Shown: positions 1-64,000 of the stretch, piece after piece
Position numbering within the stretch: the stretch's first letter is position 1
Layout: the number at the start of each line of letters is the position of its first letter
Source of the DNA: Rosistilla ulvae
GTDB lineage: Bacteria > Planctomycetota > Planctomycetia > Pirellulales > Pirellulaceae
NCBI RefSeq assembly: GCF_007741475.1
Contig: NZ_CP036261.1
Span: 6,139,798 to 6,203,797 of the forward strand
Direction of reading: 5' to 3'
Length of the DNA: 64,000 bases
Translations under genes and position numbers: made by a program
The notes under the pieces: model-generated
Seen by the model: the letters and a program-made list of their open reading frames with translations, nothing else
Told to the model about the DNA's origin: nothing
The model's database searches: none

Positions 1-150
1 CGGCCGTCAAAACGTACCGGTTGCAACGGTTGTGCGACCGGAGTGCAAGTATCGTGCAGCAAGATTGCTTTGGTCAACCCAACCCGGCCCGACATCGCGG
101 ACCATAATTCGTTAGAAACAGCGACTCAACGCGAACTCTCTTCTTTTCAT

Positions 151-1329
151 ATGACGCACACATTCGCTTCTCCCACCTCGCTGAGCGCCTGGCTGTTCGT
201 GATCGCATCGCTGACGTGCGATCCGTCTCGCGCTCTCTCGGCGGAAGATTTGGTCGAACCGGTGGAGCAGCGACTGGATCTGCAGATCGATCGTCTGGGA
301 GCGTCCAGCTATCGGATGCGCGAACGAACGTCGCGAGCCTTTGTCGCCGCCGGGGATACGGCGATCGAACCGCTCCGCTTGGGGCTGGACAGCGACGACG
401 CGGAGATTCGCTTGCAGTGTCAGCGGTTGCTGATCGAGATTCGGGAACGCCGGACCGCGCGCGAGTTGCAACATCTACTCTTCGAATACGATCCCCACCA
501 CGACTACCAATTGCCCGGCTGGCAACCGTTCGCCGCCGCCTGTGGCGACGACGCTTCGGCTCGCGGGTTGTTCAACCGCCTGTTGCAACGCGACGGTTCG
601 TTCATGGCGTGGCTGCAACGCGTTTACGACGATCCAAGCTATGACATCGAAAACCAACTGGAAGACCAACAGCGTTACCTCTCCCCCGACGCCCAACGGT
701 TGAATTCGGGAGACCTGTTGACCTGGAGCATGTTATTGCTGGCGGGAACCAATGCAAAGATCTGCCAAGTTCCAGTGCTGGGCAGCCATATCCGTTGCGG
801 GTTGCAGTGCGGCCCCACGATTCACAGTTTGAAGCATGGCAACAACAGCACCGCGACGATGCGATTGGTGCGCAGCTGGCTGCAGCGTCAGGCGAGCACG
901 GCGGCGACGCGGTCGACGTTGCGAATCGCAATGCTCTACGATTGCGACCAAATCGCAGAACGATTGGCCAACAAGACACTCGACGAAAACCACGCCTCGC
1001 CCGCATCGGTACAGACGGCGTTATTCTTTCTTGTCGCCCACCATCCGCAAGCGGCTGGATCTCGGTTGACCGACGCCCTGCAGGATCAACGCGTCTGTCA
1101 GGTATGGCAGATCGCATCGCGACGCCGTCGCGCAATCCAAACGCAAGTCCGCGACACGGCGTTGGCACTGCTGTTGCATTTGCGAGGCGTCGACCCGCGA
1201 ACGGTCGGCTTTCGCGACCTGCAAGCCGACCCGATCACGATCTACGGCGAACAGACGCTCGGCTTTGAAAACGAACAAGAGCGGGATGCTGCTCACGACT
1301 TGGGACAGCGTCTGCTGGCAGGCAGATAA
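151..1329 (+). CDS. Secreted HEAT-repeat-like protein, function unknown
   Basis: A 392-residue protein. I chose the internal ATG because it is followed directly by a hydrophobic stretch (residues about 11-22) and an A-L-S-A type cleavage region, which reads as a signal peptide. The frame is open upstream to position 43, but that extension has no domain character. Residues about 35-90 hold paired amphipathic helices with the R-x-A-F-V-A-A-G-x-x-A-I-E-P-L pattern of HEAT/armadillo repeats common in planctomycete exported proteins. The rest is helical without a recognised catalytic motif. It ends 13 bases before the convergent kinase gene. A scaffolding role outside the cytoplasm is inference; no substrate can be named. 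Confidence 0.7.
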   Translation: MTHTFASPTSLSAWLFVIASLTCDPSRALSAEDLVEPVEQRLDLQIDRLGASSYRMRERTSRAFVAAGDTAIEPLRLGLDSDDAEIRLQCQRLLIEIRERRTARELQHLLFEYDPHHDYQLPGWQPFAAACGDDASARGLFNRLLQRDGSFMAWLQRVYDDPSYDIENQLEDQQRYLSPDAQRLNSGDLLTWSMLLLAGTNAKICQVPVLGSHIRCGLQCGPTIHSLKHGNNSTATMRLVRSWLQRQASTAATRSTLRIAMLYDCDQIAERLANKTLDENHASPASVQTALFFLVAHHPQAAGSRLTDALQDQRVCQVWQIASRRRRAIQTQVRDTALALLLHLRGVDPRTVGFRDLQADPITIYGEQTLGFENEQERDAAHDLGQRLLAGR

Positions 1330-1342
1330 TCTGACGGGGCTA

Positions 1343-3397
1343 TCATTCCTCGTCGGAATAATGATTCGGTAGCCCTTGGAACGCTGCGGCATCGGACAGC
1401 AATTCGTCTAACAATTCGTGGGCTCGATGCGGCGATTCCGTTTCCGATTCGCACGCTTTTTCATAGCTTTCGAAGAAGTTTTCTTCGGCCTGATGGCTCG
1501 ACAATTGGCTGAACATCGATGTCACTTGCGTCGACAGCGCGTTCGCCCGGCGGACGACTTCATTCAAGCGTTCGGTACAGTTTCCCAACAGTGTTTCGGC
1601 ACGCTTGCGTATCTGACGCTCGGTTTCCGCCGCGGCTTGGGTTTGAGAGCGTTGCTGCTGTGTCTGCTGCAGTTCTTCGCGCAACTGCTTGGTTTGCGAT
1701 CGCAGCTGCTGTAGAAAACTTGCGGTTCGTTGTCGTTTGGCGCGTTCGCGCTGGAACAGTTCTCGGGTCGAGGCAAGCTGGCCGTTGAGATCATCCATGG
1801 CACGCGCATGTTCGCGATCGCGCCGTGCACTCTCCTGTTCAAAGCGAACCTGCAAATCTTGCAGCTGTTGGGACGTCGTTTGCAACGTCTGTTCCAGCTG
1901 TTCGATCCGCTGTTGTTGCCATTGGGTCTGTTGAGCATGTTGGGCATCGTTGGCGGCAAGTGTTTCATGCCGCATCAAATCAACGATTTCACGGTTTTCG
2001 GCAATCACTTGCTGCTTTTCAATCTCCTTGGCCCCCAGTTGCGTCCGCAGTTCGCTTTCGGTCGCACGACTTTCACGAAGCGATTGCTCCAAAGCATCGA
2101 TCCGTTCGCTGAGCCTGTCGACATGTTGGCGATGGCGGCGATAGATCTCGGCAAAGCGGTCGATCCCGTCACCCGCAACTTCATTCCCTTGACGCGGCTC
2201 CGACGCGTCACCGACAAACGCGTTTAGGACCGCATCGCGTTTCGCTTCCACCGATTGCTGTGGTTCCGTTTCTTCGGTCGTCGCGGCGACTTTGGCGTCG
2301 GTATTCCAAGACGCTTCAGAACGTCGGGATTTCTCGCGAGCCCGCAGCAGCGCAGGATAATTGATATCGACCGCCAAGCGTTTACTGAACGGTTCGAGAA
2401 CTCGAGCAACTTCCGCAGCCGTTGCATACCGCTGCTCTGGCTTGCGACGCAACATCCGCTTGATGATCGGCAGCAATTCGACGGGCAGGTCATCGCGGCG
2501 ATCTAACAGTCGCGCGATGGCAGTCTTGGAACTCGGATAAAGATCGGGCGATTCATCGCTGGGGGGACGACCGCACAAGGCCAAGAAGAAGGTACAACCC
2601 AACGAATAGATGTCGGTTCGCGGATCGATCGGATAGTCGCTGACCGATTGTTCGGGCGCCGCAAACCGCTCGGTCCCACGTCGTTTTCGCATCGAAAACC
2701 CAAACGACTCGTCTTCGCCTTTGTATTGGGCGAGGCCAAAATCGACGACTTTGACAATCCCCGACGATGACACGATCAGGTTGCCCGGCTTCACATCGCG
2801 ATGCACAAATCCCCGCTCATGAGCGTGATGCAATCCCAAAGCCGCTTGTTGGACGAGATCACAAGCTTGTTGCCAGGGCAACTGGCGACGGATCACGGTG
2901 AGTTCGTAGAGGTTCGGACCGGGAACAAATTCGGTCACCAGATAAGACGTCTTGTTCCGCATCTGTTGGATCGTATCGTATTCGATCCCGCGCATCAGAT
3001 TGGGATGCTTGAGCGTCATCACTGCAAAAGCTTCCAAGCGAAAGCGTTCGATCATCCGCACCGATTCACGCAGCTCACTGCGGAGGATCTTGATCGCTAC
3101 CGGAGTGTCAGATCCCGCCTGACGAGCCAGGTAGATCTCCCCCATCCCACCGGCGCTAACGGGTTCGAAGATTCGATAGTTGCCGATCACCAACCCACGC
3201 CAGCGGCCATGCAACAGATACTTGGCCTGGAAGGGTGTCAGCAGTTGAGCATTCAAGAACTCGCGAGCGATCGTGGAATCCTCCGCATCGCCCAAGCCAC
3301 GCCGCTGCACAAACGGATCGATCTCCTCGTCTGCGAGCAACTGGCTGCGTCGCAACGTATCGAGGAATCGGCCTTTGGCAATCTCGCGCGTACTCAT
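1343..3397 (-). CDS. Ser/Thr protein kinase with C-terminal coiled coil
   Basis: A 684-residue Hanks-type protein kinase. The start is the ATG preceded by AGGAGT about 8 bases upstream; an upstream in-frame extension of 18 residues is less likely. Residues 1-70 are a helical leader. The kinase domain covers about 74-350: glycine-rich loop S-A-G-G-M-G-E-I-Y, ATP lysine K103, catalytic loop H-R-D-V-K-P-G-N with D201, and DFG at 219-221, so all key residues for activity are present. From about 415 to 640 comes a long Gln/Arg/Glu-rich coiled coil. No transmembrane segment is visible, unlike PknB-type receptor kinases, so it is probably cytoplasmic and may oligomerise or bind a partner through the coiled coil. 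The substrate is unknown. Confidence 0.9.
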   Translation of the reverse strand: MSTREIAKGRFLDTLRRSQLLADEEIDPFVQRRGLGDAEDSTIAREFLNAQLLTPFQAKYLLHGRWRGLVIGNYRIFEPVSAGGMGEIYLARQAGSDTPVAIKILRSELRESVRMIERFRLEAFAVMTLKHPNLMRGIEYDTIQQMRNKTSYLVTEFVPGPNLYELTVIRRQLPWQQACDLVQQAALGLHHAHERGFVHRDVKPGNLIVSSSGIVKVVDFGLAQYKGEDESFGFSMRKRRGTERFAAPEQSVSDYPIDPRTDIYSLGCTFFLALCGRPPSDESPDLYPSSKTAIARLLDRRDDLPVELLPIIKRMLRRKPEQRYATAAEVARVLEPFSKRLAVDINYPALLRAREKSRRSEASWNTDAKVAATTEETEPQQSVEAKRDAVLNAFVGDASEPRQGNEVAGDGIDRFAEIYRRHRQHVDRLSERIDALEQSLRESRATESELRTQLGAKEIEKQQVIAENREIVDLMRHETLAANDAQHAQQTQWQQQRIEQLEQTLQTTSQQLQDLQVRFEQESARRDREHARAMDDLNGQLASTRELFQRERAKRQRTASFLQQLRSQTKQLREELQQTQQQRSQTQAAAETERQIRKRAETLLGNCTERLNEVVRRANALSTQVTSMFSQLSSHQAEENFFESYEKACESETESPHRAHELLDELLSDAAAFQGLPNHYSDEE

Positions 3398-3939
3398 GGA
3401 ACTCCTAATCATGCCCCACCCTCCACTATATCCAAATGGCAGGGATGACAATCACAGCGGCACGCCTTTATCGGGAAGTTAAACCGCGGCCGATGCCCTC
3501 CCTAGCCTCACGTCGCCTTCAATCGATGCGATCGCGCCTTGCCGCCCCCCAATGAATAACACCTACCACACAGCCCCAGCCGTGGTATTCAGGCGGGTGG
3601 CCCCTAGCAAAAATGGCACGCTTCAAGAAAGGAACCGCGTCCTGGGGCACTGAAACGCCCAAACGCCGGATAATTTAACGGGGGCGATTGGCGAACGTCA
3701 CTTGGCTCGGGTGCCCCACTTGAGACCAGACGCTTCCACAATTCCGCTGCGTGCTCGCAAGACCGTCATGCTTGCAAGCATGCCCCGCATCGACAGCCCC
3801 CAAAGACTCCTAGCACGCGGTTTCGTTGAACGAACACCGCGCGGCAATCGTACTCACTGCAAACGTGTTAACCATCGCGATGAAAACGCGCTTTCGCAGG
3901 AGCAAAACCGTTCGCTACGCGCCGGATCCGGAGATGCTT
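3398..3939. other. Intergenic region, no convincing gene
   Basis: This 542-base gap lies upstream of the kinase gene and downstream of the secreted protein at 3940-4629. Short open frames here lack domain signals, SD sequences or matching composition. It presumably carries the kinase promoter. No clear sigma-70 boxes, RNA gene or strong hairpin were seen. Confidence 0.5.
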
Positions 3940-4629
3940 TTAGCGCGGTCGAAATTGAGGCGGCGAGGAAAGCACACCGCTGTTGCCAGGGAAGCTGCTG
4001 TTCGGTGGCAGCGAAGATGGATTCGAACGGTTGTTTCCACCGGTGCTACTGGTGCTTGAATTGGTTTGGACGTTGTTCGACTCGGTCAGGTACCAGCGTT
4101 TGCCATTGAGCCCTGCGATCGAACTCCATTGCAGGTTGGGAACCAGCAGGATCGAAGCGATGCTGGGGCCGTTGACCTGAGCCGCTCCCCATTCGGTATC
4201 GATCGTCAATCGTTTGACGTCGGTTGCGCCGGTCACCGAATCGCCATTAAGCATCACGATCGTGGTCGAAGTATCCTCTTGCGACGCGAAACGAATCCCA
4301 GCAACTTCCGACAGCGGGATCATCAATTCGCCAAAGCCCGTCTTCATCTGGATTTCGGTTGTATCGGTCAGCGTGCCGCGGATCACGCTTTGATTGGCCA
4401 GCGTGATCGTAACGCTCAACGGTCGCGACGCCATGCTGCCCGACGGCTTGGTGGCGGTGGCGACGGGATCGTCGCCATCGGTGGTCGGTTTGGCTACCGG
4501 CAGGTCTTCGGTGACCACGACGGACGCCGCCGGAACGCTTTCACCCGCTGGAACGTCGTCCTGAGCAGAAGCTAACGACACCAGGAACAGAGGTAAGATG
4601 AAGGCAAAGGTGCAACGACGTCGACGCAT
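3940..4629 (-). CDS. Secreted hypothetical protein
   Basis: A 229-residue protein with a clear signal peptide: M-R-R-R-R-C, a hydrophobic core, then S-A-Q cleavage near residue 23. Residues about 60-170 form beta-rich segments of the form V-I-x-G-T-L-T-D-T and G-E-L-M-I-P-L-S-E-V-A-G-I, repeated with variation (G-D-S-V-T-G-A). Such short beta modules are frequent in planctomycete exported proteins, but I cannot name a family. The C-terminus (about 185-229) is Ser/Asn/Pro-rich and looks disordered. It lies 144 bases downstream of the YTV protein gene on the same strand, so cotranscription is possible. Confidence 0.7.
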   Translation of the reverse strand: MRRRRCTFAFILPLFLVSLASAQDDVPAGESVPAASVVVTEDLPVAKPTTDGDDPVATATKPSGSMASRPLSVTITLANQSVIRGTLTDTTEIQMKTGFGELMIPLSEVAGIRFASQEDTSTTIVMLNGDSVTGATDVKRLTIDTEWGAAQVNGPSIASILLVPNLQWSSIAGLNGKRWYLTESNNVQTNSSTSSTGGNNRSNPSSLPPNSSFPGNSGVLSSPPQFRPR

Positions 4630-4773
4630 GATTATCTCCCAGCAAGGGCTTTTGAGTTCGATTTAGTAGAACTCTAGATTAATCAACCACGTCTAATTGG
4701 CACGCGAAACCGCTACAAAAGGAGTTCTTTTTATAGCCTGCTTCGCTTCGACCGAACGACCGATCCAATCGTG

Positions 4774-6219
4774 TTATGCATCGGTCGGTGGATTGCCCGG
4801 CGAAACATTGCCGGGACCGTTCAGCGACGGAGCGTCCATCAGGTCGCGGTCGCTGGGGCTATCGATTTTCGAACCTTCCGCCGGGGCATCCGTTGCAGGA
4901 TCCACCGTCGGTTCGGGGCTGTCCACCTCTTCGATCGCTTCCAGATCGGTTTCTACTTTGTGCGATTTGACTCCAGCCTTCTCCTCGACGCTGTTGACTG
5001 TCACCTCTTCAGTCAGGATCGACATCGACGTTTCAGTTGTTGGACTCGATACGATTGCGGCACTGTAAGGATCGTAGTAGGTCAACGGCACGCGTTGCAT
5101 CACCTGACGTGGCACCATCCGCGTTGTTGTATAAGGGACATAGCGGGCCGTGGTTTGTGGGACGCGGATTTTCTTGACAACCGTTTGTGTCTTGTAAACC
5201 TTGACCGGCACTTGTTCCACGCGGGTCTCGTAAGTCATCCGTTGAGTCTGAACGGGAACGCGGCGAACGTGTTCCTCAGGAACCATCTTGTAGCTTTGAA
5301 CCGGAACCTGGTGCTTGGTGTACTCGGTGACTGGACGGCTCACTTGATACGGAATCTTGCGGACCTCGGTCGTCGGTTGCATCGTCGTCACTTGAATCGG
5401 CACGTTTTGCGTGACAACTTCGCTTTGCATCCGCGTGACTTGGATCGGGCGTTGCTGTTGGACAACCTGCGGGACCATCGTCGTTTGTTGGTATTGCTGT
5501 GTGACGTAATTCGGACGATAGGTCATTTGAGTTTGAACTGTCGCTGGCGTCGCGTAGGGAACCGCTTGGTAGGCACCGCGGCGAGTCGCAAAGACGCCGA
5601 AGGGTCCGGGTTGATAGTAGGCAGCGGGATTCCATTGTGCGGCATATCCAACCGTGCCAGGTTGGACGTATTGCTGGGCGACGTAGCCCCCTTGGTCGAC
5701 AACCTGCTGTTGAACCGTCGTCACGGGACGGAAAGTCGTGACGTTTTCGGTCTGATATTGCGTTTCGACAACCGGGCGTTGAACAATCTGCTGTTGCTGC
5801 TGGTACTGTGTCGTCACAACAGGACGATAGGTTGTCACTTGTTCTTCACGCTCTGCGGTTTCGGTGACGTACCGTGTCTGGGCCCGCATCTCTTCGCGAT
5901 AGCTAGTTTCGAGCACGGGTTTCATGACCGTGTAGCGATCCTCGCGATAGGTCGTCTCCACGATCGGCTTGGCGACCCGGTAGGTCCGCTGTTCCATCTT
6001 CGTTTCGACGACCGGTTTCTCTTCGGTGATCTCCCGCTCGACGTAATTGGTCTCATAAACCAAGCGGTAGTTCGTCACCTTCTGCTCTTCGTAGACGGTT
6101 TCGCATTGCATCCGGTAGGCAGGACGGAAACAGCACTCATCTTGAGCTTCGACCGCCACTGGCACAGAGACTGCGGTGCAGAGCGATACAAGGGCGATGA
6201 TGTTTTTTTTGTGCGACAT
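4774..6219 (-). CDS. YTV-type surface protein
   Basis: A 481-residue exported protein with an N-terminal signal peptide (M-S-H-K-K then hydrophobic, cleavage near A-V-E-A-Q, about residue 26). The mature part is built from short tandem repeats rich in Tyr, Thr, Val, Arg and Gln, such as V-E-T-x-Y-R-E-x-x-Y-T-V and Q-V-P-V-Q-x-x-K-M-V-P-E. This is the pattern of the planctomycete YTV family, reported in cell-wall fractions of Rhodopirellula baltica. A Gln/Tyr/Pro-rich middle (about 140-260) separates two repeat blocks, and the C-terminal 60 residues are acidic (Glu/Asp/Pro). A structural wall role is inference from the family. The second YTV protein of the window is at 44713-46452. Confidence 0.8.
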   Translation of the reverse strand: MSHKKNIIALVSLCTAVSVPVAVEAQDECCFRPAYRMQCETVYEEQKVTNYRLVYETNYVEREITEEKPVVETKMEQRTYRVAKPIVETTYREDRYTVMKPVLETSYREEMRAQTRYVTETAEREEQVTTYRPVVTTQYQQQQQIVQRPVVETQYQTENVTTFRPVTTVQQQVVDQGGYVAQQYVQPGTVGYAAQWNPAAYYQPGPFGVFATRRGAYQAVPYATPATVQTQMTYRPNYVTQQYQQTTMVPQVVQQQRPIQVTRMQSEVVTQNVPIQVTTMQPTTEVRKIPYQVSRPVTEYTKHQVPVQSYKMVPEEHVRRVPVQTQRMTYETRVEQVPVKVYKTQTVVKKIRVPQTTARYVPYTTTRMVPRQVMQRVPLTYYDPYSAAIVSSPTTETSMSILTEEVTVNSVEEKAGVKSHKVETDLEAIEEVDSPEPTVDPATDAPAEGSKIDSPSDRDLMDAPSLNGPGNVSPGNPPTDA

Positions 6220-6643
6220 AACAAATCCGACCGCGGCGATTCGTGACTTAAAAGATTGATAGCGATTTCAAGTGGACCAAGGTCAATATGCACATTGCGT
6301 GCGAGAGACCTCTTTAGTGTGTCCAACAGGTATTCAATATGCAAATCATTACTTGCTGAACTGCAGAGGCAAATCCGCAATGCATAAGTAGTTACGATTT
6401 TCAAAAAAAATTAAAGTCCAAGCCGCCCCCTGTCGACAGCCTTTTCGTCAATGTTTCGCTATCTCCACCAGCTTGTTTCACCGACGATACAACCGTTGCA
6501 TTTTCGCATCATTTCACGGACATCGGCCCCCGGATCCCGTTCGCCAACCGCGGGGGGATAGAAACTAACTCCAATCGCCGGTTGAATGGCAGGATTCGGA
6601 CAGCAGTTCCCACGCAATACACCACCTCTAGCGACCTACCCCC
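6220..6643. other. Divergent intergenic region upstream of the YTV gene and lplA-like gene
   Basis: A 424-base, locally AT-rich spacer between divergent genes, with an A-run and TTAAAG near 6400-6415. On the minus strand a TTGACC at 6281-6286 lies 19 bases before TATCAA at 6256-6261, which is a weak promoter candidate for the YTV gene. No coding signal was seen. Confidence 0.4.
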
Positions 6644-7369
6644 ATGCAGTTACTCGATCGATCATTGACCGACAGTGCCGAAAACCTGGCGCTCGACGAA
6701 GCTTTGCTCGAAATGGCCGAAGCGGCCGACAGCCAACGCGACAGCGAAATCCTACGGCTCTGGAAATTCGACAGCCCCGTCGTTGTCGTCGGACGTGCGT
6801 CGAAGATCGCCGACGAAGTCAACCGCGAGTTTTGCGACCAGGTCTCGATCCCAATCCTGCGACGGTGCAGCGGCGGCACCTCGGTCACCGTGGGCCCCGG
6901 ATGCCTACTCTATTCGTTGATCCTCAACACCGACCTCCGCCCCGAATTAAAGGACCTCGATCGAGTCCACCAGTTTGTGATGCAAACGATCTGCGAGGCG
7001 GTCGGCAGCCTGCTGGGCCGGGTGAAATTCCAAGGAACGTGCGACCTGACATGGCAAAATCGCAAGTTCTCCGGCAACAGCTTGCGAGTCGCTCGCCGAC
7101 ATGTGCTCTATCACGGCACACTGCTGTACGATTTCCCGATCGAATTGGTGCAAAACACCCTCCGCGTCCCCCCTCGCCAACCCGACTATCGCGAAGGGCG
7201 ATCGCACGACCAGTTCGTTATCAACCTGCCGCTGGGCGAACAGCAACTGCGAAACGCCCTGGCGAAAGCCTTTGCAGCCCATACGAACATGCAACAATGG
7301 CCCGTAGAACGTGTCCATCAATTAGTGGAATCGCGTTACGGAAAGCCCGAGTGGAATTTCCGGCATTAG
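6644..7369 (+). CDS. Lipoate-protein ligase A family protein
   Basis: A 241-residue member of the BPL/LplA/LipB superfamily, which attaches or transfers lipoyl/octanoyl groups. Visible motifs are R-R-C-S-G-G-T-S-V (residues 73-81), matching the family R-R-x-S-G-G-G binding loop; N-R-K-F-S-G-N-S with K141 at the position of the catalytic lysine of LplA; and Y-H-G-T-L-L. It lacks the separate C-terminal accessory domain of E. coli LplA, and I see no LipM-like cysteine after K141, so ligase-type chemistry is more likely than LipM transfer. The substrate cannot be fixed from sequence. The next gene begins 50 bases downstream on the same strand. Confidence 0.8.
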   Translation: MQLLDRSLTDSAENLALDEALLEMAEAADSQRDSEILRLWKFDSPVVVVGRASKIADEVNREFCDQVSIPILRRCSGGTSVTVGPGCLLYSLILNTDLRPELKDLDRVHQFVMQTICEAVGSLLGRVKFQGTCDLTWQNRKFSGNSLRVARRHVLYHGTLLYDFPIELVQNTLRVPPRQPDYREGRSHDQFVINLPLGEQQLRNALAKAFAAHTNMQQWPVERVHQLVESRYGKPEWNFRH

Positions 7370-7419
7370 ATTTGCATAGCCTGCATTCGAGCAAAGACCT
7401 CCCTACCGACCCAGGAACT

Positions 7420-9042
7420 ATGAATACATCATTGCAATCAAAACTCGCTAGTTGCGGCCAAGAACACCTGCTGCAGTTCTGGGATCAACTCGATTCCCCC
7501 CAGCAGCGGGAACTGGCCGAACAAATCGAACAGATCGATTTCGCGCGGCTGCAGCGGTTGATCGATGCCGCCGACGCGGAGGTTGATCTCGACGCGGTCG
7601 CCAGTCGCGCCGAACCGCCACGCGCCGTCCGCGCCGATGGAACCGGAGCCGATTGGAATATCGATCAAGCGGTCCAAGCGGGAAGCGAAGCGCTGGCCGC
7701 CGGCAAGGTCGGGATGATCTTGGTCGCCGGAGGGCAAGGTTCTCGGCTGGGGTTCGAGAAGCCCAAAGGCCTGTTTCCGATCGGACCGGTCTCTCAGCGA
7801 ACATTGTTCCAGATGCACGCCGATCTATTAAAAGCGATCTGCGAGCGTTATCAGGTGATGATCCCGCTGTATGTGATGACCAGTCCCGCAACCCATGCCG
7901 AGACGATCGAATACTTTGCGGAGACCGACAACCTGGGGCTTCACGACGACCAACTGCACGTCTTTTGCCAGGGAACAATGCCGGCGGTCGATCGGGCAAC
8001 AGGGCGTGTGCTGTTGGAATCCAAGCACCAACTGGCGCTCAGCCCCGATGGACACGGAGGGACCGTGTCGGCGCTCGCCGCCAGCGGATGCCTGCAGGAC
8101 GCGATCTCGCGCGGCATCGAACACCTCGCCTATGCCCAAGTCGACAACCCGCTAGCCAATCCCTGCGACGCTGCCTTGATCGGGCATCACATCCTTGCCG
8201 ACAGCGACATGACGACTCAAGTCGTTCGCAAACGAGCCCCTCTGGAACGCGTCGGCAACGTCGTGTTGGTCGATGGCAAGGTGCAGATTATCGAATACAT
8301 TCACCTGCCCGAATCAGCAGCTCGCCAGACGGAGGCCGATGGCTCGCTGCGGTTATGGGCTGGCAACATTGCGATCCACGTTTTCAAGACATCGTTCCTG
8401 AAACAGGCGACCGACCACGACGACAATTTGGCGTTCAATCGCGCCTACAAGAAGGTCCCCTACGTCGATGGCAGCGGCAACGTCGTCTCTCCCGCCGATC
8501 CCAACGCGATCAAGTTTGAACGATTCATCTTCGACTTACTGCCGATGGCGAAAAACGCGTTTGTCGTCGAAGGCGTTGCCGCGGAGATCTTCGCACCGGT
8601 AAAGAACGCCGACGGTGCTCCCAGCGATACACCGGCAGCGGCAAGGCGAGCGATCAGCGACTTGCATCGCGGCTGGCTGACGGCAGCGGGAGCGAAGGTT
8701 GCTGCAGGTGTGTCGGTCGAAATCAATCCCGAATGGGCGCAAGACGCGGAAGAGGTGGCCGACCGAATCGAATCGGGGTTGTCGGTCGCGGAGGATCGAT
8801 ATTTTGAACCGCAGCCCGGCGATCTTCGACAGGTGGTCGTAGCCCGCTGCGATACAGCAACCGAAGCCAGCATCATCCAATCGCAATTGGGAGGCGCCGG
8901 GATCCAAAGTTTCACCCAAGGGACCAACGCCAGCATCATGCTGTCGGGAATCGGAAACCCCAGCAAAGGAATCCCGGTCTTTGTCGCCAACCGCGACGTC
9001 GATCGAGCCCGGAAGATCCTGCAATCGGAAAACGACTCGTAG
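7420..9042 (+). CDS. UDP-sugar pyrophosphorylase (UAP1-like) with C-terminal DUF2007-like domain
   Basis: A 540-residue protein. The start is the ATG at the beginning of the recognisable domain; the frame stays open far upstream but that part overlaps the lplA-like gene. Residues about 100-440 match the eukaryote-type UDP-N-acetylhexosamine/UTP-glucose-1-phosphate uridylyltransferases (COG4284): nucleotide-binding loop L-V-A-G-G-Q-G-S-R-L-G followed by K-P-K-G, then Q-V-D-N-P-L and G-H-G-G motifs. It would make UDP-GlcNAc or a related UDP-sugar from UTP. Residues about 458-540 form a separate small domain (V-V-V-A-R-C-D-T-x-x-E-A, then V-F-V-A-N-R-D-V-D-R-A) resembling DUF2007 (putative signal-transducing protein). 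The fusion is unusual. UDP-GlcNAc versus UDP-Glc specificity is not decided here. Confidence 0.88.
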   Translation: MNTSLQSKLASCGQEHLLQFWDQLDSPQQRELAEQIEQIDFARLQRLIDAADAEVDLDAVASRAEPPRAVRADGTGADWNIDQAVQAGSEALAAGKVGMILVAGGQGSRLGFEKPKGLFPIGPVSQRTLFQMHADLLKAICERYQVMIPLYVMTSPATHAETIEYFAETDNLGLHDDQLHVFCQGTMPAVDRATGRVLLESKHQLALSPDGHGGTVSALAASGCLQDAISRGIEHLAYAQVDNPLANPCDAALIGHHILADSDMTTQVVRKRAPLERVGNVVLVDGKVQIIEYIHLPESAARQTEADGSLRLWAGNIAIHVFKTSFLKQATDHDDNLAFNRAYKKVPYVDGSGNVVSPADPNAIKFERFIFDLLPMAKNAFVVEGVAAEIFAPVKNADGAPSDTPAAARRAISDLHRGWLTAAGAKVAAGVSVEINPEWAQDAEEVADRIESGLSVAEDRYFEPQPGDLRQVVVARCDTATEASIIQSQLGGAGIQSFTQGTNASIMLSGIGNPSKGIPVFVANRDVDRARKILQSENDS

Positions 9043-9102
9043 CCGCGGCATTCTGCGGTTCGGTTCCGGCGATCGGCTGATCGCCGGTCAGCATCAAAAA
9101 AC

Positions 9103-9135
9103 AAAGGCCACGTCGATCGAATCGACGTGGCCTTT
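9103..9135 (-). terminator. Intrinsic terminator of fusA
   Basis: A perfect 15-bp stem (AAAGGCCACGTCGAT against its complement) with a 3-base CGA loop lies between the convergent pyrophosphorylase and EF-G genes. On the minus strand it is followed within two bases by a run of six T, so it should stop fusA transcription. On the plus strand the following sequence is T-poor, so it works less well in that direction. Confidence 0.85.
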
Positions 9136-9168
9136 GCGTTGTTCAGACAGCTGGTATTGCGAAGCGGT

Positions 9169-11268
9169 TTACTTCGACGCGACCAGATCTGCGTTCTTCT
9201 TCTCGTTGACAATATTTTCTTGGATATTGCCTGGGACCTTGGCGTACTTGCAAAGTTCCATCGTGAACGTTCCCTGGCCCTGCGTCATACTACGCAAGTC
9301 GGTCGCGTAACCGAAGGTTTCCGCAAGTGGCACTTCAGCGCTGATGTAGCTGACGCCTTCGCGAATGTCGGTGTTGGTGATCATTCCACGACGGCCGGTC
9401 ACGTCGCCCACAACCGCACCTTGGAACGATTCGGGGCATTCGAGTTCGACTTGCATGATCGGTTCCAGCAAGACGGGCGATGCTTTCTTGAAGTATTCAC
9501 GGAAGCATTCGCGAGCACATGTGTGGAACGATTTTTCCGACGAGTCGACATCGTGGTAGGCACCGTCGTTCAAGGTCACGCGAGTTCCCACAACGGGGAA
9601 TTCAGCAACTGGGCCCTTGATCAACGAATCGCGGAAACCCTTTTCGACGGCCGGGATGTATTGCTTAGGAATACGTCCCTGAACGACCTTGTCTTCGAAT
9701 TCGAAGCTGTCTTCGCTGTCGCTTTCGATCGGTTCGATCGATCCCTTGATATGCGCGAACTGACCCGAACCACCCGTCTGTTTCTTGAACTTGTGGTCGA
9801 AGTCGACGTGCTTGGTTGGGGCTTCGCGGTAGCTAACCTTTGGTGCACCGACCTCGACGCTGACGCCGTATTCGCGACGCATCCGTTCTACGTAGACGTC
9901 CAGGTGCAATTCACCCATGCCGCTGATCAGAACCTCGCCGCTCTCTTCGTCGGTCTCGACGCGGAAGGTCGGGTCTTCCTTGCGGAAGCGTTGCAGCGCC
10001 TTGCCCATCTTGTCCGCTTCGGCACGACTTGTCGGCGTGACCGAAACCTTGATGACAGGTTCGGGAACAAACATCGATTCGAGCGTGCAGAAGTTGCGTT
10101 CGGGGCCGTAAGCGTCACCGCTAGCGCAGTCGATGCCCATTACCGCGATGATGTCGCCGGCGCTGGCCGAATCGATTTCTTCACGCTTGTTGCTGTGCAT
10201 CCGGACCAGACGGCTGAAGCGTTCCTTCTTGCCGGTACGTTGGTTGACATACGATCCGCCCTTCTCGCACGTACCTTGGTAGATACGCATGTAGGTCAGC
10301 TGGCCGTATTCATCGTCGACGATCTTAAACGCCATGCCGACAAACGGTTCGTTTGGATCTGGGGTCAACGGAATCTGCTTGGTTTCGTCCTTCGGATCGA
10401 TACCGTGGATTTCGCGGTCCAGCGGGCTGGTCAGGTAACGAGCCACGGCGTCCAACAACGGTTGCACACCCTTGTTCTTGTAGGCACTGCCCATGTAGAC
10501 AGGTGTTGCACCGGCGTGGACTGCCTTGCGAGCGACTTCGTAGATCAATTCGACACTGATCTCTTCTTCGCTGAGCATCTTTTCCATCATCTCGTCGCTG
10601 TACATCGACAGCGCTTCGAGCATCGCCAAACGAGACTCTTCGACTTCGTCGGCCATCTCCGCTGGTGGCTCTTCGATGCGCAGAACTTCTCCGTTGTCGC
10701 CATCGAAGTAATACGCCTTGCGTTCGATCAGATCGACGACCCCCTTGAAGTTGTCTTCGCGACCGATCGGCAACTGCATCAGGAACGCGTCGGCTTGCAG
10801 CTTCTCCTTCAATTCGCGCAAACCGCGGAAAGGATCGGCGCCGGTGCGGTCCATCTTGTTGATGAACGCCAAGCGAGGAATCTTGTAACGCTTCATCTGG
10901 CGATCGACAGTGATCGACTGGCTTTGAACACCACCGACGCTGCAGAGAACCAGAACCGCACCATCGAGCACGCGCAACGAGCGCTCTACCTCGACGGTGA
11001 AGTCGACGTGGCCGGGGGTGTCGATCAAGTTAACGTTGTACTCTTCACCCAAGTGGTTCCACTTCAGCGAGGTCGCGGCACTGGTGATCGTGATACCACG
11101 CTCTTTTTCCAGTTCCATGTGATCCATCGTCGCGCCGTCACCGCCGCCACGAACGTCTTCGATCTTGTGGATTCGACCAGCGTAGAACAGGATGCGTTCG
11201 CTGAGGGTTGTTTTGCCCGAATCGATGTGGGCACTGATGCCGATATTACGTACTTTTTCCAAATTCAT
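9169..11268 (-). CDS. fusA: Translation elongation factor G
   Basis: A 699-residue GTPase that drives ribosome translocation. The start is the ATG of M-N-L-E-K-V-R-N-I-G, preceded by AGGTGA; the longer frame to 11352 is not credible. The G1 loop at residues 10-22 reads G-I-S-A-H-I-D-S-G-K-T-T, followed by E-R-G-I-T-I, D-T-P-G-H and N-K-M-D. Domains II-V follow at the usual length. The Ser in H-I-D-S-G-K-T-T (usual bacterial form H-I-D-A-G-K-T-T) and C-S-V-G-G-V-Q-S-Q after the switch region are features of the mtEFG1/spdEFG1 subfamily found in mitochondria, spirochaetes and planctomycetes. It stands alone here, without rpsL/rpsG/tuf neighbours. Confidence 0.96.
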   Translation of the reverse strand: MNLEKVRNIGISAHIDSGKTTLSERILFYAGRIHKIEDVRGGGDGATMDHMELEKERGITITSAATSLKWNHLGEEYNVNLIDTPGHVDFTVEVERSLRVLDGAVLVLCSVGGVQSQSITVDRQMKRYKIPRLAFINKMDRTGADPFRGLRELKEKLQADAFLMQLPIGREDNFKGVVDLIERKAYYFDGDNGEVLRIEEPPAEMADEVEESRLAMLEALSMYSDEMMEKMLSEEEISVELIYEVARKAVHAGATPVYMGSAYKNKGVQPLLDAVARYLTSPLDREIHGIDPKDETKQIPLTPDPNEPFVGMAFKIVDDEYGQLTYMRIYQGTCEKGGSYVNQRTGKKERFSRLVRMHSNKREEIDSASAGDIIAVMGIDCASGDAYGPERNFCTLESMFVPEPVIKVSVTPTSRAEADKMGKALQRFRKEDPTFRVETDEESGEVLISGMGELHLDVYVERMRREYGVSVEVGAPKVSYREAPTKHVDFDHKFKKQTGGSGQFAHIKGSIEPIESDSEDSFEFEDKVVQGRIPKQYIPAVEKGFRDSLIKGPVAEFPVVGTRVTLNDGAYHDVDSSEKSFHTCARECFREYFKKASPVLLEPIMQVELECPESFQGAVVGDVTGRRGMITNTDIREGVSYISAEVPLAETFGYATDLRSMTQGQGTFTMELCKYAKVPGNIQENIVNEKKNADLVASK

Positions 11269-11973
11269 TGATGTCACCTGAACATCTTGTGCTGGTCGCG
11301 GCAGTCGCTTGATACAAGTGGGCGACGCTCTAACACGAGCGATAGAAAACACAAATCTTTACAAGTCTTTACTTCGGCTTGGTTGGCCCTTGACCTGGCA
11401 GGGAACCGAGGCAATCTGTAACGATTTTTTCGATTCTTCGACCTCGGACCGCATTTGCGGCAAGGGAAGCGATTCAACGATCAAGCCGTTCAGAGCGGAA
11501 CTTAACGTCTAATCAATCGCCATTGGCCATTTTTACGGACTTCTAGCCCGTTCCAATCCATCTATTCGGTCAATATGACAAAGCGTTTGCGAATGCAAAA
11601 GGGCAAATCTGTTCGTTTCCTCCTCATTATCTAAAACTACTTTTCCTCATTTGCCCTGGAAATGATTGCCGAATTCGCAGCTTGCCAAAGCCTAGCCACC
11701 GCTGGTTCGAAGGCACCCCAGGACCGAAACGGGGCCTTTTTCACAGCATTTCCCAGGATGGAGGAGATTCTGTTCGGTCGAGCAACGGGCGTTGTAATCC
11801 GGATCTTCGGAACAGTCATTCAAGGTGGGATGGTTCCTGGTCGCAGCCCAAGGCTTCCTTGAGGCCCTTTGCTTGGAGCGCCCGCTGTGCGCACTAGGGT
11901 TCAGTAGAGCGGCACACCCAGGGGGGTGCGCTACTTCGTGTCCAACCCAACCGCAAACGAGATCTCCGTGACC
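11269..11973. other. Intergenic region between fusA and a secreted protein gene
   Basis: A 705-base spacer between divergent genes. Short frames at 11637-11900 on both strands lack domains, signal peptides or SD support. It must carry the fusA promoter and leader, and the promoter of the downstream plus-strand pair. I see no tRNA, riboswitch or long repeat. Confidence 0.5.
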
Positions 11974-12528
11974 ATGAACGCAAAATTATTCATCCGAACC
12001 ACGCTGTTTGCCGCTGTCGCGGCGATCGCGGTCCCCGCATCGGCCGGCTGGCTAGACGTCTTGGTCAGCCCCGTCGCTTACGAAGAGATCGCCGTTCCCG
12101 AAGCTATCAATCCTCCGGTCCAAGAGGATCATTCGGTGATGATCGAAACGGCTCCTCCCGCGATGGAGTCGTCCTACGAAGCGTACGCACCGATCTATTC
12201 ACCCGCCCCCGCGCCGTATTCCCATAGCGGTCATTGCTGCGAGCAACCGCGGGTGCTCTATCGCAACCATCCGATCTTGGCACTGTTGATGCACAAGTGC
12301 AAAACCGGCCAGGCCGGACAGGTTGTCGTCCAGGTGCCGACCGGGTGCTGCCCGACCGAAGTGGCGTTGTGCGTTCCTTTGTGCTGCACCACCTGCGCTC
12401 CGGAAGTCGATAAGTCGCGCGATCTCCTGGGCCGATGCGTCTTCAAGTACTGCTGGCCCTGTGGAACGAAAATCAAAATCGTCCAACGACACACCGGCGA
12501 CCTGGTCGTCCACTCCTACGAGATCTAA
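11974..12528 (+). CDS. Secreted cysteine-rich hypothetical protein
   Basis: A 184-residue protein. I chose the internal ATG because it opens a textbook signal peptide (M-N-A-K-L-F-I-R, hydrophobic core, A-S-A-G cleavage near residue 24). The mature protein has a Pro/Glu-rich first half and a Cys-rich second half with several vicinal pairs (H-C-C, G-C-C, L-C-C-T-T-C, Y-C-W-P-C-G), suggesting disulfides or metal binding outside the cytoplasm. No family was recognised. The stop lies 3 bases before the WecG/TagA-family gene, so the two are probably cotranscribed. Confidence 0.7.
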   Translation: MNAKLFIRTTLFAAVAAIAVPASAGWLDVLVSPVAYEEIAVPEAINPPVQEDHSVMIETAPPAMESSYEAYAPIYSPAPAPYSHSGHCCEQPRVLYRNHPILALLMHKCKTGQAGQVVVQVPTGCCPTEVALCVPLCCTTCAPEVDKSRDLLGRCVFKYCWPCGTKIKIVQRHTGDLVVHSYEI

Positions 12529-12531
12529 CCC

Positions 12532-13452
12532 ATGTCCAAGGCCATCGAATCGGGCGCCTCGGCCGACGTGTTCTTAAACCGCAAGCCGGCTTGCGCCGAC
12601 CGGGCGCTGTCCAAACTGGAAACGCAGATCGTCGAACTCGAAGCTCGCGTCGAAGCCGCGCTGGCTGACACAGAGACGATCCCCAACGGACCGCCAGCAA
12701 AACCCGAGGCGGTCGAGATCTGGGGCGTCCCCTTTTCGCGACTGACCCTCGGCCAGACGCTTCAACATGTCGACGGCTTGATCGCCGCAGGGCGCCCGGG
12801 ATATTTCATCACGGCGAACCTGAACTACAACATGCTGACGTCGCAGCATCCGCAGTTACGACAGGTAAACGACAACGCTTCGTTTATCGTTTGCGATGGG
12901 ATGCCGATGGTCTGGCGCTCGCAATGGACCGACCGACCGCTGCCCGAACGCGTCGCCGGTTCCGAGTTAATCTACGCGCTCACCCAATGGTCTGCTCACA
13001 AGGGGCACCGGATCTACTTCCTTGGCGGCGCGCCGGGCGTAGCTCAAGCCGCTGCCGATAAGTTGTCGGACAGATACCCCGGCCTGACCGTTGCCGGCGT
13101 GCACTCTCCCCCGTTTCGACCGCTCAGCGATCGAGAGCATGCCGAGCTGATCGAAGAGATTCGCGGCTCCCAACCCGATATCGTTTACGTCGCGATGGGC
13201 CAACCGAAAGGTGAGCTCTGGATCGCGGAGAACTACCAACAGATCGGCGCTCCGGTCTGCGTGCAGATTGGCGCTTCGTTCGACTTCGTTGCCGGCGGCG
13301 TCGCCCGAGCTCCGCGTTGGATTCAACGGGCAGGGTTGGAGTGGTGCTATCGAATGCTGCAAGAACCGCGTCGATTGGCCCGCCGATATTGGCATAACGC
13401 AGCGTTTCTGCTGCGGTCTCTGCGACAAGAATCGCTTGACGCCGTGCGATAA
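12532..13452 (+). CDS. WecG/TagA/CpsF family glycosyltransferase
   Basis: A 306-residue GT26-family enzyme, which typically transfers a UDP-N-acetylhexosamine-type sugar to a lipid-linked acceptor in surface polysaccharide synthesis. Residues 1-60 are a variable helical leader. The domain (about 61-250) shows F-I-T-A-N-L-N-Y-N-M, C-D-G-M-P-M-V-W, the V-A-G-S-E-L region, Y-F-L-G-G-A-P-G-V and V-A-M-G-Q-P-K-G-E-x-W-I, all typical of the family; the C-terminal A-P-R-W-I-Q-R-A-G-L-E-W stretch is also conserved. It begins 3 bases after the Cys-rich secreted protein gene. Donor and acceptor cannot be read from sequence. Confidence 0.9.
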   Translation: MSKAIESGASADVFLNRKPACADRALSKLETQIVELEARVEAALADTETIPNGPPAKPEAVEIWGVPFSRLTLGQTLQHVDGLIAAGRPGYFITANLNYNMLTSQHPQLRQVNDNASFIVCDGMPMVWRSQWTDRPLPERVAGSELIYALTQWSAHKGHRIYFLGGAPGVAQAAADKLSDRYPGLTVAGVHSPPFRPLSDREHAELIEEIRGSQPDIVYVAMGQPKGELWIAENYQQIGAPVCVQIGASFDFVAGGVARAPRWIQRAGLEWCYRMLQEPRRLARRYWHNAAFLLRSLRQESLDAVR

Positions 13453-13465
13453 CCGCCCCCCCAAA

Positions 13466-13484
13466 CCCAAGCGGCAAGCTTGGG
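13466..13484. terminator. Short hairpin between convergent genes
   Basis: A 7-bp stem (CCCAAGC / GCTTGGG) with a 5-base loop fills most of the 33-base gap between the convergent glycosyltransferase and HD-GYP genes. There is no T-run on either side, so it is at best a weak or Rho-assisted terminator. Confidence 0.4.
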
Positions 13485-13485
13485 A

Positions 13486-14694
13486 TCAGGCGAGGGACAT
13501 CGAATGCGGCTGATGAACGCTGGGAATCCAACAGGGCCGTTGCAGCTCATCCTGCTGTAACCGGATCTCTGCCGACGACGGATTCTCCGCGATCGCAACG
13601 ATGCAGTTTTCCGACTCGCGAAGATTGATCACTTCATCGGAATCCACCACCACAACCGTCGGCTTGGTGTACGACGGCGAATTGCTGCGAATCACTTGGG
13701 CGATCCGCGAATCGTCCAACCGCACAAAGCTGCCCAAGGGGAACAGCGAGACGAGATTCAAAAGCCCTCGCACCGCTTCGGAATCGCACCGCCCGGCGCG
13801 AACCTGATACAGCAGACAGACCAAGGCATCGTACGGTTTGATCGCAGGCCGACCATCCAACGGATTTTGCAGCGTCAGATAGGCATCGGCCACATTCAGA
13901 ACCCGAGCGATCCGGTTCAATTGCTGACCGCCAACGCTGTGCGGAAACCCGGAACCGTCGAGCTGTTCATGGACGTGCAACAGACCTTGCTTAGCGCGTG
14001 AACTGAGCCCAGCGATCGATTCACACAACTCATACGCAACGATCGGATGCTGCGCGTAGGTCGCAAAGTCGGACGCCGAAAGCTCGCTGCGACGGCTCCT
14101 CGCCTCAGGCCCCAGCTCCAATTCACCAACTCCCATCTCGTGCAACGACCCGGCGATCCCAACGTCCAGAATTTCATCTTCACTGCAACCGGGAATCTCT
14201 TGGGCGATCATCATCCCCAAGGTTCCCAGCGTGAGACAATGCGAACTGAGTTCATGGTATTCGGATCGATGCAGCGCCGACGAGAGCGTCTGATCGATGT
14301 CCTGTTCGCTCTGCTTGGCAAACGACATGGGGATATCGGCCAGCGATTGCCAATCGACGCGACCTCGCCCGTGCAACGAAGCTGTCAACTCGCGGAGCTT
14401 CGACATCGATTCGTCGATCAAACGATGCAACATCTCGGCACGCTCCTGCGAATACGGCAGGTTCGCCATTTTTAAACGTTGCTTTCGATGAACGCCCGCC
14501 GTCCGCAACGACGGATCGACATCCGTGGAATCCTGCAGCACCCTGCGCAGCCCATGGCGCTGGATTCGTTCCGCGATTTCGGCGGTCACGATTTCTCCAG
14601 ACCGATACAGCACGTCGCCGTTGCTGGAAAGAATGTCTTCGCGCAGCGGTTGCCCAACGCTTAATTGCGGACTGCTGTCCGGCAGTGTCCCCAT
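13486..14694 (-). CDS. HD-GYP-like protein with altered HD dyad
   Basis: A 402-residue protein with HD-GYP architecture; true members hydrolyse cyclic di-GMP. An N-terminal helical segment (1-130) precedes the domain. Recognisable landmarks are S-S-H-C-L-T-L-G (first His), S-L-H-E-M-G-V-G in place of the canonical H-D-I-G-K, Q-H-P-I-V-A-Y-E-L, H-V-H-E-Q-L-D-G-S-G-F-P for H-H-E-x-x-D-G-x-G-Y-P, and R-V-L-N-V-A-D-A-Y. The metal-binding Asp of the HD pair is Glu and the GYP Tyr is Phe, so catalysis may be changed or lost. The C-terminal 100 residues are an extra beta-rich tail. The pdxA gene ends 214 bases upstream on the same strand; no GGDEF gene is nearby. Confidence 0.75.
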   Translation of the reverse strand: MGTLPDSSPQLSVGQPLREDILSSNGDVLYRSGEIVTAEIAERIQRHGLRRVLQDSTDVDPSLRTAGVHRKQRLKMANLPYSQERAEMLHRLIDESMSKLRELTASLHGRGRVDWQSLADIPMSFAKQSEQDIDQTLSSALHRSEYHELSSHCLTLGTLGMMIAQEIPGCSEDEILDVGIAGSLHEMGVGELELGPEARSRRSELSASDFATYAQHPIVAYELCESIAGLSSRAKQGLLHVHEQLDGSGFPHSVGGQQLNRIARVLNVADAYLTLQNPLDGRPAIKPYDALVCLLYQVRAGRCDSEAVRGLLNLVSLFPLGSFVRLDDSRIAQVIRSNSPSYTKPTVVVVDSDEVINLRESENCIVAIAENPSSAEIRLQQDELQRPCWIPSVHQPHSMSLA

Positions 14695-14908
14695 CGATCG
14701 CCCCTGAAATTTTTAAAGACGCAGTGTGTTGCCCACTGCGGCTGATCGAACTCGACAGGCCGTAAGCTTTCGCAAAAAGGACCAATCCAACCAACCCTAC
14801 GGAACGCCGCAGGATGTTCAAGCGATTGTAGGGAATGCACCCCCACCGGCGCAGCTGCCCCAACCCGCACATTCAGTCTGGCTAGGCATGCCTAACCACA
14901 CGCCCGAT

Positions 14909-15907
14909 TCAACCGCTCGATGACGCCAAACGGATCGCCATCTGGATGGCTTGTTTCATGCTGGTGTCGCTTGCGATTCCCTGCCACGCGATGTCTAACG
15001 CGGTCCCATGATCGACGCTGGTCCGAACGATCGGCAGCCCCAGAGTCACGTTGACCGCTTCATCGAACGCAAGCGTCTTCAGCGGAATCAAACCTTGGTC
15101 GTGATACATGCAGACATAGACATCCGTCTGCCCCCGCATCGCAGGAACAAACGCAGTATCGGCCGGCAGCGGGCCGGTGATCGCAAGCCCCTCGCTGCGG
15201 GCCGCTTCGATGGCCGGAACGATCCACCGCTCCTCTTCGCGTTGGCCAAACATCCCACCTTCGCCGGCGTGTGGGTTGAGACCACAGACGGCAACGCGCG
15301 CCGGTCGGCCCAGTTGTCGAGAGACCGCGGCGTGGGCCAATTGGATCGTTTCCAATACCCTTTCGGTCGACAGCAAACCAGCCACTTCGCACAGCCCGAC
15401 ATGCACGGTGACCAGAGCGCACGAGATGTCATGGCTGGTCAACATCATGCAACACCGATCGGCCTGCGTCCGCTGGGCCAACAATTCGGTATGCCCTGGA
15501 AACTCGATCCCCGCCGCGTGCCAAGCCTCTTTCTGAATCGGCCCGGTAACGATCCCGCCAACCTGCCCAGCCATCGCCGCATCGATCGCGTCGACAACAT
15601 ACGCATACGAAGCCGCTCCGGTCGCGCGATCGACAACGCCAGGGCGAAACGTTTCTAGCGGCGATGCAAAATCAAAGATCGCCGGTCGATCTAAACTGGC
15701 GATTGCCGCCAGCCCCGCTGTCCGCGGAACCACTTGTTGTGGCAGCGGCAGCGACAATCGTTTGCCGACGGATTGCAGGACGGCAAGATCGCCCATCAGA
15801 ACCGGGACGCAGCGATCGGTCACTTCGCGATCGCCAAGAACCTTCAACGCCAACTCGGGACCGATCCCCGCCGGGTCGCCCGTTGTGATCGCCAGACGTG
15901 GCTTCAT
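14909..15907 (-). CDS. pdxA: 4-hydroxythreonine-4-phosphate dehydrogenase
   Basis: A 332-residue enzyme of the pyridoxal-5-phosphate pathway. It oxidises 4-phosphohydroxy-L-threonine with NAD. It opens with T-T-G-D-P-A-G-I-G-P-E, the family signature, and carries F-P-G-H-T-E-L-L-A, G-L-N-P-H-A-G-E-G-G and M-Y-H-D-Q-G-L-I-P-L-K, which supply the metal-binding histidines. Length is normal for the family. Its ATG overlaps the stop of the TatD-like gene by four bases (ATGA), so translation is probably coupled. PdxA-like proteins acting on other substrates (PdxA2 family) exist, so vitamin B6 synthesis is likely but not proven. Confidence 0.93.
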   Translation of the reverse strand: MKPRLAITTGDPAGIGPELALKVLGDREVTDRCVPVLMGDLAVLQSVGKRLSLPLPQQVVPRTAGLAAIASLDRPAIFDFASPLETFRPGVVDRATGAASYAYVVDAIDAAMAGQVGGIVTGPIQKEAWHAAGIEFPGHTELLAQRTQADRCCMMLTSHDISCALVTVHVGLCEVAGLLSTERVLETIQLAHAAVSRQLGRPARVAVCGLNPHAGEGGMFGQREEERWIVPAIEAARSEGLAITGPLPADTAFVPAMRGQTDVYVCMYHDQGLIPLKTLAFDEAVNVTLGLPIVRTSVDHGTALDIAWQGIASDTSMKQAIQMAIRLASSSG

Positions 15908-16737
15908 ACCGCGGGTGCCTGTTGGCCGTCGCGCGGTTGGAAGTTGAAGTTTTTGCTTTGCGAAAAGAAAGCGATGGGGTTTTCGTAGACGACCTTGCGG
16001 ATCGTTGCTTCAGGGATACCACGCTGGCGGCATTCGAAGATCAAATCGGGAACCGCGGTCGGCTTGCTGGGGCCCCAATCGCCTGCGGAGTTGACCAACA
16101 ACCGCTCGGCACCGTACATCTCGATCATGTCGACAGCGCGATCGGGCGTGCACTTGGAGATTGGGTAGAGGGTCATGCCGGCCCAGAATCCGCGATCCAA
16201 AACCTCGGCGACCGTATGCTCTTCGACGTGGTCGACCAACACGCGGTCGCGATTGACTCGCGAATCGCCACACAACATATCCAAGATCATCCGCGTCCCT
16301 TGGTACTTGTCTTCCAAGTGAGGCGTGTGGATCAGGATCGATTGCTCGTGAGCGATCGCCAACTCCATATGCTCGATAAAAATAGTCGCTTCGTTGGGGG
16401 TGTTTTTGTTCAGCCCGATCTCGCCGATTCCAAGCACGCCCGGACGGTCGAGAAACTCGGGAATCATCGCAATCACTTCGCGCGACAGTTCGACGTTTTC
16501 AGCTTCTTTGGCGTTGATGCACAACCAAGTGAAATGCTGGATGCCGTACTGAGCGGCCCGCCGTGGTTCGACTTCGGTCAATTGGCAAAAGTAGTCGCGG
16601 AAACCGTCGACCGAACCACGATCAAAGCCAGCCCAAAACGCGGGCTCGCTGACCGCGACGCAGCCCATACGGGCAAGCGTTGCGTAGTCGTCGGTGATTC
16701 GCGACACCATGTGAATGTGTGGATCGATGTAATCCAT
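15904..16737 (-). CDS. TatD-family metal-dependent hydrolase (EboB-like)
   Basis: A 277-residue TIM-barrel amidohydrolase. It shows D-P-H-I-H-M at the N-terminus, G-I-G-E-I-G-L-N-K at mid-length, I-H-T-P-H and V-D-H-V-E-E-H, which give the expected metal ligands. The segments S-R-I-T-D-D-Y, E-P-A-F-W-A-G and N-A-K-E-A-E-N resemble the EboB branch (the TatD-like protein of ebo gene clusters) more than classical TatD nuclease, though this is from memory of the family. The other ebo genes (UbiA-like prenyltransferase, dehydroquinate-synthase-like) are not here. The stop overlaps the pdxA start and the gene begins 3 bases after the small ORF upstream, forming a tight three-gene run. Confidence 0.8.
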   Translation of the reverse strand: MDYIDPHIHMVSRITDDYATLARMGCVAVSEPAFWAGFDRGSVDGFRDYFCQLTEVEPRRAAQYGIQHFTWLCINAKEAENVELSREVIAMIPEFLDRPGVLGIGEIGLNKNTPNEATIFIEHMELAIAHEQSILIHTPHLEDKYQGTRMILDMLCGDSRVNRDRVLVDHVEEHTVAEVLDRGFWAGMTLYPISKCTPDRAVDMIEMYGAERLLVNSAGDWGPSKPTAVPDLIFECRQRGIPEATIRKVVYENPIAFFSQSKNFNFQPRDGQQAPAV

Positions 16738-16740
16738 AAC

Positions 16741-16995
16741 TTAAACCCCCATCTCGTCTCGCCAGTCGGCGTTGTAATCGCGCGAGAATAACTTCTGAAC
16801 CTGTTCAGCACGGTTCGCCGCGCTGCCGGACAATATTTCAATTCCTTGACGCAGCAGCGCGTCGCGCGAATCGTCGCCAGTGCTCCCTTGAGCGCGATCG
16901 ATGCGGTCGAAGATGGCTGCGATTTCCAAGATCCGCGCGCGGGCCTCCAGATAGTGGCGGTCGAGCACTTGCGAGGCAGTTTGTGGTGAGTTCAT
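16741..16995 (-). CDS. Small conserved-looking protein, first gene of the TatD-pdxA run
   Basis: An 84-residue helical, charged protein with no signal peptide or membrane segment. Nearly all of it is predicted helix (L-D-R-H-Y-L-E-A-R-A-R-I-L-E-I-A, then a C-terminal F-S-R-D-Y-N-A-D-W-R-D). I do not recognise the family. It is supported as a gene by its position 3 bases before the TatD-like start, its clean ATG and its full-length open frame. It could be a partner or small subunit of the downstream hydrolase. Confidence 0.6.
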   Translation of the reverse strand: MNSPQTASQVLDRHYLEARARILEIAAIFDRIDRAQGSTGDDSRDALLRQGIEILSGSAANRAEQVQKLFSRDYNADWRDEMGV

Positions 16996-17387
16996 GTTCG
17001 CGGCACAGTCGCTGGTGAGGATTCGAAAGGCACGTTGAGCAGGCAGGTAAACAAGTCTTCCAGCTTAACCGCAAGGAGAACGCCTCGCGATTCCCAACCT
17101 CGGGGCGACACGAAACGATGCGGATGCTACCGGCCGAACCTGCTCATTAAAGCTCTCCGCAATTATAACGAGAAATCGAAAGAGCGTCCCCGGGGGTTCG
17201 CCAGGAGCTGCGGCAGATGTGGCGGCAACCTTCGGGGGGTGATACCCAATCGGCACAACCGGTAAAGCTGAACGCTAGCGGCAGGTAGGGTTTCGACAGT
17301 TAGAGAATTTCCCCCGGCCCACGCCACGTTTTCGCTCGATACTTGCCATGTCTAAAGTTTTGACTTGGAAACGAGGGATTCAGATCG
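16996..17387. other. Divergent intergenic region
   Basis: A 392-base spacer between the small ORF/TatD/pdxA run (minus) and the YjfB-like gene (plus). Short frames in it have no domain signal. It must hold both promoters; no clear boxes or hairpins were identified. Confidence 0.4.
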
Positions 17388-17582
17388 ATGTCGAGCGTCA
17401 ACGGAATTATACAAACCGCCACCGCGATCTCCAACGCGCAACTGCACAACAAGGTGGATATCGCGGTTCTAAAGAAACAACAGGAAGCATCGCAACAGGC
17501 CGGCGACGCGGCAGTGCAATTGATCGAAGCGGCCGCAGCGGCAGGCAAGCAGATCGACAGCCTGGAACTATCCGACGGCTGA
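17388..17582 (+). CDS. YjfB-like putative motility protein
   Basis: A 64-residue protein matching the YjfB small putative motility family: an Ala/Gln-rich N-terminal helix, N-K-V-D-I-A-V-L-K-K-Q-Q near residues 22-32 and a short C-terminal I-D-S-L-E-L strand in the place of the family G-x-x-I-D-I end. GAGGGA about 10 bases upstream serves as SD. The molecular role of the family is not established; in firmicutes it is under motility control. It sits alone between unrelated genes, ending 13 bases before the convergent rpiB stop. Confidence 0.7.
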   Translation: MSSVNGIIQTATAISNAQLHNKVDIAVLKKQQEASQQAGDAAVQLIEAAAAAGKQIDSLELSDG

Positions 17583-17595
17583 TCGCACCCCGAGC

Positions 17596-18045
17596 CTAAA
17601 CGGCGTTCTTGGTTTCGATCGAGACGATCTTGTCGACGCGGCGGGCGTGGCGGCCCCCTTCGAATTCGGTTCGCATCCATAACAGGATCAGATCGTCGAT
17701 GTTCCGATCACCGATCAGATCCCCTCCCAGACACAACACGTTCAGGTCGTTGTGTCGTCGCGACAGCTCCACCATCACCTCGTCATAACACGGTGCTGCG
17801 CGGACACCGGAGAACTTATTCGCAGTGATCGCCATCCCGATCCCCGTACCGCAGATCAGGATCCCACGATCAACATCCCCCTGGCTGACCTTTTGAGCAA
17901 CCACGCTGGCAAAGTCGGGGTAGTCGCTGGCGTCGTCGCAGTCGGCCCCTTCATCGAAGACGATGTGGCCGTTGGATTCGAGTGCCTGGATAATTCGAGC
18001 CTTGATGTGAACGCCTCGGTGGTCGCTCGCGATGCTTACTTTCAT
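17596..18045 (-). CDS. rpiB: Ribose-5-phosphate isomerase B
   Basis: A 149-residue enzyme of the RpiB/LacAB family, which interconverts ribose-5-phosphate and ribulose-5-phosphate. The start is M-K-V-S-I-A-S-D-H-R-G, the canonical N-terminus; the frame is open upstream but overlaps the previous gene. Motifs include D-Y-P-D-F-A, G-I-L-I-C-G-T-G-I-G-M-A-I-T-A-N-K and R-x-H-N-D-L-N-V-L-C-L-G-G. The active-site Cys lies in the C-G-T-G-I-G loop. Its ATG overlaps the stop of the TsaC-phosphatase gene by four bases. The order tsaC/Sua5, LMW phosphatase, rpiB matches ywlC-ywlE-ywlF of Bacillus. Confidence 0.93.
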   Translation of the reverse strand: MKVSIASDHRGVHIKARIIQALESNGHIVFDEGADCDDASDYPDFASVVAQKVSQGDVDRGILICGTGIGMAITANKFSGVRAAPCYDEVMVELSRRHNDLNVLCLGGDLIGDRNIDDLILLWMRTEFEGGRHARRVDKIVSIETKNAV

Positions 18046-19226
18046 GCTTTGTCTCCCTCTTCGCCCGATTCTGGGATCGCAAGCCACTCGGGCCCCATGC
18101 TCTCGACCCACTGTGCTAATTCGCGGTCTATTTGGTCGGCGCAAGCCTGGTAGATTTGCACAGGCGAACCGACGGGATCTGAAATATCGCCACCATCTCG
18201 GCGGACAGTAAAGACGCGGTCTTGGGCATTTGGCCACCGCTGCAAGATCGCGTTGCGATGCGAGCGGGTCATCGTCAGGATCAAATCAGCCGATCGAATC
18301 GTCTGTTCGCCAAACGGTTGGCTCTCGTGGCCAGAGATATCGAGCCCCCGTTCGCGCATCACGTCGATCGCTTGGGTGGCTGCCTGATCGCCGGGCATCG
18401 CCGCCAACCCGACCGAACTGACACTCGGAATGATCGCTCCGCTGGGGCTGTTGCCAAAACGTTCGTCGATCCGTTTTTTCAATAAGGCTTCGGCCATCGG
18501 GCTGCGACAGGTATTCCCCGTGCAGACTAACACGATCGACGGTCGTGCATATTGACGAATCGCTGCGGTTTCCACGACGCCCTCTCGTATGATTTTGAAT
18601 TGGTTTCCAACGGCCCGAACAACGGTCGACGGACCACCATATCGGGTGGGTCCATCATCGACAACTAGCGGCACATCGTCGCCGAATTGTTCCACCACAT
18701 CAACGCCTGTACTCGCCGCCCGAACACCGCTGCGGTTTGCACTGCAGATCACAATCGGCCCGGCGCAGTACTTTTGCAGTTGTTCAAACAACCGATGCGC
18801 GACGACGCGCACTCCAATATGTCCCGATTGGCTGACGACAAGTTCGCGGACCGTTTTGGGAAAACAGGAAACAGCGGACCGTTTCAAATCGCATGGCACG
18901 ACCAATGTAACAGGTCCTGGCCAGCAGCGACGAGCAAAGCGAATCGCCAGCGGCGAATCGTGGCACATGTAATCCAAGGCCTCATCAGCGCTTTTCACGG
19001 CGATCGCCAGCGAACATTGTGTCCCAGTCGCCGTTGCCGCATCGTCTCGCTTGCCTTTCAGCTGGCTCATCCGCTGCACCGCATCGGCACACAATACGCT
19101 CGCCGCCAAACCGTAAACAGTTTCGGTGGGCAACGCGATCACTTTTCCCTCGGCAAGCGACTGCACACCAAGGTAAACGATGTCACGTGGATCTTCCGCA
19201 CGCTGCAAATCAATAACCGTTGGCAT
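18042..19226 (-). CDS. Threonylcarbamoyl-AMP synthase (TsaC/Sua5) fused to YwlE-type phosphatase
   Basis: A 394-residue two-domain protein. Residues about 10-220 are YrdC/Sua5-like, making threonylcarbamoyl-AMP for tRNA t6A: P-T-E-T-V-Y-G-L-A (33-41), K-G-K-R, P-G-P-V-T-L-V-V, S-A-N-R-S-G and G-P-S-T-V-V. The region after K-G-K-R carries an odd A-T-A-T-G-T-Q insert where the family usually has a short K-P-L strand. Residues about 228-375 are a low-molecular-weight phosphatase with loop C-T-G-N-T-C-R-S (C235-S242) and D-P-V-G-S as the general-acid region. T239 sits where YwlE has Thr11, the residue reported to select phospho-arginine over phospho-tyrosine. The fusion joins two activities encoded separately in Bacillus (ywlC, ywlE). 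Confidence 0.9.
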   Translation of the reverse strand: MPTVIDLQRAEDPRDIVYLGVQSLAEGKVIALPTETVYGLAASVLCADAVQRMSQLKGKRDDAATATGTQCSLAIAVKSADEALDYMCHDSPLAIRFARRCWPGPVTLVVPCDLKRSAVSCFPKTVRELVVSQSGHIGVRVVAHRLFEQLQKYCAGPIVICSANRSGVRAASTGVDVVEQFGDDVPLVVDDGPTRYGGPSTVVRAVGNQFKIIREGVVETAAIRQYARPSIVLVCTGNTCRSPMAEALLKKRIDERFGNSPSGAIIPSVSSVGLAAMPGDQAATQAIDVMRERGLDISGHESQPFGEQTIRSADLILTMTRSHRNAILQRWPNAQDRVFTVRRDGGDISDPVGSPVQIYQACADQIDRELAQWVESMGPEWLAIPESGEEGDKA

Positions 19227-19411
19227 GAATTCGCGGCGATCCTGTGATTGGGCGATGGAGAAATGGAATAGCGTATTATATGTTGAAGCCTAAAGTCGCT
19301 ACAACCGCAGCAATGGGGTGTCCGGCGCGATATCCCAACGCGGGGGTGCTTTTCGCGGCAAATCCTTGCACATTCCATCTGCCTGGGGTGGGGCACCGCC
19401 ATCGGAAAACT

Positions 19412-20449
19412 ATGCAAAACCGACCTCGCCCCCTGTCAAAGCGAACCTCCCTGCCCCTGCCTGGGCTTAACAGTCGACAAACGCCCGCCCCCCTGGACCG
19501 ACGGAAATTCATCCGACATCTGGCGGGATTGTCGGCAGCGGCGGTCGCGGTTGCCTCGCCCGGGTGCATCGCCCCTCAAGGGACCACCGGGACGGTCGAC
19601 CTGGTCTGGGGCCGTCGCGGGCTTTCCGAGGGTCGCTTTCAAAAACCGCGTGCGATCGCGATCGATGCCGATGATCAGCTGTATATCGTCGATACCACGG
19701 GGCGCATCCAGATCTTCTCTGCCGACGGCGAATACCTCCGCGGCTGGAAAACTCCCGACGCCGCCAACGGTCGTCCGACGGGACTGGAGATCGACAACGC
19801 GTCGCAGCGGTTATTGGTCGCCGATACGCATTACTTCCAACTGCTCTCGTATTCCCTCGACGGCCGCCTGATGGAATCGGAAACCCTCGGCGGAACGCAA
19901 GGGACCGGCGGAGGCGAGTTTTCGTTTATCACCGACGCGGTCCGCGATTCGGCGGGCAATTATTACACCGGTGAATACAGCGACATCGATCGAATTCAAA
20001 AGTTCTCGCCGACGGGGGAGTTTCTGATGCAGTGGGGCTCCACCGGGACAGAACCGGGGCAATTCGTCCGGCCGCAAAGCTTGGCGATCGATCGCCATGA
20101 CCACATCTGGGTCGCCGATTCATGCAACCATCGGATCCAGGTTTTTGATGCCAACGGTCCCCAGGCGAAGCTGGTCCGGACCTGGGGCGAATTTGGGCAT
20201 CAGCCGGGACAACTCTACTACCCCTATGGAATAACACTATCCGCCGAAGAGGATTGCATCTACGTCTGCGAATACGGCAACGATCGAATCCAAAAATTCG
20301 ATCGCGAGGGACGATCGCTAGCGGTTTGGGGGCGTTCGGGGCACGCCGCGGGTGAATTATTTCAGCCCTGGGGCGTCGTCCGCGATTCACGAGGCCGGTT
20401 GCATGTGCTCGATTCCAACAACCATCGCGTGCAACGCGTGTGGCTGTAG
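19412..20449 (+). CDS. Exported NHL-repeat beta-propeller protein (Tat/lipoprotein signal)
   Basis: A 345-residue protein. The chosen ATG precedes D-R-R-K-F-I-R-H-L, a twin-arginine motif, followed by an Ala-rich core and S-P-G-C, a plausible lipobox. The upstream in-frame part lacks coding character. From about residue 65 to the end there are roughly six repeats of the form F-x-x-P-x-x-I-A-I-D-x-x-x-x-I-Y-I-V-D-x-x-x-x-R-I-Q, typical of NHL propellers. It probably works outside the membrane as a binding or scaffold protein; no enzymatic residues are evident. The divergent TsaC gene starts 185 bases upstream. Confidence 0.8.
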   Translation: MQNRPRPLSKRTSLPLPGLNSRQTPAPLDRRKFIRHLAGLSAAAVAVASPGCIAPQGTTGTVDLVWGRRGLSEGRFQKPRAIAIDADDQLYIVDTTGRIQIFSADGEYLRGWKTPDAANGRPTGLEIDNASQRLLVADTHYFQLLSYSLDGRLMESETLGGTQGTGGGEFSFITDAVRDSAGNYYTGEYSDIDRIQKFSPTGEFLMQWGSTGTEPGQFVRPQSLAIDRHDHIWVADSCNHRIQVFDANGPQAKLVRTWGEFGHQPGQLYYPYGITLSAEEDCIYVCEYGNDRIQKFDREGRSLAVWGRSGHAAGELFQPWGVVRDSRGRLHVLDSNNHRVQRVWL

Positions 20450-20570
20450 CGTTGGGGCGAAGTGCAGGATAAACAGCGCTTCCATTCTCGATGATTCCAG
20501 CGAATCCAAAATCAGAACGCTCCCGGTTCTCGGCGTCAGGGCAAATCACTGTTTGAGCTTAGGCGTTATT

Positions 20571-20629
20571 GGCAACCCGACGCGCAAGCGGGGCACCGCG
20601 TGAATTCCTTGCTTACGCGTCGGGTTACC
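20571..20629. repeat. REP-like inverted repeat
   Basis: GGCAACCCGACGCGCAAGC at 20571-20589 is repeated inverted, with two mismatches, as GCTTACGCGTCGGGTTACC at 20611-20629, with a 21-base spacer. It lies in the 331-base gap (20450-20780) between the NHL gene and the cytochrome gene, and nothing else was found there. The arm is of a type I associate with interspersed planctomycete repeats. Confidence 0.6.
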
Positions 20630-20780
20630 ATTTCCTCTGGCGCTCCAGTTTGAAAAAGCAAGTTGCCCCGGTTCTCGGTGTGCGATGGCAAACCACGACG
20701 CGATGAAGTCGCTACAATGGCGGCCTAAACGACACCTAAAGAGCTCGCCCCCCGACAACCACGCAACGCGAACGTATCCC

Positions 20781-23243
20781 ATGCGCCATAGTAGTTTGTA
20801 CCTGCCGCTGCTGTTGATTCTCTGCTCCACCACGCTTCGGATGCCTCAAGCGTTGGCCGCCGAAACTCTGGCTCGGCCATTTATCGCTGGCTTCGAACGC
20901 TTCGGTCTTCACGAAGAAATCGATGAAGAATTGGCCGGCGGCCTGTTGATCAGCGAGTTGAGCTGTGCTGCCTGTCACGCGACCGACAATCCTCTGTGGT
21001 CCCCCAAAGGAGGTCCGCGATTGGACGCTGCCGGTTCGCGATTGCAACGAGACTATCTATCCCGTTACTTGAGCAATCCGAATGGGACCAAGCCGGGCAC
21101 AACGATGCCCGATGTTCTGGCAACCCTCCCCGAAGCTCAGCGTCCCATGGCGGTCGACGCATTGGTCGCCTATTTAAGTTCGCTGCAACAGGCGTTTCCG
21201 GAGATCAAAGGGACGGGGGCGAATCCGGTCCCCTACCGTTTCTGGGAACATGGTGACGCGGAGAATGGTAAGCAGCTGTACCACAAAGTCGGCTGCGTCG
21301 CCTGCCACGAAGCGGATCCCGATTTCGAAACGACCGAGACCAAACCGTCGCCGCTCGATGCGATGCTGGAACAACTGGCCCCCGAGGAACTGGAGGATCT
21401 CGGTTTGTCGGCAGCCGCCCGACGCGTCCCCTCGGTCCCGCATGGCGACCTGGCGGGGAAGTACACCCCGATCTCGCTGACTCACTTTCTCTTAAATCCC
21501 GAAGCCGCCCGTCCCGCGGGGCGGATGCCGAAGATGAAACTGTTGGTCGTTGAAGCGGCCGACATCGCAGCCTATCTGTTGGCCGACCAAGCGCTACAGC
21601 CGTCGGCGGAATCGAGTACTGCCAATGCGGATCAGCCGTTGATCGATCAAGGACGCCAGTTATTCGTCTCGCTGGGCTGTGCGAACTGCCACAGCGTCGG
21701 CGGCGTCAAGCCATCCGTTGCGGCCACCCCAATGGCCAATCTTGTCAGCCGGACCGCCGAGGGATGCCTCTCGAAAACCGACCGACAGTCGCCCCGGTTC
21801 GGAATCGACACAACTCAAATCGACGCCATCACAACGGCGATCTCGGCCCTCTCCGACGCCCAACCGGCCACCGCGGAATCTCAGCTGATGACGACGATGC
21901 TGCAAATGAACTGTTACGCCTGCCACCAACGCGATGACCTGGGGGGCGTCGGCCGTTATCGCAAAGCCTATTTCGAGACGGTGGGGCATGTCGATCTTGG
22001 CGACGAGGGGCGTCTGCCGCCACAACTTTCCAACGTCGGCCGCAAACTGCATACGACCTGGATGACGAAAGTTCTGCAGGGGAACGGCGCCGACCTTCGT
22101 CCGCACATGCAAATCCGGATGCCAACGTTTCCTAGCGGTGTGGCGAAATCGCTAGTTCCGTTGTTGAAAAATGTCGACAGCGCGTCGTCGGAACTCACCA
22201 CTCGTTCGGCCGATCAGGTATTTGGAAAAACAAAAGTATCTGAAAAAGATCTAGCCGAGGCGGGGCGGCAATTGATGGACGTCGGCTGCGTGCAGTGCCA
22301 TCAATTTGCGAGCGACACCCTGCCGGGAATCGTGGGCATCGATCTCAACGGGATTACCGGGCGCATTCGGCCTCAGTGGTTTCACGATTTCCTGCTAAAT
22401 CCAGGCAGTTTGAAAAAACAGACGCGGATGCCGACGTTCTTTCCCGACGGAGTCAGCACCAATCCAGAGATTCTTGACGGAGATCCCGAACGTCAGATCG
22501 CAGCGATCTGGACCTATCTGTCCAATATTCCCAAGCATGGTCTCCCCGAAAAGATCAAAGAAGCTCGAGCCCAGGATTATGAACTGTCTCCGGTCGAGCG
22601 ACCGATTGTGCTGCGAACGTTCATGCCCAAAGCGGGGCAACACGCGATCGCTGTCGGTTTCCCCGGAGGTCTAAATTATGCGTTTGACGCTGAAAAAATC
22701 AGGCCCGCTCTCCTCTGGCGAGGCCGATTCCTGGACGCCCAGGGAACCTGGTTCGTCCGCTCGGCTCCTCCCGCAGCCCCCTTGGGCGATGCGGTCGTCG
22801 AACTGCCCGACGGGCCGCTGTTGGCAGAACTCCAAGATCTGAAGCAGTCCTGGCCGACGCTCGACGACGACGCGACAAACATCCGGTTCGGCGGGTACCG
22901 GTTGGATTCGCAGGGCGTGCCTAGCATGCTGTACGAGTGGAATTCGATCGCGGTGGAGGATCGCATCGCCCCAGAGGGCCCAGGACAGCTTAAACGGACG
23001 ATTCGCTTGACGCGTAAAGCGGCCGAGCCCGCCGCTGCCGACACGCTCTGGGCGCGAGTCAACCTAGGAAAAACGTTGACCAAAACGAAGCAGGGCGGTT
23101 TCTTGAACGATCGGGGACTGGAGGTCCAAACCAGCGAACCCCTCCGCTCCGGGACTCAACTGCGATCCTGGAAGGAGCAGCAGGAATACCTGGTACCAAT
23201 CGCCGCGGAGACTCAGGAATTGGAACTGTGGTATCGATGGTAA
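20781..23243 (+). CDS. Secreted multi-haem cytochrome c
   Basis: An 820-residue exported protein. The chosen ATG opens a signal peptide (M-R-H-S-S-L-Y-L-P-L-L-L, cleavage near A-L-A-A-E, about residue 28). Five C-X-X-C-H haem sites are visible: CAACH (about 61), CVACH (about 172), CANCH (about 300), CYACH (about 377) and CVQCH (about 503). They are spread over several cytochrome-c-like modules, with G-R-M-P/T-R-M-P segments that could give axial Met ligands. The last 250 residues are a haem-free beta-rich domain. It likely carries electrons in the periplasm-like space; the redox partner is unknown. No dehydrogenase gene is adjacent. Confidence 0.85.
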   Translation: MRHSSLYLPLLLILCSTTLRMPQALAAETLARPFIAGFERFGLHEEIDEELAGGLLISELSCAACHATDNPLWSPKGGPRLDAAGSRLQRDYLSRYLSNPNGTKPGTTMPDVLATLPEAQRPMAVDALVAYLSSLQQAFPEIKGTGANPVPYRFWEHGDAENGKQLYHKVGCVACHEADPDFETTETKPSPLDAMLEQLAPEELEDLGLSAAARRVPSVPHGDLAGKYTPISLTHFLLNPEAARPAGRMPKMKLLVVEAADIAAYLLADQALQPSAESSTANADQPLIDQGRQLFVSLGCANCHSVGGVKPSVAATPMANLVSRTAEGCLSKTDRQSPRFGIDTTQIDAITTAISALSDAQPATAESQLMTTMLQMNCYACHQRDDLGGVGRYRKAYFETVGHVDLGDEGRLPPQLSNVGRKLHTTWMTKVLQGNGADLRPHMQIRMPTFPSGVAKSLVPLLKNVDSASSELTTRSADQVFGKTKVSEKDLAEAGRQLMDVGCVQCHQFASDTLPGIVGIDLNGITGRIRPQWFHDFLLNPGSLKKQTRMPTFFPDGVSTNPEILDGDPERQIAAIWTYLSNIPKHGLPEKIKEARAQDYELSPVERPIVLRTFMPKAGQHAIAVGFPGGLNYAFDAEKIRPALLWRGRFLDAQGTWFVRSAPPAAPLGDAVVELPDGPLLAELQDLKQSWPTLDDDATNIRFGGYRLDSQGVPSMLYEWNSIAVEDRIAPEGPGQLKRTIRLTRKAAEPAAADTLWARVNLGKTLTKTKQGGFLNDRGLEVQTSEPLRSGTQLRSWKEQQEYLVPIAAETQELELWYRW

Positions 23244-23587
23244 CGGCCATCCGCCGAGCCGGAGAATCTGTACCATTCGACCCCAGCTGTTCAATTCTGC
23301 AACGCGGCTGCAAAGTGCTGCGATTCCCCAATGCTGGAAATCTGGCCAGCATGGGCAAGCTGAGCATGCCCGTAGGTCGAGAATGGGCGATCGGATCGCG
23401 TTCCTTGAGAGATTGGCACAGATTCTGCTTTATCGGAGCCAGTGATGCGACTATTCTGGGAGACGAGGGCACATCGTGCCGGCTCCCCGCCGAAGTGGCC
23501 GAGCCGCGAACGCGTGTGTGACTTAGAGGGCTTCTTGTCCCACCGCGATTCCGCTGGGTGAGGAACATGAGACAACAAGGAAATTCA
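23244..23587. other. Intergenic region upstream of the Gly/Met-repeat protein
   Basis: A 344-base spacer between co-directional genes. No credible gene, RNA or strong hairpin was seen. AAGGAA just before 23588 is the SD of the next gene. Confidence 0.45.
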
Positions 23588-24445
23588 ATGAGCGTACGAA
23601 CAGCCTTTCATTCAACGATCTCTTCCACTGCAGTATTTGGTTTGCTGATCTGTGGCCTGCAACCAGTGATGGGCGTCGAGCGACGCGATGCTGGCGACGA
23701 CAACGTTCGTCAGGTCGAATTGTTTGAAGCGATGAAAAACGGCGACATTGAAGTCAAATTCGTGCCTCGCGATGCAGCGCGTGCAAATTTGATGGTTGAA
23801 AATAAGACGAAACAACCGTTGCACATCCAAATGCCCGATGCATTTGCTGCCGTGCCGATCCAAGCTCAATTTGGCGGCGGAATGGGCGGAATGGGCGGTG
23901 GCGGAATGGGTGGCATGGGCGGCGGCGGAATGGGCGGCATGGGCGGCGGCGGAATGGCTCAAGGCATGGGCGGCGGCATGGGTGGCATGGGCGGCGGCGG
24001 CATGGGTGGCATGGGCGGCATGGGTGGCGGCGGCATGGGTGGCGGCGGTGGATTCATGCGGATCGCTGCGGAAAAGCGACACAAAGTTGCCTTGACCACC
24101 GTCTGCTTGGAACACGGCAAGCCCGATCCCAATCCCAAGATCCCTTACACGATCATTCCTATCGAACAATTCACCAAAGATCCTCACGTCATCGAACTGT
24201 GCACCCACTTGGGCTACGGACGCGTTCCACAAAACACAGCTCAAGCTGCGGCGTGGCACATGATGGACAAGCTCTCCTGGCAAGAACTGGCGCTCAAGAA
24301 TCGCAGCGAATCGGCTTACACCGGCAACACGCCCTTCTTCAACATCGGCGAATTGCGTGCGGCCATGGCTTTGGTCAACTACGTCTCCAAGGACGCTCCA
24401 ATCGCTCAAGTTTCGCTTGCCGACGACTACACCTCGGCCGATTGA
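23588..24445 (+). CDS. Secreted protein with Gly/Met-rich tandem repeat
   Basis: A 285-residue protein. The ATG has AAGGAA about 6 bases upstream and opens a signal peptide (hydrophobic A-V-F-G-L-L-I-C-G-L, cleavage near M-G-V-E). Residues about 35-95 are a compact domain ending P-I-Q-A-Q-F. Residues about 96-155 are a low-complexity block of G-G-M-G-G-M-G-G-G-G units, encoded by near-identical GGCATGGGCGGC repeats. Residues 156-285 form a C-terminal domain that includes A-W-H-M-M-D-K-L-S-W-Q-E-L. The Gly/Met block could be a flexible linker or a soft-metal (copper) binder; neither is shown. No family name can be given with confidence. Confidence 0.75.
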   Translation: MSVRTAFHSTISSTAVFGLLICGLQPVMGVERRDAGDDNVRQVELFEAMKNGDIEVKFVPRDAARANLMVENKTKQPLHIQMPDAFAAVPIQAQFGGGMGGMGGGGMGGMGGGGMGGMGGGGMAQGMGGGMGGMGGGGMGGMGGMGGGGMGGGGGFMRIAAEKRHKVALTTVCLEHGKPDPNPKIPYTIIPIEQFTKDPHVIELCTHLGYGRVPQNTAQAAAWHMMDKLSWQELALKNRSESAYTGNTPFFNIGELRAAMALVNYVSKDAPIAQVSLADDYTSAD

Positions 24446-24979
24446 TCGAAACTGACAACAAGGGTGGAAAACGAGCCCTCCACGTCACGATTGTGCAAAT
24501 TCCCCAGCGATTTGCCCCCATGATCCCGTTTCGCGTTGTAGATTTTTAATGTTATCACAACGTGGCGGGATCAATTCATTTCCTGTTGCATTTCACCGCT
24601 GTTGAGATAACGCTGGGGCAAATCTTTATCCGACACGAGATGGGGCACATCTACCATTGTCGGTAAGCAACCAATCCGTAGCGATGCGGAAGCTTGGTTT
24701 GCCCTGCGACCCAATAACATCCTTTGGATCGGACAGGCGTTGAATGGTTCGTATGTTTTTGTAGGTGGGGCACCACATTCATTTGTGGAACTTGCAGAAG
24801 CGCTCAATACGATCGTTCTTCCCACCAGAGCGGCTCAGGTTTCATAAAGGTCTTCGCGCAATCTCTCGGGGCAGCGCATTCGACCGGGGCACGAAACCTG
24901 GGCCGTTTTTTTCTACTGTCCCGGCGATTAAGGCCCCCGATGTAAAAACGCGTCGGCGATCCCAACAACCGCATTTCGG
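24446..24979. other. Intergenic region between convergent genes
   Basis: A 534-base gap between the convergent Gly/Met-repeat gene and the DUF4838 gene. Small open frames here have no SD or domain support. A weak hairpin (GTGGA/TCCAC) near 24464-24484 could terminate the plus-strand gene. Nothing else was recognised. Confidence 0.45.
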
Positions 24980-26929
24980 TCAATCGAAGACTCGGTAACG
25001 CATCTCTTTTGAAATCGTCCAATAGACGTTTAAGACGTTTCGATCGGCAATGCGACGTCGGAACTGCATCAGCTTTTCCCCCGCGGGTCCCGTCGACGTT
25101 TTGCCATCTTCCAGAGCCGCCACCATCAACCGGGCGTGCTCCAGCCCCAGCCTTACGTTTTCGAAACGCTCTCGCTGCGCCTCGGTCGCCGATGCCAACA
25201 GCGGCGTCCCACGGGCCAGCACCGCCGCGGCTCCATCCAGCAACGACTGGCTGTAGATCAACGGATAGGCTCGAATTCGTTCGGCGCGTTTCAGCTGAAA
25301 GAACTTCTCATTATTCCCCAACGCGACCGTCCGCGTTTCCCAGCCGTCGTAGTACTCCTTCACGACTTGTTTCATCGGACCGAAGGACTCATAGAATTCG
25401 TCCAACAGGCGATCGACGTCGGCTTGCGTATCCCAAAGCATCCGGGCCAACACGTAATAGGTCGGTCCGGTCGCTGCCCAGTAGCCTTGCAGCGCATCGT
25501 AGTCGGTCGCTCGCAAACCATTGTCGATCTGGAACCGAAGGTCTTCGGCCACTTGCTGGCTGGCGACATAGGGCGCCCCTTCGCCCAGATAGAACAACGA
25601 ATTCGAGCGTAGAAAAACCGTTGATCCCAGTCGCGACCACCCGAACCACTCCTCGGTCGACATCTTGCGGTAGGCTTCCGGTCGCGGGTAGGCGTTGAAT
25701 CCAATGTATCCAATCCAAACGTTCGGTTCGATGTGTTGCAGTTTTGTCGGCGGAGCGCGATAGCGGCCGTAGGCGTACGCCACGAGTCGGGCTTCGGGAT
25801 CGGCCGCTTTGGCGCGGACGGCTAGTTCGTTGAACCAACGCCCATACCGATCCGAAAGACTCTCGGGCAGGACGCGATCGATTTCGGGGCCATCGATCTC
25901 CGAGCCGTCTTCGACTTGGGGCAGCGCGTCGAGTCGCGCGTTGGGGGTGGCGTCCCACGCCCGGCATCGGCTGCAGACGCAAAATCCACCGCTGCCGTCG
26001 TTTTCACAGGCGTTGAGCCACAGCCCGCGAGATCCCTTGGCGGCCGCTTTTTCCAAAGGGTCCAACTGCAGTTCCCACAGCCGCGGATTCGAGACGCACA
26101 TTTTGACGAAATCGGGCTGCTTTGTTTTCCGCGGGCGGCGTTTGCCATCGGGTTGCATCGCAAAAACATCGGGATCCGATCGATGATACGTCTCCCACCA
26201 ATCGGTGAATGCGTGTCCGTAAGACAATCTGAAAGATCGGCCCATTCGCATCCGACGGGTCCAGACGCGTTCGTCTTCGGAGATTTGATCGTATGTCTTG
26301 CCCAGATCCAACCAACGACCGAGGCCCTCCTTTTCGTAGCCAACGCGATGTTTGTCTTGCGCCAACAGACGGATCGATCGGACTTTGATCTGCGGCGTTT
26401 CAACGACATTCAAATCAGAGACTCGAATCGTTTCCCGACGGGGAACGTATCGCCCCGTTTCACCTGGCCAAATCCAACGACAACCGAGTTGGTCTTGCAG
26501 AAAATCATAGACCGCCCAGAGAGTTCCCGTTCGCTGATCGCGAGAATTGCCGCCATCTTCGCCGGCCAAGATCAACGCGTTGGCCGATGTCCGCACGATA
26601 AACGTCTCGGGTTCCAAATGCTTGGTCACGACCCCGTGAACTTTTGACGTGAGGTTGCCTTGTCCGATCAGGATCAAAGTCTGCGAGCTATCCGCTGGCA
26701 GATCACTTTCTTTGACGATCGGCAGCGTCGCTCCCGACATGATGCGGAGATGCTCTTGCAATTCCGCCGCCGCGATCTGCTGCCCTAAAGAGGGGCGACC
26801 GTTGGTCACGATCAAACTGGCCGGACGTCCATCGCGGACGAGAATCAACGACTCCGCAGCCGTCGACAGGTTGGTGAACAAACCAACCGAAAACAGCAGA
26901 ACCAAACCGATAACATCCCGCCCAGCCAT
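24980..26929 (-). CDS. Secreted DUF4838 protein
   Basis: A 649-residue exported protein with a signal peptide (M-A-G-R-D-V then hydrophobic, cleavage near S-T-A-A-E, about 26) and SD GAGAGG upstream. Residues about 30-165 resemble the carbohydrate-hydrolase-associated N-terminal domain seen before alpha-glucuronidase/hexosaminidase-like barrels (A-A-x-E-L-Q-E-H-L, then G-T-L-W-A-V-Y-D-F-L-Q-D). The central part (about 200-480) matches DUF4838: Y-G-H-A-F, W-L-N-A-C-E-N-D-G, C-V-C-S-R-C and Y-A-Y-G-R-Y; D-Y-D-A-L-Q-G-Y-W-A follows. It is probably a glycan-active enzyme abundant in planctomycetes, but substrate and catalytic residues are unproven. It follows the chemosensory genes on the same strand, 52 bases after orf323. 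Confidence 0.82.
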   Translation of the reverse strand: MAGRDVIGLVLLFSVGLFTNLSTAAESLILVRDGRPASLIVTNGRPSLGQQIAAAELQEHLRIMSGATLPIVKESDLPADSSQTLILIGQGNLTSKVHGVVTKHLEPETFIVRTSANALILAGEDGGNSRDQRTGTLWAVYDFLQDQLGCRWIWPGETGRYVPRRETIRVSDLNVVETPQIKVRSIRLLAQDKHRVGYEKEGLGRWLDLGKTYDQISEDERVWTRRMRMGRSFRLSYGHAFTDWWETYHRSDPDVFAMQPDGKRRPRKTKQPDFVKMCVSNPRLWELQLDPLEKAAAKGSRGLWLNACENDGSGGFCVCSRCRAWDATPNARLDALPQVEDGSEIDGPEIDRVLPESLSDRYGRWFNELAVRAKAADPEARLVAYAYGRYRAPPTKLQHIEPNVWIGYIGFNAYPRPEAYRKMSTEEWFGWSRLGSTVFLRSNSLFYLGEGAPYVASQQVAEDLRFQIDNGLRATDYDALQGYWAATGPTYYVLARMLWDTQADVDRLLDEFYESFGPMKQVVKEYYDGWETRTVALGNNEKFFQLKRAERIRAYPLIYSQSLLDGAAAVLARGTPLLASATEAQRERFENVRLGLEHARLMVAALEDGKTSTGPAGEKLMQFRRRIADRNVLNVYWTISKEMRYRVFD

Positions 26930-26981
26930 CGCAAGCCTCTCGTGGTGTCAGCGCGGGAGAGCGAGCGGATGAACGGACGTA

Positions 26982-27953
26982 TCACTCCGCTGGCGAAACC
27001 GACGCCGCAGGTTTCTCCGAGGCTGAATAGTAGCCGAACGAGATCTCAAAGTCGACATATTGAGGTGGTTCTTCAGAATCGTCCTTGCTGGCAACCGAAA
27101 CATCGATCGCCCGGGTCTGCCCAGCGGTCAGCTCACCGAATTCGTAGACCTTCCTGTGGATCGTCTTCTGCCAAGCTCGCAGGGCATCGTAATCGTACGC
27201 TTCATTTGGATCGTGTGGTTGGTCCGACGTACGCACGATCAATTGCCCACGATGCAACGTCAGGGCGTTGGGATTGGTGATTTCAAAGTGCAACTGCGCC
27301 CGGTCGTTCAACGATTTCGGTCGCGAACGGATCACGTTCACGGCGCCCACCTGTGTCGGCACTTGGCCAAGGAATTCGCGATCGAGATCCAGCACGTGGG
27401 TGCGAAGGTCCCAGAAAGGGCGATCGGGATCACCTGGATTTCCCATCAACCGCTGGCAGAGCGACTGTTGAAAATCGCAGCGTTCTTGAAGCTTTGCATT
27501 TTGTGCAGCCAGTTGTGAAACCTGTGATTCCAACACGCTGCGGTTGATGAATCCCAAACTGGCAGCGATGATCGACATCCCCAACGCTCCGACGGCCGTC
27601 GCTTGGATCCAGAGGGGAACCGCGACAGATCCCACCGCAGCGATCGGGGTCGGCACAACCGCTTCCGACGCAACCGGTTCGGGCGTCGCATTGGCTGGGG
27701 CGATATGGTCGGGGGGCGAATCGGGAACGACGCCGGCAGGCACATCACCATGTTCGGGCGATGCCGGCTCTGCCTGGATCGTCGGTTCGTCACTACCGAA
27801 GGCGAATTCGGGAGTCCAGGGCTTCTCCTCTTCGGCAACGGCGTCCGACGGTGATTCGATACCCTCGGTCTCATCGAGGACGGCGACGCTTGAAACCGCG
27901 CTGGGTTCTTTGGTACCGGCGTCGAGCAACGCTTGAATCTCTTCAGCATTCAT
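26982..27953 (-). CDS. Membrane protein with FliM-like N-terminal peptide, end of che operon
   Basis: A 323-residue single-pass membrane protein 18 bases downstream of cheR. Residues 1-13 read M-N-A-E-E-I-Q-A-L-L-D-A-G, closely resembling the FliM/FliY N-terminal peptide (L-S-Q-D-E-I-D-A-L-L-N-G) that binds phosphorylated CheY. Residues about 14-105 are acidic, Pro/Ala/Glu-rich and look disordered. A transmembrane helix lies near 110-135, followed by a short coiled coil (about 140-165, S-Q-L-A-A-Q-N-A-K-L-Q) and a beta-rich domain (about 190-315). The predicted topology is N-in/C-out. The remainder matches no family I know. A CheY-regulated output protein is inference from the peptide and the operon position. 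Confidence 0.75.
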   Translation of the reverse strand: MNAEEIQALLDAGTKEPSAVSSVAVLDETEGIESPSDAVAEEEKPWTPEFAFGSDEPTIQAEPASPEHGDVPAGVVPDSPPDHIAPANATPEPVASEAVVPTPIAAVGSVAVPLWIQATAVGALGMSIIAASLGFINRSVLESQVSQLAAQNAKLQERCDFQQSLCQRLMGNPGDPDRPFWDLRTHVLDLDREFLGQVPTQVGAVNVIRSRPKSLNDRAQLHFEITNPNALTLHRGQLIVRTSDQPHDPNEAYDYDALRAWQKTIHRKVYEFGELTAGQTRAIDVSVASKDDSEEPPQYVDFEISFGYYSASEKPAASVSPAE

Positions 27954-27971
27954 GAATATCGAATATCCTTA

Positions 27972-28829
27972 CTACCCCAAACCACGGTTCTGGGGGATGC
28001 GTTTTTTGGGGCGGTAAACTGTCGCTCTGCAATGTTGTTCCATCGAAAACCGTTCGCTCATATCGGCGTGATATTCTTGTGCGCCAATAAACAGCAGGCC
28101 ATCGTCGACCAATTGATCCGCAATTCGACTGAACAGATCTCTTCGGTTGCAATCGGAAAAATAGATTGCCAAGTTTCGGCAGAACACGATATCGAACAGG
28201 CCGACGGTGTTAAATGGTTGCAAAAAATTACGTTCTTCAAATCGAATCATCGACCGCAGTTTATCCTGCACGCGCCACTGGCTTCCTTCTTTGCGGAAAT
28301 AACGGTGCAGTTGCGCTGGCGAGAGCCCGCGAGAGATCTCGTGTTCGGAATATACGCCTTGTTTTGCCTGCGCGATCGCTGTCGACGAAATATCGCTGGC
28401 CAGAATTTGGATATCCCAGCGATCGACGTCGGGCAGCAGTTCGCGAATCATGATCGCCAAGCTGTAAGGTTCTTGTCCACTGCTGCAAGCCGCAGACCAC
28501 AACCGCAACCGCCGGGGAAACCGAGTCGTCGAGCGAGCATCGATAATCTCGGGCAACAATTTGTGTTGCAATGCCTGAAACGGGCTCCCGTCGCGAAAAA
28601 ACAGTGTTTCACGTGTCGTGATCCGTTCGACAATCTGTTGTTGCAAGCCGCGATCATCGCGTGCACAACGGGCAAGTTCCGCATAACTGGAATACGATGC
28701 CTCTCGCATCAATTCTCCGAATCGATGTTCCAGCAAATATAGCTTACGATTATCGACCTGAATGCCACATAATTGTTCGATCACATCCATGATGTCGACG
28801 ATGTCGGTTGTCGGTTCCAACGTCTTCAT
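27972..28829 (-). CDS. cheR: Chemotaxis protein methyltransferase CheR
   Basis: A 285-residue SAM-dependent methyltransferase that methylates glutamates of chemoreceptors. The start is M-K-T-L-E-P, whose ATG overlaps the cheB stop by four bases; the longer frame overlaps cheB and is rejected. An N-terminal helical domain (1-75) ends in R-I-T-T-R-E-T-L-F-F-R-D. The SAM-binding loop is L-W-S-A-A-C-S-S-G-Q-E-P-Y-S, then A-S-D-I-S, F-E-E-R-N-F and D-I-V-F-C-R-N with the family Asn/Arg residues. Length is normal and no C-terminal TPR is present. The substrate is presumably the receptor encoded at 29991-32390. Confidence 0.95.
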   Translation of the reverse strand: MKTLEPTTDIVDIMDVIEQLCGIQVDNRKLYLLEHRFGELMREASYSSYAELARCARDDRGLQQQIVERITTRETLFFRDGSPFQALQHKLLPEIIDARSTTRFPRRLRLWSAACSSGQEPYSLAIMIRELLPDVDRWDIQILASDISSTAIAQAKQGVYSEHEISRGLSPAQLHRYFRKEGSQWRVQDKLRSMIRFEERNFLQPFNTVGLFDIVFCRNLAIYFSDCNRRDLFSRIADQLVDDGLLFIGAQEYHADMSERFSMEQHCRATVYRPKKRIPQNRGLG

Positions 28830-29953
28830 GATCGACCTGCCAATACGGGACGTCGTGTAATTGCAGTCAGCTTGGATGCGACATCTTTTAATCCAACGAC
28901 CTCGTCGACCAACCCGGCTTCCGCAACGGCACAAGGCATTCCGTAGACAACGCAGGAGGCTGCATCTTGAGCCAGGATCTGGGCGCCTTGTTCTCGCATC
29001 GCCCGCGCTCCCTCGGTCCCATCGTCTCCCATGCCTGTCATCACAAGCCCCATCGCCCGGTTGCCAAACTGGGCGGCGGCGGAACGGAACAAGACATTGA
29101 CCGATGGCCGACAACTGCGTTCTGGCGGGTCATCGTTGACCCGCAATGTGATACCGGCCGCCATCCGTTGTAGTGTCATTTGAAATCCGCCTGGGGCAAT
29201 CGCGATCTGACCAGCTCGCAAGCTGTCCCCCGATGCCGCTTCGAAAACGTGCAACGGTGAAATTCGATCGAGCTCTTCGGCCAACGAACGAGTAAACAAT
29301 GGTGGCATATGTTGCACGATTGCGATCGGCACCGAGAAGTCGCTGGGCAATCGCGAGACGACCGTCCGCAAAGCTTGCGGTCCGCCAGTCGATATTCCAA
29401 TCACGACGATCTGCGGTGCTGCTGCCGACCGGCGTTGACCGACCGACGCGTTGCGTGTGGGGGTCGAGGTCGGCGGCAGGCCGGGCGACCACGCGGGGCG
29501 TCTGGCATTGGCCGCCGGACGGGGAATCGAATGCCGTTTTGCGTTTTGTGCAATCGCATGAAAACGTTCCGACAAATGCTCGCGAAGCTTTTTGCGGTTG
29601 GAATCCAGATCCATGCCTTGCGGCTTCAAGACAAAGTCAAACGCCCCCGATTCGATCGCTTGAATCGTAAGGCTCGCCGACTGCAGCGTCAGCGAGCTGA
29701 GCATGATGACTTCGGTATGGGGCGATCGTTGCTTGATCTGCTTGAGCACCTCAAGACCGTTCATGCCGGGCATCTCCACGTCCAACGTAACGACGTCGGG
29801 ACGCATGCTGGAAATCGCTTGCAAAGCGGCAACGCCGTCGTCCGCTTGCCCCACAACCATATAGCCTGGGAGCCCTTGAAGCGTACCGACAACAAACCGA
29901 CGGTAGACTGGCGAATCGTCGACGATCAATATTTTTCGTAGTGCTGCGGACAC
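28826..29953 (-). CDS. cheB: Chemotaxis methylesterase/deamidase CheB
   Basis: A 375-residue response regulator and methylesterase. I place the start at a GTG with AAAGGTG a few bases upstream; no ATG fits. Residues 5-125 are a receiver with D12/D13 acid pair, phospho-acceptor D58 (L-D-V-E-M-P-G) and K-P-Q at the Lys site. After a linker the esterase domain begins V-I-G-I-S-T-G-G-P (nucleophile Ser, about 187), then Q-H-M-P-P-x-F-T (His, about 213) and T-G-M-G-D-D-G (Asp, about 310), giving a full catalytic triad. It sits between mcp (37 bases upstream) and cheR (four-base overlap). CheA-dependent phosphorylation is the expected control. Confidence 0.94.
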   Translation of the reverse strand: MSAALRKILIVDDSPVYRRFVVGTLQGLPGYMVVGQADDGVAALQAISSMRPDVVTLDVEMPGMNGLEVLKQIKQRSPHTEVIMLSSLTLQSASLTIQAIESGAFDFVLKPQGMDLDSNRKKLREHLSERFHAIAQNAKRHSIPRPAANARRPAWSPGLPPTSTPTRNASVGQRRSAAAPQIVVIGISTGGPQALRTVVSRLPSDFSVPIAIVQHMPPLFTRSLAEELDRISPLHVFEAASGDSLRAGQIAIAPGGFQMTLQRMAAGITLRVNDDPPERSCRPSVNVLFRSAAAQFGNRAMGLVMTGMGDDGTEGARAMREQGAQILAQDAASCVVYGMPCAVAEAGLVDEVVGLKDVASKLTAITRRPVLAGRS

Positions 29954-29990
29954 CAAAACACCTTTATAGCTAGGAAATAAATGGGGGTGA

Positions 29991-32390
29991 CTAACACGCC
30001 AACGTGGAGTGGTTTTGAGAGTCCGAAGCTTCTCCTGTCTTAAACTGTCCAACCAATTTGGAAAGCTGGTTCGCCAAGTCGCTGAATTCCTCCCCCGCCC
30101 GACGCGTGTTGACGGCGCTGTCGGACGTTTGCCGCAACACGCTGTCGACGCTGGTGATGTTGTGAGTAATCTCCTGACTTGCCGTCGCCGATTCCTGTAC
30201 GCTTCGTGCAACCGCGGCGGCCGACTGTGCGGTCTGCGACACGTTGTCGGAGATCTGCTTGGTCGCCATGCTCTGCTGTTCGACCGCCGACGCGATCGTC
30301 AACGACGCTTGATTGACGTTATTGATGACTTCGCTGATTTCGCGAATCGCCTTGACCGCATCCCCTGTCGAACCCTGAATCCCTTCGATCCGATGGCGAA
30401 TGTCATCGGTCGCCGATGCGGTTTGTTTGGCAAGCTCTTTGACCTCGGTGGCAACCACAGCAAATCCCTTGCCCGCTTCGCCCGCCCGAGCCGCTTCGAT
30501 CGTGGCGTTTAGAGCCAACAGGTTGGTCTGTTCGGCAATGTCTTGGATCACCTCGATCACTTTGCCAATCTCATCGGCGGCAAGCCCCAATTCGGAAATC
30601 TTGTCGTTGGAGAGTTCCACCAAATGCGCCGCTTGTCCAGCGACCGTTGCCGACCGCTCGGCGCTCTGCGCGACTTCCACGATCGATTGGTTCATCTCAT
30701 TGACCGCTACCGACACCGTTTTAACATTCCCCGACACCTCCTCGGTCGATCTCGCCATGTTCCCCATGTTCACCGACAACTCTTCTGCCGCGGCGGCCAC
30801 AGTGCTCGATTGAGATGTTGCCTTGCATGCCCCTTCGGACAATTGACTCGACGTCGCCGAGAGTCCGACCGAGGCTTCGTTGAGCGTCGTTGCATTGATC
30901 GTGACGCTGCGGATGATCGATTGCAATTTGGCCGCAAAGACGTTGAACCAGTGCGCCAATTCTCCCAATTCGTCGCGGCGGCTAGCGTCGAGCCGTTTGG
31001 TCAAATCGCCCTCCCCTTCGGCGATGTCACGCAACATTGCAACCGAACGGTTGATCGGAGCGACCAGCCGATAGGAAAGCACAAACGCAAATGCCGTTAT
31101 GCAAGCCGCAGCCAGTCCCGCCAGGCCAAAACTCCAGGAGAACATCTGCCGTTTCGCGTTGGCCGACAACAGCGTCATCCCATCGGCTGCTGCAAAGGCT
31201 TCGTCCCGACTCACCTCCGCAACGACTGCCCATCGCATTCCCAAAACATCGACGGGAGCGTATGCCGACAGCACCCCATCACCAAGATATCCGGTGATCT
31301 CCCGCGCCCCCGTTTCGCCAGCAAGCGCCGCGCGGACCGCCTCGGTCTTCACAGCTCCTTTGGCGGGATATCGAAAGCTCGACACAATATTGTGATTTTG
31401 CGGGTCGCGACGCGTATCGCTTCGCAGGACGTGCTCGGGGCCAACAAGATACGTTTCGCATGTCTTTTCCATCCCCGTCCCCATCGTCATCACATTGTTG
31501 ATCCGATCGATTGGCATCTGGAAAATGGCCACTCCAATCTTGGTGTCACCATCAAAAATCGGCGACGCGATGAAACTGGCTGGGGCCTCGTATGAGGGCG
31601 TGTACTGTTTAAAGTCGACGACGACAAACTCATCCGCACTTGGCAGCGCGTTGGCTTGTTGAAAGACCTTGCCGATGTTGGATTTGGCAAAAGGGCCGTC
31701 GATCAACGAGGTCGAGAAGTCGAGTTCTTTATAGGCCGAATAGACGATATCGCCCGTTTGGGAATCACATAGAAACACATCGTAGTATCCAAATTTCTCC
31801 AGATACCCGCGAACGATCGGATGAAGCTTGGCGTGCTGCTCGGAATAGAAAGTCCCGTCGGAGGCTGAATTCAGCTGATGTTTGGATCCCAGCGGGTGTT
31901 CGTTGGCTTGGATGTAAGCGTATTGCAACGCCACCGACGCCGGCTTCAATTGAGCTAAGATCCGATCTGCATGAGGATCTGTACCATCGTTCTGTTTTCG
32001 GTACTCGGCGTCAAATTGACGCTTGTAATACTCTGCCAATTCGCGGCGAAGATCTTCTATCTGTTGCATGTCATATCCGCAATCGGCCGCGTAGCGTCGA
32101 AAGGGCTCACGGAAGTCACGCATCGCATCGACAACGATCTGATCTTCGGAAAACTTCAGCACTTGATCGCGGATCGAATCGAAGTAATCAACGATTTGCT
32201 GCTTCTTGATCTCACGCAACGAGATCACTTTCTCCGACGATTTCTGCTTCAAGTCAGCAATCGCAATCTCTTCCATTTTTGCTAAGTTGCTGCTCGACAT
32301 TGAATAGATCATGCCGCAAGCTGCCAACATCGGCACCATTCCACAACACAAGATGCTAGCAGTCAGACGAGTTCGAATACGCATTCTCAT
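29991..32390 (-). CDS. Methyl-accepting chemotaxis protein
   Basis: A 799-residue transmembrane chemoreceptor. TM1 is at about 8-30 and TM2 at about 418-440, enclosing a large extracytoplasmic sensor of about 385 residues with the size and pattern of a double-Cache domain (W-x-x-Y-like and [11 protein letters not shown] motifs near 390-400). A HAMP domain follows (P-I-N-R-S, then D-E-L-G-E-L). The signalling hairpin tip is near residue 630 with E-Q-T-N-L-L-A-L-N and A-A-R-A-G-E-A-G. There is no C-terminal N-W-E-T-F-like tether for CheR/CheB. An internal ATG at residue 3 is an equally possible start. The ligand is unknown. Confidence 0.94.
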
Positions 32391-32515
32391 AGCCCCGATT
32401 TGTAATAGCTGGTTACACCGTCAAGCGACTCAATCGCTTTCCTTCACCCCAGGAACACCTAGCCCACCTAAGTATTAGTTACGTAACGGCAACCGCACTG
32501 CAGATGCCGCTTTTT

Positions 32516-32971
32516 TTACTGTGAATTTGCCAACGCTTGATCGATATCTAGCAAAATCACCACGTCGTCGGTTAGCGTATGGATCCCATGGATCATGCGC
32601 CCGTCGACGGAATTCACGTTGGCTGGCGGTACCGACATCTCTTCTTGTGATACAGCTAGAATGTCCGATACCCGATCGACGACAAGTCCCAGCAACTGGC
32701 CGCCGGATTGAACGATCATATTCTTGGAATCGGCGCTGACCTGTGTGTTCGGCAAGCCCAGCAAGATTCCCAGATCCAATAGCGGGACGACTTCGCCACG
32801 CAGATTCACAACCCCCAGCACATGCCCGGGGGCGTGTGGCACGTGAGTAATTTCCGATAAGCGATTGATTTCGCGTACCCGATCGATTGCGATCCCCAAC
32901 AGGACATCACTGACGTAAAAGGTTGCGAACTGCTGATCTTGCACACACTGTTTTTCTATCGTCTTGTTCAT
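32516..32971 (-). CDS. cheW: Chemotaxis coupling protein CheW
   Basis: A 151-residue adaptor linking the receptor to CheA. It shows the SH3-like CheW fold pattern: F-A-T-F-Y-V-S-D-V-L-L-G-I, R-E-I-N-R-L, G-V-V-N-L-R-G-E-V-V-P-L-L-D-L and G-L-V-V-D-R-V-S-D-I. Its ATG overlaps the cheA stop by four bases (ATGA), implying coupled translation and roughly matched amounts of the two partners. A 125-base gap separates it from mcp downstream; no terminator was seen there. Confidence 0.94.
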   Translation of the reverse strand: MNKTIEKQCVQDQQFATFYVSDVLLGIAIDRVREINRLSEITHVPHAPGHVLGVVNLRGEVVPLLDLGILLGLPNTQVSADSKNMIVQSGGQLLGLVVDRVSDILAVSQEEMSVPPANVNSVDGRMIHGIHTLTDDVVILLDIDQALANSQ

Positions 32972-35769
32972 ACCAACACCTCTTGATTGTGTTCTTCGTT
33001 ACTACTGGACATTGCCTTTTCACTCAACGTACGGATCGCACGGATCAGGTTTTCTCGGTCGAGCTTCACTTGATAATCGTCGATGCCCGCGCGTCGCCCG
33101 TTGCTGATATCCGTGTCCGAAGCCAACGACGTCAACGCGATCACCGGCAAGCGTTGCAGCTCCGGATCTGCTTTAATCCGGCGACAGAATTCCAATCCGT
33201 TCATACGCGGCATCTCGATATCGGTGACCACGAGATCAAACGCGGTCTTGTCTTGAATCAAGGTCTCCCAGGCCTCTTGGCCGTCTTCAAAGTCCGAGAC
33301 GTTGAAGCCTGCGTCGCGCAAGAAGTTCGAAACCTGTTTGCGGAAGAAGGCCGAATCTTCAGCCAAACACAGGTGCAAGTCGGGTTTCACATGCTTCTTC
33401 GGCTCACCCTTCAAATCGGGTAGCGCGGTGTGAGTGATGTCATGCAGATTCAACACTCGGATGGTGCGGCCTTCCATCGCCAACGATCCGGCGATTCCGC
33501 GTTCGCTGTGGACATCGGTATCGACGTCCAATGGAATGGCCCGGATGTCTTCGATGTGCGATGCCAACATTCCGACCTCGCGTCCCGAGACACTGTAGAC
33601 AATCACAAACAACGGCCCCGAACGATCCGCCGGTGCCGCCGTGACGCACATGTCCAATTGAATCAACGGCATCGCCACCCCCCGGGTGTGCAACATCTCC
33701 CGATGTCCTACACATTCGATTTCGCTGGCGGCGATCGCTTCGATTCGCGAGATCATTCCCATCGGAATCGCGAAACTCTCGTGATCCCGATTGTTGAACA
33801 ACAGCACCGACTGGACCTCATCGCTGCCTCGCGGCGCGTCGTTCTTCTCGCTTTCGGCATTGGCCCGCTCGGTCACCGCGCGGAGATTGGTGTAGTTGGC
33901 GATCCCCGAAACATCGACGATTAACGCGACGCGGCCATCGCCGAGAATCGTCGCTCCCGAGAGACAGGGACAATCGTTTAATTGAGCCCCGACCGGTTTG
34001 ACGACGATCTCTTCGGAATCGCACAAACCGTCGACAAGAATTCCGTAGCATTGCTGCCCGGTTTCGACGACGATCACATTCTGTGCCGCCGCTCCCGGTT
34101 CGGAGAGTTCTTGCACGATCGTGCGACCGCTAGAAACACCGCCAAAAACTTCATTCAATCGAACGACGGGTAACAAGGCATCGCGGAGTCGCAATACATC
34201 GGCCCCCTTCACACGGGCAAATCTTTGCTGTGCATCCTCGGGGCGAACCCGCACCAGTTCATTGATATTCACTTGAGGAATCGCTAACCGATCGGGCCCC
34301 GATCGAACGATCAACGATGGGATGATCGCCAACGTCAGCGGCAACGTGATCTGGATACAGGTTCCCGTCCCGAGAGTCGTAAAGATCTCGACACTTCCAC
34401 CAAGCTTTTCGATATTGGTACGGACGACGTCCATCCCTACGCCCCGTCCGCTGACATCGCTGATCTGTTCAGCGGTCGAAAACCCGGGCAGAAAGATCAA
34501 CCGAGCCGCTTCGCGGTCGCTCATCTGTTGCGCTTGATCGGGCGTGATCAACCCCTTCTCCAACGCTTTATTGCGAACCACGTCGGCATCGATCCCGCGA
34601 CCGTCATCTTGGATCTCGATCACCACCTTGCCCGATTGTGGCTGAGCCCGCAGGTAGACGTTCCCATATTCGGGCTTCCCCGCAGCGACGCGCTGCGCGG
34701 GGGTCTCCATGCCGTGATCGACCGAGTTGCGAATCAGATGGGTCAACGGATCGCTGATCGCTTCGATAATCGTCTTATCGACTTCGACTTCGCTTCCTTC
34801 GATCGATAGATTGATTCGCTTCTCCAGCTTCGCCGCCAGATCCCGAACGACCCGCGAGAACTTATTAAAGACATTCCCAATCGGTTGCATCCGCGTCTTC
34901 ATAATCGCGTCTTGCATTTCCGTGGTCACTTGATTGATCCGTGCGGCGACCGATTCGAAGCCGTTTTTCTCTCGCGCCGCCAACGCCTGCAGCAACTGGT
35001 TGCGGCTGAGCACCAATTCACCCGCCAAATTCATCAAATGGTCGACGGTATCCACCGAAACACGAATGCTCGATTCGCCGCTGGACGACTTGGGACCAGA
35101 CGGTTTCCGGCTCTCCTGCGTTTCGACGGACGGTTGTCGTGCGGCAACCTGGTCGCCAACCAATGGGCTCGACGCGGTTGACGTCACCTCCGCCGACTCG
35201 GCGAGCTCGCGTGCTCGTTTGGCTTCCGCAACCGCGAGATCCAAGGCTTCGGCAAGCGGAAGATCTTCGCGAATCTCGACATCGATCGGGACCGCGGTGG
35301 CGGCGGGGACTGCCGCTGGTGGTGTCGCCTCAACAGCGGCCTGCACCGGTACGACGGCAGGTTCGGGAGCATCGCCAGCCACCCCCGAGGCGATACACTT
35401 TTCCAATTCAACCAAGTGATTGGAGATGTCGACCTCATTGGATGCCCCGACGTCGGCGACCATCGCCTGCAGCGTATCGGATGCGGAAAGCAAGCCATCG
35501 ACAATGGTCGATGTGGGGACCAGTTTTTCCTCACGCATCAGATTGAGGACGTTTTCCAGAGAGTGCGCCAGTTCGTTGATCCGCGGCAGCCCCAAGAACC
35601 CGGCGGCTCCTTTGATCGAATGGACGCCGCGGAAAACGGTATTCACCAAATCGACGTCGACATCCGCCCCCGCGGCTTCGATCGTCAGTAACTGGCTTTC
35701 GATATCGGACAGATGTTCGAGTGATTCAACAACAAACTCATCAAGTATTTCTTGGTCTTCGTTTGACAC
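32968..35769 (-). CDS. cheA: Hybrid chemotaxis kinase CheA with two CheW-like domains and a receiver
   Basis: A 933-residue kinase, first gene of the operon. The start is a GTG with GGAGG seven bases upstream. The Hpt domain (1-110) carries phospho-acceptor H50 in V-H-S-I-K-G. A Pro/Ala linker with no obvious P2 domain follows. Dimerisation and ATPase domains (about 235-480) show N-S-V-D-H-G, D-D-G-R-G-I and G-R-G-V-G-M-D-V. A first CheW-like domain is at about 485-620, and a second (V-L-L-F-N-N-R-D-H-E-S-F-A-I-P onward) at about 650-790. The receiver (about 800-925) has D850 in T-D-I-E-M-P. The receiver may serve as phosphate sink or feedback site, as in FrzE-type hybrids. Confidence 0.94.
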   Translation of the reverse strand: MSNEDQEILDEFVVESLEHLSDIESQLLTIEAAGADVDVDLVNTVFRGVHSIKGAAGFLGLPRINELAHSLENVLNLMREEKLVPTSTIVDGLLSASDTLQAMVADVGASNEVDISNHLVELEKCIASGVAGDAPEPAVVPVQAAVEATPPAAVPAATAVPIDVEIREDLPLAEALDLAVAEAKRARELAESAEVTSTASSPLVGDQVAARQPSVETQESRKPSGPKSSSGESSIRVSVDTVDHLMNLAGELVLSRNQLLQALAAREKNGFESVAARINQVTTEMQDAIMKTRMQPIGNVFNKFSRVVRDLAAKLEKRINLSIEGSEVEVDKTIIEAISDPLTHLIRNSVDHGMETPAQRVAAGKPEYGNVYLRAQPQSGKVVIEIQDDGRGIDADVVRNKALEKGLITPDQAQQMSDREAARLIFLPGFSTAEQISDVSGRGVGMDVVRTNIEKLGGSVEIFTTLGTGTCIQITLPLTLAIIPSLIVRSGPDRLAIPQVNINELVRVRPEDAQQRFARVKGADVLRLRDALLPVVRLNEVFGGVSSGRTIVQELSEPGAAAQNVIVVETGQQCYGILVDGLCDSEEIVVKPVGAQLNDCPCLSGATILGDGRVALIVDVSGIANYTNLRAVTERANAESEKNDAPRGSDEVQSVLLFNNRDHESFAIPMGMISRIEAIAASEIECVGHREMLHTRGVAMPLIQLDMCVTAAPADRSGPLFVIVYSVSGREVGMLASHIEDIRAIPLDVDTDVHSERGIAGSLAMEGRTIRVLNLHDITHTALPDLKGEPKKHVKPDLHLCLAEDSAFFRKQVSNFLRDAGFNVSDFEDGQEAWETLIQDKTAFDLVVTDIEMPRMNGLEFCRRIKADPELQRLPVIALTSLASDTDISNGRRAGIDDYQVKLDRENLIRAIRTLSEKAMSSSNEEHNQEVLV

Positions 35770-36228
35770 GACGTTGCCTCCGAGGAGATTAAATAAGTTC
35801 CCCGCGAGCGCAGCGGGCTAACCTGATTCATGGCTCTCGAAACATAAGCCGTGAATTTGACGTCGGAGGCGCGCATGACCGAAGAACCGGCAAAGATTCC
35901 ACGCGCGAAAGAGTCCAACAAGTGTGAATTGCCGGATGTAGCGATTAGGGTGGGTACGGCCAGCCAGCGACGCCCCAACGCTTCTTAATACAGAAACGTT
36001 GTCGGACATAGTCGCGGCGATTCAAAACCAAGTTGAACCATGGGCGCGTGCGATTTTCTACTGATTTTCCTCTAGTGCCACCATTCCCATGCTAAGTTAT
36101 TCTTGGGTAACGCGTGATCTGACAGACGCGGTCCCCAAATTGAATTGGACTGCTACCTAAATAATAGGTCACGCTACCGGTTTGCGCCGATCCAATATCG
36201 AAACACATACGTGAAAAGGAACAATTCG
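35770..36228. other. Divergent control region of the chemosensory locus
   Basis: A 459-base spacer between cheA (minus) and cheY (plus). It must contain both promoters. AAAAGGA at 36214-36220 is the cheY SD. No sigma-28 or sigma-54 consensus could be identified by eye, and no RNA gene was seen. Confidence 0.5.
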
Positions 36229-36603
36229 ATGGACCAAAAGGTTCTATTAGCGGATGACTCGGGCGTCATGCGCAAGATCATATTGCGAGCGTTGAATGCT
36301 GCCGGCGTTACCGATGTTATCGAAGCGGCCGATGGGTCCCAAGCGTGGGCCTCCTTTCAATCGACCCAATTCGACATGGTTCTGACCGATTGGAACATGC
36401 CGATGATGACCGGTTTGGAGCTGTTGAAGAACATTCGCCAAGCGGGCTCGACGATTCCGGTGATCATGATCACGACCGAATCCGAACGGGGCCGGGTGAT
36501 CGAAGCGATCCAAGCAGGCGTATCGGACTTTCTGCCCAAGCCGTTTGAAAACGAACTGCTGCAAGAGAAGCTCATCAAGCATCTCAGTGCGATCGCCTCA
36601 TAG
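36229..36603 (+). CDS. cheY: Response regulator CheY
   Basis: A 124-residue single-domain receiver. The ATG with AAAAGGA upstream was chosen over a longer frame. Conserved residues are D9/D10 (A-D-D-S), phospho-acceptor D54 (L-T-D-W-N-M-P), the Thr of I-T-T-E and Lys of L-P-K-P. The signature D-W-N-M-P-x-M-x-G is typical of true CheY rather than transcriptional regulators. It is transcribed away from cheA and followed 86 bases later by cheX. It is the likely diffusible output of CheA; no flagellar gene is in the window to show its target. Confidence 0.94.
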   Translation: MDQKVLLADDSGVMRKIILRALNAAGVTDVIEAADGSQAWASFQSTQFDMVLTDWNMPMMTGLELLKNIRQAGSTIPVIMITTESERGRVIEAIQAGVSDFLPKPFENELLQEKLIKHLSAIAS

Positions 36604-36689
36604 GCGAGCCACGTCAAGACACCGTGTCATCGATCGATAGACATCGATCCTCGACCCCATTCCAACAAAAACTTCTAGGGGCACATCCG

Positions 36690-37190
36690 ATGCTGACTTC
36701 CGAAAATCAAGCTTTCCAAAAAGCCGTCGAAGAGATTCTTGCCAGCTGTCTTAGCTGCGACGCCACTTTAAAAGAAATCGGCGAGACGACACCGGCCGAC
36801 CGCATTCACGAAATCAAGGGGATCATCGGCATCTCGGGGGCGATCTGCGGGACCGCCGCGCTCAGCATCACCCGCGACTTTGCTTACAAGGCGACCGGCG
36901 CGCTGCTAGGCGAAACCCCGACGGAACTCAACTCCGACGTCGTCGATGCTGTCGGCGAGATCGTCAACATGATCGCTGGTCGGGCTCGTGTCCTATTGGG
37001 AAATGAAGCGACCAACATGTCTTTGCCGTCGGTCATCCTAGGGCAGTGCGAGATCGCCTTCGGTTCAGAGAACCACGGCACCTGTTTGCGATTCGAAACC
37101 CCCTGGGGGCCTGTTTCGATGGAATTGGTCCTGAAACAACAATCGAATTCTCCAATCCCCAACGTAACGCCGGTCGCCATACTTGCCTAG
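36690..37190 (+). CDS. cheX: CheX-like CheY-P phosphatase
   Basis: A 166-residue CheC/CheX/FliY-family protein expected to dephosphorylate CheY. The start ATG is preceded by CTAGGGG; the longer frame upstream is unsupported. The diagnostic helix is D-V-V-D-A-V-G-E-I-V-N-M-I-A-G, holding the E-x-x-N catalytic pair. A second such helix is absent, which fits CheX rather than CheC. G-I-I-G-I-S-G and C-L-R-F-E-T-P-W-G are in the expected beta-sheet positions. It lies directly downstream of cheY on the same strand. Confidence 0.88.
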   Translation: MLTSENQAFQKAVEEILASCLSCDATLKEIGETTPADRIHEIKGIIGISGAICGTAALSITRDFAYKATGALLGETPTELNSDVVDAVGEIVNMIAGRARVLLGNEATNMSLPSVILGQCEIAFGSENHGTCLRFETPWGPVSMELVLKQQSNSPIPNVTPVAILA

Positions 37191-37477
37191 CATGCCGATC
37201 CATCATAGATTTTGAGGCAGCGGCATCACCCATGCCGCTTGCTCCTACCCGGCCAAACGTTTGCACCTGCCATCCCACCGTGGGCTCCATCGCGGACGCG
37301 CGATCGACGCATAAGAATCGCTTCGTTCGTGCCTGAGGTCTCTCGACGATGTGCCGCAACGGCTGGCCGGCGGTGATTGCAAGTTTACGGCGAGCTTGAA
37401 TCTGCCGGGTTGCCCCACGAATGTATGTTCATTACCAGTACCGAATGATTCATCCAACGGAGTGATTGCAGAGAACA

Positions 37478-37771
37478 ATGGACGTTTCGAAATTAAAACG
37501 CGGCGACTGGGTCATCTATCGCAAACAGAAGAGCAGCACGTCGCCCGGGGCGCGTGCGACCGATGTCCATCCCACCGCGGGGGGAGACACCTATCACTAC
37601 CTGGTCGACAAATTCTGGGTCGTCGACGAGGTCCTCGATGGCCAACAGGTCCGTTTGCGGACTCGACGAGGAAAACAGAACACGATCACGGCGGACGATC
37701 CGCGTCTGCGACGCGCTTCCTGGTGGGAGCGTTTGCTGTATCGCAGCCGCTTTAGAAACATCGAACTCTAA
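37478..37771 (+). CDS. Small hypothetical protein
   Basis: A 97-residue basic protein with no signal peptide or membrane helix. It begins M-D-V-S-K-L-K-R-G-D-W-V-I-Y-R-K-Q-K and continues with short strands (D-K-F-W-V-V-D-E-V, then Q-V-R-L-R-T-R-R-G-K), suggesting a small beta-barrel, perhaps nucleic-acid binding. I believe similar proteins occur in related planctomycetes but cannot name a family. A TTG start four codons upstream is possible. It follows cheX by 287 bases, a gap with no recognised feature. Confidence 0.6.
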   Translation: MDVSKLKRGDWVIYRKQKSSTSPGARATDVHPTAGGDTYHYLVDKFWVVDEVLDGQQVRLRTRRGKQNTITADDPRLRRASWWERLLYRSRFRNIEL

Positions 37772-37924
37772 ACTGCGATTCTGCCGTTTCGCCATCGCAA
37801 GAACAGGTCGAATCGCCCGGCAGTCCGACATCACGCCCCACAATATCGCCGCGGCCGAGCGAGATTGCGCGTCGCCCGGTGCCAAGTCCAGATCGCAATC
37901 GCTGCTGCGATCCCCCGCTTCCGA

Positions 37925-39082
37925 TCAATCCAACCAATCGCCATCGGCAAGGCGTTCGGGAACATAGGTCTCCGTCACATAACTGATCCCCAGGTTGATC
38001 AGCGACTCGACCTCCAGCTTAAAATCGTTCTGCAGCATCTTATCGATCTCTTTCTGCCAACGTTTCTTGCCCTCGAACCATGGATACTTCTTGATTTGGT
38101 TGGCCCGTTTGCGATCGGTATCGTTCATCTTGATCGTGACGTTCATGTCCAACCCGCAGCGTTCCAAGTCGATGCTGCGAAGCCCCAAGAACTTCGCGTC
38201 GGGGATCGTCATCCGCTGCGATTCAAACGCCAGGTTGATCGACCCCTGCTTGATCACGCTGTAGATGTAATATCCCCAGGGGTCGTTATCGAGCACGCAG
38301 TAGACGGGCAGTTCCAATTCGTTGTGCATCCGATGCAGCAATCGCCGCACGCCGCGCGGCGGTTGACCGGCACCATGGGTCAATAAACAGTTGTGCTTTT
38401 TCCAAAACTTGTCTTCGTTGAAACGCTGCCAGACCGTTCCTTTTTCGACATGCAGGATAAAGTCGGCGGTGCAGCGTTTGAATTTGATCCGATCGGGTTC
38501 CACGATCGACGGAATCCCATAACCGCCGCTCCCCATCCGCGCGCAATCGATCTCGTCCCCCATATCTTCCAACACGATCGGGCCGACCATCTCGCCCCGC
38601 TTGTCGGCGTACAGGTGCAGTTCTTCACGCAGCGAATTCGCCAGGACTTCCAGATCTTCGATCACCGCATCGGATTCGCCCTGATTGTTGAACGTCTCCT
38701 CTTTGGCACCTTTGATCGTGTGCTTCATCCGATAGTAAAGACCACGAATGCTGGTTGTCTTGCCTTCGTCGATCAGCCCCTTGCAACCGCTGCCGGCCAG
38801 CAGGGTTTGCATGTAGGATCGCGCTTGGTTCAGGTTGAACAGCTCGCGACGGTTTGTGTTTTTCCCCATCTCGATATAGCGTTTCGTTTTATTGAAACGC
38901 ACGTTCGAAAGCGCCCGCGTCGGGATATCCAGAAACGGATCGCGGCCCCGTGTCGCCGAACTGACGACCTTGTCCGCGAGCCCCTCGAGTTTGCTGAGCG
39001 TCGATTTATCGATCGGCGTCAACTTCACTGGCTTCGGTTTTTCGGGAACGAACTTTTTAGGAGCTTGTTTTTTCTTAGCCAT
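37925..39082 (-). CDS. top6A: DNA topoisomerase VI subunit A
   Basis: A 385-residue Spo11-like DNA-cleaving subunit of type IIB topoisomerase. The start is the M-A-K-K-K-Q ATG; the open frame upstream is not domain-like. A Lys/Pro-rich leader (1-35) precedes the winged-helix 5Y-CAP domain, with the catalytic tyrosine in S-I-R-G-L-Y-Y-R (Y116/Y117). The Toprim domain has I-V-L-E-D-M and V-L-D-N-D-P-W-G, which bind Mg. With subunit B it cuts both strands with 2-base 5-prime overhangs to relax or decatenate DNA. It follows top6B with a 146-base gap. The enzyme is archaeal/plant-typical and patchy in bacteria. Confidence 0.93.
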   Translation of the reverse strand: MAKKKQAPKKFVPEKPKPVKLTPIDKSTLSKLEGLADKVVSSATRGRDPFLDIPTRALSNVRFNKTKRYIEMGKNTNRRELFNLNQARSYMQTLLAGSGCKGLIDEGKTTSIRGLYYRMKHTIKGAKEETFNNQGESDAVIEDLEVLANSLREELHLYADKRGEMVGPIVLEDMGDEIDCARMGSGGYGIPSIVEPDRIKFKRCTADFILHVEKGTVWQRFNEDKFWKKHNCLLTHGAGQPPRGVRRLLHRMHNELELPVYCVLDNDPWGYYIYSVIKQGSINLAFESQRMTIPDAKFLGLRSIDLERCGLDMNVTIKMNDTDRKRANQIKKYPWFEGKKRWQKEIDKMLQNDFKLEVESLINLGISYVTETYVPERLADGDWLD

Positions 39083-39228
39083 GATTCTTGAGATCCATCG
39101 TTGTCGCAACCTCCACCCCGATCCGCGGTGGCGAAGGCCAAACTTGTTATCGAGCGTTCCGGCCTGCGATCGGTTCGCATCCTGTGCCGGAGACAACGCT
39201 CAAACGTTGTCCAGAGTTTGCCAATTGC

Positions 39229-41307
39229 TTACGCGTCGAACAGTTCACCCTGTTCGACCGAATCGTCCTCCGCCGGAGCCTCTTCCGCGGCGGCGGCCGG
39301 TTGGACCGCTGCGCTGGCCGCGGGGACCGTCTTGGCCGCGTTGTCGACGATCAACACGCCGTCTCCAAGATCGAGTTCCGATTCATCTTGAATCACTTTA
39401 CCCCGTTCATCGAGAACCACATCCGCATCGGCTGTCTTCTTTTTGGCGACCTCTAACAAGTGGTCGTAGACCTCTTGGGTATCGCAGCCGTTCATGCCGT
39501 GCAAGGCTTGCGCGACCTCGCCCAGATACCGCAGAAAGACGCTTCGCCGCTCTCCTTCCTGCTTCACTTTTTGCCGGCGTCGCAGGAACATTCCCAGCTT
39601 GCGACCGACAAACTGCAGCGCCAATCGCAGCTCCTTTTCGATCTCCGGATAATTGGCGACCGCCTCTTTCGATTCGCTGGTAAACGGCACCCAAACGCTG
39701 GCGACGTGGACCATCACCGAAACGGGACCGTTGGGCAAGTTGCCGCGGGATTGGGTCAGGCCATAACTGCGCCAATTCATCCCCATCACCGCTTGCGTGA
39801 TCGCACACGCACCGGCTTGAAATTGCAGCGGCACACGATTGGCAAACCGCATCACTTGCATCGATTGCCCTTCGCTGATGCTGACGTTTTGCAACGCATC
39901 ATGCAACGCCAACCGCTCCTTGGGCGTCAGATTCGCGGGGCTCTTGCGGGTCTTTAATGCCGCCTGTTTCATGATCTTGTCGGCACCGTCGGAACCGACG
40001 CCGCTGAACGTATCCATCAAGAACTTTCGCAACGTTCGCGCGTCGGTCTGGCCGATCAGTTCATTCAAATCATCGCGTGAGATCGCATGCGTTTGTGGAC
40101 CGCCACCGTACGCGAGTGCGACTTCGATGATAAACGGATTTCCGCGATAGACCGCCGGTGGTCGGCTGGATGCTGCGTAGAACTCGCCCGGCACCACGGT
40201 GCTAATTCCCTTCAACAGCAACCCCTGGCCGATCGGTACGACACAATCGGTGGACGGGGGGCGAATCTTCGCCTCTTGCATCGCATGGAAGACTTTATCC
40301 GCTTCGTCACGGCCGATTTTTTTTGTCGTCACCCGGCTGCCGATCCCCGCCGCTTCGCAGATCCGGCGAGCGACCGCGGGAGTCACACAGGAGAACGAAC
40401 TCTGCAGAAACTGGCTGATCGTATTGACGTTGTCGGCCGACATCATCGCCATCAGATGTCCCAGCTCGACACCATACGGATGCGGCTTGATCTCTTTTGC
40501 CTCGGCCGGCAATTCGGTCGTGCTTCGCCAATAGGACCGCGCCGTTCCATCGGGGTCCATGTAGTGAACAGTGATGTGCGGGTTGGCGATGGCGGTTTGT
40601 TCGATGTATTCATCGACGCTTCCCCGACCCTTTTTGTAAATCGCAGCCAGTTCGATTGTGACCCGCGTGCCGTGCGTTACGTCTTCGCTGGTACCGTCTT
40701 CATACGGGATCACCGTCTCCCACGCGATCCCCGCTTTTTCGATGTACTGGCGTCCCTTTTCCCCAGCGGGAATATCGATCCCATCCCCCTTGCCGTTGAC
40801 GATCTCCGGCTGATTCTTCTTGGTGTCGATCTGCAGCTCAAAATAGTGAGCCGGCTTGCGGACCGAGACCTTGCTGACGATTTTGACCGGTTGCCCACTG
40901 GTCAACATCCCGTTCATTCCCGCGGCACTGATCCCGATCCCCTGCTGACCGCGGCTCATCCGCAAACGATGAAACTTGCTGCCGTACAACAGTTTGCCGA
41001 AGATCAACGGGATCTGTTTCTTGACGATCCCGGGACCGTTGTCTTGGATCGAAACCCGGTAGCGGCCCGATTGCGTTGCTTCCAACTGGACCCAGATCAC
41101 CGGCAGAATGCCAGCTTCCTCGCACGCATCGAGCGAGTTGTCGACAGCCTCTTTGACCGTCGTCAACAGCGACTTTCGCGGATTGTCGAAACCCAACAGA
41201 TGCTTGTTTTTTGCAAAGAACTCGCTGACCGAAATGTCGCGTTGGCCCTTGGCCATCGCTTCGGCTGTACTTCGACGTGTCTTGGGGGTGCTTGCTGCGG
41301 CCGCCAT
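39229..41307 (-). CDS. top6B: DNA topoisomerase VI subunit B
   Basis: A 692-residue GHKL ATPase subunit. AAGGA precedes the ATG. The ATPase shows E-A-V-D-N-S-L-D-A-C (N-box), D-N-G-P-G-I and G-Q-Q-G-I-G-I-S-A-A; then the H2TH and transducer domains (G-V-G-S-D-G-A-D-K-I near 420, F-A-N-R-V-P-L-Q-F near 490). The last 60 residues are an Ala/Glu-rich tail without known function. It controls DNA capture by subunit A through ATP-driven dimerisation. Being upstream on the same strand, it forms a two-gene unit with top6A; the 146-base gap is larger than in a tight operon. Confidence 0.93.
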   Translation of the reverse strand: MAAAASTPKTRRSTAEAMAKGQRDISVSEFFAKNKHLLGFDNPRKSLLTTVKEAVDNSLDACEEAGILPVIWVQLEATQSGRYRVSIQDNGPGIVKKQIPLIFGKLLYGSKFHRLRMSRGQQGIGISAAGMNGMLTSGQPVKIVSKVSVRKPAHYFELQIDTKKNQPEIVNGKGDGIDIPAGEKGRQYIEKAGIAWETVIPYEDGTSEDVTHGTRVTIELAAIYKKGRGSVDEYIEQTAIANPHITVHYMDPDGTARSYWRSTTELPAEAKEIKPHPYGVELGHLMAMMSADNVNTISQFLQSSFSCVTPAVARRICEAAGIGSRVTTKKIGRDEADKVFHAMQEAKIRPPSTDCVVPIGQGLLLKGISTVVPGEFYAASSRPPAVYRGNPFIIEVALAYGGGPQTHAISRDDLNELIGQTDARTLRKFLMDTFSGVGSDGADKIMKQAALKTRKSPANLTPKERLALHDALQNVSISEGQSMQVMRFANRVPLQFQAGACAITQAVMGMNWRSYGLTQSRGNLPNGPVSVMVHVASVWVPFTSESKEAVANYPEIEKELRLALQFVGRKLGMFLRRRQKVKQEGERRSVFLRYLGEVAQALHGMNGCDTQEVYDHLLEVAKKKTADADVVLDERGKVIQDESELDLGDGVLIVDNAAKTVPAASAAVQPAAAAEEAPAEDDSVEQGELFDA

Positions 41308-41764
41308 CTTTTCCTTCTCGGTCGACTGTCAGAATCCGTATCATCGTTACTTCGGTTATCGGCAACGGCAAGCTGTTCTTCAGCCAATTTGCCTGCAGCC
41401 GGGGCAATCAATTCCCATCTTTCGCCCTTGCGGGGGTCCCGAGCCAGGGCAATCGGTGCGGATCGGCTACCGGACGCCACCACCAAATCGTGGCCGATTG
41501 TAACGATTCCGCAAACTTGGTCCTAGCCACAGACAGGGCAATCTGCGCCGGTTGCGGGCGACACGCAGTCCCGGAGAGAAAACGTTGGTTTGGAGATGTA
41601 GATAGAACCGAAAAGACCCCAATAGCCGGACGAACGCAATTCATCCGGAAAAGAGACACAATGCTGGCAAAAGCACAAACACGAACGACGATCCAACGTC
41701 CGGTGCGATCGCCCGAATAGTTCGGGCACCACTTCGGAGATCCGTCTTCCAGGGAGGAAGAACC
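41308..41764. other. Divergent intergenic region
   Basis: A 457-base spacer between top6B (minus) and a secreted protein gene (plus). Open frames here are short or antisense extensions. GGGAGGAAG at 41751-41759 is the SD of the next gene. No other element was recognised. Confidence 0.45.
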
Positions 41765-42355
41765 ATGCGTTTTACGGCGCGATTCATCGCAGCGATCACC
41801 ATTGCAGCTTCGGCGACCGCAACGGCAAATGCCCAACAAGTCGTTGGCGAATATATCGTGGATTCTCAAATCATCTCCGACGTAGCAGTCGGTGACGCGG
41901 GGGGCGAAGGTCACCAAGCGTCCCCTTCGGACAGCTATTCCGACCAAGGCTACCCGGTCGCGGACGGCGGCGCGGAATATGTCCAAGCCAGCACGGGCCG
42001 ACGCGCGGTCCAGGGTTCGGGGCGAATGGCCGCGATGGCCCACGGCGGCCAACAAGGGCCTTACATTCCTAAGCAATACGCCCAGCCCGACCTGTTCTAC
42101 AACTATTACTCCAACGGTCAAAACCAGGTCAACGCAGAGATGTACCTGGCCCCCGGCCCGGTTCCCGCCTTTGTCGGCCACACCTGGGTCCCCTACCAGC
42201 CGCTGATGCCCCACAACTATTTGTATCAACATAAAGACCGCTACCATAATCATTACGACTATGGCCGGGGCACTAATCGAACCAAGGCGACTTATAGGGT
42301 TGCCCCCAAGCAATATGCCCAAACGTTGTACAACTTTTTGCGAATCCCACGCTAA
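41765..42355 (+). CDS. Secreted Tyr/His/Gln-rich hypothetical protein
   Basis: A 196-residue exported protein with a strong SD and signal peptide (M-R-F-T-A-R-F-I, Ala-rich core, A-N-A-Q cleavage near 24). The mature protein is rich in Gly, Tyr, Gln and His, with L-F-Y-N-Y-Y-S-N-G-Q-N near 120 and P-H-N-Y-L-Y-Q-H-K-D-R near 160. It lacks a recognised domain. The next gene downstream encodes another small Tyr/His-rich exported protein, so the two may act in the same surface structure. A long frame on the opposite strand (41408-42451) is a shadow. Confidence 0.7.
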   Translation: MRFTARFIAAITIAASATATANAQQVVGEYIVDSQIISDVAVGDAGGEGHQASPSDSYSDQGYPVADGGAEYVQASTGRRAVQGSGRMAAMAHGGQQGPYIPKQYAQPDLFYNYYSNGQNQVNAEMYLAPGPVPAFVGHTWVPYQPLMPHNYLYQHKDRYHNHYDYGRGTNRTKATYRVAPKQYAQTLYNFLRIPR

Positions 42356-42456
42356 TTGAACGTATCGTGGTACAACAGGTCGTTTTGTCTGTGATCTGAA
42401 ACTCGCCACCCCATGCAAGGCCGCGACTGGCTTTGAACACTGGAGCATCATTCGCC

Positions 42457-42831
42457 ATGAACAAAAAAATCACCATCGCCCTGACGATGCTGGCCGGCGT
42501 CGCGTTGGCATCGTCCAGCGCCGAAGCGGTCGACATCTACGGCCGCACCAATGTGCAAGCGATGAACTTTGCCGCAACGCGTCCGTGGCACAGCCATTAC
42601 CAGTACTCCAACTGGGGCACTCCGGTTGCGATGATTGTGCCACCGACGGCGCACATGCAGACAAATTATTCATGGGGCGTCAGCCAGAATCTGTCGTACC
42701 CGATCCATCACCAATTCAACCGCAACATGCCGCAACCGATGGGTGTCCCTTACGGTCAGTTCCGCCCGACGCCGCACTGGCCAAGCCACACCGATCAATT
42801 TGGGGTCCACTACATTCGTGGCCCTTGGTAA
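42457..42831 (+). CDS. Small secreted Pro/His/Tyr-rich protein
   Basis: A 124-residue exported protein. The ATG of M-N-K-K-I-T-I-A-L opens a signal peptide cleaved near S-S-A-E-A-V (about 26). The mature part is rich in Pro, His, Asn, Tyr and Trp (H-S-H-Y-Q-Y-S-N-W-G, P-I-H-H-Q-F-N-R-N). No family was recognised. It lies 101 bases after the preceding secreted protein gene and is followed by a terminator. Confidence 0.68.
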   Translation: MNKKITIALTMLAGVALASSSAEAVDIYGRTNVQAMNFAATRPWHSHYQYSNWGTPVAMIVPPTAHMQTNYSWGVSQNLSYPIHHQFNRNMPQPMGVPYGQFRPTPHWPSHTDQFGVHYIRGPW

Positions 42832-42885
42832 CGGATGAAGCGAAATCGGCGAGCGTGCTTGCGGTTGCCAATGCTTGACAAAACT

Positions 42886-42927
42886 AAAAAACGGCTCGAG
42901 AGATGTTTCCATCCTCGAGCCGTTTTT
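42886..42927. terminator. Bidirectional intrinsic terminator
   Basis: AAAAACGGCTCGAG and CTCGAGCCGTTTTT form a stem around a 13-base loop between convergent genes (plus gene ends 42831, minus gene ends 42999). There is a T-run after the stem in both directions, so it can stop transcription both ways. Confidence 0.85.
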
Positions 42928-42998
42928 CGTTGGGTAATCTTCGAATCTCGATAAACTGCCACGCCGCCTCGCGTTGGCTTTCTCCGTTCGCTCGGCAA

Positions 42999-44321
42999 CT
43001 ATTCGTCTTCTGATTCGCTAGGCTTTTCCGCGGTCGGCGACTTGGAGGTGGCACCCGCTTCCGCTTTGTCGGTCGCCGCCTCTTCCGCCAACTTGGGATC
43101 AAAAGGCTCGTGTTGTTGATACAACGCGAGCACCTTTTCGGCATACGGCTTGCGATCTTCCGGAGCCATCTCGAGCACCTTCTCCTGCCATCCGATCGCT
43201 TCCTCGAACTGTTCGTCGGCCGCAAGCGCCGCTGCCATGGCTGCCAAGTCGCTGATGATGGCAAAGTTGTTCAGTTCTCCCGCCTTGGTCGCTGCTTTAA
43301 TCGCGACGCTTGCGTTGCCCAATTTTGGATCGTTGGCGATGACTAACAACCAAGCTTTATTCTGATAGGCCAACGCGTAATCGGGCGCAAGCTCGATCGC
43401 TTTGTTGTAATCGGCCAATGCTTCGGCCATCTTCCCAAGCTGTTGAAGATTGAAGCCGCGGTTGTTGTAGGCGGCTGCGGCCCGAGGTTCGATCTCGATC
43501 ACCGCGGCAAAATCTTCCACAGCCCGCTCGTGGTCGGCTTGTTGAAAGTGGACAAACCCGCGACTCATCAATGCAGAAACATTTTCAGGGCTCAGCTCGA
43601 TCGCTTTGTCAAAGTCAGCCACCGCTTGTTCCAGGTTCCCGCTCAATTTGTGCGCCACCGCTCGCTGTTGATACGCGCTGGCCAGTTCCGGTTTCCGCTG
43701 GATCACTTGGTCGTAATCGGCGATTGCGTCGGCAAATTTCTGCAGCGTCATATAGACCGCCGCGCGATTCAGCAGCGGCGAGAAATCTTTATTTTCGGTG
43801 TCCCGTTCCAACGCGGTCGTGTAGTCTTTGATCGCGTCTTCAAAGTCGCCCATCGCCGCATGAAACATCCCGCGGCTCGAATAAGCATGTGGCGCGTCGT
43901 ACCCCAACTTGATCGCCCGATCAAAATCATCCAGCGCCTTTTGGTTCTGTTTCAACGCCCACCAAGCGGAAGCTCGTAGAGTGAACAGCCGCCCGTCGGT
44001 CGGGTTCTCTTGGATCAGTTCGGTATAGATGTCAGCCGATTCGATGATCTTGACCGCGTTGACTTTCTCCACCACGCCCCGGTGGCCGTTGTAAGTCACG
44101 ATTAAATAGTTCTCGCCACGATCCTCGAGAACGGTCAACAGGTCTCCCTTCTCGATCGTGTCGACCAATTTGTCGCCCACCTGCAACTGCATCTGCGCCC
44201 GAGCAACGACTGGCTCAGAATGCTCTTGCGCAAACACGATGCTTGCGAACAAACTGCCCAGGATAAAACTGCTGGCCAGCAGGGCTAGGGTTCGGATCAA
44301 GCGGAACTTTGGGTTCGACAT
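42999..44321 (-). CDS. Exported TPR-repeat protein with SH3-like N-terminal domain
   Basis: A 440-residue protein starting at M-S-N-P-K-F-R; a TTG-initiated longer form is possible. A hydrophobic segment (about 8-30, ending F-A-Q) is a signal peptide or anchor. Residues about 38-85 resemble a bacterial SH3-like fold (V-G-D-K-L-V-D-T-I, L-T-V-L-E-D-R-G-E-N-Y-L-I-V). From about 95 to 320 there are six or seven TPR units with the A-x-x-D-Y-x-x-A-I-E-L-x-P pattern, and a further helical region to 400. The C-terminus is Glu/Ala/Lys-rich and disordered. A protein-binding scaffold role is inferred from the repeats. Confidence 0.85.
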   Translation of the reverse strand: MSNPKFRLIRTLALLASSFILGSLFASIVFAQEHSEPVVARAQMQLQVGDKLVDTIEKGDLLTVLEDRGENYLIVTYNGHRGVVEKVNAVKIIESADIYTELIQENPTDGRLFTLRASAWWALKQNQKALDDFDRAIKLGYDAPHAYSSRGMFHAAMGDFEDAIKDYTTALERDTENKDFSPLLNRAAVYMTLQKFADAIADYDQVIQRKPELASAYQQRAVAHKLSGNLEQAVADFDKAIELSPENVSALMSRGFVHFQQADHERAVEDFAAVIEIEPRAAAAYNNRGFNLQQLGKMAEALADYNKAIELAPDYALAYQNKAWLLVIANDPKLGNASVAIKAATKAGELNNFAIISDLAAMAAALAADEQFEEAIGWQEKVLEMAPEDRKPYAEKVLALYQQHEPFDPKLAEEAATDKAEAGATSKSPTAEKPSESEDE

Positions 44322-44712
44322 CGGTGTGGGTAGCTCCAGGAAACTCTGCGATCTTGCGTTTTTCAATCCAGACGCACCGCCGGCGCGTGCATCTAGGGAA
44401 AGATTAGGTCACAAAAACGCTCTCCTTTCCGCAAACCAAGTCGCCCCGCCGCCACGACATCGTGTTGCTAAAGTCAACGAAAACCAGGTGTTGTCGCATT
44501 CACACACCAAGAAAAGACGACCGAGGGGTAAAGAATGGAAACTTCGCCACTTATTCCTATCTTTCCTGTTCTGCCGAACATTCGGGTTAAATATACTGAC
44601 ACGCGGTCATATTTCAGGATTTCCCAGCGCGGCTCCCCCTCCGCGCTAGATCCGTTCGCAGAAAACGAAGCCGAACGCACACACGTTCACACGTCGCTTG
44701 GAGACAAAAAGA
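44322..44712. other. Divergent intergenic region upstream of the second YTV gene
   Basis: A 391-base spacer between the TPR gene (minus) and the YTV gene (plus). It includes a locally AT-rich stretch near 44585-44615 that could carry the YTV promoter. Small open frames on both strands have no support. Confidence 0.4.
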
Positions 44713-46452
44713 ATGAACTCTCGATTATCGTTGGCAGCCGCGATGCTCATGCTGTTGAGCTTCGTATCGTCGGCAACCGCCGGACGCCCGTGTATTCCGT
44801 GTGGCGGATGCACCGACCCTTGCGCCGGCGGTGGCTTTGCCGTCGCCCCTGGCTGCGGCACAAACGTCGGCTACGCGACTCAGCCCAGCATCGGATACGC
44901 GGCTCCCCAACAGGACGCCGGTTGCGCGATCAACAGCTACGCCCCCGCTGCCGTTCCTGCGACACAACCGCTGTGCGGACCGATGACCATCGCCAAAGTC
45001 ATCATGGTGCCGACCTACGTCACCGAAACGCGTGCCCAACCGACAACCGAATATCGCGACGAAGTTCGGCATCGCACGAAAACGACCTATCGCACCGTAC
45101 CGGTTACCGAAACCAAGTACCGCACGCGAACCGTGATGCAGACCAAGACCGAAAGCAAAACGGTCAACTACACCGAACTTGTCGCTCAAACCGACATGAA
45201 GACGATGGAGCAAACGCACACCGTGCCGGTTTGGAACGAAGTTCCCGAAACCTACACCGTCCGCGTCCCTCAGATCGTCGAGCGTGAAGAGAGCTACACC
45301 GTCAGCGTTCCTCAACTGACCGACGAAGAGTTCACCTACACCGTGAACGTTCCCGTTCCGCAAACCGAAACCAAAATGCAAACGGTGACCAACGCCGTCC
45401 CCGTCGTCAAACGACGCGTGATCAACATCGATGTTCCCGTCACCCGCACGCAAACCGTCACCAAAGACTACGGTCATTGGGAAACCCAAGTCGACGAAGT
45501 GATCGCGGCTCCAGCGCCAGTGGCTGTCCAAAGCTCCGCCCCAGGCTGTTACAGCTCGAACGGTTCGGTCTCCAACCTGGGCGGCTGCGGTTCATACGGT
45601 GGCTGTGGATCGGGCGGTTACGCCAGTTCATGTGGCTCGCGTCAGTGCGGCAACTGCAGTGCGTGCCAAGCCCGCAGCTGCGGTGGTTGCCAATCGACCG
45701 CCAGCTCCCACCAGGCTTCGGGAAACTGTGGCAATGGTTGCGGCGGACAAGTAATCGGTGGGCAAAGCGTTGCGGCGACACAAACCGTCACCCGCCGCGT
45801 TTGGGTTCCGAATATCCAAACCGAAGAAGTCCCTGTGGTTGAAATGCAATCGCAACAACACGAAGTCAGCTACACGGTTTACGAAGAACAACATCAACAG
45901 ATCCCTTACGAGTGCACGTATCTGGTCTACCAACCCGAACAACGCACTGGGATTCGCAAGGTCGTTCAATACGTTGACGAAACGCGAACTCGCCCTCGCA
46001 AGGTTGTCGAATACACGGAAGAGACCCGCCAACGAACCCGCCGCGAACTGTCGTTCAAAGAAGAGGTGCGAACCGAAAACTATCCCGTCGTTTCGTATCA
46101 CCCCGTGCAGAAGACCAAAGAAATCTCGTACACGGTGAACGTTCCCGAGGTCCTGACCGAAGCGTATGAGACCACGCGTTACGATCGCGTTGCCGAAGAA
46201 TCGGTCGAACAGTACACCGTCCGAGTTCCTTTCACCAGCATGCGTGAAGTGACCGTACAGGTCTGCAAAATGGTACCGAAGGTCGTCGAAGAGACCGTCT
46301 ATCCTTGCGGTCAGGTTTCCCAAGCCGGCGCTGCCAGCTACGGCTGCCAAGGCAATGGCGTTGGTGGCGGATGTGCTCCAGCAGGCAACTGCGACAGCGG
46401 TTGCGGAGCGGCAGGCTGCAGCGGCGGTTGCGGATCCGCCGGTTGCAACTAA
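44713..46452 (+). CDS. Cysteine-rich YTV-type surface protein
   Basis: A 579-residue exported protein. The ATG of M-N-S-R-L-S-L opens the signal peptide (cleavage near A-T-A-G, about 24). A Cys/Gly-rich segment follows (25-80). Residues about 95-260 are YTV repeats (E-T-Y-T-V-R-V-P-Q, E-F-T-Y-T-V-N-V-P). A Cys/Gly/Ser-rich block at about 275-355 is followed by a second YTV block (about 360-530) and a Cys/Gly-rich C-terminus ending G-C-N. Many C-G-G-C and G-C-G units suggest extensive disulfide cross-linking. A cell-wall structural role is known for the family only by proteome location. Its own terminator follows at 46482. Confidence 0.82.
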   Translation: MNSRLSLAAAMLMLLSFVSSATAGRPCIPCGGCTDPCAGGGFAVAPGCGTNVGYATQPSIGYAAPQQDAGCAINSYAPAAVPATQPLCGPMTIAKVIMVPTYVTETRAQPTTEYRDEVRHRTKTTYRTVPVTETKYRTRTVMQTKTESKTVNYTELVAQTDMKTMEQTHTVPVWNEVPETYTVRVPQIVEREESYTVSVPQLTDEEFTYTVNVPVPQTETKMQTVTNAVPVVKRRVINIDVPVTRTQTVTKDYGHWETQVDEVIAAPAPVAVQSSAPGCYSSNGSVSNLGGCGSYGGCGSGGYASSCGSRQCGNCSACQARSCGGCQSTASSHQASGNCGNGCGGQVIGGQSVAATQTVTRRVWVPNIQTEEVPVVEMQSQQHEVSYTVYEEQHQQIPYECTYLVYQPEQRTGIRKVVQYVDETRTRPRKVVEYTEETRQRTRRELSFKEEVRTENYPVVSYHPVQKTKEISYTVNVPEVLTEAYETTRYDRVAEESVEQYTVRVPFTSMREVTVQVCKMVPKVVEETVYPCGQVSQAGAASYGCQGNGVGGGCAPAGNCDSGCGAAGCSGGCGSAGCN

Positions 46453-46481
46453 GCAACGCCCTTCAAGTTTGATAACTCCTG

Positions 46482-46516
46482 ACGGGAATGCGCTCTTCGG
46501 ACGCATTCCCGTTTTT
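46482..46516 (+). terminator. Intrinsic terminator after the YTV gene
   Basis: An 11-bp perfect stem (ACGGGAATGCG / CGCATTCCCGT) with a 9-base loop is followed by a run of five T beginning in the stem. It lies 30 bases after the YTV stop and before the convergent coiled-coil gene. Confidence 0.88.
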
Positions 46517-46571
46517 GTTGGAGTGGACGCCGTCGACGGAAAACGCCTGCGAAAAGACGACGGAGTTGCTT

Positions 46572-48341
46572 TTAAGCCGCGGCGCGGCTCGATTCGCCGT
46601 CGCTCGAATCGCTCGACGAATCGATGCTGATCGACATCGTCTCGTCTGCGTCTTGCTTGCCGCGAAACGCCAGCACATCTTGCGCTTGGCCGACCCAATT
46701 TTCCCGTTCGATCCGCCCCTTGAAGCTCAACAATTCGTTGAACGCCCAGACGTTGTACTCGTTCCAGTCGGCGATCTGCTGCAGACGGTAGACGCCCGCC
46801 TTCCGCAGACAGCGTTGGTTGACGTGCCCGATCCCGCGAACCACCGTCAGATCGTCGACGTAGCTGGGTCGCCGTGTGAAGACGACACCTAACGTCTCGT
46901 CCACGGTGACCGAAACGTTCCCATAAGTTCTCAGTGCCCGCAGGTAGGAAGTTGCCTTCGGTTTCACCGGCTCAGGCGTTCGCTCACCCGATTCGTCGGC
47001 CAATGTCAGCAACTCCTTGGCCTGCTCGCACCACTTCCCATCGCGGACGCATCCCAGTCGTCCCAACAGCCGCTCGAACTGACACTTCTCCCGATTGGTC
47101 CATTCGGCCATCTGTTCGAAACGGAACACGCCCGCTTCGTTCAGCTGGTCTTCCAAGCGACGGCTGACGCCAAAGATCTCAGTCAGATCGTCCGCATCGT
47201 CGGGGCGATGAACCACCGCGTCCAGCCGCGACTCGACATCGGCCAACTGGCGACGCAAGGCCGCGATTTGCGACTGGTCCTCGGCGCGGTCAGCCTCCGA
47301 TGCGGCGGCGGCAATTGCCAATTGATCCGCGACTTGGCCCACTTCCTGTTCGGCAGCATGCCCGTTTCGCAACGCTGCTTCGAGCTCGAATTCGACGGCG
47401 TGAAACTTCTCTTGGAGCTGGTCGCGTTCGGCCTGCAACTGGGCCAGCGTCTCATCGGTCTGGCGAACGGCATTCAATTTCGCAACCGTCGCCGTCTGCA
47501 ATTCGCGTAAATCCTCCAACAACGTGCCCCGCAGCTTCAGATCATCTTGAGCTTCTTGCAACTGTTCGGACAACCGTTCGCAGCGTTGCTCGCGTTCAAC
47601 GAGATTCGCCTGCGTCGATTCAAGCTGCTGCCGCAGCGTGGCCAGATGCCCACGCAAGCGATCGTATTCCCGATCGACTTGGTCCATCGAGACTTGCTCG
47701 TTTTCGGCGTCGGCCAACTGCTGGGTCAACTCAGCATATTGAGTTCGCAGCGCGCTGAGCTCTTGAGTGCTCTGCGTGTACCGTTCTTGAGCTGCTTTGG
47801 CATCATTGGCAGTCAGCGCCAGGGCGGCATCCAGCTTCGCAACTTGCTGACTCCAAGAGGTCACCATGCACTGGTGCCCCGCCTCCTGCTTGTCCGCAGC
47901 GATCTGTTGTTCGACATTCTTGGCTTCGGCATCCGCCAACCGTTTCTGTGTGTCGCCCAGTTGGCTTTTCGCTTCGGCCAGCTGGCTCTCTGTCTCGACC
48001 AGCCGGTGCTTCGTTTCGTCCAACTGGCGTTTTGCGTCGACCAGCTCCCCGTTTGCATTGCCCAGCTGCTTTTTCGTCTCGTCCAGCTGAGCTTCTCGCT
48101 GCAGCAGGCTGGTCTCATGAATCTCGCAAGCTTCCAACAACTCCGTTTGGTTTTCGAGCGATCGTTGATGCAGGTCGCGATATTCTGCGTAGATCTCGCT
48201 GCGATCCTGCCAGACAGCCGCCTTGTTGCGCCGCCACAACAATTGAGCCAGCCAGATCCCGATCCCTGCGAAATAGACCGCGGTTAGGAAACCGAGCCAC
48301 CCCAGGTGAGTCATCGCATAATCAAGACGCGCAATAAACAT
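46572..48341 (-). CDS. Membrane-anchored coiled-coil protein with two C-terminal HhH-like domains
   Basis: A 589-residue protein. One transmembrane helix lies near residues 12-35 (W-L-G-F-L-T-A-V-Y-F-A-G-I). Residues about 45-375 are an almost uninterrupted heptad coiled coil with repeated Q-L-x-E-T/A-K-x-Q-L segments. Two similar modules follow at about 385-440 (D-D-L-T-E-I-F-G-V-S, then L-N-E-A-G-V-F-R-F-E-Q-M-A-E-W) and 490-550 (D-D-L-T-V-V-R-G-I-G, then L-R-K-A-G-V-Y-R-L-Q-Q-I-A-D-W). These match the helix-hairpin-helix-like domain of COG3743 proteins. The C-terminus is Ser/Asp-rich. A small membrane protein gene lies 96 bases upstream. Tethering of DNA or ribosomes to the membrane is only a guess. 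Confidence 0.8.
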   Translation of the reverse strand: MFIARLDYAMTHLGWLGFLTAVYFAGIGIWLAQLLWRRNKAAVWQDRSEIYAEYRDLHQRSLENQTELLEACEIHETSLLQREAQLDETKKQLGNANGELVDAKRQLDETKHRLVETESQLAEAKSQLGDTQKRLADAEAKNVEQQIAADKQEAGHQCMVTSWSQQVAKLDAALALTANDAKAAQERYTQSTQELSALRTQYAELTQQLADAENEQVSMDQVDREYDRLRGHLATLRQQLESTQANLVEREQRCERLSEQLQEAQDDLKLRGTLLEDLRELQTATVAKLNAVRQTDETLAQLQAERDQLQEKFHAVEFELEAALRNGHAAEQEVGQVADQLAIAAAASEADRAEDQSQIAALRRQLADVESRLDAVVHRPDDADDLTEIFGVSRRLEDQLNEAGVFRFEQMAEWTNREKCQFERLLGRLGCVRDGKWCEQAKELLTLADESGERTPEPVKPKATSYLRALRTYGNVSVTVDETLGVVFTRRPSYVDDLTVVRGIGHVNQRCLRKAGVYRLQQIADWNEYNVWAFNELLSFKGRIERENWVGQAQDVLAFRGKQDADETMSISIDSSSDSSDGESSRAAA

Positions 48342-48437
48342 GGGAATTCAATCGTTGGGGAATAACGGAAACAAATGGCACTTTCAAAACAGCGAACAGA
48401 TCGATCCAAGCGGGCCTTGAAAATTTCGCCCGCCAGA

Positions 48438-48659
48438 TCAACTCAGCAGCGACGATTCGCGTTCCAATTGGGTTTGCTGATAGCAATCGGTTTCAAGCTG
48501 TTTGGCGATCGCATCGTTCTCGCGATCCAGATTGCGAACCTGCCGGCGGTTGCCCGACCACAACACCCACCCGACAGCGAGTCCCAGCACGAAAAAGAAG
48601 GCGGCCACATGCAACGCCGCCAAGTCGGGGTTCTTGCTGAAGTAGTAGATAGGATCCAT
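48438..48659 (-). CDS. Small single-pass membrane protein
   Basis: A 73-residue protein with a transmembrane helix at about 17-35 (A-A-F-F-F-V-L-G-L-A-V-G-W-V-L-W) followed by a charged helical tail (R-N-L-D-R-E-N-D-A-I-A-K-Q-L-E). The layout is a miniature of the downstream coiled-coil protein: N-out helix, then cytosolic coil. It is upstream of that gene on the same strand by 96 bases, so a shared transcript and interaction are plausible. No family was recognised. Confidence 0.6.
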   Translation of the reverse strand: MDPIYYFSKNPDLAALHVAAFFFVLGLAVGWVLWSGNRRQVRNLDRENDAIAKQLETDCYQQTQLERESSLLS

Positions 48660-49118
48660 CGCGCCAGCCTTTCCGAATCATGGATAACAACGCACGGCCG
48701 TCAGCTTGAACAAAAGACCAACGCCCGCCCTAATCCACTCAATCGGAATCCAAACACCGCTGATAACAGTTTCGATCAAGAAGTTTGCTCGATAAATCGA
48801 AAAAACACTCAACAAACGGCTTGGCCCCCCCAACGAATCGGACAACATCCAACGCCAGGCTTGCTAGCATCGCCCTCCGCTCGCCCGGGAATACCGCTGT
48901 GGGTGGGGAGACCGTCCGCGGCGGAGACAATCGACCTACGGGTCAACCACCTTCCCTTAACTACCAATAATTAGGCTCTCTTGGCTTGCATTGCCGGTCG
49001 GTCCCGCTTCGGTTATCACATCGAATCGACTACAATGCCCGATCCCCCCGGCGGTGCCAGGCAGCCGTCGGTCCGCGGTTTAACTATCCCCTTCAGTTCA
49101 AGAGCTCGATAGCGACCT
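48660..49118. other. Divergent intergenic region
   Basis: A 459-base gap between the small membrane protein gene (minus) and trkA (plus). Short frames on both strands near 48740-48970 overlap each other and have no SD or domain support. No RNA gene or repeat was identified. Confidence 0.45.
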
Positions 49119-50465
49119 ATGCAAGCGATCATCCTCGGTGCCGGAACGGTGGGAACTTGGATTGCCGATCTATTATGTCGCGCCCGACACAGCGTCACGG
49201 TGATCGACAGTAACCCCGAAGAGGTCCGGCGGATCAATGCCGAACTGGATGTCCGGGCGATCCACGGCAGCGGATCGCAGAGCACGGTCTTGTTCCAAGC
49301 CGACATTTGCGGAGCCGATATCTGTCTGGCGGTGACCGGCGACGATGAAGTCAATATCGTGGCGGCCAGCATGGCCAAGGCGCTTGGCGCGCGGCGGGCG
49401 ATCGCTCGAGTCTACGCTCCCGCGTTCCGCGACATGAGCACTTTCGATTACCAACAGCACTTCAACATCGATCGGCTGTTGAGTCTCGAGCAGCTCTCGG
49501 CGACCGAATTGGCTCGCAGTATTCGCAACCCGGGGTCGATCCCGTTGGAGCACTTTGCTCGCGGGCAATTGGAAGTCTACGAATTGACGGTGGCGATCAA
49601 AGCTCCCGCCGTCGGCAAACCGCTTCGCGAATTGAAGCTCAGCCACGGCGTGCGGATCGGTTCGATCTCGCGTCAAGGTCGACGTTGGATCGCCGGTGGT
49701 GAAGACGAGATCCACGCCGGCGATTCGATCAGCCTGATCGGATTCCCCAAAGACGTCGCCGAAGCCAGGGCTCAGTTCGCTCCCGAATCGACTCGCATCC
49801 CCCGTCGCAACGTGATCATCGCCGGCGGTGGCGAGACTGGATACCATCTGGCTCAATCGCTTAACAAGTCAGAGTACCGGATCTTGATCTTGGATGAAGA
49901 TCCGCAACGCTGCGAGCACCTCGCCACGCTGCTGCCATCGGCGACCGTGGTCACCGCCAACGCCAATCGCCGCTCGGTTTTGGAAGACGAAGGAGTCGGC
50001 AAGGCGGACTATTTTGTCGCCTGCACCGGCAACGATGAGAACAACATCATGGCGGGCGTCGAAGCGCGAGAACTCGGGGCGCACAAGGTGATGGCGGTCG
50101 TTGGCCGTCCCGACTATGCCAACGTCGTCGCCAAGCTGGGCATCGATGTGGCGGTCAGCGAACGCGATGCGGTCGCTCGTCAGGTGATGGGCTTCATGAA
50201 CGATGGCCCGATCATTTCGCAGAGTCAATTGCCCGAGGGATCGATCGGCGTCTACGAGATCGAAATCGACGAAGACGTTCCGGTCACCAAGGCTCCGCTG
50301 ATGCAATTGCCGCTGTCGGGCCGCTGCCTGATCGCCGCGATCATGCGCGACGGCTTTGTCCGTGTTCCGACGGCGAAAGACCAGCTGCGCCTCGGTGATG
50401 TAATCGTTGCCCTGATCGACCAGAATACGCTCGATTCCACGATCTCGCTGTTTAAAGTGGGATGA
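49119..50465 (+). CDS. trkA: Trk potassium transport regulator TrkA
   Basis: A 448-residue cytoplasmic regulator of Trk/Ktr potassium uptake. It has the duplicated RCK layout: an N-terminal Rossmann domain with G-A-G-T-V-G-T-W-I-A (7-16) and acidic D30-type residue (V-I-D-S-N-P), a first TrkA-C domain (about 140-225), a second Rossmann domain beginning I-I-A-G-G-G-E-T-G-Y (about 230) and a second TrkA-C domain (about 365-445). NAD(H) binding gates the channel subunit. No TrkH/TrkG gene is in the window. Length matches full-size TrkA. Confidence 0.94.
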   Translation: MQAIILGAGTVGTWIADLLCRARHSVTVIDSNPEEVRRINAELDVRAIHGSGSQSTVLFQADICGADICLAVTGDDEVNIVAASMAKALGARRAIARVYAPAFRDMSTFDYQQHFNIDRLLSLEQLSATELARSIRNPGSIPLEHFARGQLEVYELTVAIKAPAVGKPLRELKLSHGVRIGSISRQGRRWIAGGEDEIHAGDSISLIGFPKDVAEARAQFAPESTRIPRRNVIIAGGGETGYHLAQSLNKSEYRILILDEDPQRCEHLATLLPSATVVTANANRRSVLEDEGVGKADYFVACTGNDENNIMAGVEARELGAHKVMAVVGRPDYANVVAKLGIDVAVSERDAVARQVMGFMNDGPIISQSQLPEGSIGVYEIEIDEDVPVTKAPLMQLPLSGRCLIAAIMRDGFVRVPTAKDQLRLGDVIVALIDQNTLDSTISLFKVG

Positions 50466-50547
50466 TTCGTTATTGGCTCCGCGCGACGGATCAGAGTTCG
50501 CTGCTCAAACATTCCACTCGCGCCGCACTTCCTTCCAGGCACCTCCA

Positions 50548-52326
50548 ATGAACATAGCACGCCCGTTAACGACCGCCATCGCGCTGCTGTTGCTCGCCAG
50601 CTTCGCCGCCGCGCAACCGAAGACCCGCCAGGCGGAAAGCTATCCGCAGCATCCCGACGCTTTGCTCAAAGAAGGGGTTCCTGTCGGCACGATCACCAAG
50701 GGCGTGTTCAATGCTTCGCAGATCTATCCTGGAACGGTCCGCGATTATTGGGTCTATGTCCCCAAGCAATACGACGGATCCAAACCGGCAGCATTGATGG
50801 TCTTCCAAGACGGCGGTGGATACGCTCGCCGCGAGGGAGGCTACCGGATTCCGAACATCTTCGACAATCTGATCGCCGCCGGCGAGATGCCAGTTACGAT
50901 CGCCGTCTTCATCAATCCCGGTGTCGTTCCCGCCCCCAACGACAACGCACAATCGCGATTCAATCGGTCGTATGAATACGACAGCGTCGACGATAGCTAC
51001 GCCAACTTTCTGATCGACGAGATGCTGCCGTTTGTCGAGAAGGAACACAACGTTCAACTGACCGACGATCCCAATCTCCGCGCGATCTGCGGCAGCAGCT
51101 CCGGCGGCATCTGCGCCTACAACGTCGCTTGGCAGCGCCCCGATCATTTCCGCCGCGTCTTCACCACTGTCGGAACCTATGTCGGACTCCGCGGCGGACA
51201 CGAACTGGCGACGCTGGTCCGCAAGACCGAACCGAAGCCGCTGCGGATTTACCTGCAGGACGGATCGAACGATCTGAACATCTACGCCGGCGATTGGTGG
51301 ATGGCCAACCAGACTCTGTTGCGAGCGTTGCAGTGGGCTGGATATGAAGTCGAGCACACCTGGGGCGAAGGATTTCACAGTAGCAAGCATGGCACAGCGA
51401 TCATGCCCGACGTGATGCGTTGGTTGTGGAAAGACTTTGATACCCAACCGGTTAGCACGCATCTGGACCGATCCAACAGCGAAGCCAACAAATTCCTTGT
51501 CGATGGCGAAGGCTGGGAACTGGTTAGCGAAGGGCACAAGTGGGCCGAGGGCTTGGCGGTGACCGACGACGGTACGCTCTACTTTACCGACGTCCCGGCG
51601 AGCGAACTTTATAAGGTCACGCCCGACGGCGAGGTCAGCCTGATCGTCTCCGATACCGGAAAAACCAACGGGATCTCCCTGGGCCCCGACGGCCGACTGT
51701 ATGGTGCCGCCAGCGGTGCCCGCCAGATCCGCGCCTGGGATTTGAAGACCCTTGAGATGGAAGTCATCGCCGAGGGGACGACCAGCAACGACATCGTCGT
51801 CCGCCACGACGGCACGATCTATTACACCGATCCGCCAGCCGGCAAGATCTGGTCGCTCGACGCGAAGACGCGCGAGCGGAAGGCTGTCGACAATTTCAAA
51901 GACTGCAACGGGATTGGACTCAGCGCCGATCAGACTCAGTTGTTTGTCGGCCACTTCCCCGGGCGGTTCATCAACGCATTTCAGATCGCCGACGATGGAT
52001 CGCTGAAATACAAGCAGCCCTATTTCCACTTGGAGATCCCCGCCGCCGATCCTCGCGGGTTGTTGGATGGGATGTGTGTCTCCCAAGATGGTTGGCTGAT
52101 TTCCACAACGGCGATGGGCGTTCAGATCTGCGACCAACCGGGACGCTCGCATCTGATTTTGCCAATGCCTCCAGGTTCGCGACGTCCTAGCTACGCGACG
52201 TTTGGCGGTCCCGATCGCAAGACGCTGTACGTGGCCAATGTGGACAAGATCTATCGTCGCAAAACGCAGTTAGTCGGTGCCGACAACTGGAAACAACCCG
52301 TCAAACCACCCAAGCCACGACTGTAG
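50548..52326 (+). CDS. Exported esterase fused to SMP-30/gluconolactonase-like domain
   Basis: A 592-residue exported protein. M-N-I-A-R-P-L-T-T opens a signal peptide (cleavage near F-A-A-A-Q, about 23). Residues about 45-310 are an alpha/beta-hydrolase of the enterochelin-esterase/esterase D type: R-D-Y-W-V-Y-V-P, D-G-G-G-Y, nucleophile in C-G-S-S-S-G-G (about 183) and a late G-F-H-S-S-K-H giving the His. Residues about 325-580 are a six-bladed SMP-30-like propeller: W-A-E-G-L-A-V, N-G-I-S-L-G-P-D-G-R-L, N-D-I-V-V-R-H-D-G and N-G-I-G-L-S metal-site motifs. It may hydrolyse esters and lactones of sugars in sequence. trkA ends 82 bases upstream. Confidence 0.87.
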   Translation: MNIARPLTTAIALLLLASFAAAQPKTRQAESYPQHPDALLKEGVPVGTITKGVFNASQIYPGTVRDYWVYVPKQYDGSKPAALMVFQDGGGYARREGGYRIPNIFDNLIAAGEMPVTIAVFINPGVVPAPNDNAQSRFNRSYEYDSVDDSYANFLIDEMLPFVEKEHNVQLTDDPNLRAICGSSSGGICAYNVAWQRPDHFRRVFTTVGTYVGLRGGHELATLVRKTEPKPLRIYLQDGSNDLNIYAGDWWMANQTLLRALQWAGYEVEHTWGEGFHSSKHGTAIMPDVMRWLWKDFDTQPVSTHLDRSNSEANKFLVDGEGWELVSEGHKWAEGLAVTDDGTLYFTDVPASELYKVTPDGEVSLIVSDTGKTNGISLGPDGRLYGAASGARQIRAWDLKTLEMEVIAEGTTSNDIVVRHDGTIYYTDPPAGKIWSLDAKTRERKAVDNFKDCNGIGLSADQTQLFVGHFPGRFINAFQIADDGSLKYKQPYFHLEIPAADPRGLLDGMCVSQDGWLISTTAMGVQICDQPGRSHLILPMPPGSRRPSYATFGGPDRKTLYVANVDKIYRRKTQLVGADNWKQPVKPPKPRL

Positions 52327-52344
52327 GCGGAGAGCAAAGATTCG

Positions 52345-53100
52345 GTGATTGATTCGCCCGACAAGGACGAGCATGGCGGCGCGCCGGTGGCGCGCGTGTT
52401 AGTGGCTGTCTGCACATATAACGAACTGGACAGCTTGCCCGAATTGGTCGCTGGCATCCGCGCCGCCCTGCCGTCAGCCGACGTGCTGGTCGTCGACGAT
52501 GGGTCGCCCGATGGGACCGGCGAATGGGCTGCCGATAAGGCGGGGCGCGATCCTTGGTTCACAGTGATCCAACGCGGTCGCAAGCTTGGCCTCGGCAGCG
52601 CGATCGTCGCTGCGATGCGGCACGCCAGCGACGCGGGTTACGACTTCCTGGTCAATCTCGATGGCGACATGAGTCACGACCCGGTCGAAATTCCGAAGCT
52701 TGTCGACGTCGCCCATCGCGAACAGGCCGACGTCGTGATCGGTTCGCGCTACGTTCCCGGCGGAGCGATCGAAGGCTGGCCGATGTCGCGATTGGTGATC
52801 AGCGGTCTGCTGAATCGTGTCGCTCGGATCGCCTTGGGGCTGCAAGCCCGCGACTGCAGCGGAGCGTATCGATGTTACCGCGTCGACACGCTCGATAAAG
52901 TCGATCTCAACCGGATCCGCGCCAGCGGGTACGCGATGCTCGAAGAGATCTTGTGGCTGCTGACCCATCGCGATGCAAAGATCGTCGAAATTCCGATTCG
53001 CTTCGTCAACCGCGTTCAGGGTTCGTCGAAGCTGAGTCTCGGCGAGGCGGTGAAATCGATCGCCATGCTGGCTCGCATCGCCTGTTCGCCGCGACGCTAA
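52345..53100 (+). CDS. Dolichyl-phosphate-mannose-synthase-like GT2 glycosyltransferase
   Basis: A 251-residue GT-A fold glycosyltransferase starting at GTG. It has V-C-T-Y-N-E, V-V-D-D-G-S-P-D-G-T, N-L-D-G-D-M-S-H-D (the D-x-D metal site) and V-I-G-S-R-Y-V-P-G-G, all typical of polyprenyl-phosphate mannose/glucose synthases. There is no C-terminal transmembrane extension, so it resembles the short DPM1/Ppm1 form. It would load a sugar from a nucleotide donor onto a lipid phosphate. It begins 18 bases after the esterase gene. Confidence 0.9.
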   Translation: MIDSPDKDEHGGAPVARVLVAVCTYNELDSLPELVAGIRAALPSADVLVVDDGSPDGTGEWAADKAGRDPWFTVIQRGRKLGLGSAIVAAMRHASDAGYDFLVNLDGDMSHDPVEIPKLVDVAHREQADVVIGSRYVPGGAIEGWPMSRLVISGLLNRVARIALGLQARDCSGAYRCYRVDTLDKVDLNRIRASGYAMLEEILWLLTHRDAKIVEIPIRFVNRVQGSSKLSLGEAVKSIAMLARIACSPRR

Positions 53101-53136
53101 GCAGCAAGCAGGGAGTTTTCTCGTTTAACCACAATG

Positions 53137-53267
53137 CCGTTCAACGAAGGAGCCTCGGACCTTCGAAAGAATTAGCGGCGGGATGTAGTGGACGAGGTTA
53201 CGAGTCCCAGCGATTTGGTCTGACGCAAAAGGACTCGTAACCTCGTCCACTACGCATCGTTGAACGG
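53137..53267. repeat. Nested inverted repeat
   Basis: A perfect 23-bp inverted repeat (53185-53207 and 53231-53253, beginning GTAGTGGACGAGG) encloses a 23-base spacer. It is itself flanked by an 11-bp inverted repeat, CCGTTCAACGA at 53137-53147 and TCGTTGAACGG at 53257-53267. It may act as a terminator for the glycosyltransferase gene or be a small non-autonomous mobile element. Confidence 0.75.
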
Positions 53268-53273
53268 TATTGA

Positions 53274-53338
53274 GTTTAACCGCGCGGGCATCGCCCCGCG
53301 TTTTTCAAGGCCGCGCGGCCCGATGCCCGCGGTTAAAC
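53274..53338. repeat. Second palindromic element
   Basis: GTTTAACCGCGCGGGCATCG (53274-53293) pairs with CGATGCCCGCGGTTAAAC (53321-53338), with two unpaired bases and a loop containing a further GC-rich stem. It sits just after the nested repeat and just before the convergent KaiC-like gene, so it can serve as a terminator. It resembles interspersed palindromes rather than a gene-specific site. Confidence 0.7.
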
Positions 53339-53359
53339 GAAAAATACAATACGACCTGC

Positions 53360-54253
53360 TTAGCCGGCCGATAGCTGCAGGCCGGCCTCATCGATCTCGA
53401 ACAACCGCACGTTGTCATCGCACTGGCTGCCGCGATGTTTGGCGATGTAGAGACCTCGCCGCATCTGCAGCCCGTCGCGAATCTTGCCCATGTAGATCAA
53501 CGTGTTGGCCAATGCTCCCAGATCGCCGTTGGCTAGCGGGCGATCGATCAATTGATCGAGCATCGATTCGGGAGTTGTACACAACAGCAGGCAGGCGGCT
53601 TCGGAGTTGCTGTAGGCGTGGGCGGTCACTTGATCGGCAAAGTGCCGGAAGTCTTGACGCAGCAGATCGCGAGCGACCCAGTCGTGTTCCTGTCGCATCA
53701 CGCGATGGTAAGCGTATTCGAACAACTCCATCTGCAGCGAATCCTCGGGACGATCCGACGGTTCGATCCCATCGATCACAAACCGCCGCGTGCCGCGAAC
53801 CAGGTGACCGTACAGAAATCCAATCATCTTGTTCAGGCTGCGGTTCAATTGCCGCTGCCACTCGTTCCATTGATCGGGATCCATTTGATCGCGGACCACG
53901 CGGCGTCCGGAATACCCCAACATGTTCAGCGAGTTGGGCATCCGCACTTCCGAATCAAACACCCATTCATTGCCCGATCCCGACGGCATCGTATCGGGGG
54001 CGACGCTGCGCCAATCGGCATCGAACAGTCGCTGGGCATAACCGGCGTGGTTTTGCGAATCGCCTCGCGCACTCAGATCCAACATCGCGCCTTGCGGTTC
54101 GTTTTGCGAGCTGCCGGCAAACAGATAACTGATTCCAAGCTGCGTCTTGCCGATCCCGGTCGCCCCCGCGACAACCGTTAGCGTTCCTGGCAGCAAACCG
54201 CCGCCGAGCATTTGATCGAGTGTTGGATTTCCGGTGGAGAGGCGTTCGGGCAT
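53360..54253 (-). CDS. KaiC/RecA-like ATPase
   Basis: A 297-residue P-loop protein of the RAD55/KaiC type. The N-terminus G-N-P-T-L-D-Q-M-L-G-G-G-L-L-P-G precedes Walker A G-A-T-G-I-G-K-T (about 30-37). F-V-I-D-G-I-E-P is a plausible Walker B near 160. The rest includes an acidic helical part and a C-terminal region from C-L-L-L-C-T-T-P. There is only one ATPase domain, unlike KaiC, and no kinase-specific catalytic Glu pair could be confirmed. It follows the Hsp70-like gene by 13 bases, so the two are almost certainly cotranscribed. The role is unknown. Confidence 0.8.
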   Translation of the reverse strand: MPERLSTGNPTLDQMLGGGLLPGTLTVVAGATGIGKTQLGISYLFAGSSQNEPQGAMLDLSARGDSQNHAGYAQRLFDADWRSVAPDTMPSGSGNEWVFDSEVRMPNSLNMLGYSGRRVVRDQMDPDQWNEWQRQLNRSLNKMIGFLYGHLVRGTRRFVIDGIEPSDRPEDSLQMELFEYAYHRVMRQEHDWVARDLLRQDFRHFADQVTAHAYSNSEAACLLLCTTPESMLDQLIDRPLANGDLGALANTLIYMGKIRDGLQMRRGLYIAKHRGSQCDDNVRLFEIDEAGLQLSAG

Positions 54254-54266
54254 AGGTGGGCTCTGG

Positions 54267-56069
54267 CTATTTTTTCTTCTTCGCCATGCTTTTCAGCGAC
54301 GAAAAATCGGGCATCGGGGGAGCTGGAGAGGCTGATTCGGGAGTCGAATTTACAGCTTCCTGGGCAACGATCGCAGCTTCTTGGGGCGGGGCCACCTTGT
54401 GCTTCTTGCCAACATGCTTGGCATCGGTTCGCAAGGCAAACTCCGTTGCTTGATCGTCGCTCGAATCTTCTGGACTGTCCAGGCCCCTCGAAGGTTCACT
54501 CTTTTGCGACGGCGAGAGGGAATCGACCGAACTGTCGGGCATCCCGTCGGCGATTCGCTGCCGCCAATAATCGAAGGTGTCGGGCGTCAGGCCAGCATCG
54601 CGATTCAGAGTCAAGCGAACCTGGCGATCGATATCGGGCATCGTCGCCGTCACCCGCAAGCGTCCATCGCCGCTGTAGCGAAACTGAACATCGACCGAAG
54701 TTCCCTGCGGCAGCGAATCGGGCAGTTCGTCGATCACGCAGTTTCCGATCTGCGTGGCGTCGTTGCCGCTATCGTCTCCCCCTTCGACGACCTGGATTTT
54801 GACGCTGCTTTGGTCGGGCTGGTGGGTGCGAAAGCGAACCGTTCGTTTAGCCGGCAGTGCGTTGTTGCGAGGGATCATGATCTGCCGCCGCGGCCGTCCG
54901 GTCGCGTTTTCGATCGCCAAGACGCCCAGGTCGTGGGAGTTGACGTTACTGACCGACATCCCCGCGATCTTGCTCCCTCCGCTGCGCAGCAACAAACCCG
55001 CGTACAATGCCGCTCCCTGCCCAATCGCTTCGTCGGGAGACAACGTGCGGTCGACCTGCTGCCCCGTCGCCGCTTCGACAGCCGCCTGGATCATCGGCAT
55101 CCGAGTCGATCCGCCGACAAGGATGATCCGCGACAGTTCCCCCATCGACAGCCGAGCATCGCGGACCGCCATCTGCATCGTCAGGATCGTGCGGTCGACA
55201 AGGTCCGATGTCAAAAACTCAAACTTCTCTCGCGACAGCGGCAGCTTGAACCGATGCCCTTCGTGAGTGAACACGATCGGGAACTCATCGCGCTGACACA
55301 ACGCGTGTTTTGCCAACGTCGCCTTCTTGGTCAACTCTTGAGCCAACGCGGGATCGTCACGCGGATCGCAATCGTGCTGCAGCATGAACTGTTCACAGGC
55401 GTAGTCGACGATCCGTGCGTCCCAGTCGATGCCACCGAGATAGACATCCCCGGCGGTTGCCAACGCCCGGTACTGCATCCCATCGATTTCCATCACCGTC
55501 ACGTCAAACGTCCCGCCGCCAAGATCGTAGACCAGCACGCGGCGGCGATGTTCGCTGGTCCCATCGCTGGCCAGGAATCCCGACTGCACGCCATACGCGA
55601 TCGCCGCGGCGGTCGGTTCGTTGATGATGTCCAGAATTTCCAAACCGATCAAACGGCCGGCATCCTGCGTCGCCTTGCGGCACGGTTCGTTGAAGAAGGC
55701 GGGAACTGTCACCACCGCTTTGGTAATCTGCCCCAGTCGCGGCTGTGCGTCGTCGATCAACTTCTTCAAGACCAACGCTTGAACGACTTCGGGCGGAAGC
55801 GATTCACCGCGAATCTGTTTTTCATAAGCCTGCTCTCCAACATCCCGCTTGGCAAACAAGGCCAACCGCTCCGGTTCGATCGTCCCCGCCTCGATCGCCT
55901 CGCACCCAACCACCGGTCGCGATCGGTCGAAGAAGACGGCACTGGGGGTTGTCAGATCACCCTCGGCATTGGGAACGGTCTGCGGTCGCCCGTCGCTGTC
56001 CAAGTAGGCGAGTGATGAAAACGTAGTCCCCAGATCGATCCCAACCGCAAGATGTTTTGGAGTCGTCAT
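54267..56069 (-). CDS. Hsp70/DnaK-family chaperone without lid domain
   Basis: A 600-residue Hsp70 relative with SD AAAGGCGA. The actin-like ATPase (1-385) is intact: G-I-D-L-G-T-T-F-S-S (10-19), N-E-P-T-A-A-A-I-A-Y, Y-D-L-G-G-G-T-F-D-V and L-V-G-G-S-T-R-M-P. A shortened beta substrate-binding region follows (about 395-500: V-L-A-I-E-N, R-N-N-A-L-P-A, D-V-Q-F-R-Y-S-G-D-G-R). The alpha lid is replaced by an acidic, Ser/Asp/Pro-rich tail ending K-K-K-K. No dnaJ or grpE is adjacent, so it is not the housekeeping dnaK. The tight pairing with the KaiC-like gene implies a dedicated function. Confidence 0.9.
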   Translation of the reverse strand: MTTPKHLAVGIDLGTTFSSLAYLDSDGRPQTVPNAEGDLTTPSAVFFDRSRPVVGCEAIEAGTIEPERLALFAKRDVGEQAYEKQIRGESLPPEVVQALVLKKLIDDAQPRLGQITKAVVTVPAFFNEPCRKATQDAGRLIGLEILDIINEPTAAAIAYGVQSGFLASDGTSEHRRRVLVYDLGGGTFDVTVMEIDGMQYRALATAGDVYLGGIDWDARIVDYACEQFMLQHDCDPRDDPALAQELTKKATLAKHALCQRDEFPIVFTHEGHRFKLPLSREKFEFLTSDLVDRTILTMQMAVRDARLSMGELSRIILVGGSTRMPMIQAAVEAATGQQVDRTLSPDEAIGQGAALYAGLLLRSGGSKIAGMSVSNVNSHDLGVLAIENATGRPRRQIMIPRNNALPAKRTVRFRTHQPDQSSVKIQVVEGGDDSGNDATQIGNCVIDELPDSLPQGTSVDVQFRYSGDGRLRVTATMPDIDRQVRLTLNRDAGLTPDTFDYWRQRIADGMPDSSVDSLSPSQKSEPSRGLDSPEDSSDDQATEFALRTDAKHVGKKHKVAPPQEAAIVAQEAVNSTPESASPAPPMPDFSSLKSMAKKKK

Positions 56070-56396
56070 AATAGTTCGCCTTTGGACGCGGAAGAGCTGA
56101 CGTCGACGCGAACCGTATCCTATCGCGAGCCTCGAGGACGATCAAACGTTTTGTTGTGTCCGATCAAAATCGCACGGCACTCACCTCCAAGTGCAGCACA
56201 CTCAGGACGGTCAGGGAACAAGAGAACTGATCCAGACAACCGATTGAAACAGTGCGATGCTCTGACGGCGAGATCGAATCGATGCGTCAGGGGCCCGCCC
56301 CCCCAGAAAAATCGCAAGGCTCGTCGCAGCAGGTCCCCAAGGCGAAGGCTTTCACTGCGATTGGACTCGCTAGCCTTACTTCCGAATGACTTCGCT
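56070..56396. other. Intergenic region upstream of the Hsp70-like gene
   Basis: A 327-base spacer between the Hsp70-like start and the end of the EF-hand esterase gene, both on the minus strand. No gene, CIRCE-type heat-shock repeat (TTAGCACTC-N9-GAGTGCTAA) or strong terminator was seen. Confidence 0.45.
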
Positions 56397-57509
56397 CTAT
56401 TCTTGCGACGATTGGGATCCCACCGTCCGCAACAGAAACTCCAACTGCATCTCGCGGATCTCCGGTTCGGCAAATTCGCGACCGCCGTGCCCCGCCCCTT
56501 CGATCAGATGCAGTTTGCTGTCGACTCCCGCCCCCTGCAACGCCTTGTAGATCGCTTCGCTTTGATTCGCTGGAACCGTTCGATCGTTGCTGCCGTGAAT
56601 GATCAGAAAGGGAGGATCGCTTTCGTCGACGTAGTGGATCGGATTCGCTTTTTCAGCGGCATCGAGTCGCTTGAGGACTTCGCCCCCCAGCAGTCTCGTT
56701 TCGGGCGAGTTCGATCGCGCATGCGATTCGTAGCCGGGTGTTTGGACGAACTGCACCAGGTCGGTCGGGCCATAGAGATCGACAACCGCTTGCACATCGC
56801 TTCGCTGATCCGCCCAACCGCCGATCCCTTCCAAATCCGCAGCGCCCGCCGAAGTCCCGATCAACGCCGCCAAATGACCACCTGCGGAACTGCCCCCCAC
56901 CGCGATTCGCTTGACATCGATATTGTATTTTTTTGCATTCGCTCGCAGGTAGCGGATCGCACACTTGCAGTCTTCGATCTGCGCCGGAAAGATCGCTTCC
57001 CCCGACAACCGATACTCGATCGTCGCCCCCACAAACCCGCTGCGCACCGCCGGAATCACCTGCTGAACGCCGCCATCCTTGTTGCCTGCCATCCAACCAC
57101 CTCCGTGGAGCCAGACGTAGACCGGCAGCGGTTGATCCGCTGGTTCTTTGGGCAGCACCAGATGCATCGTCAGGTCGCGTCCGCCACCTTGTCCATACAC
57201 CACATCGCGCATCACTTGGACGTCATCGAGGGTCTTCATGCCAGAGCGTTCTCGGCGCGGCTGCATTGAAAAGTCCTTGCGAGTGAGCATGTCATCCCCA
57301 TCGCGATCCAATCGATCAAACAATCGCAACGGTCCGCGAAACTCATCGCGGCTGACCATTCCATCTTGGTTCTGATCGTCGCGCTGCACGCGTTCATAGA
57401 TCCCTAGAGCTGGAGCGTGGTTCGCCGGTCCATCGGATTGTCCAAGCGAGGTCGTCGCCCAACAGACGATCAAACTTGCGGTCAGCGCCATCGATTTTAC
57501 GTGTTGCAT
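56397..57509 (-). CDS. Secreted esterase/lipase with N-terminal EF-hands
   Basis: A 370-residue exported alpha/beta-hydrolase. A signal peptide (M-A-L-T-A-S-L-I-V core, cleavage near S-L-G-Q) is followed by two calcium-binding EF-hand loops, D-Q-N-Q-D-G-M-V-S-R-D-E-F (about 45-57) and D-R-D-G-D-D-M-L-T-R-K-D-F (about 68-80). The hydrolase (about 100-360) has the oxyanion motif H-G-G-G-W, nucleophile in G-G-S-S-A-G-G (about 209), D in G-S-N-D-R-T-V and catalytic His in G-A-G-H-G-G, as in BD-FAE/HSL-type carboxylesterases. An ATG seven codons downstream is an alternative start. The substrate is likely a plant or algal polysaccharide ester, by inference only. Confidence 0.9.
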   Translation of the reverse strand: MQHVKSMALTASLIVCWATTSLGQSDGPANHAPALGIYERVQRDDQNQDGMVSRDEFRGPLRLFDRLDRDGDDMLTRKDFSMQPRRERSGMKTLDDVQVMRDVVYGQGGGRDLTMHLVLPKEPADQPLPVYVWLHGGGWMAGNKDGGVQQVIPAVRSGFVGATIEYRLSGEAIFPAQIEDCKCAIRYLRANAKKYNIDVKRIAVGGSSAGGHLAALIGTSAGAADLEGIGGWADQRSDVQAVVDLYGPTDLVQFVQTPGYESHARSNSPETRLLGGEVLKRLDAAEKANPIHYVDESDPPFLIIHGSNDRTVPANQSEAIYKALQGAGVDSKLHLIEGAGHGGREFAEPEIREMQLEFLLRTVGSQSSQE

Positions 57510-57762
57510 TGGATCGGAACCTCAAAAAGTTAAGCATCAGCCGACATTCAAACCTTAAAACGACTGCTCCCTGCATCGCTTGAACCCACGTCGCCCCTCT
57601 CGGTTCCGCGCCATCTGCCGCTCCTCTTGGAATCTAGCCCGATTATACCAACCGACAGAAACCGATCCGTCTGCCCCGTTTCTTACCACCGATATTAAAT
57701 TCTTCCAGCGACAGCGAGGGTTCTTAGCAAAAAATGCGCCTCGGATCTCGCGGTTAGAAGCC

Positions 57763-57792
57763 TTTAACGCGGGTGGGCGGATTTCCTATAAT
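57763..57792 (+). promoter_or_regulatory. Candidate sigma-70 promoter of the nfeD-like gene
   Basis: TATAAT at 57787-57792 is a perfect -10 hexamer, with TTTAAC at 57763-57768 (18-base spacer) as a poor -35. It lies 48 bases upstream of the chosen ATG. This argues against the ATG at 57802, which would leave almost no leader. Confidence 0.5.
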
Positions 57793-57840
57793 GGAAACAC
57801 GATGCGTTGCCACTGGCGGATTAATGGAAGCGAGACTCTG

Positions 57841-59370
57841 ATGTTCGGGAATATCGTTCGCAGCCTCGGGCTGATCTTACTGTTTGGAGCTTCGCCGCTG
57901 AGCGGCTGGGCTCAGGAACCGGAAGCGAAACCGCCAGCAGCCGAAAAGCCGGCGGCGGCGACCGCTGTCGTGATTCCGTTGCATGGTGAGATCACGCCGC
58001 TGACCGGTGCGTTCCTGGATCGCAAGCTGGAAGAGGCTCGCGAAATGGGAGTCGATGTGGTGATCATCGACATCGACAGCCCCGGCGGGTTTGCCGACGT
58101 CAGCTTCGATATCGCCCGGCGGCTGCGCGATCTGAAGTGGGCCAAGACGGTGGCCTATGTCGAGGACCAAGCGATCAGCGGAGCGGCGATCGCAGCGCTC
58201 GGATGCGACGAGATCATCATGCGTCCCGGCGCGATGTTGGGAGACGCCGGTGTGATCGCTCAAGAGATCTTGGGCGGCCCGTTCAAATACGCTCCCGAAA
58301 AAATCCTCAGCAAGATGGTGGCGGACATTCGCGAAGTCGCCGATGCCGGTGGCCGACCGCCAGCGCTTGCCGAAGCGATGATGCATAAAGATGTCCAGGT
58401 CTTCCAAGCGACACACAAACAGGACGGGCGCGTTTGGTATTACACCAAAGCCGAATGGGATTCGTTGCCCGACGCGGAGGATTGGGAACAGGGCAAGCCG
58501 GTGATGGAGGCTCGCGAAAATACGTTCTTAACCGTCACCGGTAAGCGAGCCGTCGAACTGCAGATCGCCAACGGCCTGGCCGATTCCAAAACCGAACTCT
58601 ACGAACAACTGGGAATCGCCAAAGAGCCCAAGGTGCTCGCCCAAACCGGCATCGATACCTTGGTCTGGGTGTTGAACCTGCCGCTGATTACGTTCCTGTT
58701 ATTCGTGATCGGTCTGTTGGCGATCTTCATCGAATTCAGTGCCCCTGGTTTGGGAATGGGGGGCCTCGTCTCGACGCTCTGTTTTGGACTCTTCTTCTGG
58801 AGTCGCTTTCTGGGAGGCACATCGGGCTGGTTAGAGGTGACGCTGTTTGCCGTTGGGCTGATCTTCATCGCGTGTGAGATTTTCGTGATTCCAGGCTTTG
58901 GTGTTCCCGGGATCTCCGGCTTCCTGCTGGTTCTGGGATCGCTGGTGATGGCGTCCCGAAACGTCGTCTGGCCCGAGAGCACACGCGATCTGATGCAGCT
59001 GAACAAGACGCTGGCGACCGTCGGTGCGTCGATGATCGCCTTTGTTGTGTTGGCGATGGTCGGCAGCCGCTATCTGCTGGACTTTCCGCTCTTCCGCCGG
59101 ATCGCCCTGTTGCCGCCAGAGGTCGACGACCAAGCGGCTGCCGTCGCCGTGGGGACTGCCTATTCCGCTTCGAATCGGCCGGCAGCTTGGGAACAGGTCG
59201 ACGTCGGCGATGCGGGAATCGCCACCTCACCACTGCGTCCGGCAGGGAAAGCCGCCTTTGGCGACGAACTGGTCGACGTGATCACCGAAGGAGAATTTGT
59301 CGAAGCGGGCAAAGGGGTGAAGATCGTTCAGAAGCACGGCACCCGCGTGGTCGTCCGTTCGACCACTTGA
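57841..59370 (+). CDS. NfeD-type membrane serine protease
   Basis: A 509-residue membrane protein of the long NfeD (NfeD1b) group. The chosen ATG opens a signal peptide (M-F-G-N-I-V-R, cleavage near G-W-A-Q, about 24). Residues about 40-260 are a ClpP/crotonase-like protease with D-I-D-S-P-G-G and a Ser in Q-A-I-S-G-A-A-I-A (about 119) matching the family nucleophile; P-G-A-M-L-G-D-A-G follows. Five hydrophobic helices lie at about 280-420. The C-terminus (about 445-509) is the OB-fold NfeD domain with G-K-A-A-F-G-D-E and V-D-V-I-T-E-G-E-F. Partners are usually SPFH/stomatin proteins; none is adjacent. Confidence 0.9.
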   Translation: MFGNIVRSLGLILLFGASPLSGWAQEPEAKPPAAEKPAAATAVVIPLHGEITPLTGAFLDRKLEEAREMGVDVVIIDIDSPGGFADVSFDIARRLRDLKWAKTVAYVEDQAISGAAIAALGCDEIIMRPGAMLGDAGVIAQEILGGPFKYAPEKILSKMVADIREVADAGGRPPALAEAMMHKDVQVFQATHKQDGRVWYYTKAEWDSLPDAEDWEQGKPVMEARENTFLTVTGKRAVELQIANGLADSKTELYEQLGIAKEPKVLAQTGIDTLVWVLNLPLITFLLFVIGLLAIFIEFSAPGLGMGGLVSTLCFGLFFWSRFLGGTSGWLEVTLFAVGLIFIACEIFVIPGFGVPGISGFLLVLGSLVMASRNVVWPESTRDLMQLNKTLATVGASMIAFVVLAMVGSRYLLDFPLFRRIALLPPEVDDQAAAVAVGTAYSASNRPAAWEQVDVGDAGIATSPLRPAGKAAFGDELVDVITEGEFVEAGKGVKIVQKHGTRVVVRSTT

Positions 59371-59378
59371 TTCGAAAA

Positions 59379-59435
59379 CGCTGGGGGGCGTTGTCGGGCT
59401 TCGCTTCGATCGAAGCGAAGCCGACTGTCCCAGCG
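59379..59435. terminator. Long hairpin between convergent nfeD-like and fumC genes
   Basis: A 24-base perfect palindrome at 59398-59421 (GCTTCGCTTCGA and its complement) is extended by GTCGG/CCGAC pairing and an outer CGCTGGG (59379-59385) / CCCAGCG (59429-59435) stem. No T-run is present. It probably limits read-through in both directions. Confidence 0.6.
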
Positions 59436-59451
59436 ACGCGTCCCGCAACGA

Positions 59452-60876
59452 TTATTCGTGCGGTTCGGTCATGCTCATCGGATCCAACGCTTCGGTCAGC
59501 GTCTCTTCGGGAAGGATACCCTTTTCGCGGCACAGTTCGCGAATCGTCTTGCCGGTCGCAAACGCCTCTTTGGCCAACTTGGCCGCCATGTCGTAACCGA
59601 TCAATGGGTTCAGGCTGGTGCACATCGAAAGGCTCTGTTCGACGGCAGCTTCGCACGCTTCGGGATTGGCTTCCAATTCCGCGACGCAGAAATCGACAAA
59701 CGCTTCGGTTCCCGCGGACAGCAGGTGGATCGACTCAAGAGTCGTTTGAGCCATTACGGGCATCATAATGTTCAGCTGGAAGTTGCCGCCGGTCGCTCCC
59801 GACATCGTGATGCAGGCGTCGTTGCCGACGACGCGGGCGTTCAACTGCATCATGCTTTCGCACATCACGGGATTGACTTTGCCTGGCATGATCGAGCTGC
59901 CCGGCTGGCGGCTGGGCAGCTTCAATTCAAAGAAGCCGCAGCGAGGGCCGCTGCCCAACCATCGGATGTTGTTCGAAACGTTGAACAGCGTCTGGGCGAT
60001 GCACTTCAGTTGCCCGTGGCATTCGACCAAACCATCGCGTTGGGCGTTGGCTTCGAAGTGGTTTTCGGCTTCTACGAAATCGATGTTCGTTTCGCTGGCC
60101 AGGATCTCCGACACGCGGCGGCCAAATTCGGGATGGGTGTTGATCCCGGTGCCGACAGCCGTCCCGCCGACTGGCAGTTCGCAAACCGCAGCGATCGCGG
60201 ATTGGGCGCGGCCGATCGAGAGGTCGATCTGGCGGACAAAGCCACCGATCTCTTGTCCCAGTCGCAGTGGCGTGGCGTCCATCAAGTGGGTGCGTCCGAT
60301 CTTGATCAACTGGTCCCAAGCTGTCGCCTTTTCTTGCAAGCTGTCGCGCAGCCGCTGCAACGCCGGAATCAAACGCTCTTTGATTTCGATCCCCACGGCG
60401 ACGTGGATCGCGGTCGGGAAGGTGTCGTTGGTGCTCTGCCCCATGTTGACGTGATCGTTCGGATGGATCGTCTTCTTTTCGGCAAACCGATCGCCACCGG
60501 CCAATTCAATCGCTCGGTTGGAGATGACTTCGTTGACGTTCATATTGCTGCTGGTTCCCGACCCGGTCTGGAAGACATCGATCGGAAACTGATCGGCCAA
60601 CCCGCCATCGGCGACTTCGCGGCAAGCCTTCGACAGACACTCGACATCGTGTTCGGTCAACGGATTCATTCCCGAACCAGTCAGTTTGCCGAGGTCGTAG
60701 TTGGCGCGGGCGGCCGCGAATTTAACCAAGCCCATCGCTTGAATCATCGGACCAGGCAAACGCCAGCCGCTGATCGGAAAGTTTTCCACGGCGCGTTGGG
60801 TTTGAGCGCCGTAGTAGGCCTCTGCAGGAACCTGAACTTCGCCCATGGAATCGCGTTCGACTCGATATTCACTCAT
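59452..60876 (-). CDS. fumC: Fumarate hydratase class II
   Basis: A 474-residue fumarase of the TCA cycle, converting fumarate and water to L-malate without an iron-sulfur cluster. It shows Y-Y-G-A-Q-T-Q-R-A-V near the N-terminus, T-G-S-G-T-S-S-N-M-N-V-N-E-V, the catalytic G-R-T-H-L-M-D-A-T-P and the superfamily signature G-S-S-I-M-P-G-K-V-N-P. Length and order of motifs fit FumC rather than aspartase, although the two are close. It is a single gene, convergent with the nfeD-like gene. Confidence 0.96.
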   Translation of the reverse strand: MSEYRVERDSMGEVQVPAEAYYGAQTQRAVENFPISGWRLPGPMIQAMGLVKFAAARANYDLGKLTGSGMNPLTEHDVECLSKACREVADGGLADQFPIDVFQTGSGTSSNMNVNEVISNRAIELAGGDRFAEKKTIHPNDHVNMGQSTNDTFPTAIHVAVGIEIKERLIPALQRLRDSLQEKATAWDQLIKIGRTHLMDATPLRLGQEIGGFVRQIDLSIGRAQSAIAAVCELPVGGTAVGTGINTHPEFGRRVSEILASETNIDFVEAENHFEANAQRDGLVECHGQLKCIAQTLFNVSNNIRWLGSGPRCGFFELKLPSRQPGSSIMPGKVNPVMCESMMQLNARVVGNDACITMSGATGGNFQLNIMMPVMAQTTLESIHLLSAGTEAFVDFCVAELEANPEACEAAVEQSLSMCTSLNPLIGYDMAAKLAKEAFATGKTIRELCREKGILPEETLTEALDPMSMTEPHE

Positions 60877-61178
60877 AATTTATCCGCTGCCTGGTGTGGA
60901 ATGACTTGATTGGGGGAGGAATGTTCACTGACCTACTGCCGCCGTCAATGCTCCAGCCAGATCGCATGCGATGCGCCACGGTTGTAAGAGCTGCCAGCTG
61001 GCCAAGATACGCGATTTTACCGAGATCGATTCAAACCGACCAGCGGCAGCCCGGCGGGGGATGTACGATAAAGAACGCCCAAACGGCAATTTTTTGCGCC
61101 CCCGATCGATCTCAAACCGAGCCTATCCATTCAACCGATCGATCCCACTTTGTCTGAACGCTCTCACGCAGAATACGT
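60877..61178. other. Divergent intergenic region
   Basis: A 302-base spacer between fumC (minus) and a small protein gene (plus). No gene, RNA or repeat was recognised. Confidence 0.4.
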
Positions 61179-61580
61179 ATGTCCGAACGAACCGATGCCG
61201 ATTTGCAGGCCTTTCTCGATGAATCGCTCCCCGCGGCGCAGATGGCGGAAATCGAAGCCGAACTGCGAGACGACACCGATTTGCACCAACGCCTCGCCAC
61301 ACTCCGCGGCCAACAGGACGCGGGGATGCACGGTTTGGGAGCGATCTGGCGGCGGCACCGCGTCTCTTGCCTCAGTCGCGAAGAACTGGGGCAGTTCCTG
61401 CTGGGAGTGATGGACGAACAAGCGGCGGAATATGTCCGCTTCCACGTCCAACGGATCGGTTGCCGGTATTGCGAAGCGAATCTCGAAGACCTGCAGGGGC
61501 AACAGCGCGAAGCCGCCACGCAAACCGCCACCCGCCGTCGCAAATACTTTCAGACCAGCGTCGGCCATCTGAAAAAGTAG
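61179..61580 (+). CDS. Hypothetical protein with anti-sigma-like Cys/His motif
   Basis: A 133-residue soluble protein. Residues 1-45 are helical and acidic (D-A-D-L-Q-A-F-L-D-E-S-L, A-E-I-E-A-E-L-R-D-D). The middle has L-S-R-E-E-L-G-Q-F-L-L-G-V-M-D followed by H-V-Q-R-I-G-C-R-Y-C-E-A-N-L, which recalls the H-X3-C-X2-C zinc-binding anti-sigma helix but with five residues between His and Cys. The C-terminus is basic. Similar small proteins pair with ECF sigma factors or kinases in planctomycetes, but none is adjacent here. Identity is uncertain. Confidence 0.6.
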   Translation: MSERTDADLQAFLDESLPAAQMAEIEAELRDDTDLHQRLATLRGQQDAGMHGLGAIWRRHRVSCLSREELGQFLLGVMDEQAAEYVRFHVQRIGCRYCEANLEDLQGQQREAATQTATRRRKYFQTSVGHLKK

Positions 61581-61648
61581 CGGAATGTTAAAGCCAGCGG
61601 CGTCGGTAGCTTGCGTTCATGCTTCAGGCTCTCCCCGTAAGATCGTCC

Positions 61649-62755
61649 AGTAGCCACCGAGTTCTCCGAGCACACAGAGGAAATCACTGGCAAGCTCAAG
61701 TCTCTGTGAACTCCTGCTCTCTGTGGCTTAACGAATTGGATATGTGACCATCTCCGGGTGCCACTGGCTCTTGCCAGTGCTTCCCAATCGAAGTCCCAGG
61801 GTTGGCACGACCGAAGGTATTGCCAGTGCCATGCAACCATACTCGAGCTACGCCTCCGTGAGCGGCAAACGTTTCCAGCGTTGGGTAACGGTTCGATCTG
61901 TTCTGTCTTGGGACTTCGGCATAAAAGCACTGGCAAGAGCCAGTGGCACCCACGGGGGTGCATTTCTTCAATAGCCACTGAGTCCACCGAACACACTGTG
62001 AAAAATCACAGTCAAGCTCAAGCCTCTGTAAACTCCTGCTCTCTGTGGCTGTAGTACGACCGCTCCGGGTGCCACTGGCTCTTGCCAGTGCTTCCTGGTC
62101 GAAGTCCCAGGGTTGGCACGACCGAAGGTATTGCCAGTGCCATGCAACCATACTCGAGCTAAGCCTCCGTGAGCGGCAAACGTTTCCAGCCTTGGACAAC
62201 GGTTCGATCTGTTCTGTCTTGGGACTTCGGCATAAAAGCACTGGCAGAGCCAGTGGCACCCACGGGGGTGCATTTCTTCAATAGCCACTGAGTCCACCGA
62301 ACACACTGTGAAAAATCACAGTCAAGCTCAAGTCTCTGTGAACTCCTGTCCTCTGTGGCTGTAGTACGACCGCTCCGGGTGCCACTGGCTCTTGCCAGTG
62401 CTTCCTGGTCGAAGTCCCAGGGTTGGCACGACCGAAGGTATTGCCAGTGCCATACAACAATACGCGAGCGAAGCCTCCGTGAGCGGCAAACGTTTCCAGC
62501 GTTGGGTAACGGTTCGATCTGTTCTGTCTTGGGACTTCGGCATAAAAGCACTGGCAGAGCCAGTGGCACCCACGGGGGTGCATTCTTCAATAGCCACTGA
62601 GTCCACCGAGCACACAGAGGAAATCACCTTCAAGCTCAAGTCTCAGTGAACTCCTGTCCTCTGTGGCTGTAAAACGACCGCTCCGGGTGCCACTGGCTCT
62701 TGCCAGTGCTTCCCAATCGAAGGCTCAGGGTTGGCACAACCGATGATATTGCCTG
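61649..62755. repeat. Tandem array of ~310-bp repeats
   Basis: Three full units begin at about 61752, 62063 and 62373 (spacings 311, 310, 308); a fourth begins at 62681 and stops at about 62755. A partial unit end precedes the array from about 61649. Each full unit contains a 26-27 bp inverted repeat: left arms 61756-61782, 62067-62093, 62377-62403 and right arms 61925-61951, 62236-62261, 62546-62571. Each arm also contains the small palindrome CACTGGC-TCTT-GCCAGTG. Open frames on both strands across the array are by-products of the repeat. Confidence 0.88.
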
Positions 62756-63140
62756 AGGTGGTGACCTGATCCCGGGCGCGCCCTGGGATTATTCTTGACC
62801 TGGGTGAGGGGATTCAAACTGAGTGGGTTTCTGATAGCCAAGACTCGAGTGCTTTCGGTCTTGGTTGTAGCATCTGAAGTAACTTCCGAGTTCACGTTCT
62901 CCTTCAGTCACTGTTTCGTATGCGATCATCTCCAGCTCAGTCTTGATTGTTCCAAAGCAACTTTCCATAAATGCGTTGTCGTAGCCGTCGCCAGCACGAC
63001 TCATGCTCTGTCGAATTGACGACCGCTTGAGGATCTGCCTGGGTACTGGCCACCACGATCGCTGTGATGGATCAAGAGCTGTCCTGCGGCTGGCGCCGAG
63101 CCCTTTCAAGCTAGCATGGGCGTGCCTCGGCATCTATTTT
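62756..63140 (-). mobile_element. Remnant of an IS3-family insertion sequence
   Basis: The fourth repeat unit stops abruptly and is followed by TGAGGTGGTGACC, which resembles an IS3-family terminal end (TGA start). The element encodes only the C-terminal part of its transposase. Its other end is missing, the sequence changing near 63135 ahead of an unrelated transposase gene, so it has been truncated. Confidence 0.65.
62789..63126 (-). pseudogene. IS3-family transposase OrfB fragment, frameshifted
   Basis: About 110 codons of the integrase-core C-terminus remain. One frame reads Q-L-L-I-H-H-S-D-R-G-G-Q-Y-P; the frame then changes near 63035-63045 to R-Q-I-L-K-R-S-S, followed by S-M-S-R-A-G-D-G-Y-D-N-A-F-M-E-S and Y-N-Q-D-R-K-H-S-S-L-G-Y. 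Usual OrfB proteins are near 280-300 residues. The N-terminal two thirds, including the first catalytic Asp, are absent, so it cannot be active. Confidence 0.8.
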
Positions 63141-63192
63141 GCACTGATATCTAAGTAGCTTATTTATCGGAAGTTACGCGAAACGAGGTGGA

Positions 63193-64000
63193 ATGATGAC
63201 TGTTGATGAACTGCTTGATCGCTTCAAAAATGAGTGCCCTGTGGCGATGGGCACTCGACTGGTGCTCAATCATCTGCTCAGCGACGAGCGAATCGACACT
63301 CTATTTGCCACTCACGCAGGCTCTCAAAGATGCGGTGAACTCCTGTTCTCATCGGTCGCTGACATCATGGCCTGTGTTGCCTTGAACATCAAACCTTCGG
63401 TCAATGCTGCTTACAAAAAGCACAAAGAAAAACTGAAAGTCTCTGTCACATCCGTTTACAACAAGCTGCAAGGTATCGAGACCCAAGTGAGCCGCGCCTT
63501 GGTAAGTGAAACGGCGGCCGAGCTTTCGCAGTTGTGGGACCATCTCGAAGGTCCCAAACCACCGCCTGTGTTGAGCGGTTACAAGACACGGATCATCGAC
63601 GGCAACCATCTGGCTGGGACCGAGCATCGAATCAAAGAGCTTCGGACCCTCGGCGCAGCGGCCTTGCCTGGCACCACTATCCCTATCTTAGATCCCGACA
63701 AGAAATTACTTGTCGATGTGATTCTTAGTCGCGATGGGCATGCCAACGAAGCCACGTTACATCCGGAGATTCTTGAGCTTGTTGAAAAAGGGGATGTCTG
63801 GATCGGCGACCGTCATTTTGCTTCACAGAAGATGATGACCACGATTGCCTTGGACAAGAAAGCCTTCTTTGTTTTTCGTCATTCAAAGGGCTTGTTACCA
63901 AATTGGGAATCGCTAGGAGAACGCCGGAAAATCGGGCGTTGTGACGGCGGAACACTGTACGAACAGACGATTGCGTTTACCTATCAAGGGCTTACGATTT
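63193..64000 (+). CDS. IS4-family-like DDE transposase, partial at window end
   Basis: An open frame from ATG at 63193 (GAGGTGG just upstream as SD) to the last base, 269 codons without a stop. The protein begins M-M-T-V-D-E-L-L-D-R-F and has R-I-I-D-G-N-H-L-A-G-T-E (first catalytic Asp, about 140), then L-V-D-V-I-L-S-R-D-G-H and V-W-I-G-D-R-H-F-A-S (second Asp, about 207), as in IS4-type transposases; the Glu motif would lie beyond the window. Base composition is lower in GC than the neighbours, fitting transfer. It may be intact; termini and inverted repeats cannot be fixed here. Confidence 0.82.
   Translation, partial: MMTVDELLDRFKNECPVAMGTRLVLNHLLSDERIDTLFATHAGSQRCGELLFSSVADIMACVALNIKPSVNAAYKKHKEKLKVSVTSVYNKLQGIETQVSRALVSETAAELSQLWDHLEGPKPPPVLSGYKTRIIDGNHLAGTEHRIKELRTLGAAALPGTTIPILDPDKKLLVDVILSRDGHANEATLHPEILELVEKGDVWIGDRHFASQKMMTTIALDKKAFFVFRHSKGLLPNWESLGERRKIGRCDGGTLYEQTIAFTYQGLTI

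Follow-up and report, generated by a model that had tools for sequence, protein, structure and literature searches.

Peptides that dock CheY occur in the flagellar switch and in CheZ, a second protein that holds CheY by a FliM-like helix; CheZ is a soluble phosphatase and carries this helix at its C-terminus. For the switch proteins FliM and FliY, one report identifies the sequence EIDALL as the site for phosphorylated CheY (CheY-P) and states that the N-terminus of FliM raises the number of CheY-P bound; it quotes affinities of 27 uM for an N-terminal peptide of FliM and 39 nM for FliM 1-249 (PMC9126983). Among the open-licence papers listed, no title or abstract opening dealt with a membrane protein that carries a FliM-like peptide. 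For the outer part of the protein described here, the closest known systems include the SadB/YajI lipoproteins and the MATH/TRAF domains (SPOP, USP7). A second report describes the fold of SadB and locates this protein outside the inner membrane (PMC3953254).

We analyzed a stretch of 64,000 nucleotides from Rosistilla ulvae (the window). On its minus strand, Pfam identified cheA with a C-terminal receiver domain (32968..35769), cheW (32516..32971), an mcp gene with HAMP and MCPsignal domains (29991..32390), cheB with receiver and methylesterase domains (28826..29935), and cheR (27972..28829; Pfam CheR, E = 6.9e-57). These genes are followed by gene X (26982..27953, minus strand), which encodes a single-pass membrane protein of 323 residues beginning with MNAEEIQALLDAG. 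Divergent from the operon and upstream of it, on the plus strand, are cheY (36229..36603), the candidate partner of the X peptide, and cheX of the CheY-P phosphatase family (36684..37190; Pfam CheX, E = 2.5e-19). The open reading frame, strand, and coordinates of X were checked and are correct, and together with the Pfam neighbors they agree with the original prediction, which had placed the gene at the end of cheA-cheW-mcp-cheB-cheR. Receiver domains are found on the C-terminus of CheA and on CheB, besides the neighboring CheY.

The start of X is secure, because none of the five codons of open frame that precede M1 (GYSIF-M) is a start codon and because the 18-bp gap between cheR and X contains AAGGA (27966..27970), a ribosome-binding-like sequence that is also found upstream of X in the two sister genomes, G001 and G002. 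X is the last che gene, yet a same-strand gene (24980-26929, minus strand) begins 52 bases past it in the window and could be co-transcribed with it in R. ulvae; from a reading of the translation, its product looks like a secreted protein of glycosidase type. No open reading frame of at least 120 codons lies that close behind X on its strand in the sister loci. Around the operon, neither promoter-like sites (6 vs 6.2 in shuffles) nor terminator-like sites (13 vs 14.5) were in excess. Two further genes were noted in the window: the product of 23558-24445 has long internal GGMGGGGM repeats and, in each sister locus, a counterpart that lies downstream of X, and that of 18042-19226 reads, in translation, as a Sua5/YwlC-like N-terminal part fused to a low-molecular-weight phosphatase-like C-terminal part (CTGNTCRSPMAEALL).

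The X protein has the layout that had been proposed, with one hydrophobic segment and a predicted beta-rich domain. Residues 1-12 (MNAEEIQALLDA; 27918..27953) resemble the N-terminal helix of FliM/FliY and are followed by a linker rich in acidic residues, proline, and alanine (residues 13-112; 27618..27917), which is predicted to be disordered, each ten-residue block of the model averaging a pLDDT under 40. The whole tail is strongly acidic (22 D/E, 2 K/R). Kyte-Doolittle analysis placed a transmembrane segment at about residues 116-136 (27546..27608), with best 19-residue means of 1.87 in X, 1.83 in G001, and 1.54 in G002, where the segment is weak. Heptad conservation and a helix in the model suggest a coiled coil of four heptads at about residues 137-170 (27444..27545): of the core positions L141, V145, L148, N152, L155, C159, Q162, C166, and L169, 8 of 9 are invariant, compared with 7 of 20 other positions. 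A beta-sandwich of eight strands, SadB/MATH-like in structure comparison, was modeled at about residues 180-308 (27030..27416; mean pLDDT 59.6), and its best structural match was SadB, which is trimeric. The full-length fold was poor (mean pLDDT 45.1); a Foldseek search with it also returned SadB first (E = 3.5e-4, TM 0.24). X had no Pfam match at E 0.1 and nothing in the PDB sequence search at E 10, and no credible match was obtained across the Pfam, NCBIfam, and PDB sequence searches. At E 1, DUF3251 was detected in none of the three genomes of the genus, while 3 of 14 control genomes matched, and hmmscan of the C-terminal part of X gave no DUF3251 at E 10.

The N-terminal peptide is conserved in sequence. 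In the three copies of X, residues 1-12, with the consensus MNA(E/D)EIQALLDA, share 34 of 36 pairwise residues, compared with 77 of 223 for linker residues 29-112; this conservation rests on three copies of one genus, which is a shallow sample. The alignment of the N-terminal tail has 138 columns before the transmembrane segment, of which 31 are invariant, 11 of them among the first 12. When the start methionine was excluded, 0 of 100,000 shuffles put as many invariant columns into this first stretch, and 1 of 20,000 reached such a count in any stretch of equal length. A homologue that kept the rest of the protein and had lost the peptide would have spoken against the original prediction; the peptide is in 3 of 3 copies, few and from a single genus. 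Codons differed in 10 of the 34 identical pairs of the peptide and in 50 of the 77 of the linker. Thus, the start of X is conserved as protein, perhaps slightly as DNA too, and a constraint at the DNA or RNA level may explain part of the conservation, because the codons were identical in 24 of 34 conserved pairs of the peptide vs 27 of 77 in the linker.

A second conserved segment, SVAVL[DN]E (residues 21-28; 27870..27893), is identical in 20 of 24 pairwise residues, and the intervening residues 13-20 in only 5 of 24. It is nearly as conserved as the peptide, and mimicry of FliM offers no explanation for it; we know of no counterpart of this segment in FliM. The model of X contains a helix at residues 3-13 with a pLDDT of about 55 and, in what is a poor model, a short strand at residues 25-27. 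The hydrophobic moment of the helix was 0.40, below those of FliM (0.64) and FliY (0.57).

Residues 5-10 of X, EIQALL, match 5 of the 6 letters of EIDALL in all three copies, with Q in place of D. The L-[SDN]-Q ahead of the core was not found in X, which begins M-N-A and has no upstream start, whereas most FliMs sampled in the family and phylum carry L-x-Q; since the start of X is secure, the L-S-Q of FliM is truly absent. We built two profiles. For the family profile, 29 of 30 FliM loci supplied peptides, and the broad FliM/FliY profile used these family peptides, those of 26 of 30 loci of the phylum, and 7 further peptides (43 distinct). Both favor the chosen motif, because the peptides were selected by a motif expression and loci not fitting it were dropped, and the pseudocount weights, set by hand, were unequal between the two. 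The profiles were run against the N-termini of 653 genes, a greedy set of open reading frames that includes spurious ones, taken from 863,797 bases, which comprise the window and 40 stretches and amount to about 12 percent of the genome.

On the broad profile, X ranked 1st of the 653 when the most upstream starts were used and 2nd when inner starts to +60 were included. Its score was 14.2 bits, compared with 23.8-33.8 for the profile's own peptides and 28.8 for the resident FliM; it is below the range of known peptides, 9.6 bits under the weakest peptide of the profile. On the family profile, X ranked only 85th of 653, because the FliMs of the family mostly read LSQxxVExLL (LSQNQVEDLI in the resident FliM) while X has no L-x-Q. 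The X peptide is nearer to the textbook EIDALL than to the peptide of the resident FliM. The likeness to FliM/FliY proposed in the original prediction is borne out by 5 of 6 core letters and by the rank of 1 or 2, and falls short in the missing L-x-Q and in a score below those of true peptides.

To place this score, 5 of 245,588 13-mers in the sampled proteins scored at least as high as X, X included (2.0e-5 per 13-mer). By arithmetic, chance would supply about 1.5 such N-termini to a genome with about 5,600 genes, and about 0.002 to a set of eight che genes; the likeness is notable only through its che-operon context. A DNA pattern for E-I-x-A-(L/F)-(L/F) had 21 occurrences in the genome, and by a reading of the frames X alone has it where a gene-sized frame begins. 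The sequence data suggest that the FliM/FliY likeness of X exceeds chance in this context but is incomplete, and its interest is the combination of place in the operon, position at residue 1, and conservation.

The best relatives of the CheY encoded at 36229-36603 among solved proteins were those that their depositors had named CheY (best E = 4.3e-27), as the original prediction had it. In five alignments, the residues that we take to be the active-site acidic residues, Thr, and Lys were kept, with an aromatic residue at the position that would correspond to Tyr106. A search of the genome with FliMN_C found three places, none of them X, and both FliM and FliN-type domains were present. CheY therefore has a regular flagellar target. 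The resident FliM (L002 1456-2532, minus strand) starts with MSDEILSQNQVEDLIRAME, and its docking core Q-V-E-D-L-I departs from EIDALL, as do those of other FliMs of the family. A lone FliMN_C protein of 119 residues was also seen (L003 1381-1740, plus strand); by reading, its neighbors look unrelated to flagella. Since the flagellar FliM keeps its own docking peptide, the non-flagellar output that had been suggested for X is possible but unsupported: the genome has FliM and FliN-type domains, and we found nothing showing a second output. The idea that relatives have this che system without flagella was dropped, as FliMN_C domains were found in 8 of 9 genomes checked.

X was present in all three genomes of the genus, directly after cheR in each, although identity among the three proteins is only about 55-62 percent, the value varying with the program. 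In a search of 199 genomes of the family, the matches were the same three genomes only. A profile of the C-terminal part gave nine hits in 241 family genomes at E 0.1, consisting of the three genus copies and six partial matches (E 0.005-0.084, none spanning more than 79 of the 190 positions), of which the protein of G014 was looked at individually; no convincing copy of X was found in the other 238 genomes. A full-length profile gave five hits in 396 genomes of the order at E 0.01, the three genus copies and proteins of G014 and G286. The latter two were rejected as remote homologues of X, being weak partial matches that, by reading, belong to proteins of another build. Among 15 stretches taken for che clusters of other genera, cheR was found in nine, two of those within the genus; of the remaining seven, L052 stops 182 bases past cheR, and in the six testable clusters something other than X stands next to cheR (0/6).

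Searches starting from the peptide gave the same picture. When contigs were scanned with two peptide patterns, 67 stretches matched, with no relative among them. The compact start M-x-x-(D/E)-E-I-x-A-(L/F)-(L/F)-D-A occurred in 57 stretches, and by a reading of their first residues none of the frames resembled the X tail; these pattern scans may omit records near the R. ulvae genome itself. Among 1,907 open reading frames in 44 loci (43 around che genes), peptide scores above 9.5 were given by the two sister-species copies of X and by two weak matches, which look spurious and were rejected. X is thus, as found here, specific to one genus.

Our tentative first choice is that X serves the che system as a membrane accessory peculiar to this genus, its tail docking CheY-P or another receiver domain. 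X would cross the inner membrane once, probably as a trimer, with a cytoplasmic tail and with the coiled coil and MATH/SadB-like sandwich outside; we infer the extracytoplasmic location of the beta domain. The first 12 residues would fold into an amphipathic helix with the role of the FliM/FliY docking peptide, binding as FliM does in the groove between helices alpha4 and alpha5 of CheY. At the membrane, this helix would retain CheY-P or else a receiver domain, that of CheA or that of CheB, with the disordered linker as a tether and with avidity from the several copies in an oligomer. CheY-P would most likely be concentrated or buffered there as a consequence, close to the receptor array or the motor. 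Docking of CheY itself is plausible but somewhat doubtful, being weakened by the missing L-x-Q.

The main rival, which we regard as possible but rather doubtful, is that the tail is a bipartite dock for another che component, in which the helix at residues 3-13 and the strand-like segment at 21-28 bind the receiver domain of CheA or CheB, CheW, CheX, or CheR. X would then anchor or organize the array and take no output from CheY, and its FliM likeness would be that of any short N-capped amphipathic helix. Two conserved segments around a variable spacer (residues 13-20, 5/24; residues 21-28, 20/24), the short strand of the poor model, the absence of L-x-Q, and the receiver domains of CheA and CheB in the same operon are consistent with such a dock. 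Furthermore, helix starts like that of X are common, since the compact pattern was met in 57 stretches of other genomes, mostly within longer frames. However, the E-I-x-A-L-L register, the N-cap-type residue, and the position at the extreme N-terminus of a tether match a docking peptide.

It is less probable, indeed unlikely, that the resemblance is fortuitous and that X is a SadB-like envelope protein, a chaperone or adhesin helper, at the end of the che genes, with an N-terminus conserved for other causes, such as membrane targeting or translation start. The chance expectation of about 1.5 such N-termini per genome, the SadB-like fold, the absence of X from the six testable clusters of other genera, and the share of conserved codons identical as DNA (24/34 vs 27/77) would fit this explanation. 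In contrast, X keeps the same place in three genomes despite protein identities of only about 55-62 percent, and codons differ at 10 of the 34 conserved residues. We consider it quite improbable that X is a transmembrane receptor for CheY-P, a trimer with three tails that signals through the coiled coil to the MATH-like outer domain; if so, the chemotaxis pathway would directly control an event at the cell envelope besides the flagellum.

The charges flanking the membrane segment, R138 after it in 3 of 3 copies and K on its N-side in 2 of 3, give an ambiguous positive-inside signal. An opposite topology, in which the tail lies outside, the coiled coil and sandwich are cytoplasmic, and the peptide is unable to meet CheY, is very improbable, since X has no N-terminal signal peptide by reading and tails of >100 residues are rarely exported without one, although the acidic tail (22 D/E, 2 K/R) and R138 would fit it by the positive-inside rule. 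The K in two copies also speaks against this topology, as does the location of the closest fold, SadB, outside the inner membrane (PMC3953254).

Among known systems, X may follow the plan of SadB and YajI (PDB 4c47, 2jwy), a membrane anchor, a coiled coil, and an eight-strand MATH-like sandwich; the best structural match was obtained with a low-confidence model of X (mean pLDDT 59.6). Unlike these lipoproteins, with which it shares 8-13 percent identity, X has a transmembrane helix and a long N-terminal tail in place of a lipid anchor: no lipobox was found near its N-terminus by reading, and the hydrophobic segment comes only past the tail of >100 residues. The CheZ peptide scored 19.5 on the broad profile vs 14.2 for X, and unlike CheZ, X has no phosphatase domain recognized by Pfam. 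If a membrane protein with an outer domain has acquired the docking peptide, CheY-P would have a target at the membrane in addition to the motor, and the peptide would be a movable module to search for in other proteins. As in FliM/FliY, a predicted short amphipathic helix stands at the extreme N-terminus of X with the E-I-x-A-L-L spacing, the tail and linker are laid out as in FliM, and the organism has a CheY close to solved CheYs. X differs from them in the absence of L-x-Q, in Q for D, and in a membrane anchor and outer part instead of the FliM/FliMN_C switch domain: Pfam matched nothing in X at E 0.1, and a FliM-type match was absent even at E 10.
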